A stretch of DNA of 64,000 bases, taken from contig CP129479.1 of NCBI GenBank assembly GCA_030583865.1, positions 1,760,819-1,824,818 on the forward strand, in the 5' to 3' direction. The notes under the pieces are model-generated. The model was not told the origin of the DNA, made no database searches, and saw only the letters and a program-made list of their open reading frames with translations. Origin of the DNA: Thermodesulfobacteriota bacterium (GTDB taxonomy: Bacteria; Desulfobacterota; GWC2-55-46). Shown one piece after another: positions 1-64,000 of the stretch (positions are counted from its first letter, which is position 1; the number at the start of each line of letters is the position of its first letter). A program made the position numbers and the translations under genes.

Positions 1-481
1 AAAGGAAATAGCGCGGCCTCGCCGTGTGAAAAGGCGCTGCTTGTCGTGATTTTTATTAACCGGCTATTCGGTACGGAAGAGACCTGCAGCATTTGCGGCT
101 GCATGGAAGAGGGCTGCCCAAGCCCGGCAAGCGTCTACATAAAAAATTTTAGCAGAGAAATCCGCGCCCGCTCGCGGAAATACGGAAGAAAAATCGGCTG
201 TAAAAAATACTGCATGGCTGAAAAAATCCTTTATAGGCGGAAGTAAAGAAGCTTTACTCGTGAGGCTTCCGGCCTGAAAGGGAAAAGCGAGTCAGCATCG
301 CGCATTTGTGAAAAAAGGCGCGATTGCCATCCTCAAGAGGTATTTCCGTTGTAAATTGATTTTACCGGACGGGAGGTCAAAAAAAATTCTGGCCCACGGC
401 GCGAATGGGGAAATCCAGGGCCAGGGGCCTGGAGCGGGACCGCAAAATCCATGCCGCCGCTCCGGGCCGCCAGGCCCGGGT
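1..481. other. Left-edge stretch with no convincing gene
   Basis: I see no coding region that I can support here. A short plus-strand frame at 46-246 is cysteine-rich at its start but has no clear ribosome binding site and matches no family I recognise. A GC-rich hairpin (CCGGGCC, loop GCCA, GGCCCGG) lies near 463-480, just beyond the 3' end of the small minus-strand ORF at 482-667, and could act as its transcript end, although it lacks a T-run. Confidence 0.4.
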
Positions 482-667
482 CTACTGAAGCTTGCTGCAG
501 GATTTCTCGCTGAGAAGCAGAACGCTCGTCTCGCTCAAAAGGTAGTACACGCCCGGCGGTATCGGAGGGTTCCCGTCCGCTCCGGACGCATTCTCTTCAG
601 CCGCTTTTTCCTCGGAAAGGCCTTTCTCAAAGGAAACGAACTCATTGAAGTTCATCCTCCTTGCCAT
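482..667 (-). CDS. Small hypothetical protein, 61 aa
   Basis: I do not recognise this protein. It is a 61-residue ORF with an excellent ribosome binding site (AAGGAGAGG about 6 bases before the ATG), which is the main reason to call it. The sequence opens MARRMNFNEF, is acidic in the middle and ends with a leucine/serine-rich stretch. There is no signal peptide, membrane segment or cysteine motif. It stands alone and is read divergently from the M1 peptidase at 796. A short product of this kind could be a peptide or a small regulatory protein, but nothing visible says which. The overlapping plus-strand frame 308-718 is judged a shadow. Confidence 0.45.
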   Translation of the reverse strand: MARRMNFNEFVSFEKGLSEEKAAEENASGADGNPPIPPGVYYLLSETSVLLLSEKSCSKLQ

Positions 668-795
668 TTTTCCTCTCCTTGCGTTTATTTTGCGGCTTTC
701 CTCAAGTATAGCAGATAAACCGGGTTGTCATGCCGGGCCAAACAGCCTGGCGGATAATAGACCAAAGGGCCCCGATATGGTATCCTTAGCCGAGG

Positions 796-2892
796 ATGAG
801 AGACCTTAAGCTCATAGTATTATCGCTTATGGCAGCTTTTATTGCGCTCCTTGCGCTTTCAGGAAGCGTTGCCGCGGGGCCGCCGGTTCCAGAGCCCGTT
901 ACCCGCCATTCGCTCAAGGTGTCTCTCGATATCGCCTCGGGGACGGTGGAGGGCACGGACCATATAACACTTTGGCGGGAGGCTCAAGAAGCGCGTTTCA
1001 TACTGAGGGACGGGACGGAAGTGATTCGGGCCAGTGCGGAAGATTCCGAGCTTCAGTTCGAACTCTCTCACATAGGCGGCGGCTTGCAAGAGTTGAAGGT
1101 GAAACTCCCTTCCGGCGGGAAGAGGCTTTCAATAGCGTTCAGCGGAAAATTCCAGTCCCCGGCAGAGGCTTCCCGGCAAATCAAGAAGGGCGTTGCTCAT
1201 CTCAAGGACGGCATCATCGGCGAGGAAGGGGTCTTTCTACCGTCCTTCTCGTACTGGTTTCCGCAGGAGCCGGAAACGCTGATGGTCTTCGAGGCCGAGG
1301 TCGCCCTGCCCGAGGGATACAAATCGGTAATGGAGGGCGAGCTCGTCTCAAACGAGGAAAAGGACGGCGGCACGGTCGAGAGATGGAAGGAATGGAAGCC
1401 GGTGGACGGGATCGACCTTGTGGCCGGCAGGTACTTCGTCGAAAAAGAGGCCCATGACGGCATAGACATCTACACGTATTTCTTCTCCAGGGACGACGCC
1501 CTCTCCAAAACCTATATCGAAAAGACGAAGGAGCGCCTGGACGCCCTGCAGCGGCTCATAGGCCCCTACCCTTTCAGGAAGTTCGCGGTGGTCGAGAACT
1601 TCATGCCCACGGGGTACGGGATGCCTTCATTCACGCTTCTCGGCTCTGCCGTCATAAGGCTTCCCTTCATACCCGACACCTCGCTCGGCCACGAGATAGC
1701 GCACAACTGGTGGGGCAATTCCGTGTTCGTCGACCCCTCGGAGGGGAACTGGGTCGAGGCCATAACGACCTATGTCGCGGATTATTCATACGAGAGGGAA
1801 AAGGGGCCTGAGAAGGCAAGGGAGTTCCGCGCAGCCAAGCTCCGCGGTTTCAAGAACTACGCCGGCGGCTCGGAGATAGCGCTCAAGGACTTCATCGACA
1901 CCTCGGATTCGGCATCGAGGGCCGTGGGCTACAACAAAGGCTTTATGGTCTTCAACATGCTCGAAGAGACGCTCGGCGAAGATACGTTCAAGGCCGGGCT
2001 GAGAAGGCTCTATTCCGATAACGCCTTCGGGCGCGCGTCCTGGTCCGGAGTGCGCGAGGCCTTTGAGGCCGCGTCTGGCAGGGACCTGAAATGGTTCTTC
2101 AGCCAGTGGCTGGAATCGCCGGGCGGGCCGGTCCTTCGACTTGAAAACGCAGCCTACGCCAAAAAATCAGGCAGCCATGCGGTCTCTTTCAAGCTCAGGC
2201 AGGGCTCCCCGCCGTACGCGCTGGACCTGCCGGTCCTCATAAAAACCGAGGCAGGCGAGGTCTGGAAGACCGTAAGGCTCGAAAAGGAATCCGAGGGGTT
2301 CACCATAGAGTCCGGCTCAAAACCCATATCGATTGAAATCGACCCCGGGCTCCACGTCTTCAGGATACTGGACGATAGCGAGGTCCCGCCGACCTTCGCG
2401 GGCCTCCTTGGAGACAAGGGCTCAAAAATAATCGTTCCGGAAAAAGAAAAGGCCGGGCAAAAATATCAGGGCGCGGCAGATCTCTTTTCGTCTGATTTCG
2501 GGCTCGATACCATATCCGACGACGAGGCCGGGAAAACAGGCTACTTGAAGGACTCTTTTCTTATCCTGGGCGGGCCGGGCGAGAACAGGTTTTACAGGCT
2601 TATGGGCCAGCACTTCTCCCGGAATATCAGGATTAATGACGCTACCGTCGAGGTTGCAGGAAAGAGCTTTCCGAGAAAGGGGACAACGCTTGCCGTGGCG
2701 ATCAAGAACCCGAACGACACCACGAAGACGCTGGTCCTTCTCCTGGGCGAGGACGACGCCGAAGGCATAAGCGCGACGGCGCGGAGGATCCGCCACCTGA
2801 CCGATTTCAGCTACCTTGTCTTTACGCCCGACGGCAAGGTTGAGAAAGGCCACTTCGAGGGTGATAAGGTCCTGAAGCACGTATTCCGGTAA
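796..2892 (+). CDS. M1-family zinc metallopeptidase, exported
   Basis: Predicted secreted or periplasmic aminopeptidase-type enzyme of the gluzincin M1 family, which removes residues from peptide N-termini using one zinc. Residues 1-27 form a signal peptide (basic start, long hydrophobic core, cut near AAG). A beta-rich N-terminal domain is followed by the catalytic domain with HEIAH at 299-303 and the downstream WVEAIT segment supplying the third zinc ligand. The gap from HEIAH to that Glu is one residue shorter than the classic spacing. The ~270-residue C-terminal part is less recognisable and also contains beta-like sequence. At 698 aa it is shorter than PepN-type enzymes. It is a single-gene unit. 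M1 membership is clear; substrate and exact peptidase class are not. Confidence 0.85.
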   Translation: MRDLKLIVLSLMAAFIALLALSGSVAAGPPVPEPVTRHSLKVSLDIASGTVEGTDHITLWREAQEARFILRDGTEVIRASAEDSELQFELSHIGGGLQELKVKLPSGGKRLSIAFSGKFQSPAEASRQIKKGVAHLKDGIIGEEGVFLPSFSYWFPQEPETLMVFEAEVALPEGYKSVMEGELVSNEEKDGGTVERWKEWKPVDGIDLVAGRYFVEKEAHDGIDIYTYFFSRDDALSKTYIEKTKERLDALQRLIGPYPFRKFAVVENFMPTGYGMPSFTLLGSAVIRLPFIPDTSLGHEIAHNWWGNSVFVDPSEGNWVEAITTYVADYSYEREKGPEKAREFRAAKLRGFKNYAGGSEIALKDFIDTSDSASRAVGYNKGFMVFNMLEETLGEDTFKAGLRRLYSDNAFGRASWSGVREAFEAASGRDLKWFFSQWLESPGGPVLRLENAAYAKKSGSHAVSFKLRQGSPPYALDLPVLIKTEAGEVWKTVRLEKESEGFTIESGSKPISIEIDPGLHVFRILDDSEVPPTFAGLLGDKGSKIIVPEKEKAGQKYQGAADLFSSDFGLDTISDDEAGKTGYLKDSFLILGGPGENRFYRLMGQHFSRNIRINDATVEVAGKSFPRKGTTLAVAIKNPNDTTKTLVLLLGEDDAEGISATARRIRHLTDFSYLVFTPDGKVEKGHFEGDKVLKHVFR

Positions 2893-2967
2893 CCGAGCTT
2901 TCACACCATCCGTCCTGGAAGGCATGAGAGGCATAAGGAAGGCCTGATCAATTCCGTTTCCGGTTGC

Positions 2968-3044
2968 CATTGCGAGGAGTAGCTCCGAAGCAATCTAAAA
3001 ATGTTGAACTTCCGAAAAATGAGATTTTCATATCGCTCGCAATG
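2968..3044. repeat. Imperfect inverted-repeat element (CATTGCGAG ... CTCGCAATG)
   Basis: The ends CATTGCGAG (2968-2976) and CTCGCAATG (3036-3044) are exact inverse complements enclosing about 60 bp. The inner AAGCAATCT near the left end faces GAGATT near the right end. It looks like a small palindromic intergenic element of the REP/MITE type between the M1 peptidase and the next gene. No second full copy was found in the window. Confidence 0.45.
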
Positions 3045-3051
3045 ACGAACA

Positions 3052-3072
3052 CATGAATATCAGATATTCATG
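3052..3072. promoter_or_regulatory. Perfect 21-bp palindrome upstream of exported helical protein
   Basis: CATGAATATC, one base, GATATTCATG: ten base pairs of exact dyad symmetry about 87 bases before the next start codon. It could be an operator or a small hairpin. No -35/-10 pair could be placed with confidence beside it. Confidence 0.4.
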
Positions 3073-3158
3073 GTTTAGAGAAACATCCCCCGCCCCCATT
3101 TATCGAGGGGCCCCCTGCATCTCGATTTTCACCTCCGACGAACCCAAAGGAGGTAAGT

Positions 3159-4070
3159 ATGTTTAAGTCGTCCCTCATCGCACTGGTCACCGCACTCGTC
3201 ACCGCACTCTTCTCAGCCCCGTCAATCGCTGCAGCAGCAGGGCCGGACAATGACCGGCGCGCGGCGGAAATAAGCGCAATCGAGCTGAAATTGGGAAAGA
3301 GCCTCGTCCTCATGAAGGGGGCGAGAAAGATCGTTGACGAAAGCGGCTCGCCGGAGGCTGCGGCCCTCATGCAAGAAGCCGAGGCTTCCTTAAAAGAGGC
3401 TTTTGAGTTACTCGATTCAGGCGACCACGATTCGGCCCGGAAAGCGGCCTTTGACTCCATCCAGGCGGCGGTCAGCGCGATAGTCGCCTCAAAGGGGCCG
3501 GGCGCCGGCGCGCTCCGTGATACGGCCATGGAAGAGAAGGCTGTCAAAAGGGCCGCAAGGGACGAGGACCAGTTGGAAGCGAGGCTCCATAAGCTCGCCT
3601 CAGAGGTCGAGACCTTCCTCAAGGTGGCTGAAAGGCTCTCGGGCCGCACGGACGCCAACGCAAGCATGGCAGAGGCAAGAAAGCTTCACGCATCGTCGCT
3701 TGAGAGGTCTGCCGCGGGCGACCGTGACGGGGCGCTTGTTGATATGAAGGCGGCTTACAGGCTGGCCACCGCCGGGGTAAGGGAGCTTAAGCGCTCGCGC
3801 GGCGAGGTCATAACATTCCCGCCCCCCTCCCCGTCCGACCCGGACGAGGCCCTCGCCTACGAGCTGAGGAAGAATGACACATACGCCTTCTTTTCATCGA
3901 ACCTGTTAGATGAGGTGGAAGGCGCGCAGGTTGGTAAGCTCAAGGCGGCTTTTGCGGCCCGGGAGGATGCCATGAAATCGATGCGCTCTGGGGATACGGA
4001 AAGAGCACTGGAGCGCATCCGCGCCTCGACCGAGCTTTATATAAACGCTATCAAGGCACCCGGCAGGTGA
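3159..4070 (+). CDS. Exported alpha-helical protein of unknown function
   Basis: I do not recognise a named family. The start is set by a near-consensus ribosome binding site (AAAGGAGG seven bases before ATG). Residues 1-26 are a signal peptide ending in an alanine-rich cleavage region, so the protein is periplasmic or outer-membrane associated. The remainder is almost all helix, rich in Ala, Glu and Lys, with a recurring pattern of about 38 residues (a helix, then SGDHDSARKA, AAGDRDGALVDM, SGDTERALERI) that resembles degenerate TPR-type hairpins. A proline-rich hinge (PPPSPSDPDE) splits the last third. It is a single-gene unit and is followed eight bases after its stop by a palindromic repeat. 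Confidence 0.75.
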   Translation: MFKSSLIALVTALVTALFSAPSIAAAAGPDNDRRAAEISAIELKLGKSLVLMKGARKIVDESGSPEAAALMQEAEASLKEAFELLDSGDHDSARKAAFDSIQAAVSAIVASKGPGAGALRDTAMEEKAVKRAARDEDQLEARLHKLASEVETFLKVAERLSGRTDANASMAEARKLHASSLERSAAGDRDGALVDMKAAYRLATAGVRELKRSRGEVITFPPPSPSDPDEALAYELRKNDTYAFFSSNLLDEVEGAQVGKLKAAFAAREDAMKSMRSGDTERALERIRASTELYINAIKAPGR

Positions 4071-4078
4071 CCTGCTAA

Positions 4079-4199
4079 CAGGCTGCTGAAAAAGTCCATC
4101 TGCTTCGTTGTCTTCTCGCTCGTCATTGCGGCGTATACAAAAATACGCCTCATTCCTCGCTTCTCGACGCCTCGCATCTGGAGCTTTTTGAGCAGCCTG
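4079..4199 (-). repeat. Dispersed palindromic repeat, family A copy 1
   Basis: About 121 bp bounded by imperfect terminal inverted repeats (CAGGCTGCTGAAAAAG and CTTTTTGAGCAGCCTG, one mismatch) with a central hairpin GGCGTA...TACGCC. Homologous copies lie at 24202-24325 and 41313-41446 in the opposite orientation. It starts eight bases after the stop codon of the preceding gene. Confidence 0.85.
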
Positions 4200-4288
4200 A
4201 TCGGATTTCGCGTTTTTCCGCAACCTGCTAAAAACCGGTTGACAACCGTAGCCACTATATTATATCTTTTTAAGGATAAAGTTCGATT

Positions 4289-4364
4289 GGTCCTATCGTC
4301 TAGAGGCCTAGGACGTGGCCCTCTCAAGGCTAAAACCGGGGTTCGAATCCCCGTAGGACCGCCA
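4289..4364 (+). tRNA. tRNA-Glu (anticodon CUC)
   Basis: A complete 76-nt cloverleaf can be drawn. The acceptor stem GGTCCTA/TAGGACC is perfect over 7 bp, with discriminator G and an encoded CCA (4362-4364). The anticodon stem TGGCC/GGCTA carries the loop CTCTCAA with anticodon CTC at 4323-4325. The T-stem CGGGG/CCCCG encloses TTCGAAT. CUC reads GAG, so this would be the second glutamate isoacceptor expected in a GC-rich genome. A rho-independent terminator follows within 10 bases. Confidence 0.95.
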
Positions 4365-4373
4365 GAAAAATCA

Positions 4374-4403
4374 AGGGGTTACGCTATGCGTAACCCCTTT
4401 TTT
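4374..4403 (+). terminator. Rho-independent terminator after tRNA-Glu
   Basis: GGGGTTACG, loop CTATG, CGTAACCCC, then a run of T. A textbook 9-bp stem directly behind the tRNA. Confidence 0.93.
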
Positions 4404-4706
4404 CTTTCCAGTGCCACCAGATTGTAACCATTTTTGGCCTTGCAAGGACACTTGAGCCCAGCTAATGTACCACTTCAATGTATATCCAACAGGATGTTGA
4501 AAGAGTCCTTCCTGGCTTTTTCAACCATTGGCCGGAATGGATCGTCCAGATTGATTACTGCGTAATTTTAACACTTGTGATGCAAAAAGGTCGAACTTAG
4601 TTGCATCTTAGCTGTTCCGTCCAAATATGGAATGCCAATGCTCTGTCACACCAAGCAAGGCGGCGGGGATACAAAATCGTCTTTCTGCATCGAAAACGCC
4701 CGAGTA
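4404..4706. other. AT-richer gene-free stretch with a degenerate half repeat
   Basis: No gene is supported over these 303 bases. At 4488-4529 the sequence AACAGGATGTTGAAAGAGTCC resembles the left end of repeat family A (AACAGGCTGCTGAAAAAGTCC in copy 1) and folds back on CTTTTTCAAC, so it looks like a decayed partial copy. Base composition is lower in GC than the flanks. Confidence 0.4.
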
Positions 4707-6236
4707 TTACTCCTTGAACATCTCGTCAAGCCTTTGAAGCCTTTCAGGCACTATCTGCATGGGCGTGCCTGTAAGTATTCCGCTTATCGTCCTGAAGGGC
4801 TTTCCTATGTGCATCCCGTTCCCGTCAATTGAAAACTCGCGTATGTCCTTATCGTGCATCGACCCGCGCATCTTGAGTACGGTCAGGCCCCTGAGCATCT
4901 CGCCGTACATCTCCACATAGCGCAGCAGTATTATGGAATCAGTTATGGTAGATATGTGCGCCTCGGTTATCGAAGTGCCGCCGATAAGGTTCGAGGTCGT
5001 TGCGGTAAACAGTCCCGCCACCTCCTGGTGCTTTATGAACGAGGTCAGGCTTATTACGAACTCACGGAAGCCCTTTGTGGTCGATACCCGCTCAAGGGCC
5101 GAAAGGCTGTCGACCGCGACCCGGTGAGGCTTGAACTCCTCCATTATGTGCTTTATGCGGATAAGCAGGTCTTCGAGGCTTGTTGCCTCCGGGTACTCGC
5201 AGGCTATCTTGAGCTTGCCCTCGGCTTCCATCCTTTTGAAATCTATTCCCCAGCCGGTGGCGTTCCTCATGAGCTGCTCGCGGCTCTCTTCGAAGCCCAA
5301 TAGCAGGCACCGCTCGCCGGTCGTATACCCTCCATTCATGAACTGCGTCACTATCAGGGTCTTCCCGGCGCCGGTCGCCCCTGACACGAGGACGATGGAG
5401 TCGCGGAAAAAACCGCCCCCGCACATCCTGTCGAGCTCGCTTGAACCTGAGGTGATGCGCTTGTAGGAAGACTTCTGCTTGAGCTCCAGGGCCGAAAGGG
5501 GTATCACCATTATGCCCTGGTGGGGGAATATGGTGAAGGGGAACTCCCCTTTCTGGTGGTATGTGCCTCGGAACTTGAGTATCTCGACCGTTCTCCTGCG
5601 CTTTTCGTCCTCAAGGACGTTCCTCAGTATGACTACGCTGTCCGCGACGAACTCCTCGATGCCGAAGCGCGTGATGCCGCCGTATTCCTGGTTTCTCTCG
5701 GCTGTCAGTACTGCGGTGACCTTCATCTTTTTAAGCGCCGCCGAGATCCTGAAGATCTCCTTCCGCACAAGCGAGGAATCTGTGAACTGGTTGAAGACCG
5801 CCCCTAGCGAGTCCATCGAGACCCTGGAGGCGCCGATCTTCCGCACCGCGTGCTCTATCCTCGCAAGGAGCGCCCCGAAATCGTAAGACCCGCTTTCCAC
5901 CTGGTCATTCGAAGGCTGGGGAGATGCGTCGACGAACGCCCATTTCCCCTCCTTTTCCAGCCTGCCGATGTCCCAGCCGAAGCTCATCATGTTCTTGCGG
6001 ATGTCCTCAGGGGGCTCTTCGAAGGTCACGAACACGCCCGGCTCGTCTTTCTTGTATATGCCAGCGGAAAGGAACTGCGCGGCAAAGATGGTCTTGGCGC
6101 TCCCGGCGGTCCCGGCGACCAGGCATGCGCGCCCCCTGGGGATGCCGCCGTCGGCTATGAGGTCGAACCCCTCGATGCCGGTCTCGATCTTTTCGACGGC
6201 CCTCTTCGATTTCCTGACAATGTTTTTAGCGGCCAT
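4707..6236 (-). CDS. kaiC: KaiC-type dual RecA ATPase/autokinase
   Basis: Core clock-type ATPase with two RecA domains, CI and CII, expected to form hexamers with slow ATPase and Ser/Thr autokinase activity. Numbering from the ATG: Walker A GTAGSAKT at 42-49 and GATGAGKT at 286-293, with catalytic Glu pairs EE at 73-74 and 316-317. The CII segment TEAHISTITDS aligns with the Synechococcus region holding T426, S431 and T432, and keeps all three hydroxyl residues (T424, S429, T430). The C-terminus (GILTGTPMQI, then 13 more residues) resembles the A-loop and tail bound by KaiA in cyanobacteria, but is shorter. The ATG at 6236, with AAGAGG eight bases upstream, is preferred over the in-frame GTG at 6245. 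At 509 aa it is close to the 519 aa of cyanobacterial KaiC. It follows kaiB in one operon. Confidence 0.93.
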   Translation of the reverse strand: MAAKNIVRKSKRAVEKIETGIEGFDLIADGGIPRGRACLVAGTAGSAKTIFAAQFLSAGIYKKDEPGVFVTFEEPPEDIRKNMMSFGWDIGRLEKEGKWAFVDASPQPSNDQVESGSYDFGALLARIEHAVRKIGASRVSMDSLGAVFNQFTDSSLVRKEIFRISAALKKMKVTAVLTAERNQEYGGITRFGIEEFVADSVVILRNVLEDEKRRRTVEILKFRGTYHQKGEFPFTIFPHQGIMVIPLSALELKQKSSYKRITSGSSELDRMCGGGFFRDSIVLVSGATGAGKTLIVTQFMNGGYTTGERCLLLGFEESREQLMRNATGWGIDFKRMEAEGKLKIACEYPEATSLEDLLIRIKHIMEEFKPHRVAVDSLSALERVSTTKGFREFVISLTSFIKHQEVAGLFTATTSNLIGGTSITEAHISTITDSIILLRYVEMYGEMLRGLTVLKMRGSMHDKDIREFSIDGNGMHIGKPFRTISGILTGTPMQIVPERLQRLDEMFKE

Positions 6237-6258
6237 TTTGCGCACCTCTTAAATTTTC

Positions 6259-6534
6259 TTACTTGATATGCTGGAGATCCAGGCCTAGCAGCACTTTTTC
6301 GGTATTCGAAAGATCGCCTATGATTCTCCGCAAAGGAGGCGGGAGCTCTTTGATGAGGGTGGGCGTCGCCAGGATCTTTTCGTCCTCGGCCAGCTGCGGC
6401 TGCTCGAGAACATCGATTATCTGCAATAGGTAATTGTCCTTAAGCTCCTCGGAGCAGATATCCTGCAGGTTGGATATCGCCTTTTGAGACCTCGATGTCT
6501 TTCCCGTGATGTAGAGCTTGAGCTTGATTTTCAT
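6259..6534 (-). CDS. kaiB: KaiB clock protein
   Basis: Small thioredoxin-like protein that binds KaiC rings and in cyanobacteria switches fold to drive the dephosphorylation phase. The 91-residue sequence carries the family signatures LYITGKT at the start, [14 protein letters not shown] in the middle and [19 protein letters not shown] at the end. It keeps the Gly and Asp of GLDL, where substitutions lock the fold-switched state in Synechococcus and Thermosynechococcus. It is slightly shorter than cyanobacterial KaiB because it lacks the acidic tail. Its ATG overlaps the stop of the KaiA-like gene by four bases (ATGA), and kaiC starts 22 bases after its stop, so the three genes are probably co-translated. 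Confidence 0.95.
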
Positions 6535-7379
6535 TCCACTGTCCCTTTTGTCTGGATTGAGTACGAGTTATTCTGATAGTACATGATCATGAAGCCCATC
6601 AGCTCCAGGACTATCATTTGAGCCTCTTCCACATAAATCCCGGCTTTCAGCTGGTTTGATGACTTGAACTTCTCATACAGAGCTTCGCGGTGCATGCCGA
6701 GAACGTCTTTGGGCCCGGCCCTCAGGAAGCCCAGCCTCTCGGACATGGAGCGGAGCTTTCCGGATATGTCGTATTCGACCTTATATGCGCGCTGCTCAAG
6801 GGCCATGTCCAGGATGTCACAGTATTCCCTTACCAGCTCCTTGTATATTGAGGGTTGGTTTTCCTTAACGGACGCAAGGCCGAATGCGCTTGCCGTTACC
6901 GGCGTCGGATTCGAAGTGGCAAGGCGGTCGAACCCGTCCATCGCCCTCGTGCGGTTCTCAACGGCCCTGTGCCGCTCCACCTCTGCTATGAGCCTCCGCC
7001 TCTCGATCGCATAGCGGAGCGACCTTACGAGCAGGGCGCTCGGGAGCCTGTTTTTCACGAGGTAATCCTGGGCGCCTTTTTTCAGGGCTTCCATCCCGGT
7101 CTTTTCGCTCATCTTGTCGGTAAGGACTACTATCGGCGTGTTGTCCGCCTTCTCGATGCAGGCCATCAGCGCTTCAGTCCCTGAAAAGCCCGGCAACGCC
7201 AAATCCAGCAATATCACATCAGCTTTTTTCCTGGAAAGGTGCTTGAGCCCGGCTGAGACCGAGCCCGCCGCATGGACGGAGAACTTCACATGCTCGGTCC
7301 TGGAAAGCAGCTCCTTGATGCGCGCGGCATACAAGGGAGAGCTCTCAATCAGCAATGCCGAGATATTCTCATGTTTCAT
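6531..7379 (-). CDS. Receiver domain plus KaiA/RsbU-type helical domain (KaiA-like)
   Basis: Likely KaiC-activating partner with the domain order of KaiA. Residues 1-125 are a response-regulator receiver with phospho-acceptor D59 ([10 protein letters not shown]), a switch Thr (VVLTDK) and Lys (YLVKN). The usual acidic pair is ES (E12-S13), so one metal-binding acid is missing. After a linker, residues 180-275 are helical. The stretch [16 protein letters not shown]...[13 protein letters not shown] matches, by memory alignment, the N-terminal domain of RsbU (IISIHRKVLKEL...IEVMIGYGMAYQ), which shares the KaiA C-terminal fold. Length is 282 aa, as in KaiA (284). It sits directly before kaiB and kaiC. 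It could also be an ordinary receiver protein with an RsbU-like domain that acts elsewhere. The KaiA3 proteins of cyanobacteria have this receiver-plus-KaiA layout. Confidence 0.72.
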
Positions 7380-7431
7380 TACTCACCACCCCGGCAGGGC
7401 CGCGGCTTCGCGGCCAGTTTGCGAATACGCA

Positions 7432-9246
7432 CTAATTCAGCACTTTTTGCAGAACGGAGCTGAAGCTTTTGATGGTATATGGCTTCAGGATCACATCGGA
7501 GAAACCGTACTCCTTGAAATTCGCTATTATTGTGTCGCTGGAATAACCGCTCGACACTATCGCTTTGGCGTTCGGGTCTATTTCGAGCAGTTGCTTGATC
7601 GCCTCCTTGCCTCCCATGCCGCCCGGCACGGTCAGGTCCATTATCACCGCGTCGAACGGAACTCCGACCTCAAGGGCGCGCATGTACTTCTGCAAGGCCT
7701 CAATGCCGTCCTTGGCGGTCGCCACCTCGCATCCCATGCATTCGAGCAGCTCCCCTGCCACTTCCCTGATGATATCCTCGTCGTCCATCACGAGGACCCT
7801 TCCCCTGGCCTTGAAGATGCTAGCCGATTCATCGGCCTCCCGCTCTGTTGACGCGGAAGTCGAGATAGATGCAGGGATGTAGACATTGAAGATGGTCCCG
7901 GCGCCGGGGCTTGAGATGAAATCGATATGCCCGCCGTGTTTCTTTATTATGGAGTATGTTATGGCCAGCCCCAGGCCGTTCCCCTTGTGCTTGGTCGTGA
8001 AATAGGGGTCGAATATCTTCTGGAAATGCTCCTCGGGGATGCCAGTGCCCTGGTCCTTGATGGATATTTTCACATAAGCGCATTCCTCGCCGGACGGTTC
8101 GTTGTTTTTGAGCCGCACGTTCTCACAGCAGACGCTAATGATGCCGCCGTTCGGCATGGACTGCGAGGCGTTCAGGACCAGGTTGTTTATCACCTGGCCT
8201 ATCTGGCCGGGGTCCGCGTCCGCGGGCCACAGTGTGTCGGGGATGACGAACTCTGAAAGCGCCTTCGAGCCGCTGAGGGCGAATGTCGCGGCTTCGGTTA
8301 CGACCTCCTTGAGGGCGACAGTCTTTTTTACCGGCTCTCCGCCCTTTGCGAACACAAGGAGCTGGTTCGTGAGGTCGGCGGCCCTTTTTGCGGCCCTCTC
8401 GCTGTCCGAGAGTATCTTGTAAGCCCTGTCGCCAGGGCTCAACAGCACCTTCGCCAGTGAAATGCTCCCGGTAATGCCCGTAAGCAGGTTGTTGAAGTCG
8501 TGGGCTATGCCGCCTGCAAGTACCCCGAGCGAGTCGAGCTTCTGGCTCTTGATGATCTCTTCCTCTATCCTCTTCCTTTCGGTAAGGTCGAGTATCGTCC
8601 CAATGATGCTTCCGACCTTGCCGGCCCTGTCCAGCTTAGGCTGGGCATGGCAATGCACGAACCTCTCCCTGTTGTTCGGCTGGATGATCCTGAAATCAAG
8701 GCTGCAGGTCCCGGCATGGGCGGCCTTTACCATCATGCCCCGAACCGCTTCCCTGTCCTCGGGGTGGACGCTATGAAGGAAAGCCTCGAGAGTTTCCGAA
8801 AACCCATCGCTCATGATGCCGAGTATGTTGAATATCTCTTCAGAGCACTTCAAGGACGAGCTTGCAAGGTCCCATTCCCAGCTGCCGATATGGGCGATGT
8901 GCTGCGCCTCTGCAAGGCTTTCTTCGCTTATGTGGAGGGCGTCTTCGGCTTTCTTGAGGTCGGTTACGTCACGGAGATACGCTATGTAGGAAGGCCCGCC
9001 GAGGCATATCGACTTTTCGGCATACAGTTCGGCCACACCGTAATCCCCGCCTTTCCGGACAAAATCTATCTCGATTTTTGAACCGTCGAGAGGGACCCCG
9101 AATTCCTTGCCTAGAAGGTCTTCCGCGTCACGTCCCAGAAGGGCCTCGCCGGCAGGATTTACGTACCTTACGGCGCCATCCGAATCGAGGACGATTATCC
9201 CTTCGGAAGTCTTTTCGACAATTTCCTTGAAAAACAGACTGTCCAC
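7432..9246 (-). CDS. PAS-PAS hybrid histidine kinase with C-terminal receiver
   Basis: Cytosolic hybrid sensor kinase, first gene of the kai operon. Domains in order: PAS at about 5-95, a second PAS/PAC at about 115-225, HisKA with phospho-histidine H249 in GGIAHDFNN, HATPase_c with N box (NNLVLNAS near 354), DQGTGIP and GLGLAI motifs, and a receiver at 482-604 with D537 as acceptor. There is no membrane segment, so it senses an internal ligand or redox state through PAS. The start is a GTG at 9246 with only a weak ribosome binding site (GAGAG). The gap to the KaiA-like gene is 52 bases. Its position suggests input to or output from the Kai proteins, but it is not SasA, since it lacks a KaiB-like sensor domain. 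No DNA-binding regulator adjoins it. Confidence 0.88.
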   Translation of the reverse strand: MDSLFFKEIVEKTSEGIIVLDSDGAVRYVNPAGEALLGRDAEDLLGKEFGVPLDGSKIEIDFVRKGGDYGVAELYAEKSICLGGPSYIAYLRDVTDLKKAEDALHISEESLAEAQHIAHIGSWEWDLASSSLKCSEEIFNILGIMSDGFSETLEAFLHSVHPEDREAVRGMMVKAAHAGTCSLDFRIIQPNNRERFVHCHAQPKLDRAGKVGSIIGTILDLTERKRIEEEIIKSQKLDSLGVLAGGIAHDFNNLLTGITGSISLAKVLLSPGDRAYKILSDSERAAKRAADLTNQLLVFAKGGEPVKKTVALKEVVTEAATFALSGSKALSEFVIPDTLWPADADPGQIGQVINNLVLNASQSMPNGGIISVCCENVRLKNNEPSGEECAYVKISIKDQGTGIPEEHFQKIFDPYFTTKHKGNGLGLAITYSIIKKHGGHIDFISSPGAGTIFNVYIPASISTSASTEREADESASIFKARGRVLVMDDEDIIREVAGELLECMGCEVATAKDGIEALQKYMRALEVGVPFDAVIMDLTVPGGMGGKEAIKQLLEIDPNAKAIVSSGYSSDTIIANFKEYGFSDVILKPYTIKSFSSVLQKVLN

Positions 9247-9560
9247 GCTGAGTCTCTCGAAAAACGGAATATTACCCTGGGTATTCTGAAAGGCTCGGGC
9301 CTTTTTTGGAAAGCCCGGTTCGAAATACTTCTACGGTATTAAACTTACCATCATCACAAAATCCGCTCAAGGATTTTTTGATGCGTAAGGACTTGAAATA
9401 AATAGGATTACCATACTCTTTTAATCGGTTTTTTTGATAATCTTCCATCCCGATTTACTTGCGCTGAATATGCGGAAGGCCAAAAAAAACCAAGACATTC
9501 GACAAATCTACCGGATAGCGAATATTGACCTGGAGTGAAGCGAGAAGCCCGATCGGCATT
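9247..9560. other. Upstream region of the kai operon
   Basis: No gene is seen in these 314 bases. It separates the 3' end of the UvrD-like gene from the GTG of the PAS kinase, so it should hold the kai operon promoter on the minus strand; no convincing -35/-10 pair could be assigned. A hairpin AAAGGC-TCGG-GCCTTT followed by T on the plus strand lies near 9288-9307, inside what would be the kinase leader. A weak A/T-rich hairpin AAAATCC...GGATTTT lies near 9356-9378. Confidence 0.4.
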
Positions 9561-11537
9561 CTACGCCGGGTTCAGTATCTTCCTTATGGCGTCCATGTGC
9601 TCCCGTATCCTCTCGGCAGGGACATAGGCCTTTTTCGTTACGAACGCAGCGTCTATCTCCGCTATGAAACGCGAGGGCAGCTGCGAAGAGGTCTCCTTGC
9701 CGCTCGTGCGGTGCTTTGCCGAGGTCAGGAATAGGAGCCTCCTTGCGCGGGTCATGCCCACGTAGCAGAGCCTACGTTCCTCCTCTTCGGTCTCCTCGTC
9801 GATGCTCCTCTTGTGCGGGAAAAGCCCCTCCTCCATGCCCACCATGAAGACGACCGGGAACTCGAGCCCCTTCGCCGAGTGGATGGTCATCAGGGTGACC
9901 CTGTTGTGCCTGTCCTCGACCTGGTCGGCGTCGCTCATGAGGGAAACAAGATTAAGGTAGTCGGATAGAGCCGCCTTCGGATGGGCCTCGACGTATTTCT
10001 TGACCGACGCCACAAGGCCCTGCAGGTTCTTTACGCGCACGTCAGCCTCTTCAGTCCGTTTCCTTGCCCAGAAGTCCTCGTATCCGGTTATGTCGAGCAC
10101 CCTTGCGACGAAATCATGGAGAGGCATGCCCGGCATCTCCTCGCGGAGCATCTCGAAGGTGCCGATGAAGTCGCTTGCGTCCTGGTTGAGCGCGCCTTCT
10201 TTTCTCGCCTTCCTGAATGCCTCGTAAAGGGACGTTTCGTGGGCGTCGCTTATCCTGTGCACCCTTTCAAGCGTGGCCTTTCCGATGCCCCTCGGCGGCA
10301 CGTTCACGATCCGGAGGAAGTTAAGGGAGTCGTCGGGGTTCTGTATGGCCTTGAGATAGGCAAGGCTGTCCTTTATCTCCCGCCTGTCGAAAAACCTGAA
10401 GCCTCCGACTATCGTATAGGGCAAGCCCTCCTCGAAGAAAAGCTCCTCAAAGGGCCTCGACTGCGTGTTGGTCCTGTAGAGTATCGTAAAGTCCTTGAAC
10501 TTCATCGAAGGGTCGGCGGCCTTGAGCCTCTTTATCTCCTTTACGACGAAGCGGGCCTCCTCGTCCTCGTTCAGGCATTCCTCATATGTGACGGGCTCTC
10601 CCTGACCGTTACCAGTCCAGAGGTTTTTTTCTATCCTGTCCTCGTTGTTCATTATGACGGAATTGGCGGCCCCGAGGATGTTGCTCGTGGAGCGGTAGTT
10701 CTGCTCGAGCTTGATCAAGGTCGCGCCCTTGTAGTCTTCCTGGAACTTGAGGATGTTATCTATAGACGCCCCCCTCCACCCGTATATCGACTGGTCCGGG
10801 TCGCCGACAGCGCAGAGGTCGGCCTGGCCTGAGGCAATGAGCCTCGTCATGGTGTACTGCGACCTGTTTGTATCCTGGTACTCGTCAATGAGTATGGATG
10901 AGAACCTCTCCTGGTATTTCCTGAGCGCCGCCTCGTCGGTCTTCAATAGCTCTATCGGCTTCATGATGAGGTCGCCGAAGTCCACCGCGTTCAGTGTCTT
11001 GAGCTTTCTCTGGTAGGCCCGGTATATCGGTGCGATTGCGTCCCTCAGGTCGGACTCCCCGCGCCTTGCGTACTCGTCTGGCGACAGGCAGTTGTTCTTC
11101 GCGAGGTTTATCTCCCAGAGGACGGTCTTGTACGGCAGGTCCTTGTTGTTCATCGATAGCTCGGACATGACATAATTCACGAGAAGAAGCTGCTCCTCCT
11201 CGTCGTATATCGTAAGGTTGGGCTTTAGGCCGTAGTGCTTGGCCTCTTCCCTTATTATCCGGAGGCCTATGGTGTGGAACGTCCCGGCCCATATCTTTTC
11301 GGCCCTCTCCCCTATGAGCCCTTGAAGCCGTTCCTTTATCTCCTGGGCCGCCTTGTTCGTGAAGGTGACCGCCAGGATGCTTTCGGGCCTGGCCTTCCTG
11401 TCCAGTATGAGATGGGCGATCCTTGAGGTAAGGACCTTCGTCTTCCCGCTTCCGGCGCCCGCAAGGACAAGGAGAGGGCCTTTCCCGTATGTCGCCGCCC
11501 TGAGCTGCAGGGGGTTAAGGGATTTCAAATGACTCAT
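9561..11537 (-). CDS. UvrD/PcrA/Rep-type superfamily 1A DNA helicase
   Basis: ATP-driven 3'-5' DNA helicase for repair and removal of replication blocks. Motifs seen in order: Q-motif LNPLQLRA, Walker A GAGSGKT, motif Ia TFTNKAA, Walker B DEYQDTN, GDPDQSIYGWRGA (motif III), QNYRS (motif IV), TIHSAKGLEFP (motif V) and YVGMTRAR (motif VI). The ATG at 11537 with GAAAGG six bases upstream is preferred over the upstream GTG at 11576; this gives 658 aa, nearer Rep than UvrD in length, with no long C-terminal Tudor-like tail. Whether it is PcrA, Rep or UvrD cannot be settled by eye. It is monocistronic, upstream of the kai operon on the same strand. Confidence 0.93.
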   Translation of the reverse strand: MSHLKSLNPLQLRAATYGKGPLLVLAGAGSGKTKVLTSRIAHLILDRKARPESILAVTFTNKAAQEIKERLQGLIGERAEKIWAGTFHTIGLRIIREEAKHYGLKPNLTIYDEEEQLLLVNYVMSELSMNNKDLPYKTVLWEINLAKNNCLSPDEYARRGESDLRDAIAPIYRAYQRKLKTLNAVDFGDLIMKPIELLKTDEAALRKYQERFSSILIDEYQDTNRSQYTMTRLIASGQADLCAVGDPDQSIYGWRGASIDNILKFQEDYKGATLIKLEQNYRSTSNILGAANSVIMNNEDRIEKNLWTGNGQGEPVTYEECLNEDEEARFVVKEIKRLKAADPSMKFKDFTILYRTNTQSRPFEELFFEEGLPYTIVGGFRFFDRREIKDSLAYLKAIQNPDDSLNFLRIVNVPPRGIGKATLERVHRISDAHETSLYEAFRKARKEGALNQDASDFIGTFEMLREEMPGMPLHDFVARVLDITGYEDFWARKRTEEADVRVKNLQGLVASVKKYVEAHPKAALSDYLNLVSLMSDADQVEDRHNRVTLMTIHSAKGLEFPVVFMVGMEEGLFPHKRSIDEETEEEERRLCYVGMTRARRLLFLTSAKHRTSGKETSSQLPSRFIAEIDAAFVTKKAYVPAERIREHMDAIRKILNPA

Positions 11538-11576
11538 TTCGGCCTTTCGTGAAGCATTGATTATCTCTTGTGTCAC

Positions 11577-11737
11577 ATACCCCGCAGCTTGCTGCGCCAG
11601 TATTTGACTCCTCCCCCTTGACGGGGGAGGCAGGGAGGGGGTGTAGAGATTTCACCCTCCCCTCTTATCCCCTCCCATCATGGGAGGGGAGGTTTTATAG
11701 ATACCCCGCAGCTTGCTGCGGAGAGGTTCATTTCGGC
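11577..11737. repeat. Intergenic block with paired short palindromes
   Basis: The motif ACCCCGCAGCTTGCTGCG occurs twice, near 11579-11596 and 11703-11720, flanking two G/C-strand hairpins: CCTCCCCCTTGACGGGGGAGG and, near 11670-11694, CCCCTCCCATCATGGGAGGGG. A related CCGCAAGCAGCGGGGTAT occurs near 34969. It has the look of a nested REP-type insertion between two minus-strand genes and may terminate transcription of the uup-like gene's upstream neighbour. Confidence 0.5.
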
Positions 11738-13642
11738 TTACGACCGGGCGCGTCCTGACGCGGCTTCGCTACGCGCCTCAAGCTCTTCCCATTTCGAATA
11801 GAGGGCCTTAAGCTCCGCCTCTATCTCCACGGCCCTCGCCCCTGCCCCGGCGGCATTCTGCCCTTCCAGCCTGTAGAAATCCGGGTCTGCCATTCTGGAA
11901 TATAAGGAGTTCTGCTCGGCTTCGAGCGCCTCTATCCGGCCGGGCAGCTCCTTAAGCTCCCGCTCCTCCTTGAAGCTGAGCTTCAGGGGCTTGTCTTTTT
12001 TCGGCTTCTCCTGCTTTTCTTTCCTCTCCGCCTTTTCGGGAAGGGATTCCGGCCTCTGGCTGAGCCAGTCGTCATACCCGCCTACGTACTCGTTCAGGCC
12101 GTTGTTCTCGAACACGATCGTGCTCGTGACCGTGTTATTGAGAAAAGCCCTGTCGTGGCTTACGAGTAGCACCGTCCCGGCGTACTCGACGATGATGTCT
12201 TCGAGGAGGTCGAGGGTTTCAATGTCCAGGTCGTTCGTCGGCTCGTCCATGACGAGGAGGTTCGAGGGCCTTGAAAAGAGCTTCGCGAGCATGAGCCTGT
12301 TCCTCTCGCCGCCGGAGAGCGCCTTTACAGGGGTCCTCGACCTCTCGGGCGAGAAGAGGAAGTCCTGGAGGTAGCCGATAACGTGCCTGGGCTTGCCGTC
12401 GATCGTTATCGTGTCGTTCCCTTCGCCGACGTTCTCCTGGACCGTCCTCTCCTCGTCAAGCGCGGCCCTGTGCTGGTCGAAATACGAAACCTCGAGGCGG
12501 CTCCCCAGCCGCACCGTGCCCGAAACGGGCTTGAGCTTTCCCAGGAGGAGGTTTATGAGGGTGGTCTTCCCGGACCCGTTCGGGCCTATGATGCCGACCT
12601 TGTCTCCTCTCATTATGACCGTGGAGAAGCCTTCTATGGCCGGGCCCTTTCCGTTCCCGTACGAAAAGCTTATGTCCTTTGCCTCTAGCACGAGCCTTCC
12701 TGAAAGCTCGGCCGCCTCAGACCTTATCCTTGCGCTCCCTTCGAGGTCGCGCCGCTCCATGCGGCGCTTCCTCATCTCCATCAACGCCCTCACCCTGCCT
12801 TCGTTCCTGGTCCGGCGTGCCTTTATGCCCTGCCGCACCCAGGCCTCTTCCTGGGAGAGCTTCTTGTCGAAAAGGGCGTTCTCCCTGGCCTCGGCGTTAA
12901 GTAGAGATTCCTTGCGCTCAAGGTATTCCCTGTAGCCGCATTGCCAGTTGATCAGCCGTCCCCTGTCTATCTCTATTATCCTCGTAGCCGCCTTCTGCAT
13001 GAGCATCCTGTCATGCGTGACGAAGAGGAGGGTGCCCCTGTAGCCGAGGATGAAATCCTCGAGCCAGCTTATGGACTCCATGTCGAGGTGGTTTGTCGGC
13101 TCGTCGAGGAGAAGGATATCGGGCTCCGAAACGAGCGCCCTCCCGAGGAGGACCCTTCTCTTGTAACCCCCTGAAAGCTCGGAGAACCCGGCCTTGTCCG
13201 GGAGCCTGAGCCTCGAGACGACCGCCTCTACCCTCTGGGCGGCCTGCCATGAGCCCTTTGCCTCCAGCTCATGGTGGACCCTCTCAAGCTCGGCCATTGC
13301 CCTTTCCTCGCCGTTTTCGAGGGCGGAAAGGGCCGCGTGGTACTCGGCCAGAAGCCCGTGTATGTCGCCGAGTCCGTTGGTTATGACGTCGAACACGCTC
13401 CCCTGCAGGTCTTTGGGGACCTCCTGGGAAAGGATAGCCGCCCTGAGCCCAGGAGAGCGGGCTACCTCGCCCCCGTCCGGATTGAGTTCGCCGCTTAATA
13501 TGCGCATGAGGGTCGTCTTCCCTGCCCCGTTACGCCCGACCAGGCAGATGCGCTCGCCTCTCTCGATCTGCAGGTCGACCCCGTCGAGGAGCATGGGGTT
13601 TCCGAACCCGAGCTTTACTTTTTTAAGTGTTATAAGCGCCAT
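11738..13642 (-). CDS. uup: ABC-F ATPase, Uup type
   Basis: Soluble ABC-F protein with two nucleotide-binding domains and no transmembrane part; members act on ribosomes, and Uup has also been linked to DNA transposon excision and branched DNA. Domain 1 has Walker A GRNGAGKT (near 37-44), signature LSGGYKRR and Walker B DILLLDEPTNH; domain 2 has GPNGSGKT, LSGGERNR and LLVMDEPTND. The arm between domains is rich in Arg/Glu (QGIKARRTRNEGRVRAL), as in Uup. The last ~90 residues are a charged coiled coil starting after a Lys/Glu linker. Length is 634 aa, against 635 for E. coli Uup. It is a single-gene unit; gene identity within ABC-F is likely but not certain. Confidence 0.9.
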   Translation of the reverse strand: MALITLKKVKLGFGNPMLLDGVDLQIERGERICLVGRNGAGKTTLMRILSGELNPDGGEVARSPGLRAAILSQEVPKDLQGSVFDVITNGLGDIHGLLAEYHAALSALENGEERAMAELERVHHELEAKGSWQAAQRVEAVVSRLRLPDKAGFSELSGGYKRRVLLGRALVSEPDILLLDEPTNHLDMESISWLEDFILGYRGTLLFVTHDRMLMQKAATRIIEIDRGRLINWQCGYREYLERKESLLNAEARENALFDKKLSQEEAWVRQGIKARRTRNEGRVRALMEMRKRRMERRDLEGSARIRSEAAELSGRLVLEAKDISFSYGNGKGPAIEGFSTVIMRGDKVGIIGPNGSGKTTLINLLLGKLKPVSGTVRLGSRLEVSYFDQHRAALDEERTVQENVGEGNDTITIDGKPRHVIGYLQDFLFSPERSRTPVKALSGGERNRLMLAKLFSRPSNLLVMDEPTNDLDIETLDLLEDIIVEYAGTVLLVSHDRAFLNNTVTSTIVFENNGLNEYVGGYDDWLSQRPESLPEKAERKEKQEKPKKDKPLKLSFKEERELKELPGRIEALEAEQNSLYSRMADPDFYRLEGQNAAGAGARAVEIEAELKALYSKWEELEARSEAASGRARS

Positions 13643-13885
13643 TATCCTCTTGTTGCGTCAAACGCTCCTTCCTGAACTATTTATACTAAACTCAGCTCAA
13701 ATCAAAGACAAGCCCAAACCTGCATGTTCCTATCATTTTTTTTCGTTGGAGGGCGCTAAGGGCTCTCGTTCCGGTCCAAAGGCTATCAGGAATGCTATGT
13801 TCCCAAGCCGTCGAGTTTTATGAGCTTTTTTGCCGGACGGCAGACGTGTATTTTGTACCGGCTCGCGCCAGGGATTCCAGGCCGC
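13643..13885. other. Gene-free stretch upstream of uup
   Basis: I see no gene here. It should carry the promoter for the uup-like gene on the minus strand. The AT-rich part around 13680-13745 is a plausible promoter region, but I could not set the elements. Confidence 0.35.
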
Positions 13886-13926
13886 GAAAAAAAAAGAGGC
13901 CCCGGACGGATTCCGGGGCCTCTTTG
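13886..13926 (-). terminator. Strong terminator of the lysine-rich protein gene
   Basis: Read on the minus strand: GAGGCCCCGG, a short loop, CCGGGGCCTC, then nine T. It lies 18 bases after the stop codon of the gene at 13944-14510. Confidence 0.93.
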
Positions 13927-13943
13927 CGAAGCAAGCCTTGCTG

Positions 13944-14510
13944 TCAGCGTAATGCCGGCGGGCGCTTGCCGTTTTTCTTGAAGGACTTCTTGAAATTGTT
14001 CTTATTGTACTTATTATACGAGGCATTGCCCTTCTTGTGCTTCTTGGCATTGATGATCTTCTTCTTGCTGTCATGCTTGGACGGCTTGCAGACGGTATTT
14101 TTCTTGTTGTGCTTATTGTTATTCTTAAGAGAGATCTTCTTCTTGCTCTTCTTGGTGAAGTGCTTTCCGTCAGGCTTGCAGCAGCCGTTCAGGTTGCCGT
14201 TCACGTAACCGTTGCCGACGCCCTTTCCGTTTATCCAGCCCTTGCCCTTGCTAATGCCGTTGTTCTTCTTGAGCTTCTTCTTGACATAGGAATTGCCGCT
14301 CATGTTGACTTGCTTCTTGGTTTTCTTGCCGTGCTTGAGGAACGACTTCTTCTGGTTGAAGTTCTTGCCCTTGCCATAAGTGCTGTTGGTGTTTTTGCCA
14401 TACGAGCTGCCCCACGTGGCGCCGCCGGCGCTTGCGGGCGCCACGGAAGCAAAGAGAGACCCGACTGAGAACAAGAGTGCTGTGGATACGGCAATGAGAA
14501 ACTTGCCCAT
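13944..14510 (-). CDS. Secreted, lysine/asparagine/glycine-rich low-complexity protein
   Basis: No known family recognised. The start is the ATG at 14510, behind GGGGGAA, giving 188 aa; the longer upstream frame lacks a ribosome binding site. Residues 1-28 form a clear signal peptide (MGKFLIAVSTALL..., cut near ASAGG). The mature part of about 160 residues contains about 45 lysines, many Asn and Gly, almost no acidic residues and two isolated cysteine sites (CC and C), so it is extremely basic and probably disordered. Short patterns such as KKSFLKHGKK, FTKKSKKK and NNFKKSFKKNGK recur loosely. It has its own strong terminator. Such a protein might bind extracellular DNA, lipopolysaccharide or polyphosphate at the cell surface; that is inference only. 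Confidence 0.75.
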   Translation of the reverse strand: MGKFLIAVSTALLFSVGSLFASVAPASAGGATWGSSYGKNTNSTYGKGKNFNQKKSFLKHGKKTKKQVNMSGNSYVKKKLKKNNGISKGKGWINGKGVGNGYVNGNLNGCCKPDGKHFTKKSKKKISLKNNNKHNKKNTVCKPSKHDSKKKIINAKKHKKGNASYNKYNKNNFKKSFKKNGKRPPALR

Positions 14511-14702
14511 AATATTCCCCCTCTTTTTGTTTTCAGCGTCTTCTGTGCTTATGTACAAAAGGCTAATCACAAAAGAACTCTGGTGCAAGTAGGTTGGAAA
14601 AATATCCGGCCCGGGCGGGAGTATTGCGCGGCTTCGACGCGATTGAAAGTGCTTGTTATCTGCGTAGATACGGCGTGAAGGGAAGGAACCGGCAAGGACG
14701 GA

Positions 14703-14738
14703 AAAAAATCGAAGGGCGGGCCGAAGCCCGCCCTGGCA
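14703..14738 (-). terminator. Terminator after phosphofructokinase
   Basis: On the minus strand: AGGGCGGGC, loop TTCG, GCCCGCCCT, then TCGATTTTTTT. It lies about 45 bases after the pfkA-like stop codon. Confidence 0.85.
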
Positions 14739-14781
14739 AGGCGGTAGATTGGGTTTTTAATTAGCTACTATCCGCGCCGTA

Positions 14782-15810
14782 TCAGCCAAAGAAAATCTGG
14801 GCCGTCCGGAGCATCTCGAGGTCCACGGTCTTGAGCTCGGCGGTGGCCTCTTTCAACGAGACGTCAACGACCTTGTTCCCCTGCAGCGCGACCATCCTCC
14901 CGTACTTTCCGTCGTGCACCATCTCGATTGCCTTCACCCCGAAGCGCGTGGCGAGCACCCTGTCGTAGGCCGTCGGCGTGCCGCCCCTCTGGAGATGGCC
15001 GAGAACGACATACCTGGACTCGACGCCGAGCCTCTTCTCTATCTCGTTCGCGAGGAACTCGCCGACCCCGCCGAGCCTTGCGTGCCCGAAGGCGTCGAGC
15101 GCCTTGTCCTTCGTTATCATGCCGCCTGCCCCCTTGGGAAAGGCGCCCTCCGCGGCGACGATGAGGCTGAAGTATTTGCCTGCTTCCCTCCGCTTCGTCA
15201 CGTATCCGCAGACCTCGTCTATGTCAAAAGGCTGCTCGGGGATGAGTATCACGTCAGCGCCGCCGGCCATGCCGCCGTACACCGCTATCCACCCGGCGTG
15301 CCTGCCCATCACCTCCACTACCATCACCCTCTGGTGCGCCTCGGTCGTCGAATGGAGCCTGTCCAGGGCCCATGTCACTATGCTCACGGCGGTGTCGAAG
15401 CCGAAGGTGAAGTCGGTTCCCGAGAGGTCGTTGTCTATGGTCTTAGGCACGCCGACGGTCTTTACGCCCTTCTCATGTAGCTTCGAGGCGACGCTCAGGG
15501 TGTCGTCGCCACCTATGCAGACGAGGGCGTCTATCTTCAATTCATCAAGGTTCCTGAAGAGCTTCTCGGCGTCCCTGGGGTCCTTCAAGGGGTTCGTGCG
15601 CGAGGTGCCCAGTATGGTCCCTCCGAGAGGCAGGAGGCCCGAGACCGACTCCCTCGCAAGCTTCATGGTCCTGGCCTCGACGAGCCCCCTCCAGCCCTCG
15701 CGTATCCCCGTGAACTCGTGCCCGAGCTGGAGCCCTCTCTTCACGACCGACCTTATGACCGCATTAAGCCCGGGGCAGTCGCCACCCCCGGTAAGTATGC
15801 CGATATTCAT
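14782..15810 (-). CDS. pfkA: 6-phosphofructokinase, residues typical of PPi-dependent enzymes
   Basis: Phosphorylates fructose 6-phosphate in glycolysis. The fold is clear: GGGDCPGLNAVIR at 8-20, PKTIDND at 122-128, VMGRHAGW and GHLQRGG. In ATP-dependent enzymes the phosphoryl-donor loop is GGDGS and the later motif is PGTIDND. Here these are GGDDT (100-104, Asp at 103) and PKTIDND (Lys at 123), the pair linked to pyrophosphate as donor. A reversible PPi-dependent reaction is therefore predicted, also useful for gluconeogenesis in anaerobes. Length 342 aa fits the short bacterial type. It is monocistronic with its own terminator. Biochemical donor preference cannot be proven from sequence. 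Confidence 0.92.
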   Translation of the reverse strand: MNIGILTGGGDCPGLNAVIRSVVKRGLQLGHEFTGIREGWRGLVEARTMKLARESVSGLLPLGGTILGTSRTNPLKDPRDAEKLFRNLDELKIDALVCIGGDDTLSVASKLHEKGVKTVGVPKTIDNDLSGTDFTFGFDTAVSIVTWALDRLHSTTEAHQRVMVVEVMGRHAGWIAVYGGMAGGADVILIPEQPFDIDEVCGYVTKRREAGKYFSLIVAAEGAFPKGAGGMITKDKALDAFGHARLGGVGEFLANEIEKRLGVESRYVVLGHLQRGGTPTAYDRVLATRFGVKAIEMVHDGKYGRMVALQGNKVVDVSLKEATAELKTVDLEMLRTAQIFFG

Positions 15811-15904
15811 CCGTCCCCCCTCCGTTCTGCATGCTTCGATTTGCGCGCTTTCGAACTCCCGCCCCTGCTCAAGACTCTCGTATATGAAACCTGCGGTGCA
15901 AAAA

Positions 15905-17338
15905 TCATGTTACGGCATGCCGGCCAGCGGCCCCCGCAAGCGGGAGGCTCACGATGAAGGTGGAGCCCTTTCCGGGCTCGCTCTCAACGTCTATCGAGCC
16001 GCCGTGGGCAAGCGCTATCTCCTTGCAGATGCTCAGGCCCAGCCCCGCCCCGTGCACGTCCCTCGTCCGGACCTTGTCAACGCGGTAGAACCTGTCGAAT
16101 ATGTAAGGGAGGTCCTCCTTCGAGATGCCTACCCCGGTGTCCCTGACCCTGAAAAGGGCTTTCCCGCCATTCCCAGTCAAGGAGAGCTCGACCCTTCCGC
16201 CCCGGGGCGTGTACTTAATGGCGTTGTCGATGAGGTTGAAGACGAGCTGGCTTACCCTCACGAGGTCGCCCTTTATTACAAGCGGCTTATTCTCAATGAT
16301 ATCCAACTGTATTCCGCTGTCAAGGGCGCGCCTTTTGAGCTGGTCGTGCCTTTCGGCGACGACCCTGTCGAGGCCGACCTTCTCCTTCGCGGTCGCCCCC
16401 TTTTCGACGTCCATCTTCGCGAGGTCGAGGAGGTTCCTCACGATGTAGCTCATCCTGTCTATCTCCTCGAGGCTCGATTCCAGGACCTCCCTCATGTAGG
16501 CGGTATCGCCCCTGGAGCGGAGCGCTATCTCCATCTCGCCCTTCAAGATCGTAAGCGGTGTCTTGAGCTCGTGGGAAGCGTCCGCCGTGAACTGCTTTAT
16601 CTGCTTGAAGGAGTTCTCGAGCCTTTCTATCATCTCGTTCATGGTGGCCGTGAGCCTGCCTATCTCGTCCTGCGGCCCTGCAGCGGGTATGCGCTCGTTG
16701 AGGTTCTCGGCCTTTATCCTCCTTGCGGCCTCGGTTATGGTCGTAACCGGCTTCAAGGCCTTTTTCGCGAGGAACGAGCCCACTGCCGCCGCGACTATGA
16801 CCGACGCGAATATGGCGGAGATGAGGATGTACGCCATGGAATGGAATATCTCGTCCATTCCCTCGAGGGAGGACCCGACCTGCACTATCATCACGAGACG
16901 GTTGTCGCCGATTATCAAGGGTTTCGTCACCACCCGGACAGGGTACCTGCCGATGTTCCTTACGACCTCGTAGGTCGTGGCCCCGCCCAAGGCGGCGTGG
17001 TAGGTGCCCTTCGTAAGCGGGAGCCTGAAGTTGTCGAGGTTGGAGGACCTGGCGACCATCTCGCCGTGGGGGTCTAGGACCTGTATGAAGTTGCCGGCCG
17101 TCCTTACGCCGAAGAACCTGCCGAGGATTATGTCGAAGTCCCTCGGCAGGAATATCTCGCCGGACGGCCTTATGATGGCGTGGGTCATCATGTTGGCGAC
17201 CGAGCTTATCTGGTCGTCCATGCGGTAGATGAATATCTTGAGGAGCGAGTAAGAGAAGACCGCGCCGAAGGCTATGAGGCTCACGAAGAGGAGCGATGTG
17301 TACCAGAGCGTGAGTTTTGTGCGGATGGAAAGGTTCAT
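15905..17338 (-). CDS. Membrane-bound sensor histidine kinase (HAMP)
   Basis: Two-component sensor. TM1 at about 10-36, a periplasmic sensor of ~130 residues with a TTYEVVRNIGRYPVRVV segment, TM2 at about 168-190, HAMP at about 190-242, HisKA with FTADASHELKTPL (His near 257), and HATPase_c with NLIDNAIKY, DTGVGI and GAGLGLSICK. The layout resembles CusS/heavy-metal sensor kinases. No response regulator is adjacent, so it is an orphan here; the next gene upstream on the same strand encodes a Crp/Fnr regulator 45 bases away, which may be co-transcribed. The signal is unknown. Confidence 0.9.
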   Translation of the reverse strand: MNLSIRTKLTLWYTSLLFVSLIAFGAVFSYSLLKIFIYRMDDQISSVANMMTHAIIRPSGEIFLPRDFDIILGRFFGVRTAGNFIQVLDPHGEMVARSSNLDNFRLPLTKGTYHAALGGATTYEVVRNIGRYPVRVVTKPLIIGDNRLVMIVQVGSSLEGMDEIFHSMAYILISAIFASVIVAAAVGSFLAKKALKPVTTITEAARRIKAENLNERIPAAGPQDEIGRLTATMNEMIERLENSFKQIKQFTADASHELKTPLTILKGEMEIALRSRGDTAYMREVLESSLEEIDRMSYIVRNLLDLAKMDVEKGATAKEKVGLDRVVAERHDQLKRRALDSGIQLDIIENKPLVIKGDLVRVSQLVFNLIDNAIKYTPRGGRVELSLTGNGGKALFRVRDTGVGISKEDLPYIFDRFYRVDKVRTRDVHGAGLGLSICKEIALAHGGSIDVESEPGKGSTFIVSLPLAGAAGRHAVT

Positions 17339-17383
17339 CAGAATGCTTTCGCCGCCCTGCGGGGGCGGGACTTCCGCCCGCCC

Positions 17384-18097
17384 CTATTCACCGAGCTCCT
17401 TGAGCCTTGAGAGCGAGTTTATGACTATTTCCTTACGCCTTATGTCGATGATGCCCTCTTCCTTGAAGCTCTTCAGGAGCCTTATCGACGTCTCCTGCGT
17501 TATGCCGAGGAGCTCCGCTATCTCGAGCCTCGAAAGCGTAAGGTTGAGCTTTACGGCGCCGTCCTCCTTGACCCCGTAGTCGGTCGCGAGGGTGTAGAGG
17601 AGGTGCGCGAGCTTCTCCCTGGCATTAAGGAGCCCGAGGCGGCTTATCCTCTCGTACGCGCTATTGAGCTCCTTGCCCAGCGCGATTATAAGCTTACGGG
17701 CGATGGCCGGTTCGGTCTCCAGTATCTTGAAGAGCGCGTGCCGGTCGATGTAGCAGAGGTCGCAGTCATCCATCGAGACGGCGGTGTTCTTGTAGGTGCG
17801 CGCGTTGTAGAAGACCTCGAAGCCGAGGAGGTCTCCGGGATTGAGTATCTTTATTATATGTTCCTTCCCCGTTGAGGACGACCTTACGAGCTTGACCCTG
17901 CCGGCCCTCAGGATGTAGATGCCGGTGCAGTCGTCGCCTTCCATGAAGACTATGCCGCGCTTCTTGTAGTTGTTTACGACTACCGCTTCCTTGAAGGCCT
18001 CGAGCTGCCTTTCGTTCAAGCCGGTGAAAAGGGTGTTCTCCCTTATGTGGCACCTGCAGAGCGCGCAGACCGATTCCTTGTCCAGCATGGTTTTCAT
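17384..18097 (-). CDS. Crp/Fnr-family transcription regulator with N-terminal cysteines
   Basis: DNA-binding regulator: cyclic-nucleotide-type beta barrel at about 20-140 (GDLLGFEVFYNARTYKNTA), a long dimer helix, and a winged helix at about 170-235 (LSRLEIAELLGITQETSIRLLKSFKEEGII). The N-terminus has C11, C14 and C16 (CALCRCH), with further cysteines near 57, 112 and 115. FNR uses N-terminal cysteines plus one central cysteine to hold an oxygen-labile [4Fe-4S] cluster; the spacing differs here, so a redox or NO sensor is possible but unproven. Arg/Glu residues that bind cAMP in CRP are not obvious. Its start overlaps the stop of the upstream PgaB-C-like gene by four bases. Confidence 0.9.
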   Translation of the reverse strand: MKTMLDKESVCALCRCHIRENTLFTGLNERQLEAFKEAVVVNNYKKRGIVFMEGDDCTGIYILRAGRVKLVRSSSTGKEHIIKILNPGDLLGFEVFYNARTYKNTAVSMDDCDLCYIDRHALFKILETEPAIARKLIIALGKELNSAYERISRLGLLNAREKLAHLLYTLATDYGVKEDGAVKLNLTLSRLEIAELLGITQETSIRLLKSFKEEGIIDIRRKEIVINSLSRLKELGE

Positions 18098-19656
18098 TCA
18101 GCCGCCCCCGTCACGAAATGGCCGCCTTCCAGCGCCGCGAGCCTTCCGCCGGAGAGCTCGCTGAAGGGGAAATCACCCCTGTACGGCACGACCGCAAGGC
18201 TCACGTCCTTCCTCCTCATGTCCCTTATAAGCTCCACGACCTCGCTGTCCGATATCGGCCCCCCGGTCCTCCAGTCTATCGTCTGGAGCTTGATGAGGAC
18301 CCTGGCGGGCTCGCCCACCGTCCTGACAGCGTCCTCGGCCATCCTGGTTATCATCTCCCGTATCTCGCCCTCCGTCTTTTCCAGCTCCTCGCCCATCTGC
18401 CTGTGGTATGCCATTATCGAGAAATAATCGAAACCGGCCATGAGCGCGGCGCTCAGGTCCTGGGAAAGCCAGGCGAGCGCGTAAGGCGGGTTCGTGAGGC
18501 TCTCGTACATGAGGTTTATGGCGAACGCGGTCCCGGGCCTCTTTTCACTTACCGCCTCTTTCAAGCGACCAGCTACTTCCAGAAGACGCCTGTTCTTCCA
18601 CGTGGCCCACTTCCAGAAAAGAGGCGTGTAATGCACGGCGCCTGAATCCGGAATCCGCACATACAGCTCCTCCGGGGCCAGATCTTTCCCGAAGTCATCC
18701 CTGAAGAGCGCCGCGGCGTGAGGCCCGAGCCCCTCGTTGTGCCTGAGGACCATGTCGTCCTGGAAGAGGACCCCGTCTATGTCGTTAAGCGCGAGGTCCG
18801 AATATATCCTTTCGAGCCGCTCGACTGCCGCCTCGTTAAAGAGGTCCAGCCCCTTGCACCTGGAATACGCCCTTGCCGAAAGGTCGTACGATACGCACGC
18901 GAGCCCCTCGTCGTCCTCGATACCGTAGTCCGCGTACCGGGTGGTCATCCACGCGAAGACCTTTAGCCCGTTGGCGCGCGCAAGCTCGATAAGCTTCGGG
19001 AGCATGTCGTCCACCACCGGCGCGTGCTCGGTTGCGAAGTACACTCCACGCCTGGCAGCCGGGGAGGCTGCGGGATAGAACCTGTCGCCGCTATTGTGGA
19101 AGACGCGGAGTATGACAGTGTCGATGCCCGAGGCCTTGAGGGCCGCCATCTCGGTGCCGACCTCGTCGAAGGTCATGCCCTCGAAGCGCATGACCTGGAC
19201 CGCCCTCAAACCCGGCCTTTTCTCCCTGAGGACAGGCCCAGGCCGGGCCGCAGGAGACGGGCGCTTGCGCTTCTCCAGGGCTTCCAGCATCCTTATTTCA
19301 GCTACTATCGAGAACGGGCTTTCAGGGAAGTTCGAGATATAGAGCTTCCACTGGGATTCGGCCTCATTGAACCTGCCGGCGAGCATGTAGGCCTCGGCCA
19401 TGCTGAACTGGGCCTCTGGCATGAGCGGGCTTCCCGGGAAGTTCTCTATGAACCTCCCGAATTCCCTCAGGGCGCCGTCGTAATCGCCCTCGTCCATCAG
19501 GAACTTGGCATAGTTGAACTGCCCGATGTCCGTGAAGTATTTATTCGACCCCGCGCCGGCGTCCCCCGGCAGGCCGGGGAACAGGGAGGCCAGGCAGAAT
19601 ATCAAAGCCGCAATGACGGCGGAGGCCTTAGCTGCCGCGCTTGAACCCGTTTTCAA
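18094..19656 (-). CDS. Exported TPR protein with PgaB-C-like glycoside hydrolase domain
   Basis: Residues 1-36 are a signal peptide. Residues ~45-115 contain two or three TPR-like repeats (YDGALREFGRFIENFPGSPL, FNEAESQWKLYISNFPESPF), as in YbgF-type proteins. From ~150 to 510 a TIM-barrel-like region contains VMRFEGMTFDEVGTEM, VFAWMTTRYADYG, DIDGVLFQDD and YFSIMAYH, which resembles the C-terminal hydrolase domain of PgaB (GHL13/GH153) that cuts partly deacetylated poly-N-acetylglucosamine. The N-terminal deacetylase domain of PgaB is absent and replaced by TPRs. The acidic pair in FQDD is a candidate catalytic site. No other pga genes are nearby. A role in exopolysaccharide processing is inferred. 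It is translationally coupled to the Crp/Fnr gene. Confidence 0.72.
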   Translation of the reverse strand: MKTGSSAAAKASAVIAALIFCLASLFPGLPGDAGAGSNKYFTDIGQFNYAKFLMDEGDYDGALREFGRFIENFPGSPLMPEAQFSMAEAYMLAGRFNEAESQWKLYISNFPESPFSIVAEIRMLEALEKRKRPSPAARPGPVLREKRPGLRAVQVMRFEGMTFDEVGTEMAALKASGIDTVILRVFHNSGDRFYPAASPAARRGVYFATEHAPVVDDMLPKLIELARANGLKVFAWMTTRYADYGIEDDEGLACVSYDLSARAYSRCKGLDLFNEAAVERLERIYSDLALNDIDGVLFQDDMVLRHNEGLGPHAAALFRDDFGKDLAPEELYVRIPDSGAVHYTPLFWKWATWKNRRLLEVAGRLKEAVSEKRPGTAFAINLMYESLTNPPYALAWLSQDLSAALMAGFDYFSIMAYHRQMGEELEKTEGEIREMITRMAEDAVRTVGEPARVLIKLQTIDWRTGGPISDSEVVELIRDMRRKDVSLAVVPYRGDFPFSELSGGRLAALEGGHFVTGAAE

Positions 19657-19693
19657 TAGCCCGCTCCAGCTGGTAAATTCAGGTTTTATTATA

Positions 19694-21082
19694 TCAAAAT
19701 GGGCCCTTCCGGGCCACAGTTAAAGAAAAGAGCCCCTCCAGGGCCTCCTTGACCGTAGAAACGCCGTCGAGGGCTATGTCCCGGTGCCCCTTCATGCCCT
19801 TCAAGCTGTCCCTGGGCATTACGCACCTCTTGAACCCGAGCTTGGCGGCCTCCCGTATCCTCGGCTCGACCTGGCTTATGGCCCTCACCTCCCCGGCAAG
19901 GCCGACCTCCCCGAATATGACCGTGCTCGGCTCGATGGGCTTGTCCAAGTAGTTGGAGGCTATGGCGGCCAGGACGCCCAAATCGACCGCAGGCTCCTCA
20001 AGCTTAAGCCCGCCCGCCACCTTTATGAATATGTCGTGGTTCGCGAGCTGCACCCCGGCCTTTTTCTCGAGGACCGCGGCCAGGAGCATGACCTTGTTGT
20101 AGTCCACACCCACGACCGTCCGCCTCGGCATGCCGAAAAGCGTCGGGCAGACGAGCGACTGGACCTCAACGAGTATGGTCCGCGTGCCTTCGAGACTTGA
20201 GACCACGGCCGAGCCCGAGGCGCCCTCTGGCCTTTCGGCCAGGAATACCTCCGACGGGTTCGAAACCTCCCGGAGCCCCTCCTCCTTCATCTCGAAGACG
20301 CCTATCTCCATGACCGAGCCGAACCTGTTCTTTACGGCCCTCAATATCCTGAATGCGTGCCCCCGCTCGCCCTCGAAATAAAGTACGGTATCGACCATGT
20401 GCTCGAGGACCTTTGGTCCCGCTATGGCCCCCTCCTTGGTGACGTGCCCGACAAGGAAGACCGGGACCTCCATCGACTTGGCGAGGGCGGTCAGCCTGGC
20501 CGATATCTCCCGCACCTGGCTCACGCTGCCAGGAGAAGATTCGAGCGCCTCGGAGTAGATGGTCTGCACGGAGTCCACCACGACGGCCGCCGGCCGTATC
20601 TCCTTGAAGGCCTCGATGATCCTTTCAAGGGAGGTCTCGGGATAGACCAGGAGGTCGCCGCTTACGGCCCCGAGGCGCTCGCCCCTGAGCCGTATCTGCC
20701 TCGATGATTCCTCGCCGGTCACATAGAGCACCTTGAGCCCCTTCCCGGCAAGCGCGCTCATGGCCTGAAGGAGTATTGTCGATTTGCCTATGCCCGGGTC
20801 GCCGCCTATGAGTATCGCGGAGCCCGGCACGATGCCGCCCCCGAGCACCCTGTCGAATTCGGCTATGCCGGTCTGGATCCTGTCCTCTTCGGTTATGCTG
20901 AGCGCGTCGATCGGCTCCGGGCGGGCGGACGACTCGGGGCGCCTGGGGTCGGACTTCCTTCGGGGCGCGGCCTTCTCCTCCAGGAACGTGTTCCAGCCCC
21001 CGCAGTCAGGGCACTTGCCGAGCCATTTGTATGAGGTGTTCCCGCATCCCTGGCAGGAGTATGTCGTCTTTTCCCTGGCCAT
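19694..21082 (-). CDS. radA: DNA repair protein RadA/Sms
   Basis: RecA-like ATPase that helps process recombination intermediates. N-terminal zinc finger CxxC...CxxC (CQGCGNTSYKWLGKCPDCGGWN), Walker A GDPGIGKST, the RadA-specific KNRFGSVMEIGVFEM loop (KNRFG motif), and a C-terminal Lon-like domain (GVDYNKVMLLAAVLEKKAGV...VAGGLKLEEPAVDLG). The ATG at 21082 follows GGAAGGAAGAG and gives 462 aa, typical for RadA; the frame extends 13 codons further without support. It is divergent from the HEAT/HD-GYP pair. Confidence 0.96.
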   Translation of the reverse strand: MAREKTTYSCQGCGNTSYKWLGKCPDCGGWNTFLEEKAAPRRKSDPRRPESSARPEPIDALSITEEDRIQTGIAEFDRVLGGGIVPGSAILIGGDPGIGKSTILLQAMSALAGKGLKVLYVTGEESSRQIRLRGERLGAVSGDLLVYPETSLERIIEAFKEIRPAAVVVDSVQTIYSEALESSPGSVSQVREISARLTALAKSMEVPVFLVGHVTKEGAIAGPKVLEHMVDTVLYFEGERGHAFRILRAVKNRFGSVMEIGVFEMKEEGLREVSNPSEVFLAERPEGASGSAVVSSLEGTRTILVEVQSLVCPTLFGMPRRTVVGVDYNKVMLLAAVLEKKAGVQLANHDIFIKVAGGLKLEEPAVDLGVLAAIASNYLDKPIEPSTVIFGEVGLAGEVRAISQVEPRIREAAKLGFKRCVMPRDSLKGMKGHRDIALDGVSTVKEALEGLFSLTVARKGPF

Positions 21083-21178
21083 CTCTTCCTTCCAAAAACC
21101 GGCTTGCGGCAAATTATTCAAGGGCGGGCTTACAGATTGACAAAGACGGCAGTTTTGCTATGATAACCGGGTCAAAAT

Positions 21179-22771
21179 ATGGAAGCCCGGGAAATGCCTG
21201 CAGAAACCGACAACTACGCCACCATACTAATGGAACTCATAAAGGCTGTCAAGATGCACAATTTCTATCCGCAGGGGCATCCGCAGCTCGAGTCCGTAAT
21301 CGATAAGTCCTTCCTGCACCTCAAAAAAAGCATAGAGAAGACCGGTGAGCTCAAGTGGCGCGTGGACCAGCGCGGCTTCTATTTCGGCAAGGTCCCCTTC
21401 GGCGCCGGGAACCCCGAGATAGCCGGCATGGCCAAGAAGCTCTTTTTCAGGAAGGTGAAGGAGATAGCCTTCACCCCGGAGCTAAGGCCTCCGGACCTGA
21501 AGGTGTTCATCTCAGCGGTGAACACCGAGCCCGAGGATATACAGGCCGGGGGGGGCATAGAGGCCTTTTTCGCGAGCCGCGGCATAGAAGGCATCCTGCT
21601 TAACGAGCAGCGCTATGAAGACATAAAAAAGCTCAAGGCCGAGCTAAAGGACAAGGAAGAGGAAAAGGCCGTCACCGACGACCATGCGAAAAAGGCCGGG
21701 GACTCCGAGCAGAGCAAGAAGGAAGAGGAGGAAAAGCCCAAAGAAGAGGTCCGGGACGAGCCGCTCCATGAGCTCGTCGAGCGGCTTAAGGCCGAGGATG
21801 ACTCCATAAAATATAACGACCTCGCCGTGAGGGTAAAGGAGAAGATCGAACTCCTCCTGATCGAAGGGAAGACGGACGAGGCTTTTCCCGTCCTCATCGT
21901 ACTCCATGAGCATTCGGACAAGTATTCCGGGAAAAGCGCCGCGATAACGGAAGCGGCGCTTGTGGTTCTCAAGGGCCTCTTGACACCTGAGACCCTCAAG
22001 TACCTCGCAGGCAAAGCCGGCTCTAATGACGAGGCTAACCGGTGGGCGGTGCAGGGGATGCTCATCGCGGCAGGCCCGGCCGGCGCCGATGCGCTCCTGG
22101 ACGAAATAATAACCGCCCCGGAGGCTGCGGCAAGGCGGAACCTCTTTAACGCCCTCGTGCTCTTCGGGCCGGGGCTCCGCCCGCTTGCCGAGGCCAGGCT
22201 CGAGCACCAGGAATGGTACGTAACGAGGCAGATGGCCGCGCTCCTTGGCGAGATAGGCGGCGAGGAGGCCCTGCCCGCGCTTGAGGCCGCGTACGACAAC
22301 CCCGAGCCACGCGTGAAAAAAGAGGTCCTCAAGAGCATGGTCAAGATAGGCGGCGGCCGCGTGACCAATTTCATGGTCAAGGTGCTTGATGAGGACGACC
22401 AGTCCATAGTCGCTCAGGCCATAATCTCGCTCGGGGCGTTGAAAGACGCAGCAGCCGTTGACGCTCTCAAGGACATAGCATTCCAGCGGGAGGGTTTTGC
22501 CGAGCCCTCCGACGCCGCGAAGGAAGCGGTCAAGGCACTCGGCATGATTGGCGACCCGAAGGCGGTGCCGCACCTTAAAAGGATACTCTCAAGGAAGGTC
22601 TGGTTCGGAAGGAAAGCCAACGAGGAGATGCGCTCGATGGCCGCCATGTCCCTCGGCATGATAGGCACCCCGGAGGCGATACAGGCCGTTGAAGACGTTT
22701 TCGCCCACTCGGCAGGCGAGCTCTTCATGGCCTGCAAGAGGGTACTCGACGGAAGAGGGAAAGATAGATGA
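21179..22771 (+). CDS. HEAT-repeat protein with N-terminal YPxGHP domain
   Basis: Probable scaffold protein, cytosolic. Residues 10-150 form a domain opening LMELIKAVKMHNFYPQGHPQLE; the same YPxGHP pattern and layout occur at the N-terminus of the HD-GYP protein encoded by the next gene. Residues 155-205 are a Lys/Glu-rich charged linker. Residues ~280-525 are HEAT-type helical repeats (VTRQMAALLGEIGGEEALPALEAA; AIISLGALKDAAAVDALKDIA; MAAMSLGMIGTPEAIQAVEDV). The HEAT surface probably binds a partner protein. Its stop overlaps the start of the HD-GYP gene (ATGA), so the two products are probably made together. No catalytic motif is present. Confidence 0.85.
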   Translation: MEAREMPAETDNYATILMELIKAVKMHNFYPQGHPQLESVIDKSFLHLKKSIEKTGELKWRVDQRGFYFGKVPFGAGNPEIAGMAKKLFFRKVKEIAFTPELRPPDLKVFISAVNTEPEDIQAGGGIEAFFASRGIEGILLNEQRYEDIKKLKAELKDKEEEKAVTDDHAKKAGDSEQSKKEEEEKPKEEVRDEPLHELVERLKAEDDSIKYNDLAVRVKEKIELLLIEGKTDEAFPVLIVLHEHSDKYSGKSAAITEAALVVLKGLLTPETLKYLAGKAGSNDEANRWAVQGMLIAAGPAGADALLDEIITAPEAAARRNLFNALVLFGPGLRPLAEARLEHQEWYVTRQMAALLGEIGGEEALPALEAAYDNPEPRVKKEVLKSMVKIGGGRVTNFMVKVLDEDDQSIVAQAIISLGALKDAAAVDALKDIAFQREGFAEPSDAAKEAVKALGMIGDPKAVPHLKRILSRKVWFGRKANEEMRSMAAMSLGMIGTPEAIQAVEDVFAHSAGELFMACKRVLDGRGKDR

Positions 22772-24105
22772 ACGCAGACAGGGAAAACATCCTTAAAAAC
22801 ATCAACGCCGCGCTAAAGAGCAGAAAACTCTACCCGGCAGGCCACCCGGCGACCACCGCTCCGGTAGCGAAGACCTACGCCCTGCTCGTGGACGAGCTGA
22901 AATCCAGGAACAATCTTGTCATCGCCCTGACAGGCGAGGCGCTCCTCTACGAGGAGGACTTCATCCAGGACGCCGAGAAGCTCTACGCCGACCTCATACA
23001 GCACATGGGCGCGAAGAACATCGACGCCATCATCTTCGAGAAAGGCCTTTCGGAGAAGGAGATGGGCTCGCTTTTCGAGATAATGGCCGGGGCCGACATA
23101 AAAGGCGCGGAGCTCCAGAGGGAGATGTACAACAAGGGCGTGACCCACATAACGCTGAAATCCATGCCCATCGGCAAGAGGAACATCCTCGAGATATACA
23201 ACGGGGCGGTCGAGGTCGTAAAGAACGTCATGGGCGAGGTCCGGATGGGGAAGATCCCCAAATCCGAGCCGGTCGAGAGCATTATCGGCGAGATGACGGA
23301 TTCGGTCCTCTCGGACCCGAACGCCATGATCGGGCTTACGATGATAAAGAACTACGACAACTACCTTTACAACCATTCGGTGAACGTCTCCATACTGTCG
23401 CTGTCGCTCGCGAAGTTCATGGGCCTTTCGGACCAGGAAGTCCACGACGCTGGCGTCGGCGCGCTCCTCCACGACATCGGGAAGACGGGCGTATCAGAGC
23501 AGATAATAAGGAAGCCCGGGGGGCTCAGTTCCGAGGAATGGGAGAAGATAAAGGAGCACCCCCTGCTCGGCTCGAACATCATAAAGAGGATGGAGGGGAT
23601 GAACGAGGCGGTCGGCAGGATCATATACGAGCACCATATAAAGTACGACCACTCGGGCTACCCGCAGACCACTTCGAGCCTCCATCCCCTGAGCCAGATA
23701 ATCTGCATCTGCGACGCGTACGACGCGCTCACGACCTTAAGGGTCTACCAGAAGCCTCACGACCCGTCCGAGGCCATAAGGATACTCACGAACTTCTCGG
23801 GCAAGCACTTCAACCCCGAGACTTTGAGCGCGTTCGTCCGCATGATGGGCGTCTACCCCGTCGGCACGATGGTAAGGCTTTCGACGAACGAATTGGGCGT
23901 GGTCACGAGGCTCAACCAGGAGTCGCCGGAAAGGCCCGTGGTCAAGGTGCTCTACGGGAGCGACGGCGTCGAAGTGGCCTCCCCTTACGAGCTCGACCTC
24001 ATCTCGGACGGCTCCCTGGACATCGTGACCAACGTAAACCCCTCTTTTACCGTAACGGACCTCGAAGCCTTTTTCGAGAGGGAGGCGGCTGAAGGCCAGG
24101 GTTGA
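22768..24105 (+). CDS. HD-GYP phosphodiesterase, probable cyclic-di-GMP hydrolase
   Basis: Residues ~190-360 form an HD-GYP domain: NHSVNVSILSLSLA, HDIGKTGV (HD pair), HPLLGS, the diagnostic HHIKYDHSGYP, and DAYDALTT. Such enzymes hydrolyse cyclic di-GMP, or sometimes other cyclic dinucleotides, at a two- or three-iron site. The N-terminal ~140 residues (LKNINAALKSRKLYPAGHPATTAP...ITLKSMPIG) match in layout the N-terminus of the preceding HEAT protein. The C-terminal ~80 residues (MVRLSTNELGVVTRLN...VKVLYGSDGVEV) look like a small beta domain. There is no membrane segment and no receiver. Translationally coupled to the HEAT gene and followed by a strong terminator. Confidence 0.93.
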   Translation: MNADRENILKNINAALKSRKLYPAGHPATTAPVAKTYALLVDELKSRNNLVIALTGEALLYEEDFIQDAEKLYADLIQHMGAKNIDAIIFEKGLSEKEMGSLFEIMAGADIKGAELQREMYNKGVTHITLKSMPIGKRNILEIYNGAVEVVKNVMGEVRMGKIPKSEPVESIIGEMTDSVLSDPNAMIGLTMIKNYDNYLYNHSVNVSILSLSLAKFMGLSDQEVHDAGVGALLHDIGKTGVSEQIIRKPGGLSSEEWEKIKEHPLLGSNIIKRMEGMNEAVGRIIYEHHIKYDHSGYPQTTSSLHPLSQIICICDAYDALTTLRVYQKPHDPSEAIRILTNFSGKHFNPETLSAFVRMMGVYPVGTMVRLSTNELGVVTRLNQESPERPVVKVLYGSDGVEVASPYELDLISDGSLDIVTNVNPSFTVTDLEAFFEREAAEGQG

Positions 24106-24128
24106 TGCTGTCCGTTCCAGTCTGAAAA

Positions 24129-24163
24129 ACTAAAAGGCAAGCCGGATGGCTTGCCTTTTTAAT
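24129..24163 (+). terminator. Terminator of the HEAT/HD-GYP operon
   Basis: AAAAGGCAAGCC, loop GGAT, GGCTTGCCTTTTT then AATTTT. A clear intrinsic terminator about 25 bases after the stop codon, usable in both directions. Confidence 0.93.
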
Positions 24164-24201
24164 TTTAATTAACAGTTTGCCGGATAACTCAAAACCATGT
24201 A

Positions 24202-24325
24202 CAGGCTGCTCAAAAAGTCCAAGATGCGAGGAGTCGAAAAATGAGGAATGAGGCGTACTTTTTTTGTACGCCGCAATGACGAATTTTGAAGACGACAAAG
24301 CAGATTGGTCTTTTTCAGCAGCCTG
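24202..24325 (+). repeat. Dispersed palindromic repeat, family A copy 2
   Basis: A 124-bp copy: CAGGCTGCTCAAAAAG at the left, CTTTTTCAGCAGCCTG at the right, and a central hairpin GGCGTAC, seven T, GTACGCC. It ends six bases before the stop codon of the convergent HEAT gene at 24332. The central stem differs from copy 1 (GGCGTA...TACGCC) but pairs equally well. Confidence 0.88.
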
Positions 24326-24331
24326 TTAGAT

Positions 24332-24895
24332 TTACCTGTCCATAACCCCGAGGCCTCTGAGCGCTATAGACCTCATCCTCTGGTTGCCGTTCTTAGCGAA
24401 GTGCACGAGCGCGTCCTCGGCCCTCTTATCCCCTATCATTGAAACCGCCTCGAGCGCGCGCTCCACGACACCCGGGTCCTTGTGCTTGAGGGCGTGCACC
24501 AACGGGCCGAGAAGCCTCTGGTCCCTGAACCCGGAGAGCGATTCTACGGCTGCCCTGACCACTATTTCGTTTTCGTCCTTGAGGGCCTCGACAAGGGCCT
24601 GAAGGGTCGAGTGGTCGCCGAGAGAGCCCAGCGCCCTCGCCGCAGCGGCCCTGACGTCGTCTGAATCGTCCTTCAGGGCCCCCGTAAGCGCCCCTGCTAT
24701 CTGCGGGCCCCTCAAGTCGGAAAGAGCGTAGATGACGCGTATCTTCTCGAGCATCGCGCCCGCAGAGAGCTTTTTAAGGAGCTCTTCGAGCCTGTCCCTC
24801 GCCTGGAGCTTCTCAAGCGCCCATGCGGCTGATTTCCTTACCTCCTCGTCGGTCTCCTTGAGCGCGCCGATGAGGACCTCTTTACGCCTGTCCAT
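24332..24895 (-). CDS. HEAT-repeat protein, 187 aa
   Basis: Soluble all-helical protein made of about six ~31-residue HEAT/PBS-lyase-type repeats (VRKSAAWALEKL; KIRVIYALSDLRGPQIAGALTGAL; VRAAAARALGSLGDHSTLQALVEAL; VVRAAVESLSGFRDQRLLGPLVHAL; VVERALEAVSMIGDKRAEDALVHF; MRSIALRGLGVMD). No catalytic residues. Such modules mediate protein contacts and some members act in chromophore or cofactor handling. It follows trmFO by 25 bases on the same strand, so it is probably co-transcribed. Its role is unknown. Confidence 0.85.
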   Translation of the reverse strand: MDRRKEVLIGALKETDEEVRKSAAWALEKLQARDRLEELLKKLSAGAMLEKIRVIYALSDLRGPQIAGALTGALKDDSDDVRAAAARALGSLGDHSTLQALVEALKDENEIVVRAAVESLSGFRDQRLLGPLVHALKHKDPGVVERALEAVSMIGDKRAEDALVHFAKNGNQRMRSIALRGLGVMDR

Positions 24896-24920
24896 GCGCT
24901 AATCTATATCAGAACGGAAA

Positions 24921-26213
24921 TCAAGTTGCAAGGGCTTCCTCGGCCCACCTTCCGAAGTCCTCTATCGCCCTCGCCGCCTGCATCTCCCTCCTCGTCTTGC
25001 CCTCGATGTATGGCAGGAGGCCCATGTTGGCGTTCATGGGTGAAAACTCCCCTTCCTTTCCGGAAATGTAGCGCATGAGCGCCCCTGAAATTGTAGTCTC
25101 CGGCGGACATACGGGAATAAGCCCCCTGGAATACTTCAAGGCGTTTATGCCTGCCAGGGCCCCTGACATCGCTGATTCCACGTAGCCTTCAACTCCGGTA
25201 ATCTGCCCGGCGAAAAAGAGCCCCGGGGAATCCTTAAGCTCCTGGCCGCTTGAAAGGAGCCTCGGGGAGTCCAGGTAGCTGTTCCGGTGTAGCTTCCCGA
25301 GCCTCGCGAACTCCGCCCTTTCGAGCGCGGGTATCATCCTGAATATCCTTTTCTGCTCCGGGTACGCGAGCCTCGTCTGGAAGCCTACCATATTATAGAG
25401 CGTGCCTTCCCTGTTCTCGCGCCTTAGCTGCACGACCGCAAAGGGCCTCTTCCCTGTCCCAGGGTCGATAAGTCCCACGGGACGCATGGGGCCGAAGAGG
25501 AGGGTCCTGGGGCCCCTCTCGGCCATCGCCTCTACTGGCATGCAGGCCTCGAAGCTTTCCATCTTCTCGAACTCGCGCTCCCTGGCCCTGTCCGCTTTTA
25601 CAAGCTCTGCATAAAAGGCCTCGTACTCGCTCTCGGTAAGGGGACAGTTGATGTAATCGTCCCCGCCCTTCCCGTAGCGGGAGGCCAGGAATGCGCGCTC
25701 CATGTCTATCGACTCAGCGTATACTATGGGCGCGACCGCGTCGTAGAAGTTGAGCCCCTTGCCTACGAGCCCTTCAAGCGCCGCCGCAAAGGCGTCAGAG
25801 GTGAGCGGGCCTGTGGCCACGACCAGCGGGCGGTCTTCCGGAAGCTCCATCACCTCTCCCCTTTCCACCTGCACCCCGGCCCGTTCAAGCCCGGAGGTGA
25901 CGAATTCCGAGAAAGCGGCCCTGTCGACCGCCAGGGTCTTGCCGGCAGGCACCCTCGTCGCCTCGGCGGCCCTTATTATGAGCGAATCGATTGCGCGGAG
26001 CTCGGACTTCAGCACCCCCGAGGCGTTATCAAGGCTGTCGGATTTCAAGGAGTTGCTGCAGACAAGCTCGGCCAATGTCGGCATATTGTGCGCGGGAGAA
26101 AACCTCTCCGGCTTCATCTCGCGGATGACGGCCTTTCCGCCGAGCCTCGATATCTGCCAGGCTGCCTCGCACCCGGCAAGCCCGCCGCCTATTATGATAA
26201 TATTTTCGATCAC
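24921..26213 (-). CDS. trmFO: Folate/FAD-dependent tRNA uracil-54 C5-methyltransferase TrmFO
   Basis: Makes ribothymidine at position 54 of tRNA using methylenetetrahydrofolate and FADH2, replacing SAM-dependent TrmA. The N-terminus has the FAD Rossmann motif IIGGGLAGCEAA. Further family signatures: MKPERFSPAH, ELVCSNSLKSD (conserved cysteine), YINCPLTESEYEAFY (second conserved cysteine), LFGPMRPVGL, FAGQITGVEGYVESAMSGALAG near the C-terminus. Length 430 aa is normal. TrmFO is common in Firmicutes, deltaproteobacteria and other non-gammaproteobacterial groups. It is divergent from acyP and followed by the HEAT gene. Confidence 0.96.
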   Translation of the reverse strand: MIENIIIIGGGLAGCEAAWQISRLGGKAVIREMKPERFSPAHNMPTLAELVCSNSLKSDSLDNASGVLKSELRAIDSLIIRAAEATRVPAGKTLAVDRAAFSEFVTSGLERAGVQVERGEVMELPEDRPLVVATGPLTSDAFAAALEGLVGKGLNFYDAVAPIVYAESIDMERAFLASRYGKGGDDYINCPLTESEYEAFYAELVKADRAREREFEKMESFEACMPVEAMAERGPRTLLFGPMRPVGLIDPGTGKRPFAVVQLRRENREGTLYNMVGFQTRLAYPEQKRIFRMIPALERAEFARLGKLHRNSYLDSPRLLSSGQELKDSPGLFFAGQITGVEGYVESAMSGALAGINALKYSRGLIPVCPPETTISGALMRYISGKEGEFSPMNANMGLLPYIEGKTRREMQAARAIEDFGRWAEEALAT

Positions 26214-26326
26214 ATGCCCTCCGGTTGTCCTTCCATATTAACCCCCGGCCATCTCCTCTTCAAGCCCATTATGCGAATAGTTTCCGGGCACTTGCGGGTA
26301 GTGATTTTTTGTGATAGCTTCTCAGG

Positions 26327-26623
26327 ATGGAAAAGATGGTAAGGGCCCGCGTAGTCATCGAAGGCCGCGTGCAGGGAGTGGCCTTCCGCGCCAGCATGGT
26401 CGAGGAGGCCAGGCGCCACGGCGTGGCCGGATGGGTGAAGAACAACCCTGACGGCACGGTCGAGGCCGTGGTCGAGGGCAAGGAAGGGCCGGTCAAAAAA
26501 TTGCTCGCATGGTGCCAGAATGGGCCGACGCTTGCGCGGGTTGACGACGTCAGGCTTGCATGGGAGCCCTTCAAGAACGAATTCGACGACTTTACCGCGC
26601 TTACGAGATACAGCACGTATTGA
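26327..26623 (+). CDS. acyP: Acylphosphatase
   Basis: Hydrolyses acylphosphates such as carbamoyl or 1,3-bisphosphoglycerate phosphates. The signature GRVQGVAFR holds the substrate-binding Arg; the consensus Gly before Phe is Ala here. The downstream VKNNPDGTVEAVVEG holds the catalytic Asn. At 98 aa it is the usual size. Two in-frame ATG codons (26327 and 26336) are possible; CAGGATGG serves either. The following lipoprotein gene begins seven bases after its stop, so the two form an operon. Confidence 0.93.
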   Translation: MEKMVRARVVIEGRVQGVAFRASMVEEARRHGVAGWVKNNPDGTVEAVVEGKEGPVKKLLAWCQNGPTLARVDDVRLAWEPFKNEFDDFTALTRYSTY

Positions 26624-26630
26624 GGGCAAG

Positions 26631-27251
26631 ATGAGGGTTGATGGAATGAAGAGGCGTGCAGGCTCAAAAGGGACGGCGCCCGGGCTCCGGATATTCATTG
26701 CCCTTCTCGTCATGATCGCACTGGCCTGCGGCTGCCACCCTAAACCCAGGGCCGCGATGTACCTTGCGCCCGATGAGAAGGGGCCGGCAGGCTACAAGGC
26801 AGCAGCCGGGGCCGGGGTAATCGAGAACGGCCATATGAAAGTCGCAGCCCGCCAGGTACGGAAAGGCGAGGAAGGCTCTGCCCTCCTTGCGAGGCTCCTG
26901 GAGGAAAACTTCATAATAATAGACCTCGTTATCCAGAACACCTCGGACAGGACGATCATCTACAAGCCGAACCTCACTTCGCTTACGAACGACGCGATGG
27001 ACTTCCTTAGGCCGCTCGACTATACCGACCTCTACGATCTCGGAGACTTCGACGCGCTCGACGAGATACGCGGGAGGTTTTACGACCTAGACGTCACGCT
27101 CAGGCCCGGCCAGAGGTCCTCGCGGCTCCTCATATTCAGGCCCGTATCAAAAAACGCAAAAAAGGCCGTCCTCAACATAGACGACCTTTACCTCGGGACC
27201 GACACGCTGAGGCTCACCTTCCCCTTTTCGTTCAAGGCGCATACTCTTTGA
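26631..27251 (+). CDS. Probable lipoprotein of unknown function
   Basis: The start chosen is the ATG at 26631, behind GAGGG; the frame runs further upstream inside acyP without support. The N-terminus has a basic stretch, then LRIFIALLVMIALACGC, which looks like a lipoprotein signal with a slightly irregular lipobox (LAC or ACGC). The mature region has a beta-rich domain: IIDLVIQNTSDRTIIYKPNLTSL and VTLRPGQRSSRLLIF, resembling domains that add stability through a conserved NTSD-type turn. Length is 206 aa. No family recognised. Its 3' end overlaps the convergent gene at 27232 by 20 bases. Confidence 0.72.
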   Translation: MRVDGMKRRAGSKGTAPGLRIFIALLVMIALACGCHPKPRAAMYLAPDEKGPAGYKAAAGAGVIENGHMKVAARQVRKGEEGSALLARLLEENFIIIDLVIQNTSDRTIIYKPNLTSLTNDAMDFLRPLDYTDLYDLGDFDALDEIRGRFYDLDVTLRPGQRSSRLLIFRPVSKNAKKAVLNIDDLYLGTDTLRLTFPFSFKAHTL

Positions 27252-27534
27252 CCTTGTCCGCGCCCTTGTCCACGGCCTCTTTGGTCTTCCCTATCGTCTT
27301 CTGGACGGCCCCCTTGGCGTTTTCGGCCTTTTCCTTGACCGTCTCAGCCGTATCCGTTATGGCCTCCTTTGCCTCCTGAGCCGTGTGCTTAAGCCCCTTC
27401 TCGTACTTCTCAAGCCTTGCCCCGGCCTCTTCGGTCTTGCTGCCCGCGAGCTTCACGTAGCCGGGTCCGCCGAAATAGAGGAACGCGGTGATTGCGATTA
27501 TTCCGAGCAGGAAACCGAACAGCACTTTTTTCAT
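27232..27534 (-). CDS. Small membrane-anchored helical protein, LEA-like
   Basis: 100-residue protein with one N-terminal membrane segment (VLFGFLLGIIAITAFLYF) followed by an uninterrupted amphipathic helix rich in Lys, Glu, Ala and Thr with 11-residue periodicity (ITDTAETVKEKAENAKGAVQKTIGKTKEAVDKGADKVKEY), as in LEA/apolipoprotein-like proteins. It may lie along a membrane surface or protect against stress; this is inference. It overlaps rsmI by four bases at its start, so it is translationally coupled to it. Confidence 0.75.
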   Translation of the reverse strand: MKKVLFGFLLGIIAITAFLYFGGPGYVKLAGSKTEEAGARLEKYEKGLKHTAQEAKEAITDTAETVKEKAENAKGAVQKTIGKTKEAVDKGADKVKEYAP

Positions 27535-28367
27535 TCCTTGTCCTCCCTTGATTCCGCCCTGATCGCGAGGGCCGCCTTATAGACCTCGGCCCTTGGAAGG
27601 CCGAAGTCTTTTGCCACGGCCTTTACGGCCTCGTTGAGCTTCGCCCCGGATGAAAGGAGTGTTTCCAGGGCCGGCATGAAATCACCCTTTGCCTCCTCCC
27701 CGGTCCGGACGGCTATGGTCACCTCACCTTTTACCTCCCCTGCCCTGAGCCTGTCCATGACCATGCTCACATTTCCCCTTATAACCTCCTCGTGCACCTT
27801 CGTAAGCTCGCGTCCTACCGCTATTTCCACCTCACCGAGCGCCTCTCTTATCACCGCGAGCGTCTTTTTGAGCCTCCTGGGGGATTCGTAAAAAATGTAG
27901 GTGTGAGAGCCGGAAAGGCCCGAAAGGAGGTCCCGGAGGGCGCCCTCCTTTTCCGGGAGAAAGCCCTTGAAGGTGAACTCGTCAGTCGGCAGGCCTGATA
28001 CGCTGACGAGCGAGATTATGGCCGAAGGGCCCGGCACCGGCACGACCTCGATAGAGTGCTCCAGCGCGAGCCTCACTATCCTGAAACCAGGGTCGGATAT
28101 GCCGGGCGTGCCCGCGTCGGATACGAGCGCGACATCCGTTCCGGCCTCGAGCCTATCGAGGAGCAGGCCAGCTTTTTCGCGTTCGTTATGCTCGTGGTAG
28201 CTCGTAAGCGGGGTATCTATCCCGTAATGGGCAAGGAGCTTTCTGGTGTGCCTCGTGTCCTCGGCGGCTATGAGGCCCGCCTCCTTCAGCACCCTTACTG
28301 CCCTGAAGGTCATGTCCTCGAGGTTCCCTATCGGGGTAGCGACGACGAAAAGCCTTCCCTTCCTCAT
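27531..28367 (-). CDS. rsmI: 16S rRNA C1402 2'-O-methyltransferase RsmI
   Basis: SAM-dependent methylation of the 2'-O of C1402 in the ribosomal decoding centre. Tetrapyrrole-methylase fold with the family motifs VVATPIGNLEDMTFRAVR, AAEDTRHTRKLL, SYHEHNE, VALVSDAGTPGISDPG, PVPGPSA and FYESPRR. Length 278 aa is typical. It overlaps the ABC permease stop by four bases, which places it at the end of the transporter operon. Confidence 0.96.
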   Translation of the reverse strand: MRKGRLFVVATPIGNLEDMTFRAVRVLKEAGLIAAEDTRHTRKLLAHYGIDTPLTSYHEHNEREKAGLLLDRLEAGTDVALVSDAGTPGISDPGFRIVRLALEHSIEVVPVPGPSAIISLVSVSGLPTDEFTFKGFLPEKEGALRDLLSGLSGSHTYIFYESPRRLKKTLAVIREALGEVEIAVGRELTKVHEEVIRGNVSMVMDRLRAGEVKGEVTIAVRTGEEAKGDFMPALETLLSSGAKLNEAVKAVAKDFGLPRAEVYKAALAIRAESREDKE

Positions 28368-29125
28368 TTCCTCCTCTCGAAGACAAATGCCGAAGCGAAG
28401 GTAAAGGCGATCGCGAAGACCGAGACGAAAGCGATGTCGAGAAGCATCGGGAACTCCGGCGCGAGCCGCCCGGTCCCCGGAAGAAGGACGTGCTTGAATG
28501 AATCGACCCCGTAGCAGAGCGGGTTTACATACGCGAACACCTTTATATACGGCGGCAGCGACCCGACCGGGTATAGCGCTCCGCTCAGGAAGAACATCGG
28601 TAGCACTATGAAGTTCATGATCACGTTAAAGCCTTCGAGCGAGGCAAGGAACGAGGCCACGAAAAGGCCGAGCGCCGTTATGGCGAGCGCGACAAGCGCC
28701 ATGAGGGCGAACATGGCGAGGAAGTCGAGGACGCCCACGCCGAGCCCCAGGAAGGGGGCTATGAGAAGGAGTGCAGCGCCCTGAAATACCGACAGGGTGG
28801 TCCCGGAAAGGAGCTTCCCGAATACTATCGTGACCCTCGAAACCGGGGATACCAGCATCTCCCGGAGGAACCCGAACTCCCTGTCCCAGACAACGGATAT
28901 GGTCGAGAAAATTGAGCTGAAGAGTATGGTCATGCCGACTATGCCCGGCAGTATGAACTGGATGTACTCGACCTCGTCGGTGTCGATGAGCATGGTAAAG
29001 CCCGAGCCCACGATGAAGAGCCATATAAGCGGCCTCGCGGCAGTGACAACAAGCCTTCCCTTCTGGCGGAAGAACCTCTTAAATTCCCTTAAGGTTATGA
29101 CGTAAATGGCCTTGTATGTTAGCAT
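28364..29125 (-). CDS. ABC-2 type transporter permease
   Basis: Inner-membrane exporter subunit with six predicted membrane segments in 253 residues, including LPGIVGMTILFSSIFSTISVVWDREFGFLREMLVSP, the signature region of ABC-2 permeases, and a C-terminal VLPMFFLSGALYPV loop. The soluble N-terminus is short (EFKRFFRQKGRLV). It pairs with the ATPase encoded 11 bases upstream. Substrate is unknown; homologues export drugs, polysaccharides or lipids. Confidence 0.92.
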   Translation of the reverse strand: MLTYKAIYVITLREFKRFFRQKGRLVVTAARPLIWLFIVGSGFTMLIDTDEVEYIQFILPGIVGMTILFSSIFSTISVVWDREFGFLREMLVSPVSRVTIVFGKLLSGTTLSVFQGAALLLIAPFLGLGVGVLDFLAMFALMALVALAITALGLFVASFLASLEGFNVIMNFIVLPMFFLSGALYPVGSLPPYIKVFAYVNPLCYGVDSFKHVLLPGTGRLAPEFPMLLDIAFVSVFAIAFTFASAFVFERRK

Positions 29126-29136
29126 TTTTAGACCAG

Positions 29137-30081
29137 CTACCCCCGGAGCCTCTGCTGAACGCCGTTATCCCGTATCTCCCTGCCAGTGAGGTTTATGAAG
29201 ACGTCCTCCAGGCTGGGCCTCTTCAGGTTCACGGAGACGACTCCCACGGAAAGGGCCTCGAAGAGCCGGGGTATAAACTTTTCGCCGCTCTCGACCGTGA
29301 AGGCGAGCCCGCCTTCGAGCCGCCGGGGACTGAGGCCCAGTCTGCCGCTTATTTCAGACGCGGCGGTAGCGTCATCAGTTGTCCGGAGGTATATAGTATC
29401 TCCACGGAGCGCCCTTTTGAGCTCATCAGGGCTTCCGCATGCGATTATCCGGCCCCGGTCTATTATGGCGATCCTGTCGCAGACCTCCGCCTCTTCCATG
29501 TAATGGGTGGTCATGAATACGGTATTTCCCTCCGACCTCTTAAGCTCCATTATGAACTCCCATACATGGCTCCTGGTCTGAGGGTCAAGCCCGAGCGTGG
29601 GCTCGTCGAGGAAAAGGACCTTGGGCCTGTGGAGGAGCCCACGCGCTATCTCGAGCCGCCTCTTCATGCCGCCCGAGAACTTCCTTACGAGGTCGTCTCT
29701 CCGTTCGCTCAAGCCGACCACGTCCAGTATCTCCCTTATCCTGGCCTCCGCGAGCCTCTTCTCCATGTTGTACATATAGCAGTGGAACTTGAGGTTCTCG
29801 TATGCGGTAAGGTCGTTATCAAGGGTTATCTCCTGGAATACGAGGCCGATGGATGAGCGGACGCTGTGGGGCTCGTTCCTGCAATCGTGTCCGTTCACCA
29901 GGGCGGTACCGGAATCGAAGCCGAGGAGCGTGCAGAGGATATTTATGGTCGTGGTCTTTCCAGCGCCGTTCGGGCCGAGAAAGCCGAAAGTCTCCCCTTC
30001 CTCCACATCGAAGGAGACGCCGCTTACAGCCTCTGTACCGTTATACCTCTTTACGAGGTCCTTTACCTGGATGATCGACAT
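29137..30081 (-). CDS. ABC transporter ATPase, DrrA-like
   Basis: ATP-binding subunit of an ABC-2 exporter. Walker A GPNGAGKTT near 36-44, Q-loop FQEITLD, signature FSGGMKRRL, Walker B VLFLDEPTLGLDPQTR, H-loop MTTHYMEEAE. The last ~90 residues (GRLGLSPRRLEGGLAFTVESGEKFIPRLFEAL...SVNLKRPSLEDVFINLTGREIR) are the C-terminal regulatory region of the daunorubicin-resistance type. Forms an operon with the permease and rsmI. Confidence 0.94.
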   Translation of the reverse strand: MSIIQVKDLVKRYNGTEAVSGVSFDVEEGETFGFLGPNGAGKTTTINILCTLLGFDSGTALVNGHDCRNEPHSVRSSIGLVFQEITLDNDLTAYENLKFHCYMYNMEKRLAEARIREILDVVGLSERRDDLVRKFSGGMKRRLEIARGLLHRPKVLFLDEPTLGLDPQTRSHVWEFIMELKRSEGNTVFMTTHYMEEAEVCDRIAIIDRGRIIACGSPDELKRALRGDTIYLRTTDDATAASEISGRLGLSPRRLEGGLAFTVESGEKFIPRLFEALSVGVVSVNLKRPSLEDVFINLTGREIRDNGVQQRLRG

Positions 30082-30218
30082 CGAACCTGCCCATTTGGAA
30101 TAACCGGCGGATTATATCACGAACCTGAACGGCCGTCCTGTTTTATTGCTGTACCGGGAGATAGCCCCTGGGGGGCGAAGCGCCTTTTTTCGGAGTCTAC
30201 GGCATGGTTTGAAGAGGT

Positions 30219-30354
30219 GGCAACCTTTAAAATTAGAGATCTTTATCGCAATCAAGGGAAGGCGGGAATTAAAAGCGGAGCACATGACAATGTGAGCATT
30301 TTTATTCCCGTAATTACGCAGAGTCCGGGGAAAAGATCAATTTTAGAGATTGCC
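30219..30354 (+). repeat. Dispersed palindromic repeat, family B copy 1
   Basis: About 136 bp from GGCAACCTTTAAAATT to AATTTTAGAGATTGCC, with an inner stem AGCACAT...ATGTGAGC. Copies 2 and 3 are at 44374-44514 and 47433-47574, in the same orientation. This copy overlaps the last codons of the PhoR-like kinase and supplies its stop codon. Confidence 0.85.
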
Positions 30355-31380
30355 GGGCTTGCAGGCCTTGAGCGAAAAGCTGAAAGTCGAGCCTACGCCG
30401 GGGGCGCTCTCTACGTGCAGCCTGCCGTTATGCCCCTGTATTATGTGCTTTACTATCGCGAGGCCGAGTCCGGTGCCGCCGAGTTCCCTGCTCCGGGCCT
30501 TGTCCACCCGGTAAAAGCGCTCGAATATCCTCGGTATGTCGGCAGCCGGTATGCCGATGCCGGTGTCCTTCACCTCCACCCTGACGCTCTGGCCGTCGGA
30601 ACCGGCGGTGACCGTAACCCTTCCGCCGGACGGGGTGTACTTTATGGCGTTATCGAGGAGGTTCACGAGCACCTGTTCGAGCCTGTCGTGGTCGCCGAGA
30701 GCCTTCGGGAGCCCGTCCGGGATGCCGGTCGATACCGTTATGGACTTGTCCCTTGCCTGCTTCTCGAACGCGGGTATCATCGAGAGCACGAGGTCTTTTA
30801 TGTCGACCGGCGCGGAGACTATCGTCATCTGGTGGGATTCGAGCCTGGAAAGGGTAAGGAGGTCGTCGATGAGCCTCGACATCCTTGTCGCGTGCCTGTC
30901 GATCACGCGAAGGAACTCCCTCAGCGTCTCCCCGTCCTCCATGCCGCCGTCAAGGAGGGTCTCGGAGTAGCCCTTTATGGAGGCGAGCGGGGTCCGGAGC
31001 TCGTGCGAGACGTTCGCAACGAAGTCCCTTTTTATGGTCTCGACCCTCTTCTCCTCGGTTATGTCCTGGAGGAAGAGGATAAGCGAGAAGTCCGCCTTCT
31101 CCTTTATCGGGACGAGCCTGGCGCTGTAGAAGACAGGGCCCTCGCCTATCTCCATGCTCTCGGGGATTGCGCGCCTCTTCTCGAGGAACCCCGCCACGGC
31201 CTTAAGTAGAGCCGCGTTGGTCATGAACCCGGAAACGTGCTTCCCCTCGACCCCGCCCTCGACCGGGAAGAACTGCAGGAAGGACGGGTTTGCGTAGAGC
31301 GCCGAGCCGTTCCGGTCAAGGACAAGGACGCCTATCCTCATCTCGCGGGCGATGGTCTCCAATATCAGGTACTTGCCCAT
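30343..31380 (-). CDS. phoR: PhoR-like histidine kinase without membrane segments
   Basis: Partner kinase of the PhoB-like regulator encoded nine bases upstream. PAS domain at about 10-110 (IGVLVLDRNGSALYANPSFLQFF), HisKA with DFVANVSHELRTPL (His near 126), HATPase_c with NLLDNAIKYTPSGG, DTGIGIP and GTGLGLAIVKHI. Typical PhoR has an N-terminal membrane anchor, which is absent here, so it is cytosolic or begins further upstream than seen. The last residues (KPGNL) and the stop codon lie inside a family B repeat, so the native C-terminus may have been replaced by the insertion. Signal is presumed phosphate-related by its neighbours only. Confidence 0.85.
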   Translation of the reverse strand: MGKYLILETIAREMRIGVLVLDRNGSALYANPSFLQFFPVEGGVEGKHVSGFMTNAALLKAVAGFLEKRRAIPESMEIGEGPVFYSARLVPIKEKADFSLILFLQDITEEKRVETIKRDFVANVSHELRTPLASIKGYSETLLDGGMEDGETLREFLRVIDRHATRMSRLIDDLLTLSRLESHQMTIVSAPVDIKDLVLSMIPAFEKQARDKSITVSTGIPDGLPKALGDHDRLEQVLVNLLDNAIKYTPSGGRVTVTAGSDGQSVRVEVKDTGIGIPAADIPRIFERFYRVDKARSRELGGTGLGLAIVKHIIQGHNGRLHVESAPGVGSTFSFSLKACKPGNL

Positions 31381-31389
31381 GCGGCGAAC

Positions 31390-32094
31390 CTACTCCTCTT
31401 TAAACCTGTAACCAGCGCCCCGCACCGTCTCGATAAAGTCTCCGGCCCTGCCGAGCTTCGACCGGAGCCTCCTCACATGGGTATCAACGGTCCTCGGTAT
31501 GACGAAACAGTCCCTGCCCCAAGCCCTGTCCAGGATGGCGTCCCTGCTCAAGACCCTTCCTCCTGCCTGCATGAGCGCGGAAAGGAGCCGGAATTCGGTG
31601 GTCGAAAGTTCTACGGGCCTGCCTTCGACAGAGACCTTGTGTTTCGAGAGGTCGACCGTGAGACAGTTGAAGGTCATGACCCGGCCCTCCTCCTCGCCTC
31701 CGGGCCGCTCGGACGTTCTCTTCAGGACCGCCTTGACCCTGAGTATCAGCTCCCTCGGGCTGAAGGGCTTGGTTATGTAGTCCTCGGCCCCGAGCTCGAA
31801 ACCGATCACCTTGTCGATTTCCTCGCCCTTGGCCGTGAGCATTATGACTGGTATGCTTTTTGTGGAGTCACTGGATTTAAGACGCCTGAGGACCTCGGTC
31901 CCTTCCATATTGGGGAGCATTATATCGAGTATGACGAGGTCGGGCCTGTTGGCCCTTGCGGACTCTATGGCCTCCGGGCCGTCCCTGGCGAGGAGTATGC
32001 GGAACCCGGCCTTCTTGAGGTTGTACTCAAGCAGGTTCAGTATGTCGGATTCGTCGTCAACGACAAGTATCCGGGACCCGTTCGCATTCTGCAA
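31390..32094 (-). CDS. phoB: PhoB-like response regulator, OmpR family
   Basis: DNA-binding regulator with receiver at about 5-120 (ILVVDDE; acceptor Asp in VILDIMLPN; TAKGEE; TKPFSPRELILR) and an OmpR/PhoB winged helix at about 135-230 (VELSTTEFRLLSALMQAGGRVLSRDAILDRAWG...VDTHVRRLRSKLG...GYRFKE). The start chosen is a TTG at 32094 behind GGGAG; the frame's upstream ATG at 32148 lacks support and would overlap the phosphatase gene more. The remaining overlap with that gene is 38 bases. Paired with the kinase downstream. Confidence 0.9.
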   Translation of the reverse strand: MQNANGSRILVVDDESDILNLLEYNLKKAGFRILLARDGPEAIESARANRPDLVILDIMLPNMEGTEVLRRLKSSDSTKSIPVIMLTAKGEEIDKVIGFELGAEDYITKPFSPRELILRVKAVLKRTSERPGGEEEGRVMTFNCLTVDLSKHKVSVEGRPVELSTTEFRLLSALMQAGGRVLSRDAILDRAWGRDCFVIPRTVDTHVRRLRSKLGRAGDFIETVRGAGYRFKEE

Positions 32095-32482
32095 TGATAA
32101 GCTCCCTGACCCTTTTCTCAATATCGTCCCTGACCCGCTGCATGACATCCCAGGGCCTTCCGAGCGGGTCCTCTATCCTCCAGTCGTATTTCCTGCCCTT
32201 GAACCAGCCAGGGCATATCTCGTCGGCAGGGGCCGAGCCCATCGTTACAACCACGTCCGCCCACCGGATGTGCTCGTCCGTAAGCTGGTCCGAAGACTGG
32301 CCGGAGATATCTATCCCGGCCTCCTTCATGGCCTCGACGGTGCTCCTGTTGAGAAAACCGGATGCGCTAGTGCCGGCGCTACGCACCTCCACCTTGACCC
32401 CGCCGTGCCGCTTTGCGAAACCCTCGGCTATCTGGCTCCGGCAGGTGTTGCCTACGCACACGAATAATAATTTAATCGGCAT
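32057..32482 (-). CDS. Low-molecular-weight phosphatase / ArsC-like arsenate reductase
   Basis: Belongs to the low-molecular-weight tyrosine phosphatase fold. The P-loop is CVGNTCRSQ (C9-X5-R15) and the general acid lies in IEDPLGRP. Thioredoxin-coupled ArsC enzymes need two more cysteines, C82 and C89 in pI258 ArsC; here the segment reads TMGSAPADEIC, keeping only the second, so arsenate reduction is uncertain and a phosphatase role is possible. The ATG at 32482 follows AAAGG; the TTG three bases earlier is not preferred. First gene of an operon with phoB/phoR-like genes, which fits phosphate or arsenate response. Confidence 0.8.
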   Translation of the reverse strand: MPIKLLFVCVGNTCRSQIAEGFAKRHGGVKVEVRSAGTSASGFLNRSTVEAMKEAGIDISGQSSDQLTDEHIRWADVVVTMGSAPADEICPGWFKGRKYDWRIEDPLGRPWDVMQRVRDDIEKRVRELIIAECERVPDTCR

Positions 32483-32668
32483 CAAAACGCCTTTCTTCAG
32501 GATATCACGTTATTTTAACACCCGGACCGACCGGGAGGCAATGATAAATAACCGAGCGACCGGCCCTGAGTAAAATTTGAAGCGTTTTCAGGCAGGGGGA
32601 TGCAGTAGTTACAATTCCACGCAGCCGCATGCATAACCCGAAGATTAATAAGAGATTAATTTTTTAGC

Positions 32669-32697
32669 TTGACAATTTTAATCCCATTCAATAGAAT
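32669..32697 (+). promoter_or_regulatory. Sigma-70-type promoter of the cytochrome/ANTAR unit
   Basis: TTGACA at 32669-32674, a 17-base spacer, then TAGAAT at 32692-32697. This is one mismatch from the full consensus and predicts a start of transcription near 32704, about 520 bases before the cytochrome start codon. Confidence 0.8.
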
Positions 32698-32703
32698 GGG
32701 CTG

Positions 32704-33224
32704 ACTTATATATAATCAAGACCAGAGAGGCTTCAAGTGAGAAGAGAGGGTCATACAGAACCCCAGGCAGTTATTTTCCACAAAGGCGCAAAAGACTATT
32801 GCCTTTTTATGCGTTAAGGCGCATAGAAGGGCTTTTTTTTTGAACTCACACCTTCCGCTGTCAAAAAAATTAGTAGGGGTTCCAGAAGGTTTGCCCCTTA
32901 ACGAGCTGAAACAGGGCCGGACGTAGCTCAAGGCGGGCTGCCCGGCTTTTTGAAGCCATGCATGTCGGTTTGCTCGGCACCTTTGAAGCAATGACCTGAC
33001 ATTGCCGCTTGAACAATTACAGCCGGAGCCCATGAAGGGCTCCGGTGTCAAGGCCACGAATGCCTCGCAGTATCGCCGATTTCATATCGGCATGCTCAAG
33101 GCATTTTTTTTTGGCCTTGGGCGGCCCGCTGCATGCGGGACCTGAGCAGTGTTCATGAAACGGCCCTGCGAAGGTAGGGGCCTCGACGCCCCCTCAACCC
33201 ATAAACGACTAAAGGAGAACTTCC
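32704..33224 (+). promoter_or_regulatory. Long structured 5' leader of the multiheme cytochrome gene
   Basis: No gene is supported here. The leader contains several hairpins in order: CTTC-AAGTGA-GAAG near 32732-32745; two mutually exclusive folds around 32783-32812 (AAAGGC...GCCTTT against CGCAAAAG...CTTTTTATGCG); ATGCG-TTAAGG-CGCAT; GCAATG-ACCTGA-CATTGC near 32989-33006; CCGGAGCCC-ATGAA-GGGCTCCGG near 33022-33044; and the terminator at 33059-33112. CTTGA (33008-33012) can pair with TCAAG (33048-33052), which competes with a CAAGGCC/GGCCTTG stem. The organisation resembles a riboswitch or protein-controlled antiterminator. The class could not be matched to any riboswitch consensus I know. 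Confidence 0.6.
33059..33112 (+). terminator. Internal terminator (attenuator) in the cytochrome leader
   Basis: AATGCCT (33059-33065) pairs exactly with AGGCATT (33099-33105), enclosing the hairpin GCCGAT-TTCAT-ATCGGC, followed by a run of nine T. It lies about 112 bases before the cytochrome ATG and downstream of the predicted promoter, so transcription must pass it to express the gene. Confidence 0.75.
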
Positions 33225-34127
33225 ATGAAAAGGTTTCTCATATTCGCAGTAGCAGCCGCTTCAGCTGGCTTCATAGCCCTCGGCACCGCCTCGGTCGCCA
33301 ACGCGGTCGACGTCGACGACTACCCGGCTGATGCTCCGGCCAACGGCATAGGCAAATCCAGGCACAACCTCGGTGCCCTGGGTATGCACAGGATCGCCGA
33401 CGAAATACCCGGCACGACCGAGATATGCGTGTTCTGCCATACGCCTCACCATACGAACGTGACCGGGTTCGCCGCCGGTGAGGCAGCGCCCCTCTGGAAC
33501 AGGACCAACTCCACAAGTAGCTACACCCCCTACGGCCCGAACGGCGCAACCGTTGGCGGCACCACCGTCACACAGGTCGGCGGCGCAACGCTCGCCAGCC
33601 TGAGCTGCCATGACGGCGTCACCACCTTCGACAACCTGGTGAACGCGCCCGGCAAGGGCCTTAACTCGGGCAGCCAGGGCTGGAACTTCAACGAGGACGG
33701 AAACCCGATCGGCAACGGCATAACTGGCAGCTCCCGCCTGAACATCGGCACGGACCTGACGAACGACCACCCGGTCTCAATCGAGTACATCGCCCCGAGG
33801 GCCAGCTTGAGGGACACGTCGACGACGCTCGATTCGATAGACCTCACCTCTGACGTCTTCTCGACGACCCACAGCGCGATCACCACAAACCTCAACCAGA
33901 ACCGCTGGGCGGTCAACGGTTACATATGCGCGGACTGCACCATCGAAACCCTGCTCAGGAACGGCAAGGTCGAGTGCTCCAGCTGCCACGACCCGCACTT
34001 CGCCAACAAGTCCTGGGACGAGGTCGACGACACCTGGGGTAGCGAGGATGACTCGGACGGCATGTTCCTCAGAAGGGTCGGCGGAAACACCGGCTCCGGC
34101 GTCTGCAAGACCTGCCACGCGAAGTAA
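33225..34127 (+). CDS. Periplasmic multiheme c-type cytochrome
   Basis: Electron carrier, 300 aa. Signal peptide at 1-27 (cut after ANA). Canonical CXXCH heme sites: CVFCH at 68-72, CSSCH at 251-255, CKTCH at 294-298. A fourth site reads SLSCH at 125-129 (followed by DGVTTFDNL), where homologues I recall have CLSCH; one base change (TGC to AGC) would remove the first cysteine. A fifth pair, CADCT at 235-239, lacks the His. Isolated His residues near 74-76 and in CHDPHF may be axial ligands. The family resembles small Geobacter-type cytochromes with APLWNR and doubled-CXXCH-like segments. A clear ribosome binding site (AAAGGAG) precedes the ATG. The gene is preceded by a long leader and followed by two ANTAR genes. 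Confidence 0.9.
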   Translation: MKRFLIFAVAAASAGFIALGTASVANAVDVDDYPADAPANGIGKSRHNLGALGMHRIADEIPGTTEICVFCHTPHHTNVTGFAAGEAAPLWNRTNSTSSYTPYGPNGATVGGTTVTQVGGATLASLSCHDGVTTFDNLVNAPGKGLNSGSQGWNFNEDGNPIGNGITGSSRLNIGTDLTNDHPVSIEYIAPRASLRDTSTTLDSIDLTSDVFSTTHSAITTNLNQNRWAVNGYICADCTIETLLRNGKVECSSCHDPHFANKSWDEVDDTWGSEDDSDGMFLRRVGGNTGSGVCKTCHAK

Positions 34128-34154
34128 GCTTTTCGCTCTGCCGTGCAATCCGGA

Positions 34155-34180
34155 GCGGGCCGGGGTTTCCCCGGCCCCGC
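34155..34180 (+). repeat. GC-rich hairpin between cytochrome and first ANTAR gene
   Basis: GCGGGCCGGGG and CCCCGGCCCCGC flank a three-base loop about 27 bases after the cytochrome stop. It has no T-run, so it looks like an mRNA-stabilising or processing hairpin rather than a full terminator. Confidence 0.55.
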
Positions 34181-34207
34181 CCGGTTGTACAAGGACCAAA
34201 AGACATC

Positions 34208-34519
34208 ATGCATACAGCCAGGACGAACCGAAACCAAATGAGCGGAAAATCGCACCGAAAGACATGCAAGCCGTTAGCCGAACTCCGCGCTGAAATAGAC
34301 CGGCTCAAGCTCGAACTCGAGGAGAAACGGGTCGTGGAAAAGGCCAAGGGGCTTCTCGTAAGCACCAAGGGCGTAACGGAAAGAGAGGCTTGCGAACTGC
34401 TTGAGAGCTTCTCGATTGAACACAACAAGACCCTTATTGAAGCCGCGGAGATCATACTATTCGGTAACAGGCTGCTCAAGCCGGTATCGCGGCGGCGGAA
34501 AGCCAAAAGAAAACAGTAG
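34208..34519 (+). CDS. Small ANTAR-domain protein 1
   Basis: ANTAR domains are short three-helix RNA-binding modules that stabilise antiterminator hairpins in nascent mRNA (NasR, AmiR, EutV). Here residues ~25-90 match: LAELRAEIDRLKLELEEKRVVEKAKGLLVSTKGVTEREACELLESFSIEHNKTLIEAAEIIL, that is, a coiled-coil helix then the AKG.L....G.tE.eA..LL...S....KtL.e.A pattern. There is no receiver or sensor domain, and the tail is strongly basic (RRRKAKRKQ). At 103 aa it is a stand-alone ANTAR protein. The start may be 34208 or the ATG at 34238; AAGGA lies 13 bases before the first. It lies 80 bases downstream of the cytochrome and upstream of a second ANTAR gene. Confidence 0.78.
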   Translation: MHTARTNRNQMSGKSHRKTCKPLAELRAEIDRLKLELEEKRVVEKAKGLLVSTKGVTEREACELLESFSIEHNKTLIEAAEIILFGNRLLKPVSRRRKAKRKQ

Positions 34520-34612
34520 GGGATCAGTGCTGCGAAAGCGGCTCCACCCGGGTTGGCATGCTTTTATGAAAATGTAACGGCCCTCAACATTCGAACAGGG
34601 AGGGATACGGAA

Positions 34613-34942
34613 ATGGAGAACTGCAATCAGCATGGGAACTGCAACTTCCCTCGCAGCATATGCGAGAAGATATGCACCGCTTACATAAACCTCTCGTCGG
34701 AAGCCGAAGTCATAAGGGGAAAAATAGGCGAGAAAAACCTGGTCAACAAGGCCAAATGGACCTTGGTTGAGCAGAAAGGTCTGAGCGAGAAGGAGGCCCT
34801 CGGCATCATGGTGAGGGAAAGCCGCAAGAAAAGGCAGAAGCTGGCCGAAACCGCGGCGCTGGTACTGACTGGAAAGGCCATCGAAGAGCCTTATGCGAGC
34901 GCACGGAAGCTCCAAAAGTCATCCGGGGTCCAGGCGGGCTGA
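34613..34942 (+). CDS. Small ANTAR-domain protein 2
   Basis: Second stand-alone ANTAR-type protein. The ATG at 34613 follows GGGAGGG; the upstream ATG at 34553 has no such site. Residues 1-25 carry four cysteines (MENCNQHGNCNFPRSICEKIC), possibly a metal or redox site, then helix SSEAEVIRGKIGEKNLVNKAK and the ANTAR core WTLVEQKGLSEKEALGIMVRESRKKRQKLAETAALVL. It aligns with protein 1 over the core (NKAKWTLVEQKGLSEKEA against EKAKGLLVSTKGVTEREA). The cysteines could let it respond to redox state or metal, which would suit control of a cytochrome. Length 109 aa. Confidence 0.72.
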   Translation: MENCNQHGNCNFPRSICEKICTAYINLSSEAEVIRGKIGEKNLVNKAKWTLVEQKGLSEKEALGIMVRESRKKRQKLAETAALVLTGKAIEEPYASARKLQKSSGVQAG

Positions 34943-35040
34943 CCAAAGCCAGGGTTGGCAGCCACCGCAAGCAGCGGGGTATCTCTACAGCTTCCCGTAC
35001 CTTGACGGGAGGCCACCGGGCGTCCGGGATTCCCTATAAG

Positions 35041-36465
35041 CTACCAGAGGCCGGTCGTAAGGTACTCGTGCATGGACTCGGCGGCCTTTCTGCCGTCGCC
35101 CATGGCGAGTATGACGGTTGCGCCTCCCCTCACGATGTCGCCGCCGGAGAAGACCCCCTTCTTGCTGGTCCTGCCGGTATCAGGGTCCACGGTGATGTTC
35201 CCCCACTTGTTTACCTTTATGTCGGGCGAGGTCTGGGGTATGAGGGGGTTGGCCCCGTTCCCTATCGCCACGATCGCCACGTCCACTTCCATCGTGAACT
35301 CGGAGCCCGGGACCTCCACGGGCCTTCTCCTACCCGAATCGTCTGGCGGGCCAAGCTCCATCCTGAGGCATTCCATCGCCTTGAGCCTTCCGTCGTCGTC
35401 GCCTATGAACCTCTTGGGAGCCGTGAGGAGCTTGAAGACGAGCCCCTCCTCCTCGCCGTGGTGTATCTCCTCGACCCTCGCTGGCATCTCCTCCCTCGAA
35501 CGCCTGTAGACTATCGAGACCTCCTCGGGGCAGAGCCTTAGCGCGGTCCGGGCCGCGTCCATGGCCGTGTTGCCGCCGCCGATTACGACGACCCTCTTGC
35601 CGCGTATGATCGGGGTGTCGTACTCCGGGAACATGTAGGCCTTCATGAGGTTGACCCTCGTAAGATACTCGTTCGCGGAATAGACGCCCGCGAGGTTCTC
35701 GCCGGGTATGTTCATGAAGTTCGGAAGCCCTGCGCCCGAGCCGATGAACACGGCGTCAAAGCCGTTCGAAAGGAGCTCGTCGACCGTCTCTATCTTCCCC
35801 ACCACGGCGTTCAATACTATCTCGACGCCCATGCGCCTGAGGTAATCGACCTCCGACTGGACTATCTTCTTGGGGAGCCTGAACTCGGGTATGCCGTAGA
35901 CAAGGACGCCGCCCGCCACGTGGAGCGCCTCGAAGACCGTTACCTTGTGCCCCTTCTTTACCATATCCCCTGCCACGGTAAGCCCCGCCGGGCCCGCGCC
36001 GACCACGGCCACCTTCTTGCCGCTCCAGGAGGGTATATGCGGTATGGTTATCTCGCCGTGCTCCCTCTCGAAGTCGGCTGCGAACCTCTCAAGCCTCCCT
36101 ATGGAGACCGGCTCGTTCTTTTTCCCTATGACGCAGACCTTCTCGCACTGGTCCTCCTGCGGGCAGACCCTGCCGCAGACCGCCGGAAGCCCGTTCGTCT
36201 CCTTTATCTTCCTCGCCGCCTCGACGAACTTGCCCTCGGCTAAGAGCCTCAGGAACCAGGGTATGTCTATATTGACCGGGCAGCCGCCCACGCAAAGGGG
36301 CTTCTTGCACTGGATGCACCGCCTGGCCTCCTCCATCGCCTGCTCAGGCGTGTACCCGTAAGGCACCTCGTAGAAGTTCCCCACCCTCTCCTTCGGGTCC
36401 TGCTCAGCCATGGGCTGCTTCGGTATTTTCATCCGTTCCTTGATCTCTTTCGGGGCCATATCCAT
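35041..36465 (-). CDS. nfnB: NfnB/GltD-like flavoprotein subunit (NADPH oxidoreductase)
   Basis: Large subunit of NADH-dependent ferredoxin:NADP oxidoreductase, which bifurcates electrons between NADPH, ferredoxin and NAD. The N-terminus has two cysteine clusters for [4Fe-4S] centres (CIQCKKPLCVGGCP and CGRVCPQEDQCEKVC). Then FAD-binding VAVVGAGPAGLTVAGD, NADPH-binding VVVIGGGNTAMDAART and a C-terminal FAD motif FSGGDIVRGGATVILAMGDGRKAA. It is 474 aa, as for NfnB/SudB and the homotetrameric glutamate synthase family, which share this layout. The adjacent NfnA-type gene on the same strand decides for NfnAB. The gap between them is 120 bases. Confidence 0.9.
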   Translation of the reverse strand: MDMAPKEIKERMKIPKQPMAEQDPKERVGNFYEVPYGYTPEQAMEEARRCIQCKKPLCVGGCPVNIDIPWFLRLLAEGKFVEAARKIKETNGLPAVCGRVCPQEDQCEKVCVIGKKNEPVSIGRLERFAADFEREHGEITIPHIPSWSGKKVAVVGAGPAGLTVAGDMVKKGHKVTVFEALHVAGGVLVYGIPEFRLPKKIVQSEVDYLRRMGVEIVLNAVVGKIETVDELLSNGFDAVFIGSGAGLPNFMNIPGENLAGVYSANEYLTRVNLMKAYMFPEYDTPIIRGKRVVVIGGGNTAMDAARTALRLCPEEVSIVYRRSREEMPARVEEIHHGEEEGLVFKLLTAPKRFIGDDDGRLKAMECLRMELGPPDDSGRRRPVEVPGSEFTMEVDVAIVAIGNGANPLIPQTSPDIKVNKWGNITVDPDTGRTSKKGVFSGGDIVRGGATVILAMGDGRKAAESMHEYLTTGLW

Positions 36466-36585
36466 CTCGGGACTCGCTCCTTATATCATCGTAGATGAGG
36501 TCAGCCTGTAGGGCCTGTCAGAGTATTCCGGGGGAAGCTTTCTGTAAAAAGGTTCTCTCAAGAAAAGCTCCAACAATCCTCCGGG

Positions 36586-37467
36586 CTACTTCCTCTCGTA
36601 GCACTTCGCGCCTTCGTGGTAGGTGAGCTCCTCCATCGCGAGCTTCTCTTCCTTGATGTAGCTCCTGTTCCTGAGTATGAGCTCTGCGAAGTCGACCTGG
36701 TGGCCGTCGAACTCCGGACCGTCCACGCACACGAACTTGGTCTTTCCGCCTATTGTCACCCTGCATGCCCCGCACATGCCCGTTCCGTCCACCATTATCG
36801 GGTTGAGGCTCACGACCGTCGGGATGCCGTAGGGCTTGGTTACGTTGCTTACGGCCCTCATCATGGGCACCGGGCCTATGCCCACGACGCAGCCTATCTT
36901 CATGCCTTCGTCGATGAGGTTCTGGAGGACCTGCGTTACGAACCCGTGGTGGCCGTAGCTCCCGTCGTCTGTCGTCACATGCAGCTCGTCGCTTACCTCC
37001 CTCATCTCCTGCTCGAGTATGAGGAGGGGCTTGCTGCGCGCGCCTATTATGGAGACGACCCTGTTCCCGGCCTCCTTCATGGCCTTGGCTATCGGATACA
37101 CCGGCGCGGTGCCGATGCCCCCGCCAACGCAAACGGCTATCCCGAAGTCCTCAATGTGGGTGGGTTTGCCGAGCGGGCCGACGACGTCGAGGATGTTGTC
37201 GCCTACTCCCATGTTCCCGAGCATGGCGGTCGATTTACCGACCTCCTGGACGATTATGGTGATCGTCCCCTCGCGGGCGTCGGAATCGACGATGGTGAGC
37301 GGGATGCGCTCGCCGTTTTCGTTCATCCGGAGGACCACGAACTGCCCGGCCTTCCGCTTGGCAGCTATCTTCGGGGCCTTTACCTTGAACTGGTATACGG
37401 TATGGGCAAGCTCTTTCTTGTCCGTTATCTCGAACATCTTTGGACTCCTTGTGAAGTTACCCGTCAA
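36586..37467 (-). CDS. nfnA: NfnA-like FAD/[2Fe-2S] subunit
   Basis: Small subunit of the NfnAB complex, similar to dihydroorotate dehydrogenase electron-transfer subunit PyrK. FAD-binding beta barrel with PLTIVDSD, NAD-binding CVGGGIGTAPVYPIAKAM, and a C-terminal [2Fe-2S] site GTGMCGACRVTIGG...FVCVDGPEFDGHQVDF. Length 293 aa is typical. Together with nfnB it links ferredoxin, NADH and NADPH pools, which fits an anaerobic or flexible redox metabolism. The start ATG at 37467 is preceded by AAGGAG-type sequence. Confidence 0.92.
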   Translation of the reverse strand: MTGNFTRSPKMFEITDKKELAHTVYQFKVKAPKIAAKRKAGQFVVLRMNENGERIPLTIVDSDAREGTITIIVQEVGKSTAMLGNMGVGDNILDVVGPLGKPTHIEDFGIAVCVGGGIGTAPVYPIAKAMKEAGNRVVSIIGARSKPLLILEQEMREVSDELHVTTDDGSYGHHGFVTQVLQNLIDEGMKIGCVVGIGPVPMMRAVSNVTKPYGIPTVVSLNPIMVDGTGMCGACRVTIGGKTKFVCVDGPEFDGHQVDFAELILRNRSYIKEEKLAMEELTYHEGAKCYERK

Positions 37468-37534
37468 GTTATCAGGGCGCCAAAAGCCGGAGAATGATAC
37501 CAGAAGAGTTTCCGGGTTTCAATGAAATCAGCGA

Positions 37535-38287
37535 TCACGATTTTTCCAGCCGAATCCAGAACTCCCTGTTTCCCTTTGCCCCGGTTATGGGGGACTCGCC
37601 TGTTGAAATGACCTTGTAGCCAACGCCTTCCGAGAACCTCGATATCCTCTCCACGACTTCGGCGTGCATGCGGGGGTCCCTCACTACCCCGCCCTTGCCC
37701 ACCTGTCCCTTCCCTACCTCGAACTGGGGCTTTATCAGCGCCAGTACCGCCCCTTTTTCCTTAAGGAACTCCATTACCCTGGGCAATACCTTTTCAAGGG
37801 ATATGAACGAGACGTCTATGACCGCGAGGTCTACCGGGACGCCGACCTCGGAGGGGTCCAGATACCTTATGTTCCTTTCCTCAAGGACGACTACCCTTGG
37901 GTCGGACCGGAGGCCCTGGTCTATGAGCCCCTTACCGACGTCAACGGCGTATACCCTTGCCGCGCCCCTTTTAAGGAGGCAATCCGTAAAGCCGCCGGTC
38001 GATGCGCCTATGTCAATGGCCGTCATCCCGGCCACATCAAGGCCCGTCTGGTCGAGAAACGAGGCGAGCTTCACGCCTCCCCGCCCAACGAACGGCAGGC
38101 CTTCCTTCAGCGATATTTCGGACTCGGGGTCTATTTCCCTGCCCGGCTTATCAACAAGCTCGCCGTCCACGAAGACCTTGCCGGCCATTATGAGGGCCTG
38201 GGCCTTCTGGCGGCTCTGAACCAGTCCCTTTTCCACAAGGAGGCTGTCTATCCGCTCCTTTTTCCTTTTCTGCCCGGAGCCGCCCAC
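37535..38287 (-). CDS. tlyA: TlyA-family rRNA 2'-O-methyltransferase
   Basis: S4-domain plus RrmJ-like SAM methyltransferase. S4 domain at about 8-65 (RIDSLLVEKGLVQSRQKAQALIMAGKVFVDGE), then SAM motif AIDIGASTGGFTDCLLKRGAARVYAVDVG, VIDVSFISLEKVLP, and ALIKPQFE. In mycobacteria TlyA methylates 16S C1409 and 23S C1920; many homologues act only on 23S. The frame runs upstream into dxs, but the likely start is a GTG at 38287, two bases after the dxs stop, giving 250 aa. Order ispA-dxs-tlyA is a common arrangement. Confidence 0.88.
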   Translation of the reverse strand: MGGSGQKRKKERIDSLLVEKGLVQSRQKAQALIMAGKVFVDGELVDKPGREIDPESEISLKEGLPFVGRGGVKLASFLDQTGLDVAGMTAIDIGASTGGFTDCLLKRGAARVYAVDVGKGLIDQGLRSDPRVVVLEERNIRYLDPSEVGVPVDLAVIDVSFISLEKVLPRVMEFLKEKGAVLALIKPQFEVGKGQVGKGGVVRDPRMHAEVVERISRFSEGVGYKVISTGESPITGAKGNREFWIRLEKS

Positions 38288-38289
38288 CC

Positions 38290-40182
38290 TTAGAAGGCCA
38301 TCTTGAGCTTGCCTGAGCCCGAGACAAGCGCCTTTGCCGCGGCCTCGATGCCCTCGGCGGTAAGGCCGAGCCTTGCCCGAAGCTCCTCCTGGCTCCCGTG
38401 CTCGATGAACTCGTCCGGCACTCCGAGCCTTTTTACAGGGACCTGCACGCCGCGCTCTTCGAGGAGCTCCAGTACCGCGCTCCCGAAGCCGCCCTGGAGC
38501 GAACCCTCCTCGACGGTCAAGAGCGCCCCTGCAGAGGAAGCGGCCTGGAGGATGCACTCGGCGTCAAGCGGCTTCGCGAACCTCGCGTTTATTACCCCGG
38601 CCTTGACGCCCGCCTTCTCAAGGCGGCCTGCCGCTTCGAGCGCCGGATGCACCATGTTGCCTATAGCGAGTATAGCCGCGTCCTTGCCTTCCTTAAGCAC
38701 CTCGGCCATGCCGAGGGGTATCTGCCTCATGGGCCCTGAGGTGTCTACGCCCGTGCAGGCGCCCCTGGGGTACCTGAGCGCGACGGGCCTGCCGTAATTC
38801 ACGGCGGAATAAAGGAGGTGCCTCAGCTCGTCCTCGTCCCTGGGCGCGGCTACTATCATATTCGGCAGGTGCCTGAGATACGCGATATCGAATAGGCCGT
38901 GGTGGGTGGGGCCGTCCTGCCCCACTATGCCGGCCCTGTCCATCGCAATGACGACCGGCAGGTCCTGGAGGCAGACGTCATGGAAGACCTCGTCATAGGC
39001 CCTCTGCAGGAAGGTCGAATAGATTGCCGTGACCGGGACAAAACCCTCCCTAGCGAGCCCGGCGGCGAAGGTAAGGGCGTGCTGCTCCGCTATGCCCACG
39101 TCAAAAAACCTGTCCGGGTATCTTTCCGCGAATTTGGAGAGGCCAGTCCCCTCGGGCATTGCGGCGGTTATGGCGACTACTCGCCTGTCCGAGGCGGCGA
39201 TATCAAGGAGCGCGGAGCTGAAGACGTTGGTATAGGAGGGTTTCGAGGGCTTCCTCGGCTTTCCGGTCTCCCTTATGAACGGCCCCACGCCGTGGAAGGC
39301 GGCAGGGTCGGACTCCGCAGGGAGATAGCCCTTGCCTTTCTTTGTAAGGACGTGCAGCAGTACCGGGCCGTCGACGGATGAGACGTCCTTGAGAGAGGCG
39401 ACCAGGGCCTCGATGTCATGTCCGTCAAGAGGGCCGACATAGTGGAACCCGAGGCCCTCGAAGAGCATGCCGGGCGTAAGCAGCGTTATAATCGAGTCCT
39501 CCGCCCTCTTGGCGATATCGAGGAGCCTCGTCCCGAACCTGGGTATCGTCTTTATGAACCTCTCGATCTCCTTCTTGAGGTTCATGGCGAAGCGGCCCGT
39601 CAATTTTCTGCTCAGGAACTGCGAGAGGGCCCCGACGTTTTTGGAGATGGACATCTCGTTGTCGTTGAGGATGACTATCAGGTCCTTCTTGAGGTGCCCC
39701 GCCTGGTTGAGCCCCTCGAATGCGAGCCCGGCCGTAAGCGAGCCGTCGCCGATTACGGCAACCACCTTTCTCGCGCTGCCCGCGAGATCGCGCGCGGAGG
39801 CCATGCCGAGGGCGGCGGAGATGGACGTGGACGAGTGTCCGGCCACGAAGGCGTCGTAGGGGCTCTCCGAGGGTTTCGGAAAGCCGCTTATCCCGCCGTA
39901 CTGCCTGAGCGTCCTGAACTCGTCTCTCCTTCCGGTCAGTATCTTGTGCGCGTAGGCCTGGTGGCCCACGTCCCATACGATCCTGTCGTGGGGGGTGTCG
40001 AGCGCATGGTGGAGCGCTATCGCTATCTCGACGGCCCCGAGGCTCGAGGCGAGATGGCCGCCCTTGTCGGAGACGGTCTCGATTATGAGTTCCCTCACCT
40101 CTTCGGCAAGGGTCCTGAGCTCGTCCGGGCCGAGGGCCTTCAAGTCCGCCGGGGACTCGATTTTCTCAAGGACGCTCTTCAA
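38290..40182 (-). CDS. dxs: 1-deoxy-D-xylulose-5-phosphate synthase
   Basis: First step of the MEP isoprenoid pathway: condenses pyruvate and glyceraldehyde 3-phosphate with thiamine diphosphate. N-terminal [19 protein letters not shown] and [18 protein letters not shown], ThDP motif [10 protein letters not shown]...[24 protein letters not shown], transketolase middle [20 protein letters not shown] and C-terminal [17 protein letters not shown]. Length 630 aa is normal. Starts six bases after ispA. Confidence 0.97.
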
Positions 40183-40188
40183 CGCGGC

Positions 40189-41067
40189 CTACCTTTTCCT
40201 CTCGACTATGTACCTTGCGATCTCACGGAGCGGGTCGGCCTTCTCGTCCAGGCCGGATATGGAATGCAGCGCTATCTCAAGGAGCTCCGAGGCCCTTTTT
40301 TTCGACTCGTCGAGGCCGATCGCGGCAGGGTACGTCGCCTTGCCCTTCTTCTCGTCAGACCCGGCGTTCTTGCCCATCTCCAGGGTAGAGCCCTCGACGT
40401 CCAGTATGTCATCGGCTATCTGGAAGGCAAGGCCGATGGATTTGCCGAACTTCGTAAGAGAATCGAGTTCCTTCTTTTTGGCGCCGCCGAGGATGGCCCC
40501 GCACTTTACGGCCGCGAGCAGGAGCTCCCCTGTCTTGTGTATGTGTATGTACTCGAGGACCGGGAATAGGATTTCCCTGCCCTCGGATTCAATGTCTATC
40601 ATCTGCCCGCCAATCATCCCGGTCGAGCCCGCGGCCTTCGCCATCTCGAGGATGCACCTGGTTACCGCCGACCTCTTGCCCCCGCTCCTTGCGGCCATGT
40701 CGAACGCAGCCGTGAGGAGCGCGTCACCCGCCAGTATGGCCGCGGCCTCGCCGAAGGCCTTGTGGCAGGTGGGCCTGCCTCTCCGGAGGTCGTCGTTGTC
40801 TATGGCTGGCAGGTCGTCGTGGATGAGCGAGTAGGTGTGGATGCACTCGAAGGCGCAGGCTATGTTCAGGGCGCCCGATGCTTCTCCCCCCGCGGCCTCG
40901 GCAGAGGCAAGGACCAGTATCGGCCTTATCCTCTTCCCGCCGGCAAAGAGGCTGTAGTGCATGGCCCTGTGCAGGGTCTGAGGGTACTCCTCCTCACCCG
41001 GCAGGAGCTCCTTGAGCGTCCTGTTTATGATCTCGGTCTTTTCAGTAAAATATTTATTAAGGTCCAA
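40189..41067 (-). CDS. ispA: Short-chain polyprenyl synthase (FPP/GGPP synthase)
   Basis: Makes farnesyl or geranylgeranyl diphosphate from IPP and DMAPP. First Asp-rich motif in IHDDLPAIDNDDLRRGRP, second in FQIADDILDVEG, plus FAGGKRIRP and GGQMIDI. The DDxxxxD spacing of the first motif is the bacterial FPP type. Length 292 aa. First gene of the ispA-dxs-tlyA operon. Confidence 0.95.
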   Translation of the reverse strand: MDLNKYFTEKTEIINRTLKELLPGEEEYPQTLHRAMHYSLFAGGKRIRPILVLASAEAAGGEASGALNIACAFECIHTYSLIHDDLPAIDNDDLRRGRPTCHKAFGEAAAILAGDALLTAAFDMAARSGGKRSAVTRCILEMAKAAGSTGMIGGQMIDIESEGREILFPVLEYIHIHKTGELLLAAVKCGAILGGAKKKELDSLTKFGKSIGLAFQIADDILDVEGSTLEMGKNAGSDEKKGKATYPAAIGLDESKKRASELLEIALHSISGLDEKADPLREIARYIVERKR

Positions 41068-41312
41068 GGTCGCTCCAACCGGTCTTACGCAAGATTACGC
41101 AAGAGGCTTGCCCAAGGCACGCAAGAGACTACGCCTTGAACGGCTAATATATTATATTATCAGAACAAAAATTTAATTACAAGGGCATGAAGGAAGGATT
41201 CAGAGGTAAGAAAACAAACGGTTTTACGATTTGGTTGCGACCTCCTTGTGCCAAAAGCGCATGTAGTCATTGGCAGTTTTTAGCACCTTGCCAAAAAAAA
41301 CCATGTCTTATT
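41068..41312. other. Gene-free stretch upstream of ispA
   Basis: No gene is seen. It should hold the minus-strand promoter for ispA-dxs-tlyA. The AT-rich part near 41140-41175 is a plausible promoter region, but elements could not be set. A small direct duplication (GCAAG-type words around 41088-41125) is present. Confidence 0.35.
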
Positions 41313-41446
41313 CAGGCTGCTCAAAAAGCTCCGGACCGCGAGGCCCCGTTGGAACAGGGGAGCGAGAAATGAGGCCGTACTTTTCGTGTACGCCGGAGTG
41401 TCAAACGGCGCAGCCTTCGACGCAGATGGACTCTTTCATCAGCCTT
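41313..41446 (+). repeat. Dispersed palindromic repeat, family A copy 3
   Basis: Starts CAGGCTGCTCAAAAAGCTCC and ends CTCTTTCATCAGCCT; central GGCCGTAC...GTACGCCGG. More diverged than copies 1 and 2, with a divergent right half. It lies between the csp terminator and the ispA promoter region, the only copy of either family not next to a stop codon. Confidence 0.75.
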
Positions 41447-41451
41447 AAAAT

Positions 41452-41487
41452 TAAAAACCCCCTCCTGCCTGGGCAGGAGGGGGAGTG
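41452..41487 (-). terminator. Strong terminator of the cold-shock gene
   Basis: On the minus strand: CCCCCTCCTGCC, loop CAG, GGCAGGAGGGGG, then TTTTTAATTTT. It ends about 50 bases after the csp stop codon. Confidence 0.93.
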
Positions 41488-41535
41488 CGGTTCAGGAACA
41501 AAGCCGTCCGCGGTTTAAGATCGGCAGGGCCGGCC

Positions 41536-41739
41536 TTAAGCCACTTTCATTACGTTCGACGCCTGGGGGCCCTTGGGTCCCTGGGTTATCTCGAATTCAA
41601 CCTCTTCGCCTTCCTTAAGGGTCTTGAAACCCTCGCCGGTGATGGCCGTATAATGCACGAATACGTCCTCGCCGGATTCCTGCTGGATGAACCCGAAACC
41701 CTTGGTGTCGTTGAACCACTTCACTCTGCCTCTTGCCAT
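41536..41739 (-). CDS. Cold-shock protein
   Basis: 67-aa single OB-fold RNA chaperone with RNP1 GFGFI and RNP2 VFVHY. Sequence [17 protein letters not shown] is the classic start. The ATG at 41739 follows AAGGAGG by seven bases; the longer frame upstream is leader. A promoter and a terminator-like hairpin lie in the ~125-base leader. Whether it responds to cold is not shown. Confidence 0.96.
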
Positions 41740-41778
41740 TACAGTGCCTCCTTGTTTTTCTGGTACCCTCTTGCAGCA

Positions 41779-41813
41779 TAAAAAAGCCGCGGAGTTACTG
41801 AGTCCCTCCACGG
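41779..41813 (-). terminator. Terminator-like hairpin in the csp leader
   Basis: On the minus strand: CCGTGGAG, an 11-base loop, CTCCGCGG, then CTTTTTTA. The 8-bp stem lies 40-75 bases before the csp start codon and downstream of the predicted promoter, so it could attenuate transcription. Confidence 0.6.
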
Positions 41814-41871
41814 CCTGACTGGCAATAACCCCATCCCATACTGCAAAGAATCCCATGTATAATTTGACGCA

Positions 41872-41900
41872 ATACTATCAATATAAATTTTTGGTGTCAA
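41872..41900 (-). promoter_or_regulatory. Sigma-70-type promoter of the csp gene
   Basis: On the minus strand: TTGACA (41900-41895), a 17-base spacer, TAGTAT (41877-41872). Predicted transcription start near 41865, giving a leader of about 125 bases, as is common for cold-shock mRNAs. Confidence 0.8.
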
Positions 41901-41977
41901 GGACTTTTTTATTAAAACTAAACTTTTAATTTTGCTGCATTTTTCTGAGTTTACCACGGAAATGACCCGGCCGTCCT

Positions 41978-42883
41978 TCACTCCGCTATCTCGGATAGTC
42001 CGACTATCTCGACGCCTTCGAGGCCTGGAATGGCCTCCTTGAGCGCCCTTATGGTCTCGGGATAGGGATGCCCTATGGCGACGGCCTTGCCGCTCTTCCT
42101 CGCTATGCTGACCGCTTCCATCAGCTGGCCCTTTATGTAGTCCACGTCCCTATTGTTGTCGAGGAAGACGTCCCTCTCCGCGCTCCTGACCTTGAGCTTG
42201 CGCGCGATAGAGCCTCCGACGGTCTCGGCCGAGGTGCGGCTGTCGAGGAATAGCAGCCCCCTATCCTTTACGTTCCTAAGGACCACTCTCATCTTCTCAG
42301 GGTCTTCGGTAAACCTCGAGCCCATGTGGTTATTGAGGCCGATTGCGCCCGGGACGGACTTGAATCCCTCATCCAGCAGATAGGCTATCTCCTCGTCGGT
42401 CATCGCGACCAGGAGTGCGCCGTTCCCTGGGTTGTGCCCTTCCGTGTTCCTGGGCTCCATCGGCATGTGCACTATTACGTCAAGGCCGCCCGAGGCCGCC
42501 TCCCTGGAAACCTCCTTTGAATACCGCATCTTCGGCATCACCGCAATGGTGACGGGCTTATCGAGCGCAAGAAGCTCGCGGAGCTTATTGAGGTCGGGGC
42601 CCATGTCGTCTATGACGACGGCAAGCCTGGGTAGCGGAGGACGGGGTATCGCCTTCCCCGGCACCGGCTCTTCTTCAATGGGCGGAGGCGCTTCATGCGG
42701 AACGGGCCTCCTCTCGGGCTCGACCATCGCGGGAGGAGGAACGCTCGCCCTGGGCCTCTCCGGAGCTGTCCTCTCAAAGCCCATGTACTTGAGCCCCAGG
42801 ACGGCAATGATGGCGCCCGTTATAAACCCTAGCGCTATGAGCGCCAGGGTATACCCTCCGGTCTTTTTCCTTCTCTTTCCCAT
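41978..42883 (-). CDS. Divergent polysaccharide deacetylase family protein
   Basis: Membrane-anchored protein with one N-terminal TM (residues ~10-31, TLALIALGFITGAIIAVLGL), a proline-rich linker (~37-80) and a catalytic-like domain from about 85 (LAVVIDDMGPDLNKL...VTIAVMPKM...HMPMEP...GLNNHMGSRFTEDPE...LLFLDSRTS...IGHPYPETI). The IDDMG, NHMGS and IGHPYP motifs match the DUF610/YibQ divergent deacetylase group. Function in this group is unsettled; cell-wall or envelope carbohydrate is a guess. It lies at the end of the ftsEX-envC-ctpA gene string, an arrangement seen in several Gram-negative lineages. Confidence 0.88.
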   Translation of the reverse strand: MGKRRKKTGGYTLALIALGFITGAIIAVLGLKYMGFERTAPERPRASVPPPAMVEPERRPVPHEAPPPIEEEPVPGKAIPRPPLPRLAVVIDDMGPDLNKLRELLALDKPVTIAVMPKMRYSKEVSREAASGGLDVIVHMPMEPRNTEGHNPGNGALLVAMTDEEIAYLLDEGFKSVPGAIGLNNHMGSRFTEDPEKMRVVLRNVKDRGLLFLDSRTSAETVGGSIARKLKVRSAERDVFLDNNRDVDYIKGQLMEAVSIARKSGKAVAIGHPYPETIRALKEAIPGLEGVEIVGLSEIAE

Positions 42884-42899
42884 TCAGGCCGCCTCCATA

Positions 42900-42928
42900 A
42901 GGCAAAGGCCCCTTTCGGGGCCTTTGCC
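42900..42928 (-). terminator. Hairpin between ctpA and the deacetylase gene
   Basis: GGCAAAGGCCCC, loop GAAA, GGGGCCTTTGCC: a 12-bp perfect stem with no strong T-run. It could attenuate or stabilise the transcript between the two genes. Confidence 0.6.
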
Positions 42929-42950
42929 GACATCCTTACTGTTCTGAGTT

Positions 42951-44270
42951 TCAGCTCGCCTTGGCAGTGACCTTCTTCTGCAGCTGCTTCTTCAGGTACT
43001 CGACCGCTTCCTTGAGCTGTATGTCCTCGGGCTCTTCGCCCGGCTTGGACGGCTCAGCCGGGGCCGCCTTTATCTTTTCTATTTCCGGCTTCTCGCCCTT
43101 TTCCTCTGCAGCCGGCCCCTCGGGCGCGAGATGGCCCTCGAGGTCTGCCTCTTTGATATGCCCTTTCGGGGCCTCGCCCACCACGATGTCTGGCTCGATG
43201 CCTTTGGCCTGTATGGACCTGCCAGACGGCGTGTAATACTTGGACGTCGTAAGCCTGACGGCCGAGCCGTCCGAGAGCGGGATTATGGTCTGGACAGAGC
43301 CCTTGCCGAAGGTGGGCACGCCCATGACGACCGCCCTCTTGTGGTCCTGTAGGGCCCCGGCGACTATCTCGGAGGCCGAAGCGCTCCCGTTATTCACGAG
43401 CACTATTATCGGATAGTCCGGCTGGCTCCGGGCCTTGTCCGCGTTGAAGGTCATGTTCTGCCCGGGCGCCCTGCCCTTCGTATAGACAATGAGGCCGGAG
43501 TCGAGGAACTCGTTCGAGACAGAGACCGCCTCCTGGAGGAGCCCTCCGGGGTTGTTCCTCAAATCCAGCACCAGCCCCGTAAGCCCGCCGTTGGTCCTGG
43601 AGGCGAGGTCCTTCAAAGCCTTGTCAAGGTCCTCGGAGGTGCGCTCCTGGAACTGGTTCAGCTTGACGTAGCCGATGCCTTCCTCGAGCATCTTATATTT
43701 GACGCTCTTGACCTTTATGATGGCCCTGACGATCGTGAACGGCTTGGGCTCGTCGAACCCTTCCCTCATTATATGGATGGTCACCGGGGTGCCCTTGGGC
43801 CCCCTCATGAGACCTATCGCGTCCTGGATGCTTATGTCCTTGGTGTGCTTGTCCCCTATCTTCACGATCCTGTCGCCCGCGAGGATGCCTGCCGTGAAGG
43901 CCGGGGTGTCCTCTATGGGGGCGACTACCGTAAGGGCGTTGTCCCGCATGCCTATCTCGATGCCGAGGCCGCCGAAGCTCCCCCTGGTGTCGACCTGCAT
44001 CTCCTTGTACTCTTCGGGGGTCATGAAGCTCGAATGAGGGTCGAGCCCCTTGACCATGCCCTTTATGGAGTTGTAGATGACGTCCTTCGAGTCGATGTCC
44101 TCGGCATAGCTATCCTGCACGATGCCCAGGACGTCGGTATAGAGCTTCAGGGTCTCGTAGGTGCCGTCCGGCACCGAAGCCGACTTCTGCACCCCCCAGG
44201 ATGAAAATGAGAAGACCGCTATTATGGCCAAAGCCCCGGCCAGGAGCCTGGGGTCGAATATCTTCCTCAT
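42951..44270 (-). CDS. ctpA: Carboxyl-terminal processing protease (S41, PDZ)
   Basis: Periplasmic serine protease with a Ser-Lys dyad. Signal peptide at 1-29. N-terminal helical part with LDPHSSFMTPEEY, PDZ domain at about 85-165 (GSFGGLGIEIGMRDNALTVVAPIEDTPAFTAGI), then protease core with VNNGSASASEIVAGALQDH (Ser) and GKGSVQTII (Lys). C-terminal Pro/Glu/Lys-rich tail. 439 aa from the ATG at 44270; the TTG just before it is not needed. In many bacteria CtpA processes or regulates cell-wall hydrolases, which fits its place after envC and ftsEX. Confidence 0.95.
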   Translation of the reverse strand: MRKIFDPRLLAGALAIIAVFSFSSWGVQKSASVPDGTYETLKLYTDVLGIVQDSYAEDIDSKDVIYNSIKGMVKGLDPHSSFMTPEEYKEMQVDTRGSFGGLGIEIGMRDNALTVVAPIEDTPAFTAGILAGDRIVKIGDKHTKDISIQDAIGLMRGPKGTPVTIHIMREGFDEPKPFTIVRAIIKVKSVKYKMLEEGIGYVKLNQFQERTSEDLDKALKDLASRTNGGLTGLVLDLRNNPGGLLQEAVSVSNEFLDSGLIVYTKGRAPGQNMTFNADKARSQPDYPIIVLVNNGSASASEIVAGALQDHKRAVVMGVPTFGKGSVQTIIPLSDGSAVRLTTSKYYTPSGRSIQAKGIEPDIVVGEAPKGHIKEADLEGHLAPEGPAAEEKGEKPEIEKIKAAPAEPSKPGEEPEDIQLKEAVEYLKKQLQKKVTAKAS

Positions 44271-44373
44271 CAAAATTTTTTCCTCCTTCTCTGCGCTATG
44301 AAAGCCGAAACTGGCCGCAGTTCCAACATTATAACAAATGACGAGCCGTCCTTAAAACACAAAAATCACATAA

Positions 44374-44514
44374 GGGTGACTCTAAAAATTAAGGATTTTT
44401 CCGAGGTCAAGGAAGGGCGGAAATAAAAAGCGCAGCATATATGGGAATATGTGAGCTTTTTTATTCAGCCCTGACACAGAGACCAGGAAAAATAATCATT
44501 TTTAGAGGTAGCCT
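44374..44514 (+). repeat. Dispersed palindromic repeat, family B copy 2
   Basis: About 141 bp, from GGTGACTCTAAAAATT to AATCATTTTTAGAGGTAGCC, with a central stem AGCATATAT...AATATGTGAGC. It ends seven bases before the stop codon of the EnvC-like gene. Same orientation as copies 1 and 3. Confidence 0.85.
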
Positions 44515-44521
44515 TAATTTT

Positions 44522-45685
44522 TTACCGCGTTGAAAGCCAGGCCATCGGGTCCCTGGGGACCCCCTTCTGCCGTATCTCGAAATAAAGGCCGGGCCTGCCG
44601 TCCGGGCCGGAGTCGCCTATCAGGCCGACCTCAGCCCCGGATTCGACCTCGTCGCCCGTCTCCTTCAGGACCTTGCCGAGATGCGCGTAAAGGGTATAGA
44701 AGCCGCCCTTGTGGTCTATAATCATAACCTGCCCGTAGCCCTTGAGCCACCCGACATAAATCACCTTGCCGGCGTAGACGCCCTTTACCGGCTGCCCGAG
44801 CGGTGACTCTATCGTGATGCCGTTATTGAAGGTAACCGTCTGGAACTTCGGGTGTTTTACCTTCCCGTAGAACGAGACGACCTTTCCCTTTACCGGCATG
44901 GGCAGCCTCCCCTTCATCGAAGGGAAACCGGCGCCCGGCGGCGGCGATTCGTCTTCCGCGGCCCTCAGCCTGTCTATGAGCTTCGATAGCTCCGCCGCGG
45001 CCTCCTCTAGCTCCTTGGCGACCCGCTCGCGCCTCGCCTTCTCCTGCTTGACGCTCGCAAGGAGCGCGAGCTTTTTCCTCTGGATGGCCTCAGCCTCCTT
45101 CTGCCTTGAGAGGGCCTCTCCCCTGGCCTTGCCTAGCTCGGCAAGGAGCCCGGCGTTTTTCTCCTTCTCGGCCTCAAGGCTTGCTATTATCGCCGAGAAG
45201 TCCTCCATGAGCTCGGCGTCCATGTCCATCAGCATCGTGAGGTATTTGTGCCTCTTGCCAAGGTTCCCGGCGTCCGATGAGAAGAGGACCTCCACCGCCT
45301 CGCCCCTTTTCATCTTGTACATGGCCTTGAGCCTTGCCTTGAGCCTGTCCGCGAGCTCCTTTTTCCGCGCCTCGAGCCTCTCTATCTCGGCGCCGACCTT
45401 CGCCGACTCCTTCCGTATCTTCTGGATCGAAGCCCTTACGGCCCTGAGCTCTTCCCTCTTGGCCTCGAGGTCCTTGCTTATCCCCTCGAGCTCGCCGAGT
45501 ATGCCGGTTTCCTTCTCGGCGGCCTCGGTAATCCCTTTTTTATTTTCCCTTATCTGCCGCTTTACGTCCTCGAGGCTCTTCTCTTTTTTAAGAAGCTCCT
45601 GCCTTGCGCTCTTCTCGGCGGCAAGGGCATTGCCCCAGCACGCCGCGATAAGGAGCGGGAGGAGCGCAAGGACAAGCCGCCTCAT
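44522..45685 (-). CDS. envC: EnvC-like murein hydrolase activator (degenerate LytM)
   Basis: Exported protein: signal peptide at 1-23, long coiled coil at about 25-245 (Lys/Glu-rich), then a LytM/M23 domain at about 265-387. The zinc ligands of active M23 enzymes are missing: the GxxxHxGxD segment reads NNGITIES, and the HxH motif reads GLYFEI. This is the EnvC situation, in which the domain activates amidases rather than cutting murein. The adjacent ftsE and ftsX genes complete the FtsEX-EnvC complex that controls septal splitting. The start overlaps the ftsX stop by four bases. Confidence 0.9.
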   Translation of the reverse strand: MRRLVLALLPLLIAACWGNALAAEKSARQELLKKEKSLEDVKRQIRENKKGITEAAEKETGILGELEGISKDLEAKREELRAVRASIQKIRKESAKVGAEIERLEARKKELADRLKARLKAMYKMKRGEAVEVLFSSDAGNLGKRHKYLTMLMDMDAELMEDFSAIIASLEAEKEKNAGLLAELGKARGEALSRQKEAEAIQRKKLALLASVKQEKARRERVAKELEEAAAELSKLIDRLRAAEDESPPPGAGFPSMKGRLPMPVKGKVVSFYGKVKHPKFQTVTFNNGITIESPLGQPVKGVYAGKVIYVGWLKGYGQVMIIDHKGGFYTLYAHLGKVLKETGDEVESGAEVGLIGDSGPDGRPGLYFEIRQKGVPRDPMAWLSTR

Positions 45686-46578
45686 ACCTTGAGGAACCTG
45701 TTCATGGATATGAGGCTCCCGGCAACGCCCATTATTACACCCGAGGCGGCGAGCACAACGAGAAAGAGCGGGACCGGGTAGGGCATCTCAAGGGCGAACC
45801 TCAGGTACGGAGGCACCTGGCCCATTATCGCGGCCCTGCCGGCGGCCAGTATGCCCATCGCGAGGAGGCCGCCGAAAACGCCCTGGATTACGCCCTCTAT
45901 CATGAAGGGCGCCTTCACGTACATGTCAGAGGCGCCGACGAGCTTCATTATCTCGATCTCGTCCCGGCGCGAGTAGACCGCGAGCCTTATCGTATTGGAG
46001 ATTATGAAGAGGGTCGCGGCGGCGAGAAAAAGGCCGATGGTCGCGGCGGCGAGCTTTATGAACCTCAGCAGGGAGGCGAGCTTCTCGGCCCATTCCTTGC
46101 TGTACTGCACCTCCTCGACCCAGGCCTCGGCCTTGAGCCCCGAAACGATTGATGCAAGCCTCGCGGGCTCTATGTACTCTTCGTGTACCTTGATCTCGAA
46201 CGACGCCGGGAGCGGGTTTGAATCGACCCCTTCGAGTATGCCCTCGTGCCCCTTGAGCTCGAGCCTCAATTCTCCGAGGGCCTTCTCCTTGGATACGAAC
46301 TCCGCGCCCCTGACCCCTTCCATCCCGAGTATCTTCTCCTTCAGGGCCTCTGGGGACGGGCCGGGGGCGTCTTTCAGGTAAGCTATGACCTGGGTCCTGT
46401 CGCCCCAGCTCTTTACGACCGTATTGAGGTTCGTTATCACGAAGGCGAAGAGCGAGAATATCGCGAGCGAAAACCCGAGCGTAAGCGAGGTAAGCGCCGT
46501 CGTGCCCTTGTTCTCCTTGAGGGAGCCCAGGGCGTCGGAGACGATGTAGAAGATATTCGCCGAGCCTGTCCCCGCCAT
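45682..46578 (-). CDS. ftsX: Cell-division ABC permease FtsX
   Basis: Inner-membrane partner of FtsE with four TM segments: at about 38-57 (LGFSLAIFSLFAFVITNL), then after a periplasmic loop of ~110 residues three more at about 172-195, 222-245 and 262-288. The loop (VIAYLKDAPGPSPEALKEKILGMEGVRGAEFVSKEKAL) is the PLD/EnvC-binding region of FtsX. Transmits ATP-driven changes to EnvC. The ORF starts directly at the ftsE stop. Confidence 0.94.
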   Translation of the reverse strand: MAGTGSANIFYIVSDALGSLKENKGTTALTSLTLGFSLAIFSLFAFVITNLNTVVKSWGDRTQVIAYLKDAPGPSPEALKEKILGMEGVRGAEFVSKEKALGELRLELKGHEGILEGVDSNPLPASFEIKVHEEYIEPARLASIVSGLKAEAWVEEVQYSKEWAEKLASLLRFIKLAAATIGLFLAAATLFIISNTIRLAVYSRRDEIEIMKLVGASDMYVKAPFMIEGVIQGVFGGLLAMGILAAGRAAIMGQVPPYLRFALEMPYPVPLFLVVLAASGVIMGVAGSLISMNRFLKV

Positions 46579-47235
46579 CTACGCGAGCCTCCCGGCCTCG
46601 AGGGCTATGGTGCGCTTCGCGTACCTTTCAAGGAGGCCCTTGTCGTGCGTTGCGACTACCACGGTAGTGCCGCGGCTGTTCACTTCCCTGAAAAGCTCTA
46701 TTATCTGGACCGAGAGCTCGGGGTCGAGGTTTCCCGTAGGCTCGTCCGCGAGTATTATGGCCGGGTCCTTCACGAGGGCCCTTGCGATGGCCACCCTCTG
46801 CTGCTCCCCGCCGGAGAGCTGAAGCGGCTTGAAATTCGCGCGGTGCTGGAGCCTCACATAGGAGAGCATTTTCGTTACCCGCTTTTTTATCTCCGAAGGA
46901 GGCGTCCCCATGACCTTCAGGGAAAGGGCTATGTTGTCGTATACGCTTTTTTTCGGAAGGAGCTTGAAATCCTGGAATACGAACCCGATACGCCTCCTCA
47001 AGGGCGGGAGCTCCTCAGGGGGTATCCTCACGTAGTTCCTCCCGTCGAGTATTATCTGACCCTCGGTAGGCGCCTCGGAGCCGCACATTATCTTAAGGAG
47101 GGTGGATTTGCCGGCGCCGCTCGGCCCGGTTATGAAGACGAACTCGCCTTTCTGCACCTTGAGCGTTATGTCCGTAAGGGCCGGCGCGCCGCCCTCGTAG
47201 CTCTTGGAGACATGGAACATCTGTATCATCGGCAA
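46579..47235 (-). CDS. ftsE: Cell-division ABC ATPase FtsE
   Basis: 218 aa. Walker A GPSGAGKST, Q-loop FVFQDFKLLP, signature LSGGEQQRVAIARA, Walker B IILADEPTGNLDPE, H-loop VATHD. MIQMFHVSKSYEGG at the N-terminus is typical FtsE. Works with FtsX to recruit and switch the EnvC-like amidase activator. First gene of the operon. Confidence 0.96.
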   Translation of the reverse strand: MPMIQMFHVSKSYEGGAPALTDITLKVQKGEFVFITGPSGAGKSTLLKIMCGSEAPTEGQIILDGRNYVRIPPEELPPLRRRIGFVFQDFKLLPKKSVYDNIALSLKVMGTPPSEIKKRVTKMLSYVRLQHRANFKPLQLSGGEQQRVAIARALVKDPAIILADEPTGNLDPELSVQIIELFREVNSRGTTVVVATHDKGLLERYAKRTIALEAGRLA

Positions 47236-47432
47236 CAGTCCTCTGGGGAGGAAATATCTGGAAAAGACTCGTTTTTTCAGCTACTTGAGGAAAAACCGGG
47301 ACCGGGATATTATCCCAGCAGCGCCCTTTCCTGTCAAGCGGTATCGGGCCTTGGAAAGCGGGGAATAACATCGAGAAGCGTATCGAAGGACTTTTTGCTC
47401 AGGAAAGAAAGAATTTGGCGTGATTGCTTATG

Positions 47433-47574
47433 GGCAACCTCTAAAAATTGGAAATTTTTCCCGCAATCAAGGAAGGGCGGGAATAGAAAGCGGAGCATAT
47501 ACGTGAATATGTGAGCATTTTTATTCCCGCCCTGACGCAGAGTCCGGGGAAAATAGCAATTTTTAGAGGTTGCC
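47433..47574 (+). repeat. Dispersed palindromic repeat, family B copy 3
   Basis: The best-formed copy: GGCAACCTCTAAAAATTG at the left and CAATTTTTAGAGGTTGCC at the right are nearly perfect inverse complements; an inner stem GCGGGAATA...TATTCCCGC encloses GCATAT...ATATGTGAGC. It abuts the stop codon (47574-47576) of the ComA-like gene. Confidence 0.9.
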
Positions 47575-48413
47575 TAAGGCTTGTATGTGACCACCCTCCC
47601 CCACACGTCCTTCGTGCCCCATATGCCGGAACGTAGGCTTTCGAGGAGCACAATCTGGCTGTGGTCCACGAAGAGGTTCACCTCCGGACCGTAGCTCTTA
47701 ACGTACCATGTGAAGACCTCGGGGTCCGCGGCCTCGAACATGACCCGGTCGAGCCCCAGCTCCCCGATAAAGGCGCTTATCACGTCCGTCCGCCAGCTTG
47801 AGACGCCTTCGGTTATGCCTTCCGACTCGACCATGATCATCGACGCGCCCGCGTCAAGGTGCCTTTTAGCCTGCCGGATGGCCCAGCCGGGGTCCTGGAC
47901 GCCTTCGGAGGCGAGCTCCCTTGAGGGGCTGCCCCCACCGGCTCCGAACTGTATCCCGACCTCGGCCTTGGCCCTCAAGCCCGCGGCGACTATCTTCGAG
48001 GTCAGCCTTACCATGTCGTCCACCGGGACGGAGATGAATCCCTTCGAGACCTCTATTATGTCGAACTCGAAATCCTTGCATTCTTCAATGTATTTATCGA
48101 CCGCGTCCGCGCCCCTCGTGAGCACATGCTCGATGAATCCGCCGGTATCGACCTCCACGCCGTAGGCGTGCGCAAGGTCTATTATGTCGCGGAGCGCCTG
48201 CGCCGGCATGAGGGAGAAGGAGCCGCCGGCGAACTTCAATATGTCGACGTATTCGCCGAAGGTCTCGAATATGTCCTCGAGCTGCCTTTTGCCCACGGGC
48301 GTATAATAGGGGCCGCGTATCTCGGTTATTCCCCTTTGCCTGGGCTTGGCATCCCGCCTGTTAAGCCCCATGAACGAAAAGGCGCGCCGCTCTTTCCCGG
48401 AAGTCTCATCCAT
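47574..48413 (-). CDS. ComA-like phosphosulfolactate synthase family protein
   Basis: TIM-barrel enzyme of the family that adds sulfite to phosphoenolpyruvate to give phosphosulfolactate, first step of coenzyme M synthesis in archaea. Signatures: RGITEIRGPYYTPVG, VDILKFAGGSFSLMP, YGVEVDTGGFIEHVL, FDIIEVSKGFISVP, KAEVGIQFGAGG, DAGASMIMVESEGITE, NLFVDHSQIVLLE. ComA homologues also occur in bacteria and plants with unclear roles. No other coenzyme M or sulfolactate genes are nearby. The start ATG at 48413 follows GGGAGG; 279 aa. The 3' end is marked by repeat B3. It could make sulfolactate for other uses, or a different sulfonate. Confidence 0.85.
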   Translation of the reverse strand: MDETSGKERRAFSFMGLNRRDAKPRQRGITEIRGPYYTPVGKRQLEDIFETFGEYVDILKFAGGSFSLMPAQALRDIIDLAHAYGVEVDTGGFIEHVLTRGADAVDKYIEECKDFEFDIIEVSKGFISVPVDDMVRLTSKIVAAGLRAKAEVGIQFGAGGGSPSRELASEGVQDPGWAIRQAKRHLDAGASMIMVESEGITEGVSSWRTDVISAFIGELGLDRVMFEAADPEVFTWYVKSYGPEVNLFVDHSQIVLLESLRSGIWGTKDVWGRVVTYKP

Positions 48414-48499
48414 GACGGCCTCCCTGGTCGAGATTCGCAATATGAAACCGCCCCTACGCTAGGGGCCTGTAGAATTTCAAAAACAGGACTGGCGCGGAA

Positions 48500-51232
48500 T
48501 CAGGACCCGTGCCTTCCATGCCTGATCCCGGTCGTCCTCTGGCTTTTCCTGTCTATCAGGAATTTCTCCAGTTCCACGAGGACGAAAACCGTAAACGCGA
48601 CCGCCACTATCCTCAGCCAGTCCGATGCTCCTATATCGGCCGTACCGAAGAGCGTCTGCAAGAACGGAACGTATGTGAACAGGAGCTGGAAGAAGACGAC
48701 CAGGGTTATCGCGACAAGGGCGTACCTGTTGCCGAAGAACCCTTCGAAGGACACCACGGACCTCCTCAGGTACCTGGTGTTCAGGAGATAGAAGACCTCG
48801 AACATGACGAGCGTATTCACGGCCACCGTCCGGGCCTCCTCTATCGGGGTACCGTTAGTCCTCTCCATGACGAAGAGCCCGAACGTCCCGACAATGATGA
48901 TGCCGGAGACGAAAAGTATCCTCCATATGAGAAAGGCCGAGAGTATCGGCTCCTTGGGGTCCCTCGGGGGACGCCTCATGATGTCCGCCTCGGGCGGCTC
49001 GAAGGCGAGCGAAAGGGCAAGGGTCACGGCGGTTATCATGTTAACCCAGAGTATCTGGACCGGGGTTATCGGGAGCATCATCCCGGAGAATATGGCGGCA
49101 AGTATTATGCCCGCCTCGCCCCCGTTCGTGGGGAGTATGAACGTTATCGACTTTATTATGTTGTCGTAGACGGTCCTACCCTCCTCGACCGCGTTCGATA
49201 TCGAGGCGAAGTTGTCGTCGGCAAGTACCATCTCCGAGGACTCCTTAGCGACCTCGGTCCCCTTTATGCCCATTGCCACTCCGACGTCGGCCCTCTTGAG
49301 GGCCGGGGCGTCGTTCACGCCGTCGCCTGTCATGGCCGCTATCTCGCCGTTGTCCTGAAGGGCCTCGACGAGCTTCAGCTTGTGCTCAGGGCTTACGCGC
49401 GCGAAGACGTCGCAGTCGGTGACCGCTTCTTTCAGGCTGGCCGCGTCCATTGACTCGACCTCCTCGCCGGTTATGGCCTGTTTGTTCTCGCCTATGCCGA
49501 TGGCGGTGCCTATGGCCCGGGCGGTGAGGGCGTGGTCGCCGGTTATCATCTTGACACGTATTCCGGCGGACTTGCAGAGCGCCACGGCGCTTATCGCCTC
49601 GGCCCTGGGCGGGTCGATTATGCCGAACATCCCTAGAAGCGTAAGGCCGCCTTCCACGTCTGAAAAGGAAAGCTCATGCATATCCGCCGATACCGGCTTG
49701 CAAGCGACCGCTATGAGCCTCTGCCCCTGGCTCGCGGTTTCCGCCACCTTGCCCTGCCACCAGGACGCGTCAAGGGGCTCTTCGCCTCCCCCGGGAGCCC
49801 TTTGCGCGCGACACATCCTCAAGACCCGTTCAGGCGCGCCCTTTAGAAATATGAAGGCGTGCCCTTCGTGGTCGTGGTTGAGGGTCGCCATGAAGCGGTG
49901 CTCGGATTCGAAGGGTATCGCGTCCTCCCTCGGGAACGTCTCGTTGAGGAGCGCGTGGTCCAGCCCGGCCTTGAGCGCCAGGGTCACGAGCGCCCCCTCG
50001 GTAGGGTCGCCGTTTACCATCCACCCTTCGTCGTCCTTGCTGAGGCTGGCGTCGTTACATAGGAGGCCGGCCCTCGCCATATCCATGAGCCACGGGTGGT
50101 CGTCGGGGACTGCGTCCCTGCCTTCGAGGAGAAAGCCGCCGTGGGGGTCGTAGCCCACGCCGCTCACGGCGAAGGTCTTGCCCGGGGTTATTACCGTCTG
50201 GACGGTCATCTCGTTACGGGTGAGCGTGCCTGTCTTGTCCGAGCATATGACGGTCACGGAGCCGAGCGTTTCGACCGCCGGGAGGCGCCTTATTATCGCG
50301 TTACGCCTCGCCATCCTCTGGACGCCTATGGCGAGCGTTATCGTAATTATGGCGGGCAGCCCCTCGGGTATGGCGGCGACCGCGAGGCCAATGCCGGCGA
50401 GGAACATCTCTCCTGCCGAATAGTCCCTCACGAGTATGCCGAAAAAGAACGTCGCGGCGGCAAGCGCGATTATCGCGGCGGAGAGCCACCTTCCGAACTG
50501 GGCCATGCTGAGGAGGAGGCGAGTCGTAAGGGGCTCTACCTCAGAAAGGAGAGAGCTTATGCGTCCTATCTCCGTCGAGTCGCCCGTCGCAACGACGACC
50601 CCGCTCGCCTGGCCGTAAGTGACGAGCGTGCCTGAAAAGGCGAGAGAGCTCCTGTCGCCGATGGTCGCTTGCTCCGGCACGGGCTCGGCCCTTTTTTCGA
50701 CCGGCACCGACTCGCCGGTGAGAGCCGCCTCGTCGACCCTCAGGCTCTTGACCGAAACCAGCCTCATGTCTGCCGGCACCTTGTCCCCGGACTGGAGGAA
50801 GACCATGTCGCCCGGGACAAGCTCCTCGGCGTGGATAGTGGTCTTCACGTTGTCACGGAGGACGAGCGCGTTCAGCGACAGCATCTTCTTTATCGCGTCC
50901 AGCGCCTTTTCGGCCTTGCCCTCCTGGATGAACCCGATGAGCGCGTTTACGAGGACGACCCCCAGAATGACCCCGGAGTCCACCCAGTGCTCAAGGAGCG
51001 CCGTTATCACAGCGGCAATAAGGAGCACGTAGATGAGGACGTTATGGAATTGCGAGAAAAACCTGGCGAGCGGCCCCCGCTTTTTCTGCGGAGTGAGGCG
51101 GTTGGGGCCGAACTCCTTGAGCCTCCGGGCCGCCTCTGGCGCGGTAATACCCTTTGGCCCCGAATCGAGGGCCTCCAGGGCCTCCTTTACGCCGAGCGAA
51201 TGCCATTTCACTTCAGTCAACTTCTCCTTCAT
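48500..51232 (-). CDS. P-type cation ATPase, P2-type (Ca2+ or Mn2+/Ca2+)
   Basis: Ten-helix cation pump. Actuator TGES at 172-175, M4 metal site PEGLP at 289-293, phosphorylation Asp in DKTGTLT (D332), then TGD and [11 protein letters not shown] near the C-terminal half, followed by six TM segments. The N-terminal soluble start ([17 protein letters not shown]) is the P2 layout. The PEGLP motif and the overall form resemble SERCA/PMR1-like and bacterial Ca2+ ATPases such as LMCA1; metal specificity is not certain. 910 aa. A terminator-like hairpin lies directly before its start codon. Confidence 0.95.
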
Positions 51233-51243
51233 CTGACCCCCCG

Positions 51244-51268
51244 AAAAAATCCGGGCCGTCGGCCCGGA
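51244..51268 (-). terminator. Terminator-like hairpin right before the P-type ATPase start
   Basis: On the minus strand: TCCGGGCC, loop GAC, GGCCCGGA, then six T, followed by CGGGGGGTCAG and the ATG. The U-run ends about 12 bases before the start codon, so the hairpin separates promoter from ribosome binding site. It fits an attenuator rather than the end of another gene, because the only gene upstream is divergent. Confidence 0.7.
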
Positions 51269-51456
51269 GGACTGTTCACTGGCTGCGCCAAGTTACCGGC
51301 TGCTTCCAGGGTTGGCAGCCCTGGACCGACCGGCTTGATAAACCTATAAAAGTCTATCAGATTACAAAATAACATCAAATATCGGCCCCCGGAAGCGGAA
51401 TCGGGTTTTTAACGCGAGGACGCGGACTTGAATTGATTTGGGCCCGGGTTGTTTTT

Positions 51457-54030
51457 ATGTTAAAAATCCATATGCTTAAAGACCTTTCCAATCTCGTCAG
51501 GGACGCCGGCCTGCCGGTTAACGAGGCCGTTCCGGAACTCCTTTTTGCGCTCAAGAGAGGACGGAACGCTGTACTCGAGGCCCCTCCTGGCGCGGGAAAG
51601 ACCACGATGGTCCCACTGGCGGTCCTCGGAGAGGGCGGTGGCGACGGGTGGCTCGCGAAAAATCGCATCCTGATGCTCGAGCCGAGGAGGCTCGCGGCAA
51701 GGGCCGCGGCATCGAGGATGGCCGAACTCCTCGGCGAAAAGACCGGCGAGACCGTGGGCTACAGGACAAGGCTCGACAGCGCCATCGGCCCTCGGACGAG
51801 GATAGAGGTGGTTACGGAAGGGATACTCACGCGCCTCATTCAGGACGACCCATCGCTCGAAGGGACCGGGATAGTCGTCTTCGACGAATTCCATGAAAGG
51901 AGCGTGCACGCGGACCTCGGGCTCGCCCTGACTCTCGAATGCCAGTCGGCGTTAAGGGAAGACCTCCGGATACTCGTCATGTCGGCGACGCTCGACGGCA
52001 GGGAGATAGCCTCCCTCCTTGGAGGTGCGCCTGTCATAAGGAGCTTCGGGAGCTCGTATCCGGTGGACGTCAGGTATCTGCCCGGCGCATTGAGGCCCGA
52101 GCGGGCCGATACTGAGACCGGGCCGGATTTCATTAAAAAGGCGGTTTCAGCGGCCCTTTCGGCCTTGAGGGAAGAGGCCGGGAGCGTCCTGGTCTTTCTT
52201 CCCGGTAGCGGCGAGATAAAGCGGGTGGAAGCCGCGCTCAGGGAAAAGACCCTTACGCCGGACGTGGACATAGTCCCGCTATATGGAGACCTCTCCAGGG
52301 AGGCGCAGGACCTGGCCATAAGGCCCTCTCCTTTGGGGAGGAGAAAAATAGTGCTCGCGACTTCCATAGCGGAGACGAGCCTCACGATAGACGGTATACG
52401 GGTGGTCATAGACTCGGGGCTTAAGCGCGTGCCGCGCTTTTCTCCGGCAACAGGCTTGAGCAGGCTGGAGACGGTCAGGGTCACAAAGGACTCCGCGGCC
52501 CAGAGATGCGGCAGGGCCGGGAGGATAGCGCCCGGCGTCTGCCTGAGGCTATGGCCCGAGCACATGAACGCGGCCCTTAAGGAACGCGCGTCGCCCGAGA
52601 TACTGGAAGCCGACCTCCTGCCCCTGGCCCTTGAGCTTTCGGTCTGGGGGGCCGCCGGCCCGGAGAAGCTCAAGTGGCTCGACCCGCCGCCAAAAGGGGC
52701 GCTCTCCCAGGCAAGGGAGCTTCTCCTCCGGCTTGGGGCCGTCAACTGCGACGGAGCCGCGACCGCCCACGGAAGGGATATGGCGAGGCTTCCCCTTCAC
52801 CCGCGCCTTGCTCACATGGTCATCAAGGGAAATTCAATCGGACTCGGCGCGCTCGCATGCGGTATCGCCGCCTTCCTTACTGAGCGGGACTTCCTCAAGG
52901 ACGAAAGGGACCCGGACCTTAGGCACAGGCTGGAGCTACTCTCCGGCAACGCCAGCGGCGGGGCCCGTTCAATAGACAGGCACGCCCTTGAAAGGGTAAA
53001 GTCGGCCTCCCGGCAGCTCGAAAAACAGCTCGGCATAAGGGGCCGGCCACGAGACCCGGACAAGGCAGGGCTGCTCCTCGCCTTCGCGTACCCGGACAGG
53101 ATCGGAAAAAGGAGGGGCGGCGCGCGGGACGGACGCTATCTCCTCGCAAACGGAAGGGGCGCTATCCTTCAGGCCTCGACCGCGGGCGCGGAGTATATCG
53201 TAGCCGCAAGCCTCGAAGGCGGAGAGAGGGACTCGCGCGTATTTCTCGCGGCCCCGCTCATCGAATCCTGGATAGACGAACATTTCAGCGACCTGATCGA
53301 AGCAGTTGAAATCATCGATTGGGACCAGCAGGAGAAATGCGTCATAGCCAGGACCGAAAGGAGGCTCTCGGCGCTCGTCCTATCCGAAAGGCAGATAAAG
53401 GACCCGGACAGGGAAAGGGTGCTTGATGCGCTCTTCAAGGGAATAAGGCTGAACGGCATCAAGGCGCTACCCTGGGACAGGCACTCGGAAGGCCTCAGGG
53501 CGCGCATAAACTTTCTAAACCGCGTAGGCAATCTTACCGGGGCCGCCTTCCCCGGCCTTACGGACGAGAAGCTCCTGGGCTCGCTTGAGGAATGGCTCGG
53601 GCCGTGCGCATCCGGCATGACAAGGCTTGAGCACCTTAAAGGAATCGACATGAAGGCCGCCATGCTCGGCTTGCTTTCGTGGGATGAGCGCGAATCGCTC
53701 GAAAGGCTCGCCCCGTCCCACATCATAGTACCGAGCGGCTCCAGGATAGCCATAGACTATTCGGGCGAGCGCCCTGTGCTCGCCGTAAGGCTCCAGGAGA
53801 TGTTCGGGCTCGCCTCGACCCCCGCGATAGCAGGAGGAAAAGCAAAGCTCCTCCTGCACCTCCTTTCCCCCGCGGGCCGCCCGATGCAGGTAACCGACGA
53901 CCTTGCCGGTTTCTGGGCCTCAAGCTACCAGCTCGTCAAAAAGGAGCTCCGGGGAAGGTACCCGAAGCACCACTGGCCGGACGACCCGATGGCTGCCGAG
54001 CCGTCAAGGGGCGCTAAAAGGAAGAAATAG
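51457..54030 (+). CDS. hrpB: ATP-dependent helicase HrpB
   Basis: DEAH/RHA-type helicase, 857 aa. Walker A PPGAGKTTMVP, DEFHERS (variant of DEAH), SATLDG, then ATSIAETSLTI and QRCGRAGRIAPG. The HrpB_C domain at the end (WPDDPMAAEPSRGAK) and the LASTPAIAGGKAKLLLHLLSPAGRPMQVTDDLAGFW segment are diagnostic of HrpB. No strong ribosome binding site; the ATG at 51457 is chosen, with a TTG at 51433 and ATG at 51472 as alternatives. E. coli HrpB has 809 aa. Function in the cell is poorly known. A MalY-type gene starts 16 bases later. Confidence 0.94.
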   Translation: MLKIHMLKDLSNLVRDAGLPVNEAVPELLFALKRGRNAVLEAPPGAGKTTMVPLAVLGEGGGDGWLAKNRILMLEPRRLAARAAASRMAELLGEKTGETVGYRTRLDSAIGPRTRIEVVTEGILTRLIQDDPSLEGTGIVVFDEFHERSVHADLGLALTLECQSALREDLRILVMSATLDGREIASLLGGAPVIRSFGSSYPVDVRYLPGALRPERADTETGPDFIKKAVSAALSALREEAGSVLVFLPGSGEIKRVEAALREKTLTPDVDIVPLYGDLSREAQDLAIRPSPLGRRKIVLATSIAETSLTIDGIRVVIDSGLKRVPRFSPATGLSRLETVRVTKDSAAQRCGRAGRIAPGVCLRLWPEHMNAALKERASPEILEADLLPLALELSVWGAAGPEKLKWLDPPPKGALSQARELLLRLGAVNCDGAATAHGRDMARLPLHPRLAHMVIKGNSIGLGALACGIAAFLTERDFLKDERDPDLRHRLELLSGNASGGARSIDRHALERVKSASRQLEKQLGIRGRPRDPDKAGLLLAFAYPDRIGKRRGGARDGRYLLANGRGAILQASTAGAEYIVAASLEGGERDSRVFLAAPLIESWIDEHFSDLIEAVEIIDWDQQEKCVIARTERRLSALVLSERQIKDPDRERVLDALFKGIRLNGIKALPWDRHSEGLRARINFLNRVGNLTGAAFPGLTDEKLLGSLEEWLGPCASGMTRLEHLKGIDMKAAMLGLLSWDERESLERLAPSHIIVPSGSRIAIDYSGERPVLAVRLQEMFGLASTPAIAGGKAKLLLHLLSPAGRPMQVTDDLAGFWASSYQLVKKELRGRYPKHHWPDDPMAAEPSRGAKRKK

Positions 54031-54046
54031 AAAATCGGAGGAATGC

Positions 54047-55216
54047 GTGAAATACGACTTCGACAGGATAATCCCCAGGACCGGGACAGATTCGGTCAAA
54101 TGGGACCACCACCAGATGAAGGGCGAGGTGGACGAGATGATCCCCATGTCCATAGCGGACATGGACTTCGAGGCCCCTGACTTCGTTATTGAAGCGATAA
54201 TAGAAAGGGCCAGGCACGGCATCTTCGGTTATACGGTAGTGCCTGAGGGCTATTATTCTTCGCTCTCCGGATGGCTCTTTAGGAGGTCGGGCTGGGAGGT
54301 GAGGAAGGAATGGATACGGCCCACTCCCGGGGTAATCCCGGCCCTCGCCTTTGCGGTGCAGTCATTCACCGAGCCCGGGGATGGAGTAATAATTCAGCCG
54401 CCCGTCTACCACCCGTTCAGGGCCGTAATCGCCGATAACGGCAGGACCGTCGTGAATAACCCGCTCAAATGCGAAGGAAACGCGTATTCGATGGATATCG
54501 AGGGGCTTAAGCGCGCAGCCAACGGCAGGACGAAGATGATAATCATCTCCAGCCCGCACAACCCTGTAGGCAGGGTATGGCGACGGGAGGAGCTTGAGGA
54601 GCTGGCGGAAGTCTGCCTTGAAAACGGCATTATAATCATATCCGACGAGATACACGCGGACCTCGTTATGCCAGGCTGCACGCACACGCCCACGGCAACG
54701 CTTTCGGACGAGGTTTCGAAAATAACCGTAACTTGCACATCCCCGAGCAAGACCTTCAACCTCGCGGAGCTTCACGTTGCAAACACCATAATCCCTGACA
54801 GGGGGCTCTATGAAAGGTTCGACCTGGCGCTCTCCAAGGCGGGGCTCAAGAGGCCGAACGTGCTCGGCATGGCCGCACTGGAGGCCGCCTACACAAAGGG
54901 CGGCGCATGGGTAAATGAGCTCATCGCCTATCTCAACGGGAACTACCTTTTCATGAGGGACTTTTTTCCGGAAAAGCTCCCTGAGGTAAAGGTATCGGCA
55001 ATGGAAGGGACCTATCTCGGATGGCTCGATTTCAGGGGTCTAGGCCTCCCGGAGGCCGCGGTGGATGAAAGGCTCCTTTTGAAGGCAAGGGTGGACATGA
55101 CGCCCGGGCGCATATTCGGCCCGGGCGGGGAAGGCTTCTACAGGATGAACCTGGCCTGCCCGAGGGCGGCGCTTGAAAAGGCGCTCACGCGGATATACGG
55201 GGCCTTCAGGGAATAG
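54047..55216 (+). CDS. MalY/PatB-type cystathionine beta-lyase (PLP)
   Basis: Fold-type I PLP enzyme, 389 aa. Start is a GTG at 54047 behind GGAGG. Typical opening FDRIIPRTGTDSVKWD, then IADMDFEAPDFVIEAI, VIIQPPVYHPF, SSPHNPVGRVW, ISDEIHADLV, and the PLP lysine in SPSKTFNLAEL. Most such enzymes split cystathionine or cysteine conjugates; some also act as regulators (MalY). Follows hrpB by 16 bases and probably shares its transcript. Confidence 0.93.
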   Translation: MKYDFDRIIPRTGTDSVKWDHHQMKGEVDEMIPMSIADMDFEAPDFVIEAIIERARHGIFGYTVVPEGYYSSLSGWLFRRSGWEVRKEWIRPTPGVIPALAFAVQSFTEPGDGVIIQPPVYHPFRAVIADNGRTVVNNPLKCEGNAYSMDIEGLKRAANGRTKMIIISSPHNPVGRVWRREELEELAEVCLENGIIIISDEIHADLVMPGCTHTPTATLSDEVSKITVTCTSPSKTFNLAELHVANTIIPDRGLYERFDLALSKAGLKRPNVLGMAALEAAYTKGGAWVNELIAYLNGNYLFMRDFFPEKLPEVKVSAMEGTYLGWLDFRGLGLPEAAVDERLLLKARVDMTPGRIFGPGGEGFYRMNLACPRAALEKALTRIYGAFRE

Positions 55217-55270
55217 CGTCGCCTCTTTCTGTTATACTCCTTATGAAAAAGATGAGGAACCGGAGGCCGG

Positions 55271-55678
55271 ATGAGTCATCTGATTATTGCCGTTATCCTG
55301 ATTGCGCTCGGGGCGGTACCGGCGCTTACGCAGCAGAAAGGCGATGCATACGAGGCGCAAACCGGTCCGGACGGCGTTCAAAGGGCTGCGGTAACAGCCA
55401 GGAGCTATTATTTCAGGCCGGATCATATTATCGTCAAGGCCGGGGAGCCTGTCGAGCTTGAGTTAAGGTCCGATTCACTCATCGTCCCGCACGATTTTAT
55501 CATAGACGCCCCTGAAGCGGGTATCGAGGTCTCGGAGGAGCTTACCAGGAAGCCTGTCTTCGTAAGGTTCACGCCGGTAAAAACCGGGATATACCGGTTC
55601 TACTGCGGGAAGGACTTCCCTCTTCAAAGGAGCCACAGGGAAAAGGGGATGGAAGGGGTGCTTGAAGTCATGCCCTGA
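55271..55678 (+). CDS. Exported cupredoxin-like protein
   Basis: 135 aa with a signal peptide (MSHLIIAVILIALGAVPALTQ). Cupredoxin fold like the CuA or plastocyanin group: possible copper ligands H74 (VPHDF), C112 (FYCGKDF), H122 (RSH) and M127 (GMEG), the type-1 copper set. Sequence around RSYYFRPDHIIVKAGEPVELELRS is typical of cupredoxin_1 domains. May carry electrons in the periplasm or store copper. It is a single gene with a terminator after it. Confidence 0.85.
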   Translation: MSHLIIAVILIALGAVPALTQQKGDAYEAQTGPDGVQRAAVTARSYYFRPDHIIVKAGEPVELELRSDSLIVPHDFIIDAPEAGIEVSEELTRKPVFVRFTPVKTGIYRFYCGKDFPLQRSHREKGMEGVLEVMP

Positions 55679-55705
55679 TATTGCGTTCTCGTGCGGCAGT
55701 GGAAA

Positions 55706-55745
55706 GGAAAAGGGAGGCTGTCCCGCCTGGGACAGCCTCCCTTTG
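55706..55745. terminator. Bidirectional terminator between convergent genes
   Basis: AAAGGGAGGCTGTCCC, loop GCCT, GGGACAGCCTCCCTTT. A 13-bp stem shared by the cupredoxin gene (plus) and the thioredoxin-like ferredoxin gene (minus). Confidence 0.9.
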
Positions 55746-55773
55746 ACATTGCCCCTGCTTTCTTCTGCTCCGT

Positions 55774-56100
55774 CTACTTCCAGTCCCTGTCCTCCATCAC
55801 CTTCCTGTTGACGGGTTTTCCACCGACAAGGTGCTCCTTTGTGATGGCCGCCGCGTCTGCCGGGGCCAAGTCCCTGTAGAAGACGTTGTCCGGGAATACG
55901 GCGGCAATGGGCCCCTCGAAGCACGGCCCCATGCAGCCTGTCTGCACGAGCGCGAACCTGCCGAAGAGGTCCTGCTGCTCGAATTCCTTCGCGAATGCCA
56001 TTAGCACCTCGCGGCCACCCCTCAGCGTGCATGAGCCCTTCGGGTGCCCTTCGGGCCTCTCGTTCACGCATACGTAGACGAACTTTTCCGGTTTTGCCAT
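55774..56100 (-). CDS. Thioredoxin-like [2Fe-2S] ferredoxin
   Basis: 108 aa from the ATG at 56100, behind AGGAGGGGG. Four cysteines: C11 and C24 (VYVCVNERPEGHPKGSC), C56 and C60 (TGCMGPCFEGP), the set that holds a [2Fe-2S] cluster in thioredoxin-like ferredoxins and NuoE-type proteins. Partner unknown. The neighbouring cupredoxin gene, on the opposite strand, also encodes an electron carrier. Confidence 0.9.
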   Translation of the reverse strand: MAKPEKFVYVCVNERPEGHPKGSCTLRGGREVLMAFAKEFEQQDLFGRFALVQTGCMGPCFEGPIAAVFPDNVFYRDLAPADAAAITKEHLVGGKPVNRKVMEDRDWK

Positions 56101-56192
56101 GTATCCCCCTCCTGCAGAAAATCTGATTTGCGGCCCCACGGGGCCCGGCCAATGGATTATATCAAAAAATCGAATTCGCGGCAGGGTACCCT

Positions 56193-56262
56193 GAAAAAAA
56201 GCCCTGAAACCCGTTTTTCCGGGTTTCAGGGCTTTTCGTGTCTGCGGGGCCGACGGGAGCGG
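56193..56262. repeat. Terminator plus degenerate copy of tRNA-Asp 3' end
   Basis: GCCCTGAAACCCG...CGGGTTTCAGGGCTTTT is an intrinsic terminator, followed by TGTCTGCGGGGCCGACGGGA. The same order occurs at 63009-63075, where GTCTGGCGGGGCCGACGGGA is the start (read on plus) of the tRNA-Asp gene. One G is lost, which would disrupt the CCA end. It looks like a remnant of an integration site. Confidence 0.5.
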
Positions 56263-56288
56263 AGGGCCATCGGGTGACTTCTTGAAAG

Positions 56289-56663
56289 TCAGTGCTTTTC
56301 GCCCCTACCCTCAGGTGCCGTCTTTTTCGATCCCTGCCAGGGCCAGTGCCCTTCGATGTCAAGAGAAAGGGTCCATCCCAGGAACGTCCGCACCACTACG
56401 AGGCCGCCCAGCAGAGCGAGACTTTGCGGCGTCATCTCGACGACGGTACGGATTATATCAGCGGCCACCAGGAGTTCGAGACCTAGCAGGAGCGTCTTCC
56501 CCAGCACTATACGGTACCTCTCATAGGCGCCTGCGACCGTCGTCGTCGCCGAGTTTAAAAGCCATCGTACCGTTCCGAATGTGATGAGGCAGACCATGAC
56601 CAGCACAGCCAATGCCTCAATGCCGGTGGCGGCGAGTTCGCTCCAGCCGCTTACCTGTTCCAT
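56289..56663 (-). CDS. DUF1622-family membrane protein
   Basis: 124 aa with three hydrophobic stretches (ALAVLVMVCLITFGTV; IVLGKTLLLGLELLVAADII; LALLGGLVVVRTFLGWTLSLDIEG). The pattern LLGLELLVAADIIRTV and VRTFLGWTLSLDIEG identifies DUF1622, whose function is not known. Inner-membrane location predicted. Single gene at the edge of an accessory block. Confidence 0.85.
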   Translation of the reverse strand: MEQVSGWSELAATGIEALAVLVMVCLITFGTVRWLLNSATTTVAGAYERYRIVLGKTLLLGLELLVAADIIRTVVEMTPQSLALLGGLVVVRTFLGWTLSLDIEGHWPWQGSKKTAPEGRGEKH

Positions 56664-56889
56664 CGCCTGCCTCCTGCCCCGTGTTCCTGGCGTCCGAAAG
56701 CGGCACGAGCTCTGCCTGCTTTCCCGCCACGCTGCCCGTCGTCAAGGCAATCGACCGGCCTCGGATACGGATACCCTGCAAAGCGCTATGGCGTCCTTCC
56801 GCTGTCAATGTAAATAAATCCAAATAAAAAGCCGCGGTATTTGACCGGCGGACTACAGTCCGGCGGTCAAGTGCCGGGTTCAGGCTTGC

Positions 56890-58407
56890 TCAAGCCGCCT
56901 TTGAGCCCGACGAGGCGGATTCAAGAGCCTCTTTCTTTCGCTGGAGGCTCTCCATCACATCGCCCATAGCCCAGCTTTCCGGGCGCTGCCTTGGCGGAAA
57001 TTCCATCAAGGTCTTCATATATTCGCCAACGAGCGCGCTGGCCGGGATAAGCATGAACATCCGGTCAGCACGCCACTTCTGGTAGAAGACGTCAGCGGAT
57101 ACTTCCGCGTTCTCGAAAGGATCAGACCGCAGGTTGACGAGTATCGGCCACCTCAAATTTGTGAACGGTTCCTGCCAAACCTGAAGGCCCTCCCCCCGCT
57201 GGACGGTAAAATGGACTTTCCAGTTGCCGTAACGGAGCGCCATCAGGTCGCCTTCGTCGCTCCAGTAAAGAAAGCCATGCCGCGGGTTCTCCTTTACCTC
57301 GCCTTTCCAGTAAGGGAGGAGATTTATGCCGTCAATATGGACCTTGAATCTCTTCTTGCCTGCGGCGTAGCCTTTTTTGAGCTTCTCGACGATGTCCGGT
57401 TCCCCGGCTGCTGCCGCAAGCGTCGGCAGCATGTCCTGGTGAGAGAATATGTCGTTGCTGACGGTGCCCGGCTTTATTACCCCGGGCCAGCGTATGGCGC
57501 ACGGCACGCGCCAGCCGCCTTCCCAGTTAGTGTCCTTCTCCCCGCGGAAAGGGGTAGTGCCCCCGTCCGGCCAGCTCAGCTCTTCGGCGCCGTTGTCGGT
57601 AGAGTACATGACGATAGTGTTGTCGGCTATACCGAGTTCATCGAGCTTGGCAAGGATCTCGCCCACCTGGCGGTCGTGTTCGACCAGTCCGTCGGCGGTA
57701 ACGCCCAAGCCTGTCCTGCCCGCGCATTCCTTTTTCAAGTGCGTCCAGACGTGCATTTTTGTCGAGTTCCACCAGCAGAAGAAGGGCTTTCCGGCCTTGT
57801 GCTGGCGCTCGATGAAGTCTATCGCGCTTGCCGTTACCTCCTCGTCCATTGTCTCCATGCGCTTTCTGGTCAGCGGGCCGGTATCCTCGATCTTCTGTGT
57901 GCCGTCAGGATTCGCCAAGCAGCGCAGCACGCCCCGCGGCCCGAACTTCTTCCTGAATTCGGGGTCCTTGGGGTAGTCCTCGTTTTCCGGTTCCTCTTCA
58001 GCGTTCAAGTGATAAAGGTTTCCGAAAAACTCGTCGAAGCCGTGAACAGTGGGCAAAAACTCATCCCGGTCGCCGAGGTGATTTTTGCCGAACTGGCCGC
58101 AGACGTACCCGTGCGGCTTGAGCATGTCGGCGATGGTGGGGTCTTCCGGCTGAAGGCCGATCTTGGAGCCGGGGAGCCCGACCTTCGTCAGCCCCGTCCG
58201 GATCGGGGACTGGCCGGTGATGAAAGCCGCCCTCCCGGCGGTGCAGCTTTGCTGCCCGTACCAGTCCGTGAACATCGCCCCTTCCCTGGCGATCCGGTCG
58301 ATGTTTGGGGTCCTATAGCCCATGATGCCGTGGTTGTATGCGCTTATGTTGAACCAGCCGATATCATCACCAAACAGAATCAGAATATTCGGTTGTTTCT
58401 TGGCCAT
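56890..58407 (-). CDS. Type I sulfatase (arylsulfatase)
   Basis: Hydrolyses sulfate esters after its active-site cysteine is turned into formylglycine. The motif CTAGR at C55 (QQSCTAGRAAFITGQSP) is the C-x-[P/A]-x-R signature; D14 and D15 (FGDDIGW) are metal ligands, with DNGAEE later. 505 aa from the ATG at 58407, behind GGGAGG; the longer frame start is not needed. No signal peptide, so it is cytosolic or exported by other means. The sulfatase-maturing radical SAM gene lies 89 bases upstream on the same strand, which explains how the cysteine is modified without oxygen. Substrate unknown. Confidence 0.92.
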   Translation of the reverse strand: MAKKQPNILILFGDDIGWFNISAYNHGIMGYRTPNIDRIAREGAMFTDWYGQQSCTAGRAAFITGQSPIRTGLTKVGLPGSKIGLQPEDPTIADMLKPHGYVCGQFGKNHLGDRDEFLPTVHGFDEFFGNLYHLNAEEEPENEDYPKDPEFRKKFGPRGVLRCLANPDGTQKIEDTGPLTRKRMETMDEEVTASAIDFIERQHKAGKPFFCWWNSTKMHVWTHLKKECAGRTGLGVTADGLVEHDRQVGEILAKLDELGIADNTIVMYSTDNGAEELSWPDGGTTPFRGEKDTNWEGGWRVPCAIRWPGVIKPGTVSNDIFSHQDMLPTLAAAAGEPDIVEKLKKGYAAGKKRFKVHIDGINLLPYWKGEVKENPRHGFLYWSDEGDLMALRYGNWKVHFTVQRGEGLQVWQEPFTNLRWPILVNLRSDPFENAEVSADVFYQKWRADRMFMLIPASALVGEYMKTLMEFPPRQRPESWAMGDVMESLQRKKEALESASSGSKAA

Positions 58408-58495
58408 GTTTTTCCTCCCGTTCTGATTGACCTTCATTGACGCGCCGAGACCGCGGCATCGGTCATGGAATCCATTTTGCCGAAAAATCCGGTCT

Positions 58496-59722
58496 TTACG
58501 TCGCGTTTTGCACCTTGCCTCTTCGTTTTCGTTCCGCTCCCATCAAATTCATGACCTCACCAGCCGGCCTTCCTCGCCGGATCAGGCCGGCCATAATTTT
58601 CATGGGACGGTCCGCATGCCTGAAAAACGCCTTGTAGCCGCCGCAGAGGTAGTTCAAACCAGCCTCTCCGTCCGGCGTGCGCATGAAACGGTTCTTTGGA
58701 CATTCGCCGTTGCAGATATGAAGGACTTCGCATTTGAGGCAATACCCTGGGAGCGTGTCCCGCTTGTCGTTCCCGAACCGCTCCTGTTGGGCCGAGGACA
58801 CGAGCTCTATCATCGGCGTCTTAAGTATGTTTCCCAGGTAGAAATCGGGCGAGACGAAGTGGTCGCAGGAATACAGGTCGCCATTGTGTTCCAGCGCCGT
58901 CCCCTGGCCGCATGTAGGCCCGAATATGCAAAGGGTCCCCGCCATTCCGAGCCAGCCGGCAAGGGCCCCGTCAAAGTTCAGGATGAAGGACCGGCCCACG
59001 TCGTTTACGACCCATTCGTCAAAGATCTCGATCAGAAAGCGCGCCCATTGCCCTGGCCGAACGCTCTTTTCCGTGACCGCATTGCCTTCTGCTTCCCTCT
59101 CTACTATCGGGATGAACTGGAGATACTGTGATCTGAGCTCGTCGCGAAGAAACCGGTATACCTTAAGAGGATGCTCGGCGTTCATCCTGTTGACCGTGCA
59201 GAGGATGTTGAATTCCACGCGGTGCTTCTGCAGCAGCCTGGCGGCCTTCATGGCCCGCTCGAACGTCCCATGACCTCCCATGTCCTTCCGGTAGAAGTCG
59301 TGAAGTTCTCGGGGGCCGTCCATGCTCAAGCCGACGAGGAAATTGTTCTCATGAAAGAATTGACACCAATTGTCGGCGAGCAGTACTCCGTTGGTCTGGA
59401 AAGAGTTCTCGATTACGGTTCCGGGCTTTTTGTACCTTCTTTGCAGCTCGACCGAACGCCTGAAAAAGTCTAGCCCCATGAGCGTCGGCTCGCCGCCCTG
59501 CCATGCCACGGTCACTCGCGGCACCTGATGAGCCTCGAAGAGCTGCCTTATGTAAGACTCGTGGACGTCGTCCGGCATCCGGAAATTGCTTCCAGGATAC
59601 AGTTCCTTTTTTTTAAGGAAAAAACAGTAGTCGCAATTCAGATTGCAGGCGGAGCCTGACGGCTTTGCCATGACATGAAATGCCATGGGGGCTTTTATCG
59701 ACCCGCTTTCGGCCTTTGTCAT
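58496..59722 (-). CDS. Anaerobic sulfatase-maturating enzyme (radical SAM/SPASM)
   Basis: Converts the sulfatase cysteine to formylglycine using SAM and [4Fe-4S] clusters, an oxygen-independent route. Radical SAM motif CNLNCDYC at 26-33, then WQGGEPTLMG, SFQTNG and GLSMDGP. The C-terminal SPASM clusters use CIFGPTCGQG, YSCDHFV, YCLKCEVLHICNGECPKN. 408 aa from the ATG at 59722; an upstream ATG at 59773 is possible. The adjacent CTAGR sulfatase is the evident substrate. Anaerobic maturation fits an anaerobic life style. Confidence 0.92.
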   Translation of the reverse strand: MTKAESGSIKAPMAFHVMAKPSGSACNLNCDYCFFLKKKELYPGSNFRMPDDVHESYIRQLFEAHQVPRVTVAWQGGEPTLMGLDFFRRSVELQRRYKKPGTVIENSFQTNGVLLADNWCQFFHENNFLVGLSMDGPRELHDFYRKDMGGHGTFERAMKAARLLQKHRVEFNILCTVNRMNAEHPLKVYRFLRDELRSQYLQFIPIVEREAEGNAVTEKSVRPGQWARFLIEIFDEWVVNDVGRSFILNFDGALAGWLGMAGTLCIFGPTCGQGTALEHNGDLYSCDHFVSPDFYLGNILKTPMIELVSSAQQERFGNDKRDTLPGYCLKCEVLHICNGECPKNRFMRTPDGEAGLNYLCGGYKAFFRHADRPMKIMAGLIRRGRPAGEVMNLMGAERKRRGKVQNAT

Positions 59723-60053
59723 GCGTGTTGTGCCTCTTCTGGAATTCAGCCGTATCGACTGCGTTTGGCTCATGCACTATGCCGGTGTGCGGCGCTTCCA
59801 CAGCCCGTGCATACTGCTTGGGCGTCCTGTCCTCTTATTTAAGTTTTATCTCAATTCCGATTTTGTCAAACCATAAGCCTCTGGCGGCCTGCGGCCACCC
59901 TAGGCCGCTTGCAGGCAGATGAATCGGTGCTAAGCTAATATGTATCTGAACAGTTTTTCAATTCCTCACCTGAAGGCAGGGCTTCACGGACCCTTACCAG
60001 CCGCGCCGCAAAATGGGGCAAGCGTCCAATTCATAGAACCAGGGGACGAGCGG

Positions 60054-61148
60054 ATGCAGGAGCATGGCGGGGAAAATGCTATCACTCGCGGGGAGCGGCG
60101 CTTTGTGGCCCTGTGGTCCGCGCTAATCCTGCTACTTTATGCCATTTACGGAGCTGCTGCCGTAAGCAAGTTGCTGCATTACAGGAGCGAGGCGGAAAGG
60201 ACGCAATCGTACGCTTTCGGCAGCGCGCCCGCCGGACCTTCCGTACAGCCTGAAAGTGAGTTCGGGCAAGTCGTCACGGGAATATACGTCAATCACATCG
60301 GGGAATTTTCCGTCAGGGAGGGCGGCTGGGCGGCCGACTTTGACATCTGGTTCCGGTGGGCCGGAAGCGAGGTCAACCCGGCAGAGAGGTTTCGCGTTGT
60401 TAACGGCGAAGTCGATTCGAGCCAAAAGATTGAGTCATATGTCCGGCGGGGGGAGGGATACGAGCGTTACCGCGTTAAGGCGCGTTTCACTAAAGACTTC
60501 GATTCCGGCAGGTTCCCTTACAGTGATGAAATTTTGACCATTCAGATAGAGGACGCCGTCCAGGGTGCGCAGGCGTTAAGCTATGTTGCCGACGAAACCG
60601 GAAGCGCTGTCAACGCCGCCGGGGTTCCGAGCTTCCTTAAGATTGAGAAAACGACGATTAGAAGCAAGCTGCAAGAAAGCAGAGCGCGCGTGGGCTCGCC
60701 TGGCCTTCCAAATGGAGGTCCTAAAACTCGCTCCACGCTCATCTTTGCCATGCTTGTGGATCTTCCCGGCTCGGCCATTTACATGCGGTTGTCCCAGGCG
60801 CTTTTCGCCTCCGTAGCTATTGCGTTCATTGCCTTCTTTATCAAGCCCACTCATGTAGACCCGCGCTTCGGGCTGGGCATCGGAGCTGTTTTTGCCTCGG
60901 TCGCCAACAACATTTCCGTCCAGGCAGCGCTGCCACCCCCGATGCATATTACCATTCTCCAGATGGCCTATACCGTGTGCCTGGCGACGATATTCTTCGT
61001 ACTTGTTCAGTCGGCCATTTCCCTGTACATACTTGATACGCTTGGCAGGGAAAAGCTGTACCGTTATTTCGACAAGGCGTCTTTTGCTGTTTTCGCGTTC
61101 GGATATACGGCCGTAAATCTTGCGCTGCCGATTGCAGCAAGTGCATGA
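60054..61148 (+). CDS. Pentameric ligand-gated ion channel-like membrane protein
   Basis: 364 aa from the ATG at 60054, behind GGGGACGAG; the frame extends to 59940. A TM at about 18-35 acts as a signal anchor. Residues ~60-230 look like the beta-sandwich of pentameric ligand-gated channels: GIYV, WAADFDIWFRW and FTKDFDSGRFPYSDEILTIQIED, compared with FPFDxQxLTI in the family. Four TM segments follow near 245-265, 270-290, 305-330 and 340-360, with ALPPPMHITILQM in the M2-M3 loop (LPxTPYMT in GLIC). No Cys-loop, as in other bacterial members. Ligand and ion preference unknown. It may instead be a distant family with the same topology. Confidence 0.6.
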   Translation: MQEHGGENAITRGERRFVALWSALILLLYAIYGAAAVSKLLHYRSEAERTQSYAFGSAPAGPSVQPESEFGQVVTGIYVNHIGEFSVREGGWAADFDIWFRWAGSEVNPAERFRVVNGEVDSSQKIESYVRRGEGYERYRVKARFTKDFDSGRFPYSDEILTIQIEDAVQGAQALSYVADETGSAVNAAGVPSFLKIEKTTIRSKLQESRARVGSPGLPNGGPKTRSTLIFAMLVDLPGSAIYMRLSQALFASVAIAFIAFFIKPTHVDPRFGLGIGAVFASVANNISVQAALPPPMHITILQMAYTVCLATIFFVLVQSAISLYILDTLGREKLYRYFDKASFAVFAFGYTAVNLALPIAASA

Positions 61149-61209
61149 AGGAGCGAAAATGAACACGTCAGCTGGCTCAGGACGGCTCGGATGAAAAAGG
61201 GTACATGCG

Positions 61210-61602
61210 TTGGATGATCTGACACGCACATTCGAGGATATAATCGGTCGGATAAGCGGGCCGATGAAGTTCCGGCTGGTCCTTCAGCCGCTCATCGCAT
61301 CGCTTTTTGCGATCCGCGACGGGCTTAAGGACGCCAGAGAGGCCCGCCCCGCCTATTTATGGGCCATATTCACCCAGGCAGGTCACCGACGGGAGCTTTT
61401 GCGGGACGGCTGGAAATCGGTTGCCAGGGTCTTTACATTCGCCGTCTTCATGGACGCTCTTTACCAATTGATAGCCCTCCGGTGGTTCTATCCCGGCGAG
61501 GCGCTCATGGTCGCCGCGACCCTGGCTTTCGTCCCCTATCTGCTGATTCGCGGCCCTGTCAACCGGATAGCCAGGCGCGCCCATGTGGGCCGTGAAAGAT
61601 GA
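61210..61602 (+). CDS. Small membrane protein of unknown function
   Basis: 130 aa, start TTG at 61210 behind AAGGG. Two hydrophobic stretches (VFTFAVFMDALYQLIALRWF; ALMVAATLAFVPYLLIRGPVN) and a basic C-terminus. Opens with MDDLTRTFEDIIGRISGPMKF, which lacks a signal. I do not recognise a family. It is coupled by an ATGA overlap to the DUF202 gene that follows, suggesting a joint membrane role. Confidence 0.72.
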   Translation: MDDLTRTFEDIIGRISGPMKFRLVLQPLIASLFAIRDGLKDAREARPAYLWAIFTQAGHRRELLRDGWKSVARVFTFAVFMDALYQLIALRWFYPGEALMVAATLAFVPYLLIRGPVNRIARRAHVGRER

Positions 61603-61985
61603 CCGGCCGGACCGTCGAGACCGCAGCCGGCCCTTCGGCTGGCACGAAACTCGCGGTCGCGCGCACCAACTTGGCCTGGGAACGCACATTGATGGCCTGG
61701 ATACGCACATCCATGTCGTTGATAACATTCGGGTTCACGATTTACAAGATATTTCAATTCGAAGAGAGGGAGGGCCTTCGGCAGTACATAGGGCCGCGCG
61801 AGTTTGCTATGATTATGATAGCAATAGCCCTGGTCTCGCTAACTGCGGCAACTGTGCAGAACCTGAAGAACAGGGCAGCCCTCGGGAAAATAACCGAACT
61901 CCCGCGTTCGGTGGCGGTATGGGCATCGGCGCTGACATCGCTGCTCGGAATCGGAGCAATGATCGCCGTGGTCTTCAGGCTGTAA
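61599..61985 (+). CDS. DUF202 (YidH) family membrane protein
   Basis: 128 aa with the DUF202 signature LAVARTNLAWERTLMAWIRTSMSLITFGF and two further TM segments (MIMIAIALVSLTAATV; WASALTSLLGIGAMIAVVF). Members are inner-membrane proteins of unknown role, often next to other small membrane proteins, as here. Overlaps the previous gene by four bases. Confidence 0.9.
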   Translation: MTGRTVETAAGPSAGTKLAVARTNLAWERTLMAWIRTSMSLITFGFTIYKIFQFEEREGLRQYIGPREFAMIMIAIALVSLTAATVQNLKNRAALGKITELPRSVAVWASALTSLLGIGAMIAVVFRL

Positions 61986-62183
61986 CCGGCGCCATCGTGT
62001 GACTTCGCCAGGGCGCAAAAAAATCTATCCAGGCAGATTGCGCAGCGCGGAATCTGTGCTAAACTTTTTGAATCACGAAACCGTTACCCGGATTTTGCCG
62101 CCGAATTCTCGACAAACCAACGCCGCAGGCCGTGTGGCCGCCTCAAACTACCGGCAACTATGAAGCGACCAAGGAGAATTCTC

Positions 62184-62978
62184 ATGCTCAAGAGACTGGT
62201 TATGGCGTTATTCGTCCTCGTTGGGACCACTTCAGTGGCTGTGGCGCAGGATGACGAAAAAAGCAAACAGGATGTAACGATAGAGCTGGAGGGGCGCTAT
62301 TTGTTTCCAGATTTCGAGGCGGACGTGAGGGCTGGGTTGGGCAACATACAAGGCTCCGACATAGACCTCGAAAGAGACTTTGATGCAGATATCGACGACA
62401 TACCAATCGGCAGGCTGAACTGGTACACCGGCCCCAAGAGCAGGATCTTCCTGGAATATCGCAGGAGTAAAATCGACGGGGAGGCGGCTCTCGCGAGGCC
62501 TATAACCTTCAAGGACGTCACCTACGATGTGAATGCTTCGGCCAGCGCTGAACTCGAGATAGACTACTACAGGCTGGGCTGGATATGGCAGTTCATAACC
62601 GCATCAGAGGGCAAATTCAAGTTCGGAACCCAGCTCGAGGCGAGATACTTGCACGCAGAAGCTACCCTTGAAGGACAGGTAGGCGGCACTTTCGCATCGA
62701 GGTCCGAGAATTTTGACGCGGCATTGCCTGTTATCGGCCTAGCCCTCGATGTCAACCCCGTCGAGGAGATCAACCTGTTCGTCAGCGTTGTAGGCCTGCC
62801 CGAGATCGAGGGAGTACGCTATTTCACCGCAAAAGGTGGACTGAAGTTCATACCCATAAGAAATTTCAGCATATCCGCTGGCTACAGGTATGACGAGGTG
62901 AAGGCCGAAGGCGATAATGACGACTTCATCAAGGTATCCATCAATGGGCCGGTTGTCGCCGCTTCGTTGAGGTTCTGA
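62184..62978 (+). CDS. Probable outer-membrane beta-barrel protein
   Basis: 264 aa from the ATG at 62184, behind AAGGAG. Signal peptide at 1-21 (cut after VAVAQ). Rest is beta-rich with alternating hydrophobic residues (VTIELEGRYLFP; RLNWYTGPKSRIFLEYRRSKI; FSISAGYRYDEV) and ends in ASLRF, the aromatic C-terminus expected for outer-membrane insertion. No specific family seen. Last gene before the tRNA-Asp terminator and possible boundary. Confidence 0.8.
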   Translation: MLKRLVMALFVLVGTTSVAVAQDDEKSKQDVTIELEGRYLFPDFEADVRAGLGNIQGSDIDLERDFDADIDDIPIGRLNWYTGPKSRIFLEYRRSKIDGEAALARPITFKDVTYDVNASASAELEIDYYRLGWIWQFITASEGKFKFGTQLEARYLHAEATLEGQVGGTFASRSENFDAALPVIGLALDVNPVEEINLFVSVVGLPEIEGVRYFTAKGGLKFIPIRNFSISAGYRYDEVKAEGDNDDFIKVSINGPVVAASLRF

Positions 62979-63008
62979 GGTTCGGCAAGCATTATTCGAA
63001 ATAAAACA

Positions 63009-63045
63009 AAGCCCTAAAACCAGATTTTCTCGGTTTTAGGGCTTT
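63009..63045. terminator. Terminator between barrel gene and tRNA-Asp
   Basis: AAAGCCCTAAAACC, loop, GGTTTTAGGGCTTTTTTT. Usable for the barrel gene on plus and, with AAAG, partly for the tRNA on minus. Closely similar in layout to the stem at 56199-56237. Confidence 0.9.
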
Positions 63046-63052
63046 TTTTGTC

Positions 63053-63129
63053 TGGCGGGGCCGACGGGACTCGAACCCGCGCCCTCTGGCTTGACAGGCC
63101 AGCGTTATAACCGACTTAACTACGGCCCC
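63053..63129 (-). tRNA. tRNA-Asp (anticodon GUC)
   Basis: A 77-nt cloverleaf on the minus strand. Acceptor GGGGCCG/CGGCCCC is perfect; anticodon stem CTGGC/GCCAG with loop CTGTCAA, anticodon GTC; T-arm GCGGG/CCCGT with TTCGAGT; discriminator G and encoded CCA (63053-63055). Its 3' end recurs as a degenerate copy near 56240. Confidence 0.95.
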
Positions 63130-63187
63130 GTTTTTTACGCTTTAAAAGCCCACCCTCTTTATTATAGCAGGGTGCGGCTGCATTTCA

Positions 63188-63263
63188 TGGTAGGCGGAAC
63201 AGGGTTCGAACCTGTGACCCCAGCCTTGTAAGGGCTGTGCTCTACCGACTGAGCTATCCGCCC
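63188..63263 (-). tRNA. tRNA-Val (anticodon UAC)
   Basis: A 76-nt cloverleaf on the minus strand. Acceptor GGGCGGA with a G-U first pair; D-arm GCTCAGTCGGTAGAGC; anticodon stem CAGCC/GGCTG with loop CTTACAA, anticodon TAC; T-arm ACAGG/CTGTT with TTCGAAC; encoded CCA. About 58 bases from tRNA-Asp, so the two may be co-transcribed. Confidence 0.95.
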
Positions 63264-63334
63264 TCTGAAACCGGCGCGGCATCCGGGCTTTTATAGCGCC
63301 CAATTGAATGGAACTGCCCGGCCTCTCAAGTTGA

Positions 63335-63361
63335 ATCCCCCGCCTTTCGGTGGGGGATTTG
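63335..63361 (-). terminator. Hairpin downstream of lon
   Basis: On the minus strand: AATCCCCCACC, loop GAAA, GGCGGGGGATT, then TCAACTT. A probable terminator for lon about 46 bases after its stop, though with a weak T-run; better T-run in the plus sense. Confidence 0.6.
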
Positions 63362-63406
63362 ATTTTATATCAATTCCAGCTCTCCCTGTCAAGGAGATTC
63401 GGAGCT

Positions 63407-64000
63407 TTAGTGCCTTACGAGGTCACCTGCAACCGGCGCGGGCGGCTCGGCAGGAGCTTCAGGGACGACAGCCGTCTCTACGGCCTTGACCTTGAAAATC
63501 TCCTCCCTGGTCTTCGCGTCCAGCGCCTTTATCAGCACCTCGTCCATGTGCTCGACGAGCTCGGTCTTGACCTTCTTCAATATCTGCTGCGGTATCTCCT
63601 TGAGGTCCTTCTCGTTCTCCGCCGGGATGAGCACCTTTGGTATGCCGGCCCTGTGCGCCGCGAGGAGCTTCTCCTTCAGGCCGCCTATGGGAAGTACCTT
63701 TCCGCGTAGCGTTATCTCTCCGGTCATCGCGACGTCCTTACGGACGGGTATCTTCGTAAGCGCGGACACGAGCGCCGTTGCCATTGTGATGCCCGCGGAC
63801 GGCCCGTCCTTCGGGATCGCGCCCTCGGGGACGTGGATGTGCGTATCGAGCTTCTGGTAGAAGTCCCTCTCGAGGCCGAGCTCGGTTGCGCGGCTCCGGA
63901 CGTAGGTCATGGCGGCCTGCGCGGACTCCTGCATCACCTCTCCGAGCTTCCCGGTTATCGTTAGCTTCCCTTTTCCGGGGACCAGCGCCACCTCTATTAC
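63407..64000 (-). CDS. lon: Lon protease, C-terminal part (cut by window edge)
   Basis: 3' end of an ATP-dependent protease; only the C-terminal proteolytic domain is inside the window, and the gene continues past the right edge. Signatures: [23 protein letters not shown] with the catalytic Ser, and [21 protein letters not shown] with the catalytic Lys. Ends with a Pro/Ala-rich tail of about 20 residues ([18 protein letters not shown]). The apparent ATG at 63991 is internal. Two tRNA genes lie downstream. Confidence 0.95.

Follow-up and report, generated by a model that had tools for sequence, protein, structure and literature searches.

How is a cytochrome gene controlled when it is preceded by a long leader with a strong terminator and followed by two small genes for ANTAR proteins? 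The locus in question lies in a 64,000-nucleotide stretch of DNA (the window), part of the complete 2.75-Mb genome (G000) of an uncultured deltaproteobacterial lineage, whose relatives compared here are mostly MAGs. The original prediction, made from the sequence of the window, was that the two ANTAR proteins act on the leader of their own transcript as a self-contained RNA switch.

The cytochrome operon and its leader

All features of the operon lie on the forward strand. The near-consensus promoter that had been predicted at 32669–32697 is present: it is of the sigma70 type (TTGACA-17-TAGAAT), matches at 11 of 12 positions, and its position is kept in the leaders of three relatives (G001, G002 and G004), with only 1.3 promoter-like sites of any score expected in this stretch. 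The ensuing leader of ~520 nt (~32704 to 33224) is structured as proposed, its folding being stronger than that of 100 out of 100 shuffled sequences (z −4.2). It matches no Rfam family at the gathering score, and the weak matches in related loci also fall below it. Matches to PyrR and the L10 leader over the first terminator were dismissed as chance, with scores far below gathering.

The gene that follows (33225–34127) encodes, as predicted, a multiheme cytochrome, specifically a tetraheme c-type protein (PF09699) related to OmcE (PDB 7tfs, E = 1.4e-11). Residues 38–193 are similar to the OmcE nanowire and have the same CxxCH layout there; however, the window protein is longer (300 aa). Between the cytochrome and ANTAR1 lies a very GC-rich hairpin, GGGCCGGGG-TTT-CCCCGGCCC (34157–34177), without a U tract, which may stabilize the cytochrome mRNA or set the ratio of gene products. 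Two stand-alone ANTAR genes in the same direction complete the operon, both scoring above the PF03861 cut-off of 27.3 bits: ANTAR1 (34208–34519; 46.6 bits), with an H-x3-C ahead of its coiled coil, and ANTAR2 (34613–34942; 40.9 bits), whose four-cysteine N-terminus (C4, C10, C17 and C21) is evident in the translation.

Two terminators precede the start codon. T1 (32801–32841), overlooked in the original prediction, is very strong, with a 14-bp stem followed by U9, and lies ~100 nt downstream of the promoter. It is conserved, with one compensatory stem-pair change (T-A to C-G) in G001a, and a different terminator occupies its place in G004. T2, the terminator that had been placed at 33059–33112, is recovered as the minimum-energy fold of 33058–33112 (GAATGCCT...AGGCATT plus U tract), with its 5′ arm at 33058–33065 and its U9 at 33104–33112.

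Published ANTAR targets consist of dual hexaloops with A at position 1 and G at position 4, the second hairpin overlapping a terminator (PMC3369931). No canonical A1/G4 pair is found in the leader before T1 or T2. The two six-base loops that had been singled out do exist, as CTTC[AAGTGA]GAAG and GCAATG[ACCTGA]CATTGC, but are not the relevant element: one stem pair of the first is lost in G001a, and G004 carries a different loop at the place of the second (AATGC[CAGTAA]GCATT). The relevant pair is instead P1/P2, with loops of an AnG type.

A dual hairpin overlapping terminator T2

This element emerged from a comparison of the leaders of homologous cytochromes, which share a block directly preceding the terminator. 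In the window, leader alignment and folding place P1 at 33022–33046, with the loop AUGAA (AnGRN class), and P2 (AGGC[CACGAAU]GCCU) at 33051–33065 after a 4-nt linker, the 3′ arm of P2 being the 5′ arm of T2. The consensus comprises P1 (GGYUC[ANGRN]GGGYC), the linker and P2 (GGC[NAYGR(A)U]GCC), with the 3′ arm of P2 starting the terminator; A-N-G-R is common to both loops, that of P1 having 5 nt and that of P2 6–7 nt. Forty leaders can be aligned, so that the comparative search proposed as a check finds the dual hairpin kept before homologous cytochromes, with the loop G's and the GG...GCC of P2 invariant or nearly so. An additional P1-like hairpin, GTAGCTC[AAGGC]GGGCTGC, is present at 32923–32941, its loop and core being identical in G001a and G004.

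Covariation in P1 is well above expectation, with 49 double-changed cells compared with 20.4 in shuffles (reached in 0 of 500), and also exceeds slid controls. P1 plus P2 is the best fold of an RNA ending at 33066 and of one ending at 33098, and is overtaken by T2 once the 3′ arm of T2 has been transcribed (−46.3 versus −39.2 kcal/mol). P2 alone would therefore lose to T2 and would need a binder. Among 34 fetched matches, chosen without regard to terminators, a terminator overlaps P2 in 27, compared with 65 of 1,360 random positions (4.8%). Within the 64-kb window, both strands considered, the pattern with an overlapping terminator occurs once, at this leader, and in none of five shuffles.

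Two features that define published ANTAR targets are thus found here, namely two adjacent small hairpins with a linker within the range of 2–25 nt and, in the window and in 27 of 34 matches, a second hairpin that excludes an intrinsic terminator; the third, hexanucleotide loops with A1 and G4, is absent, the window loops being AUGAA and CACGAAU. The proposal of an ANTAR-type switch accordingly holds for the dual hairpin and its exclusion of the terminator, but not for the hexaloops that had been named. In comparison with the ANTAR antiterminators of EutV/eutP, NasR/nasF and AmiR/amiE (PMC3369931, PMC8934654), the likeness extends to two small hairpins with matching loops and a short linker, to the overlap of the second hairpin with the 5′ arm of an intrinsic terminator, and to ANTAR genes being encoded both within the operon and elsewhere in the genome. 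By contrast, the loops of the window type have A and G two positions apart, the element stands at OmcE-like cytochromes instead of chiefly at nitrogen genes, and the candidate regulator described below has altered contact residues. Judged by sequence and architecture, P1/P2 is putatively a relative of the established ANTAR switch that uses another loop code.

The name of the TwoAYGGAY RNA (RF01731) suggests two loops like AYGRAU and is a lead only; its model, of 168 positions, has no match in the source genome up to E = 10.

A small-molecule riboswitch, or an RNA-binding protein of another kind, might also use such a hairpin pair. The element spans only ~47 nt, however, and consists of two tiny, similar hairpins with no pocket-like conserved core; it has no Rfam match, and its architecture is the same as that of ANTAR targets (PMC3369931), all of which makes this reading improbable. 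Control by CsrA/RsmA through ANGGA-like loops deserves consideration because some of the loops are ANGGA, CsrA is encoded in G000, and weak matches, far below gathering score, link the window leader to rsmX and related loci to CsrC/RsmZ. Yet A is as frequent as G at the fourth position of the loop, so that GGA in the loop is not a consistent feature, and CsrA was not detected in motif-bearing G009 and G034 (both 100% complete), nor in G008, G015, G017 and G018. On these loop statistics and absences CsrA was rejected as the regulator, and we regard its involvement as very unlikely.

Distribution of the motif and its regulon

A covariance model (R1), which has this operon among its training sequences and gives rough E-values, matches at E ≤ 0.05 in 35 of the 48 genomes of the order. 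At E ≤ 1e-3 there are 68 matches, 52 of which lie within 750 nt, directly upstream of OmcE-like cytochromes; for at least 4 others the downstream cytochrome gene is truncated at the end of a contig, which brings those at cytochromes to at least 56 of 68. Most OmcE-like cytochromes of the lineage are preceded by the P1/P2 pair. A further 6 of the 68 matches precede orthologous genes for PocR-domain proteins, with 5 more such matches at E = 1e-3 to 0.006. The source genome has three sites: the present operon, the leader of another cytochrome (2142140) and that of the PocR-domain gene (487296), the last scoring only E = 0.08 alone but better in its orthologues.

The PocR-domain gene at the last of these sites (L242) and its orthologues (L215, L216, L222, L226, L230 and L241) share the same dual-hairpin leader, and a probable ATPase gene follows; the PocR-domain protein is likely a sensor under the same control as the cytochromes. 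A weaker match (E = 0.008) lies upstream of a PilZ-domain gene at L235 (G008:C63). Another OmcE-like paralogue is encoded 47 bases to the left of the window (G000:C1:1759873–1760772, reverse strand), with no motif found upstream of it.

A phylum-wide sample of 297 genomes contains only four that match at E ≤ 5e-4, each of them a member of this order, and none of the roughly 285 genomes sampled outside the class has the motif. A terminator ahead of a gene can be a leftover of an upstream operon, and the leader with its terminators could in principle be ordinary RNA structure without regulatory function. The covariation, the recurrence of the element both at paralogues that are not linked and in the leaders of PocR orthologues, and its absence outside the class argue against this and leave it exceedingly improbable.

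Candidate regulators and a model of control

Four ANTAR domains are encoded in the source genome: ANTAR1, ANTAR2 and two REC-ANTARs elsewhere, here called A and B. In the structure of EutV with RNA, the key contacts are made by Y164, R168, M172, N173, R175 and R177, and G4 alone is read as a base (PMC8934654).

That ANTAR1 and ANTAR2 antiterminate their own leader in a closed positive loop, as originally envisaged, draws on three observations: the same operon recurs in G001, G002, G004 and the genus g6 (G010, G019 and G027) as well as in G000, ANTAR2-type proteins retain a basic RKxR stretch, and extra AnG hairpins occur in the leaders of ANTAR-linked operons. The G001 copy (L045:9200–15000) contains many genes that appear frameshifted; since these include the neighbours, sequencing errors probably account for the broken copies of the cytochrome and ANTAR genes, and reading the syntenic copy as a pseudogene was rejected. 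Against self-control, in most of the ~35 genomes with the motif no stand-alone ANTAR gene lies beside it, and the EutV contacts Y164/R168/M172/R175 are not kept, being C/E/I/N in ANTAR1 and L/V/R/R in ANTAR2. The predicted switch thus keeps its ANTAR-style dual hairpin, but its self-containment is unlikely because stand-alone ANTARs are mostly absent and ANTAR1 and ANTAR2 lack the RNA-contact residues of EutV.

In a tree, stand-alone ANTARs form two clades. A cysteine at the start of the coiled coil keeps its register in 13 of 13 aligned proteins, with a cysteine or histidine four residues before it in 12 of 13. A structural model of ANTAR2 places C17 and C21 (C17-x3-C21) on a long helix (14–55), and its top matches in the PDB are the ANTAR proteins EutV/AmiR (probability 1.0, but E about 0.02–0.03). 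ANTAR1 and ANTAR2 have no receiver, its place being taken by the C/H-x3-C pair; from their sequences they are probably local feedback modulators and perhaps redox-sensitive; that they sense a metal or a thiol is a guess.

REC-ANTAR A has the features of a canonical regulator, with F/Y164, M172 and R175 kept in 21 of 21 sequences. It adjoins porin-amt and glnK genes, and the leaders of both carry A1/G4 hexaloop pairs, so that a canonical ANTAR system co-exists with the AnG-loop motif in the same genome. These textbook dual hexaloops, each followed by a T tract, lie at L248:5791–5835 and L248:8571–8613 (~193.8 and ~196.6 kb of G000). A strict scan for canonical pairs plus terminator returned none in the window or near A; it missed the amt/glnK pairs because their terminator register differs, and a looser scan found both.

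REC-ANTAR B (G000:335431–336021; PF03861 79.8 bits) consists of a receiver and an ANTAR domain, as do NasT/EutV-type proteins, but differs from these at four positions, where R, M, K and R are replaced by Q168, Q172, E174 and N175, a set invariant in 50 of 50 orthologues. The EutV contacts Y164/R168/M172/R175 are accordingly not kept (F/Q/Q/N). The gene is not near the motif, and no kinase gene was seen beside it. When only genomes of 90% completeness or more with a motif match at E ≤ 0.01 are counted, B is present in every one except G061 (90% complete), which has A only, whereas A is missing from motif-bearing G040 (99%) and G017 (93%); a few incomplete motif-bearing genomes have no detected B. 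This co-occurrence is suggestive only, since B also occurs in families where motif matches are few or absent (f4) and G061 has the motif without B. B is nonetheless the best candidate, because A, CsrA and the stand-alone ANTARs are each missing from some or most motif-bearing genomes, and we infer that it drives antitermination at the cytochrome leaders. Motif conservation, P1 covariation, P2/terminator overlap, regulon membership and the protein features are computed directly; the choice of B rests on elimination, not proof.

We therefore favour, with some confidence, a model in which the leader is an ANTAR-type attenuation switch with an altered loop code, served by B in trans and tuned locally by ANTAR1 and ANTAR2. 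Without an activator, T2 would form, as its fold suggests, and transcription would halt before the cytochrome gene. A regulator that binds the two hairpins through their similar loops would hold P2, which occupies the 5′ arm of T2, and polymerase would continue into cytochrome-ANTAR1-ANTAR2. B would act in this way on many cytochrome leaders and on the PocR-domain gene, and ANTAR1 and ANTAR2 may form pairs, either with B or between themselves, to adjust the switch locally, probably through negative or redox-gated feedback. T1 falls outside this model and counts against it.

A bolder version, possible but doubtful, is that an orthogonal ANTAR–RNA pair, distinguished by a loop code of its own, runs a regulon of cytochromes for extracellular electron transfer, and that the cytochrome-ANTAR1-ANTAR2 cassette closes a redox loop, with C/H-x3-C binding a metal, an Fe-S cluster or a disulfide such that the antiterminator follows electron flow. 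If the attenuation model is true, ANTAR regulators would be split into two specificities co-existing within one genome, with A1/G4 hexaloops near nitrogen genes and AnG loops at cytochromes, and the ANTAR–RNA recognition code would become testable through swaps of residues and loops. It would also suggest a receiver-less, possibly redox-sensing form of ANTAR protein, and would provide the OmcE-like cytochromes of the lineage with a common regulatory switch. This uncultured bacterial group appears to use the motif to switch its electron-exporting cytochromes on and off.
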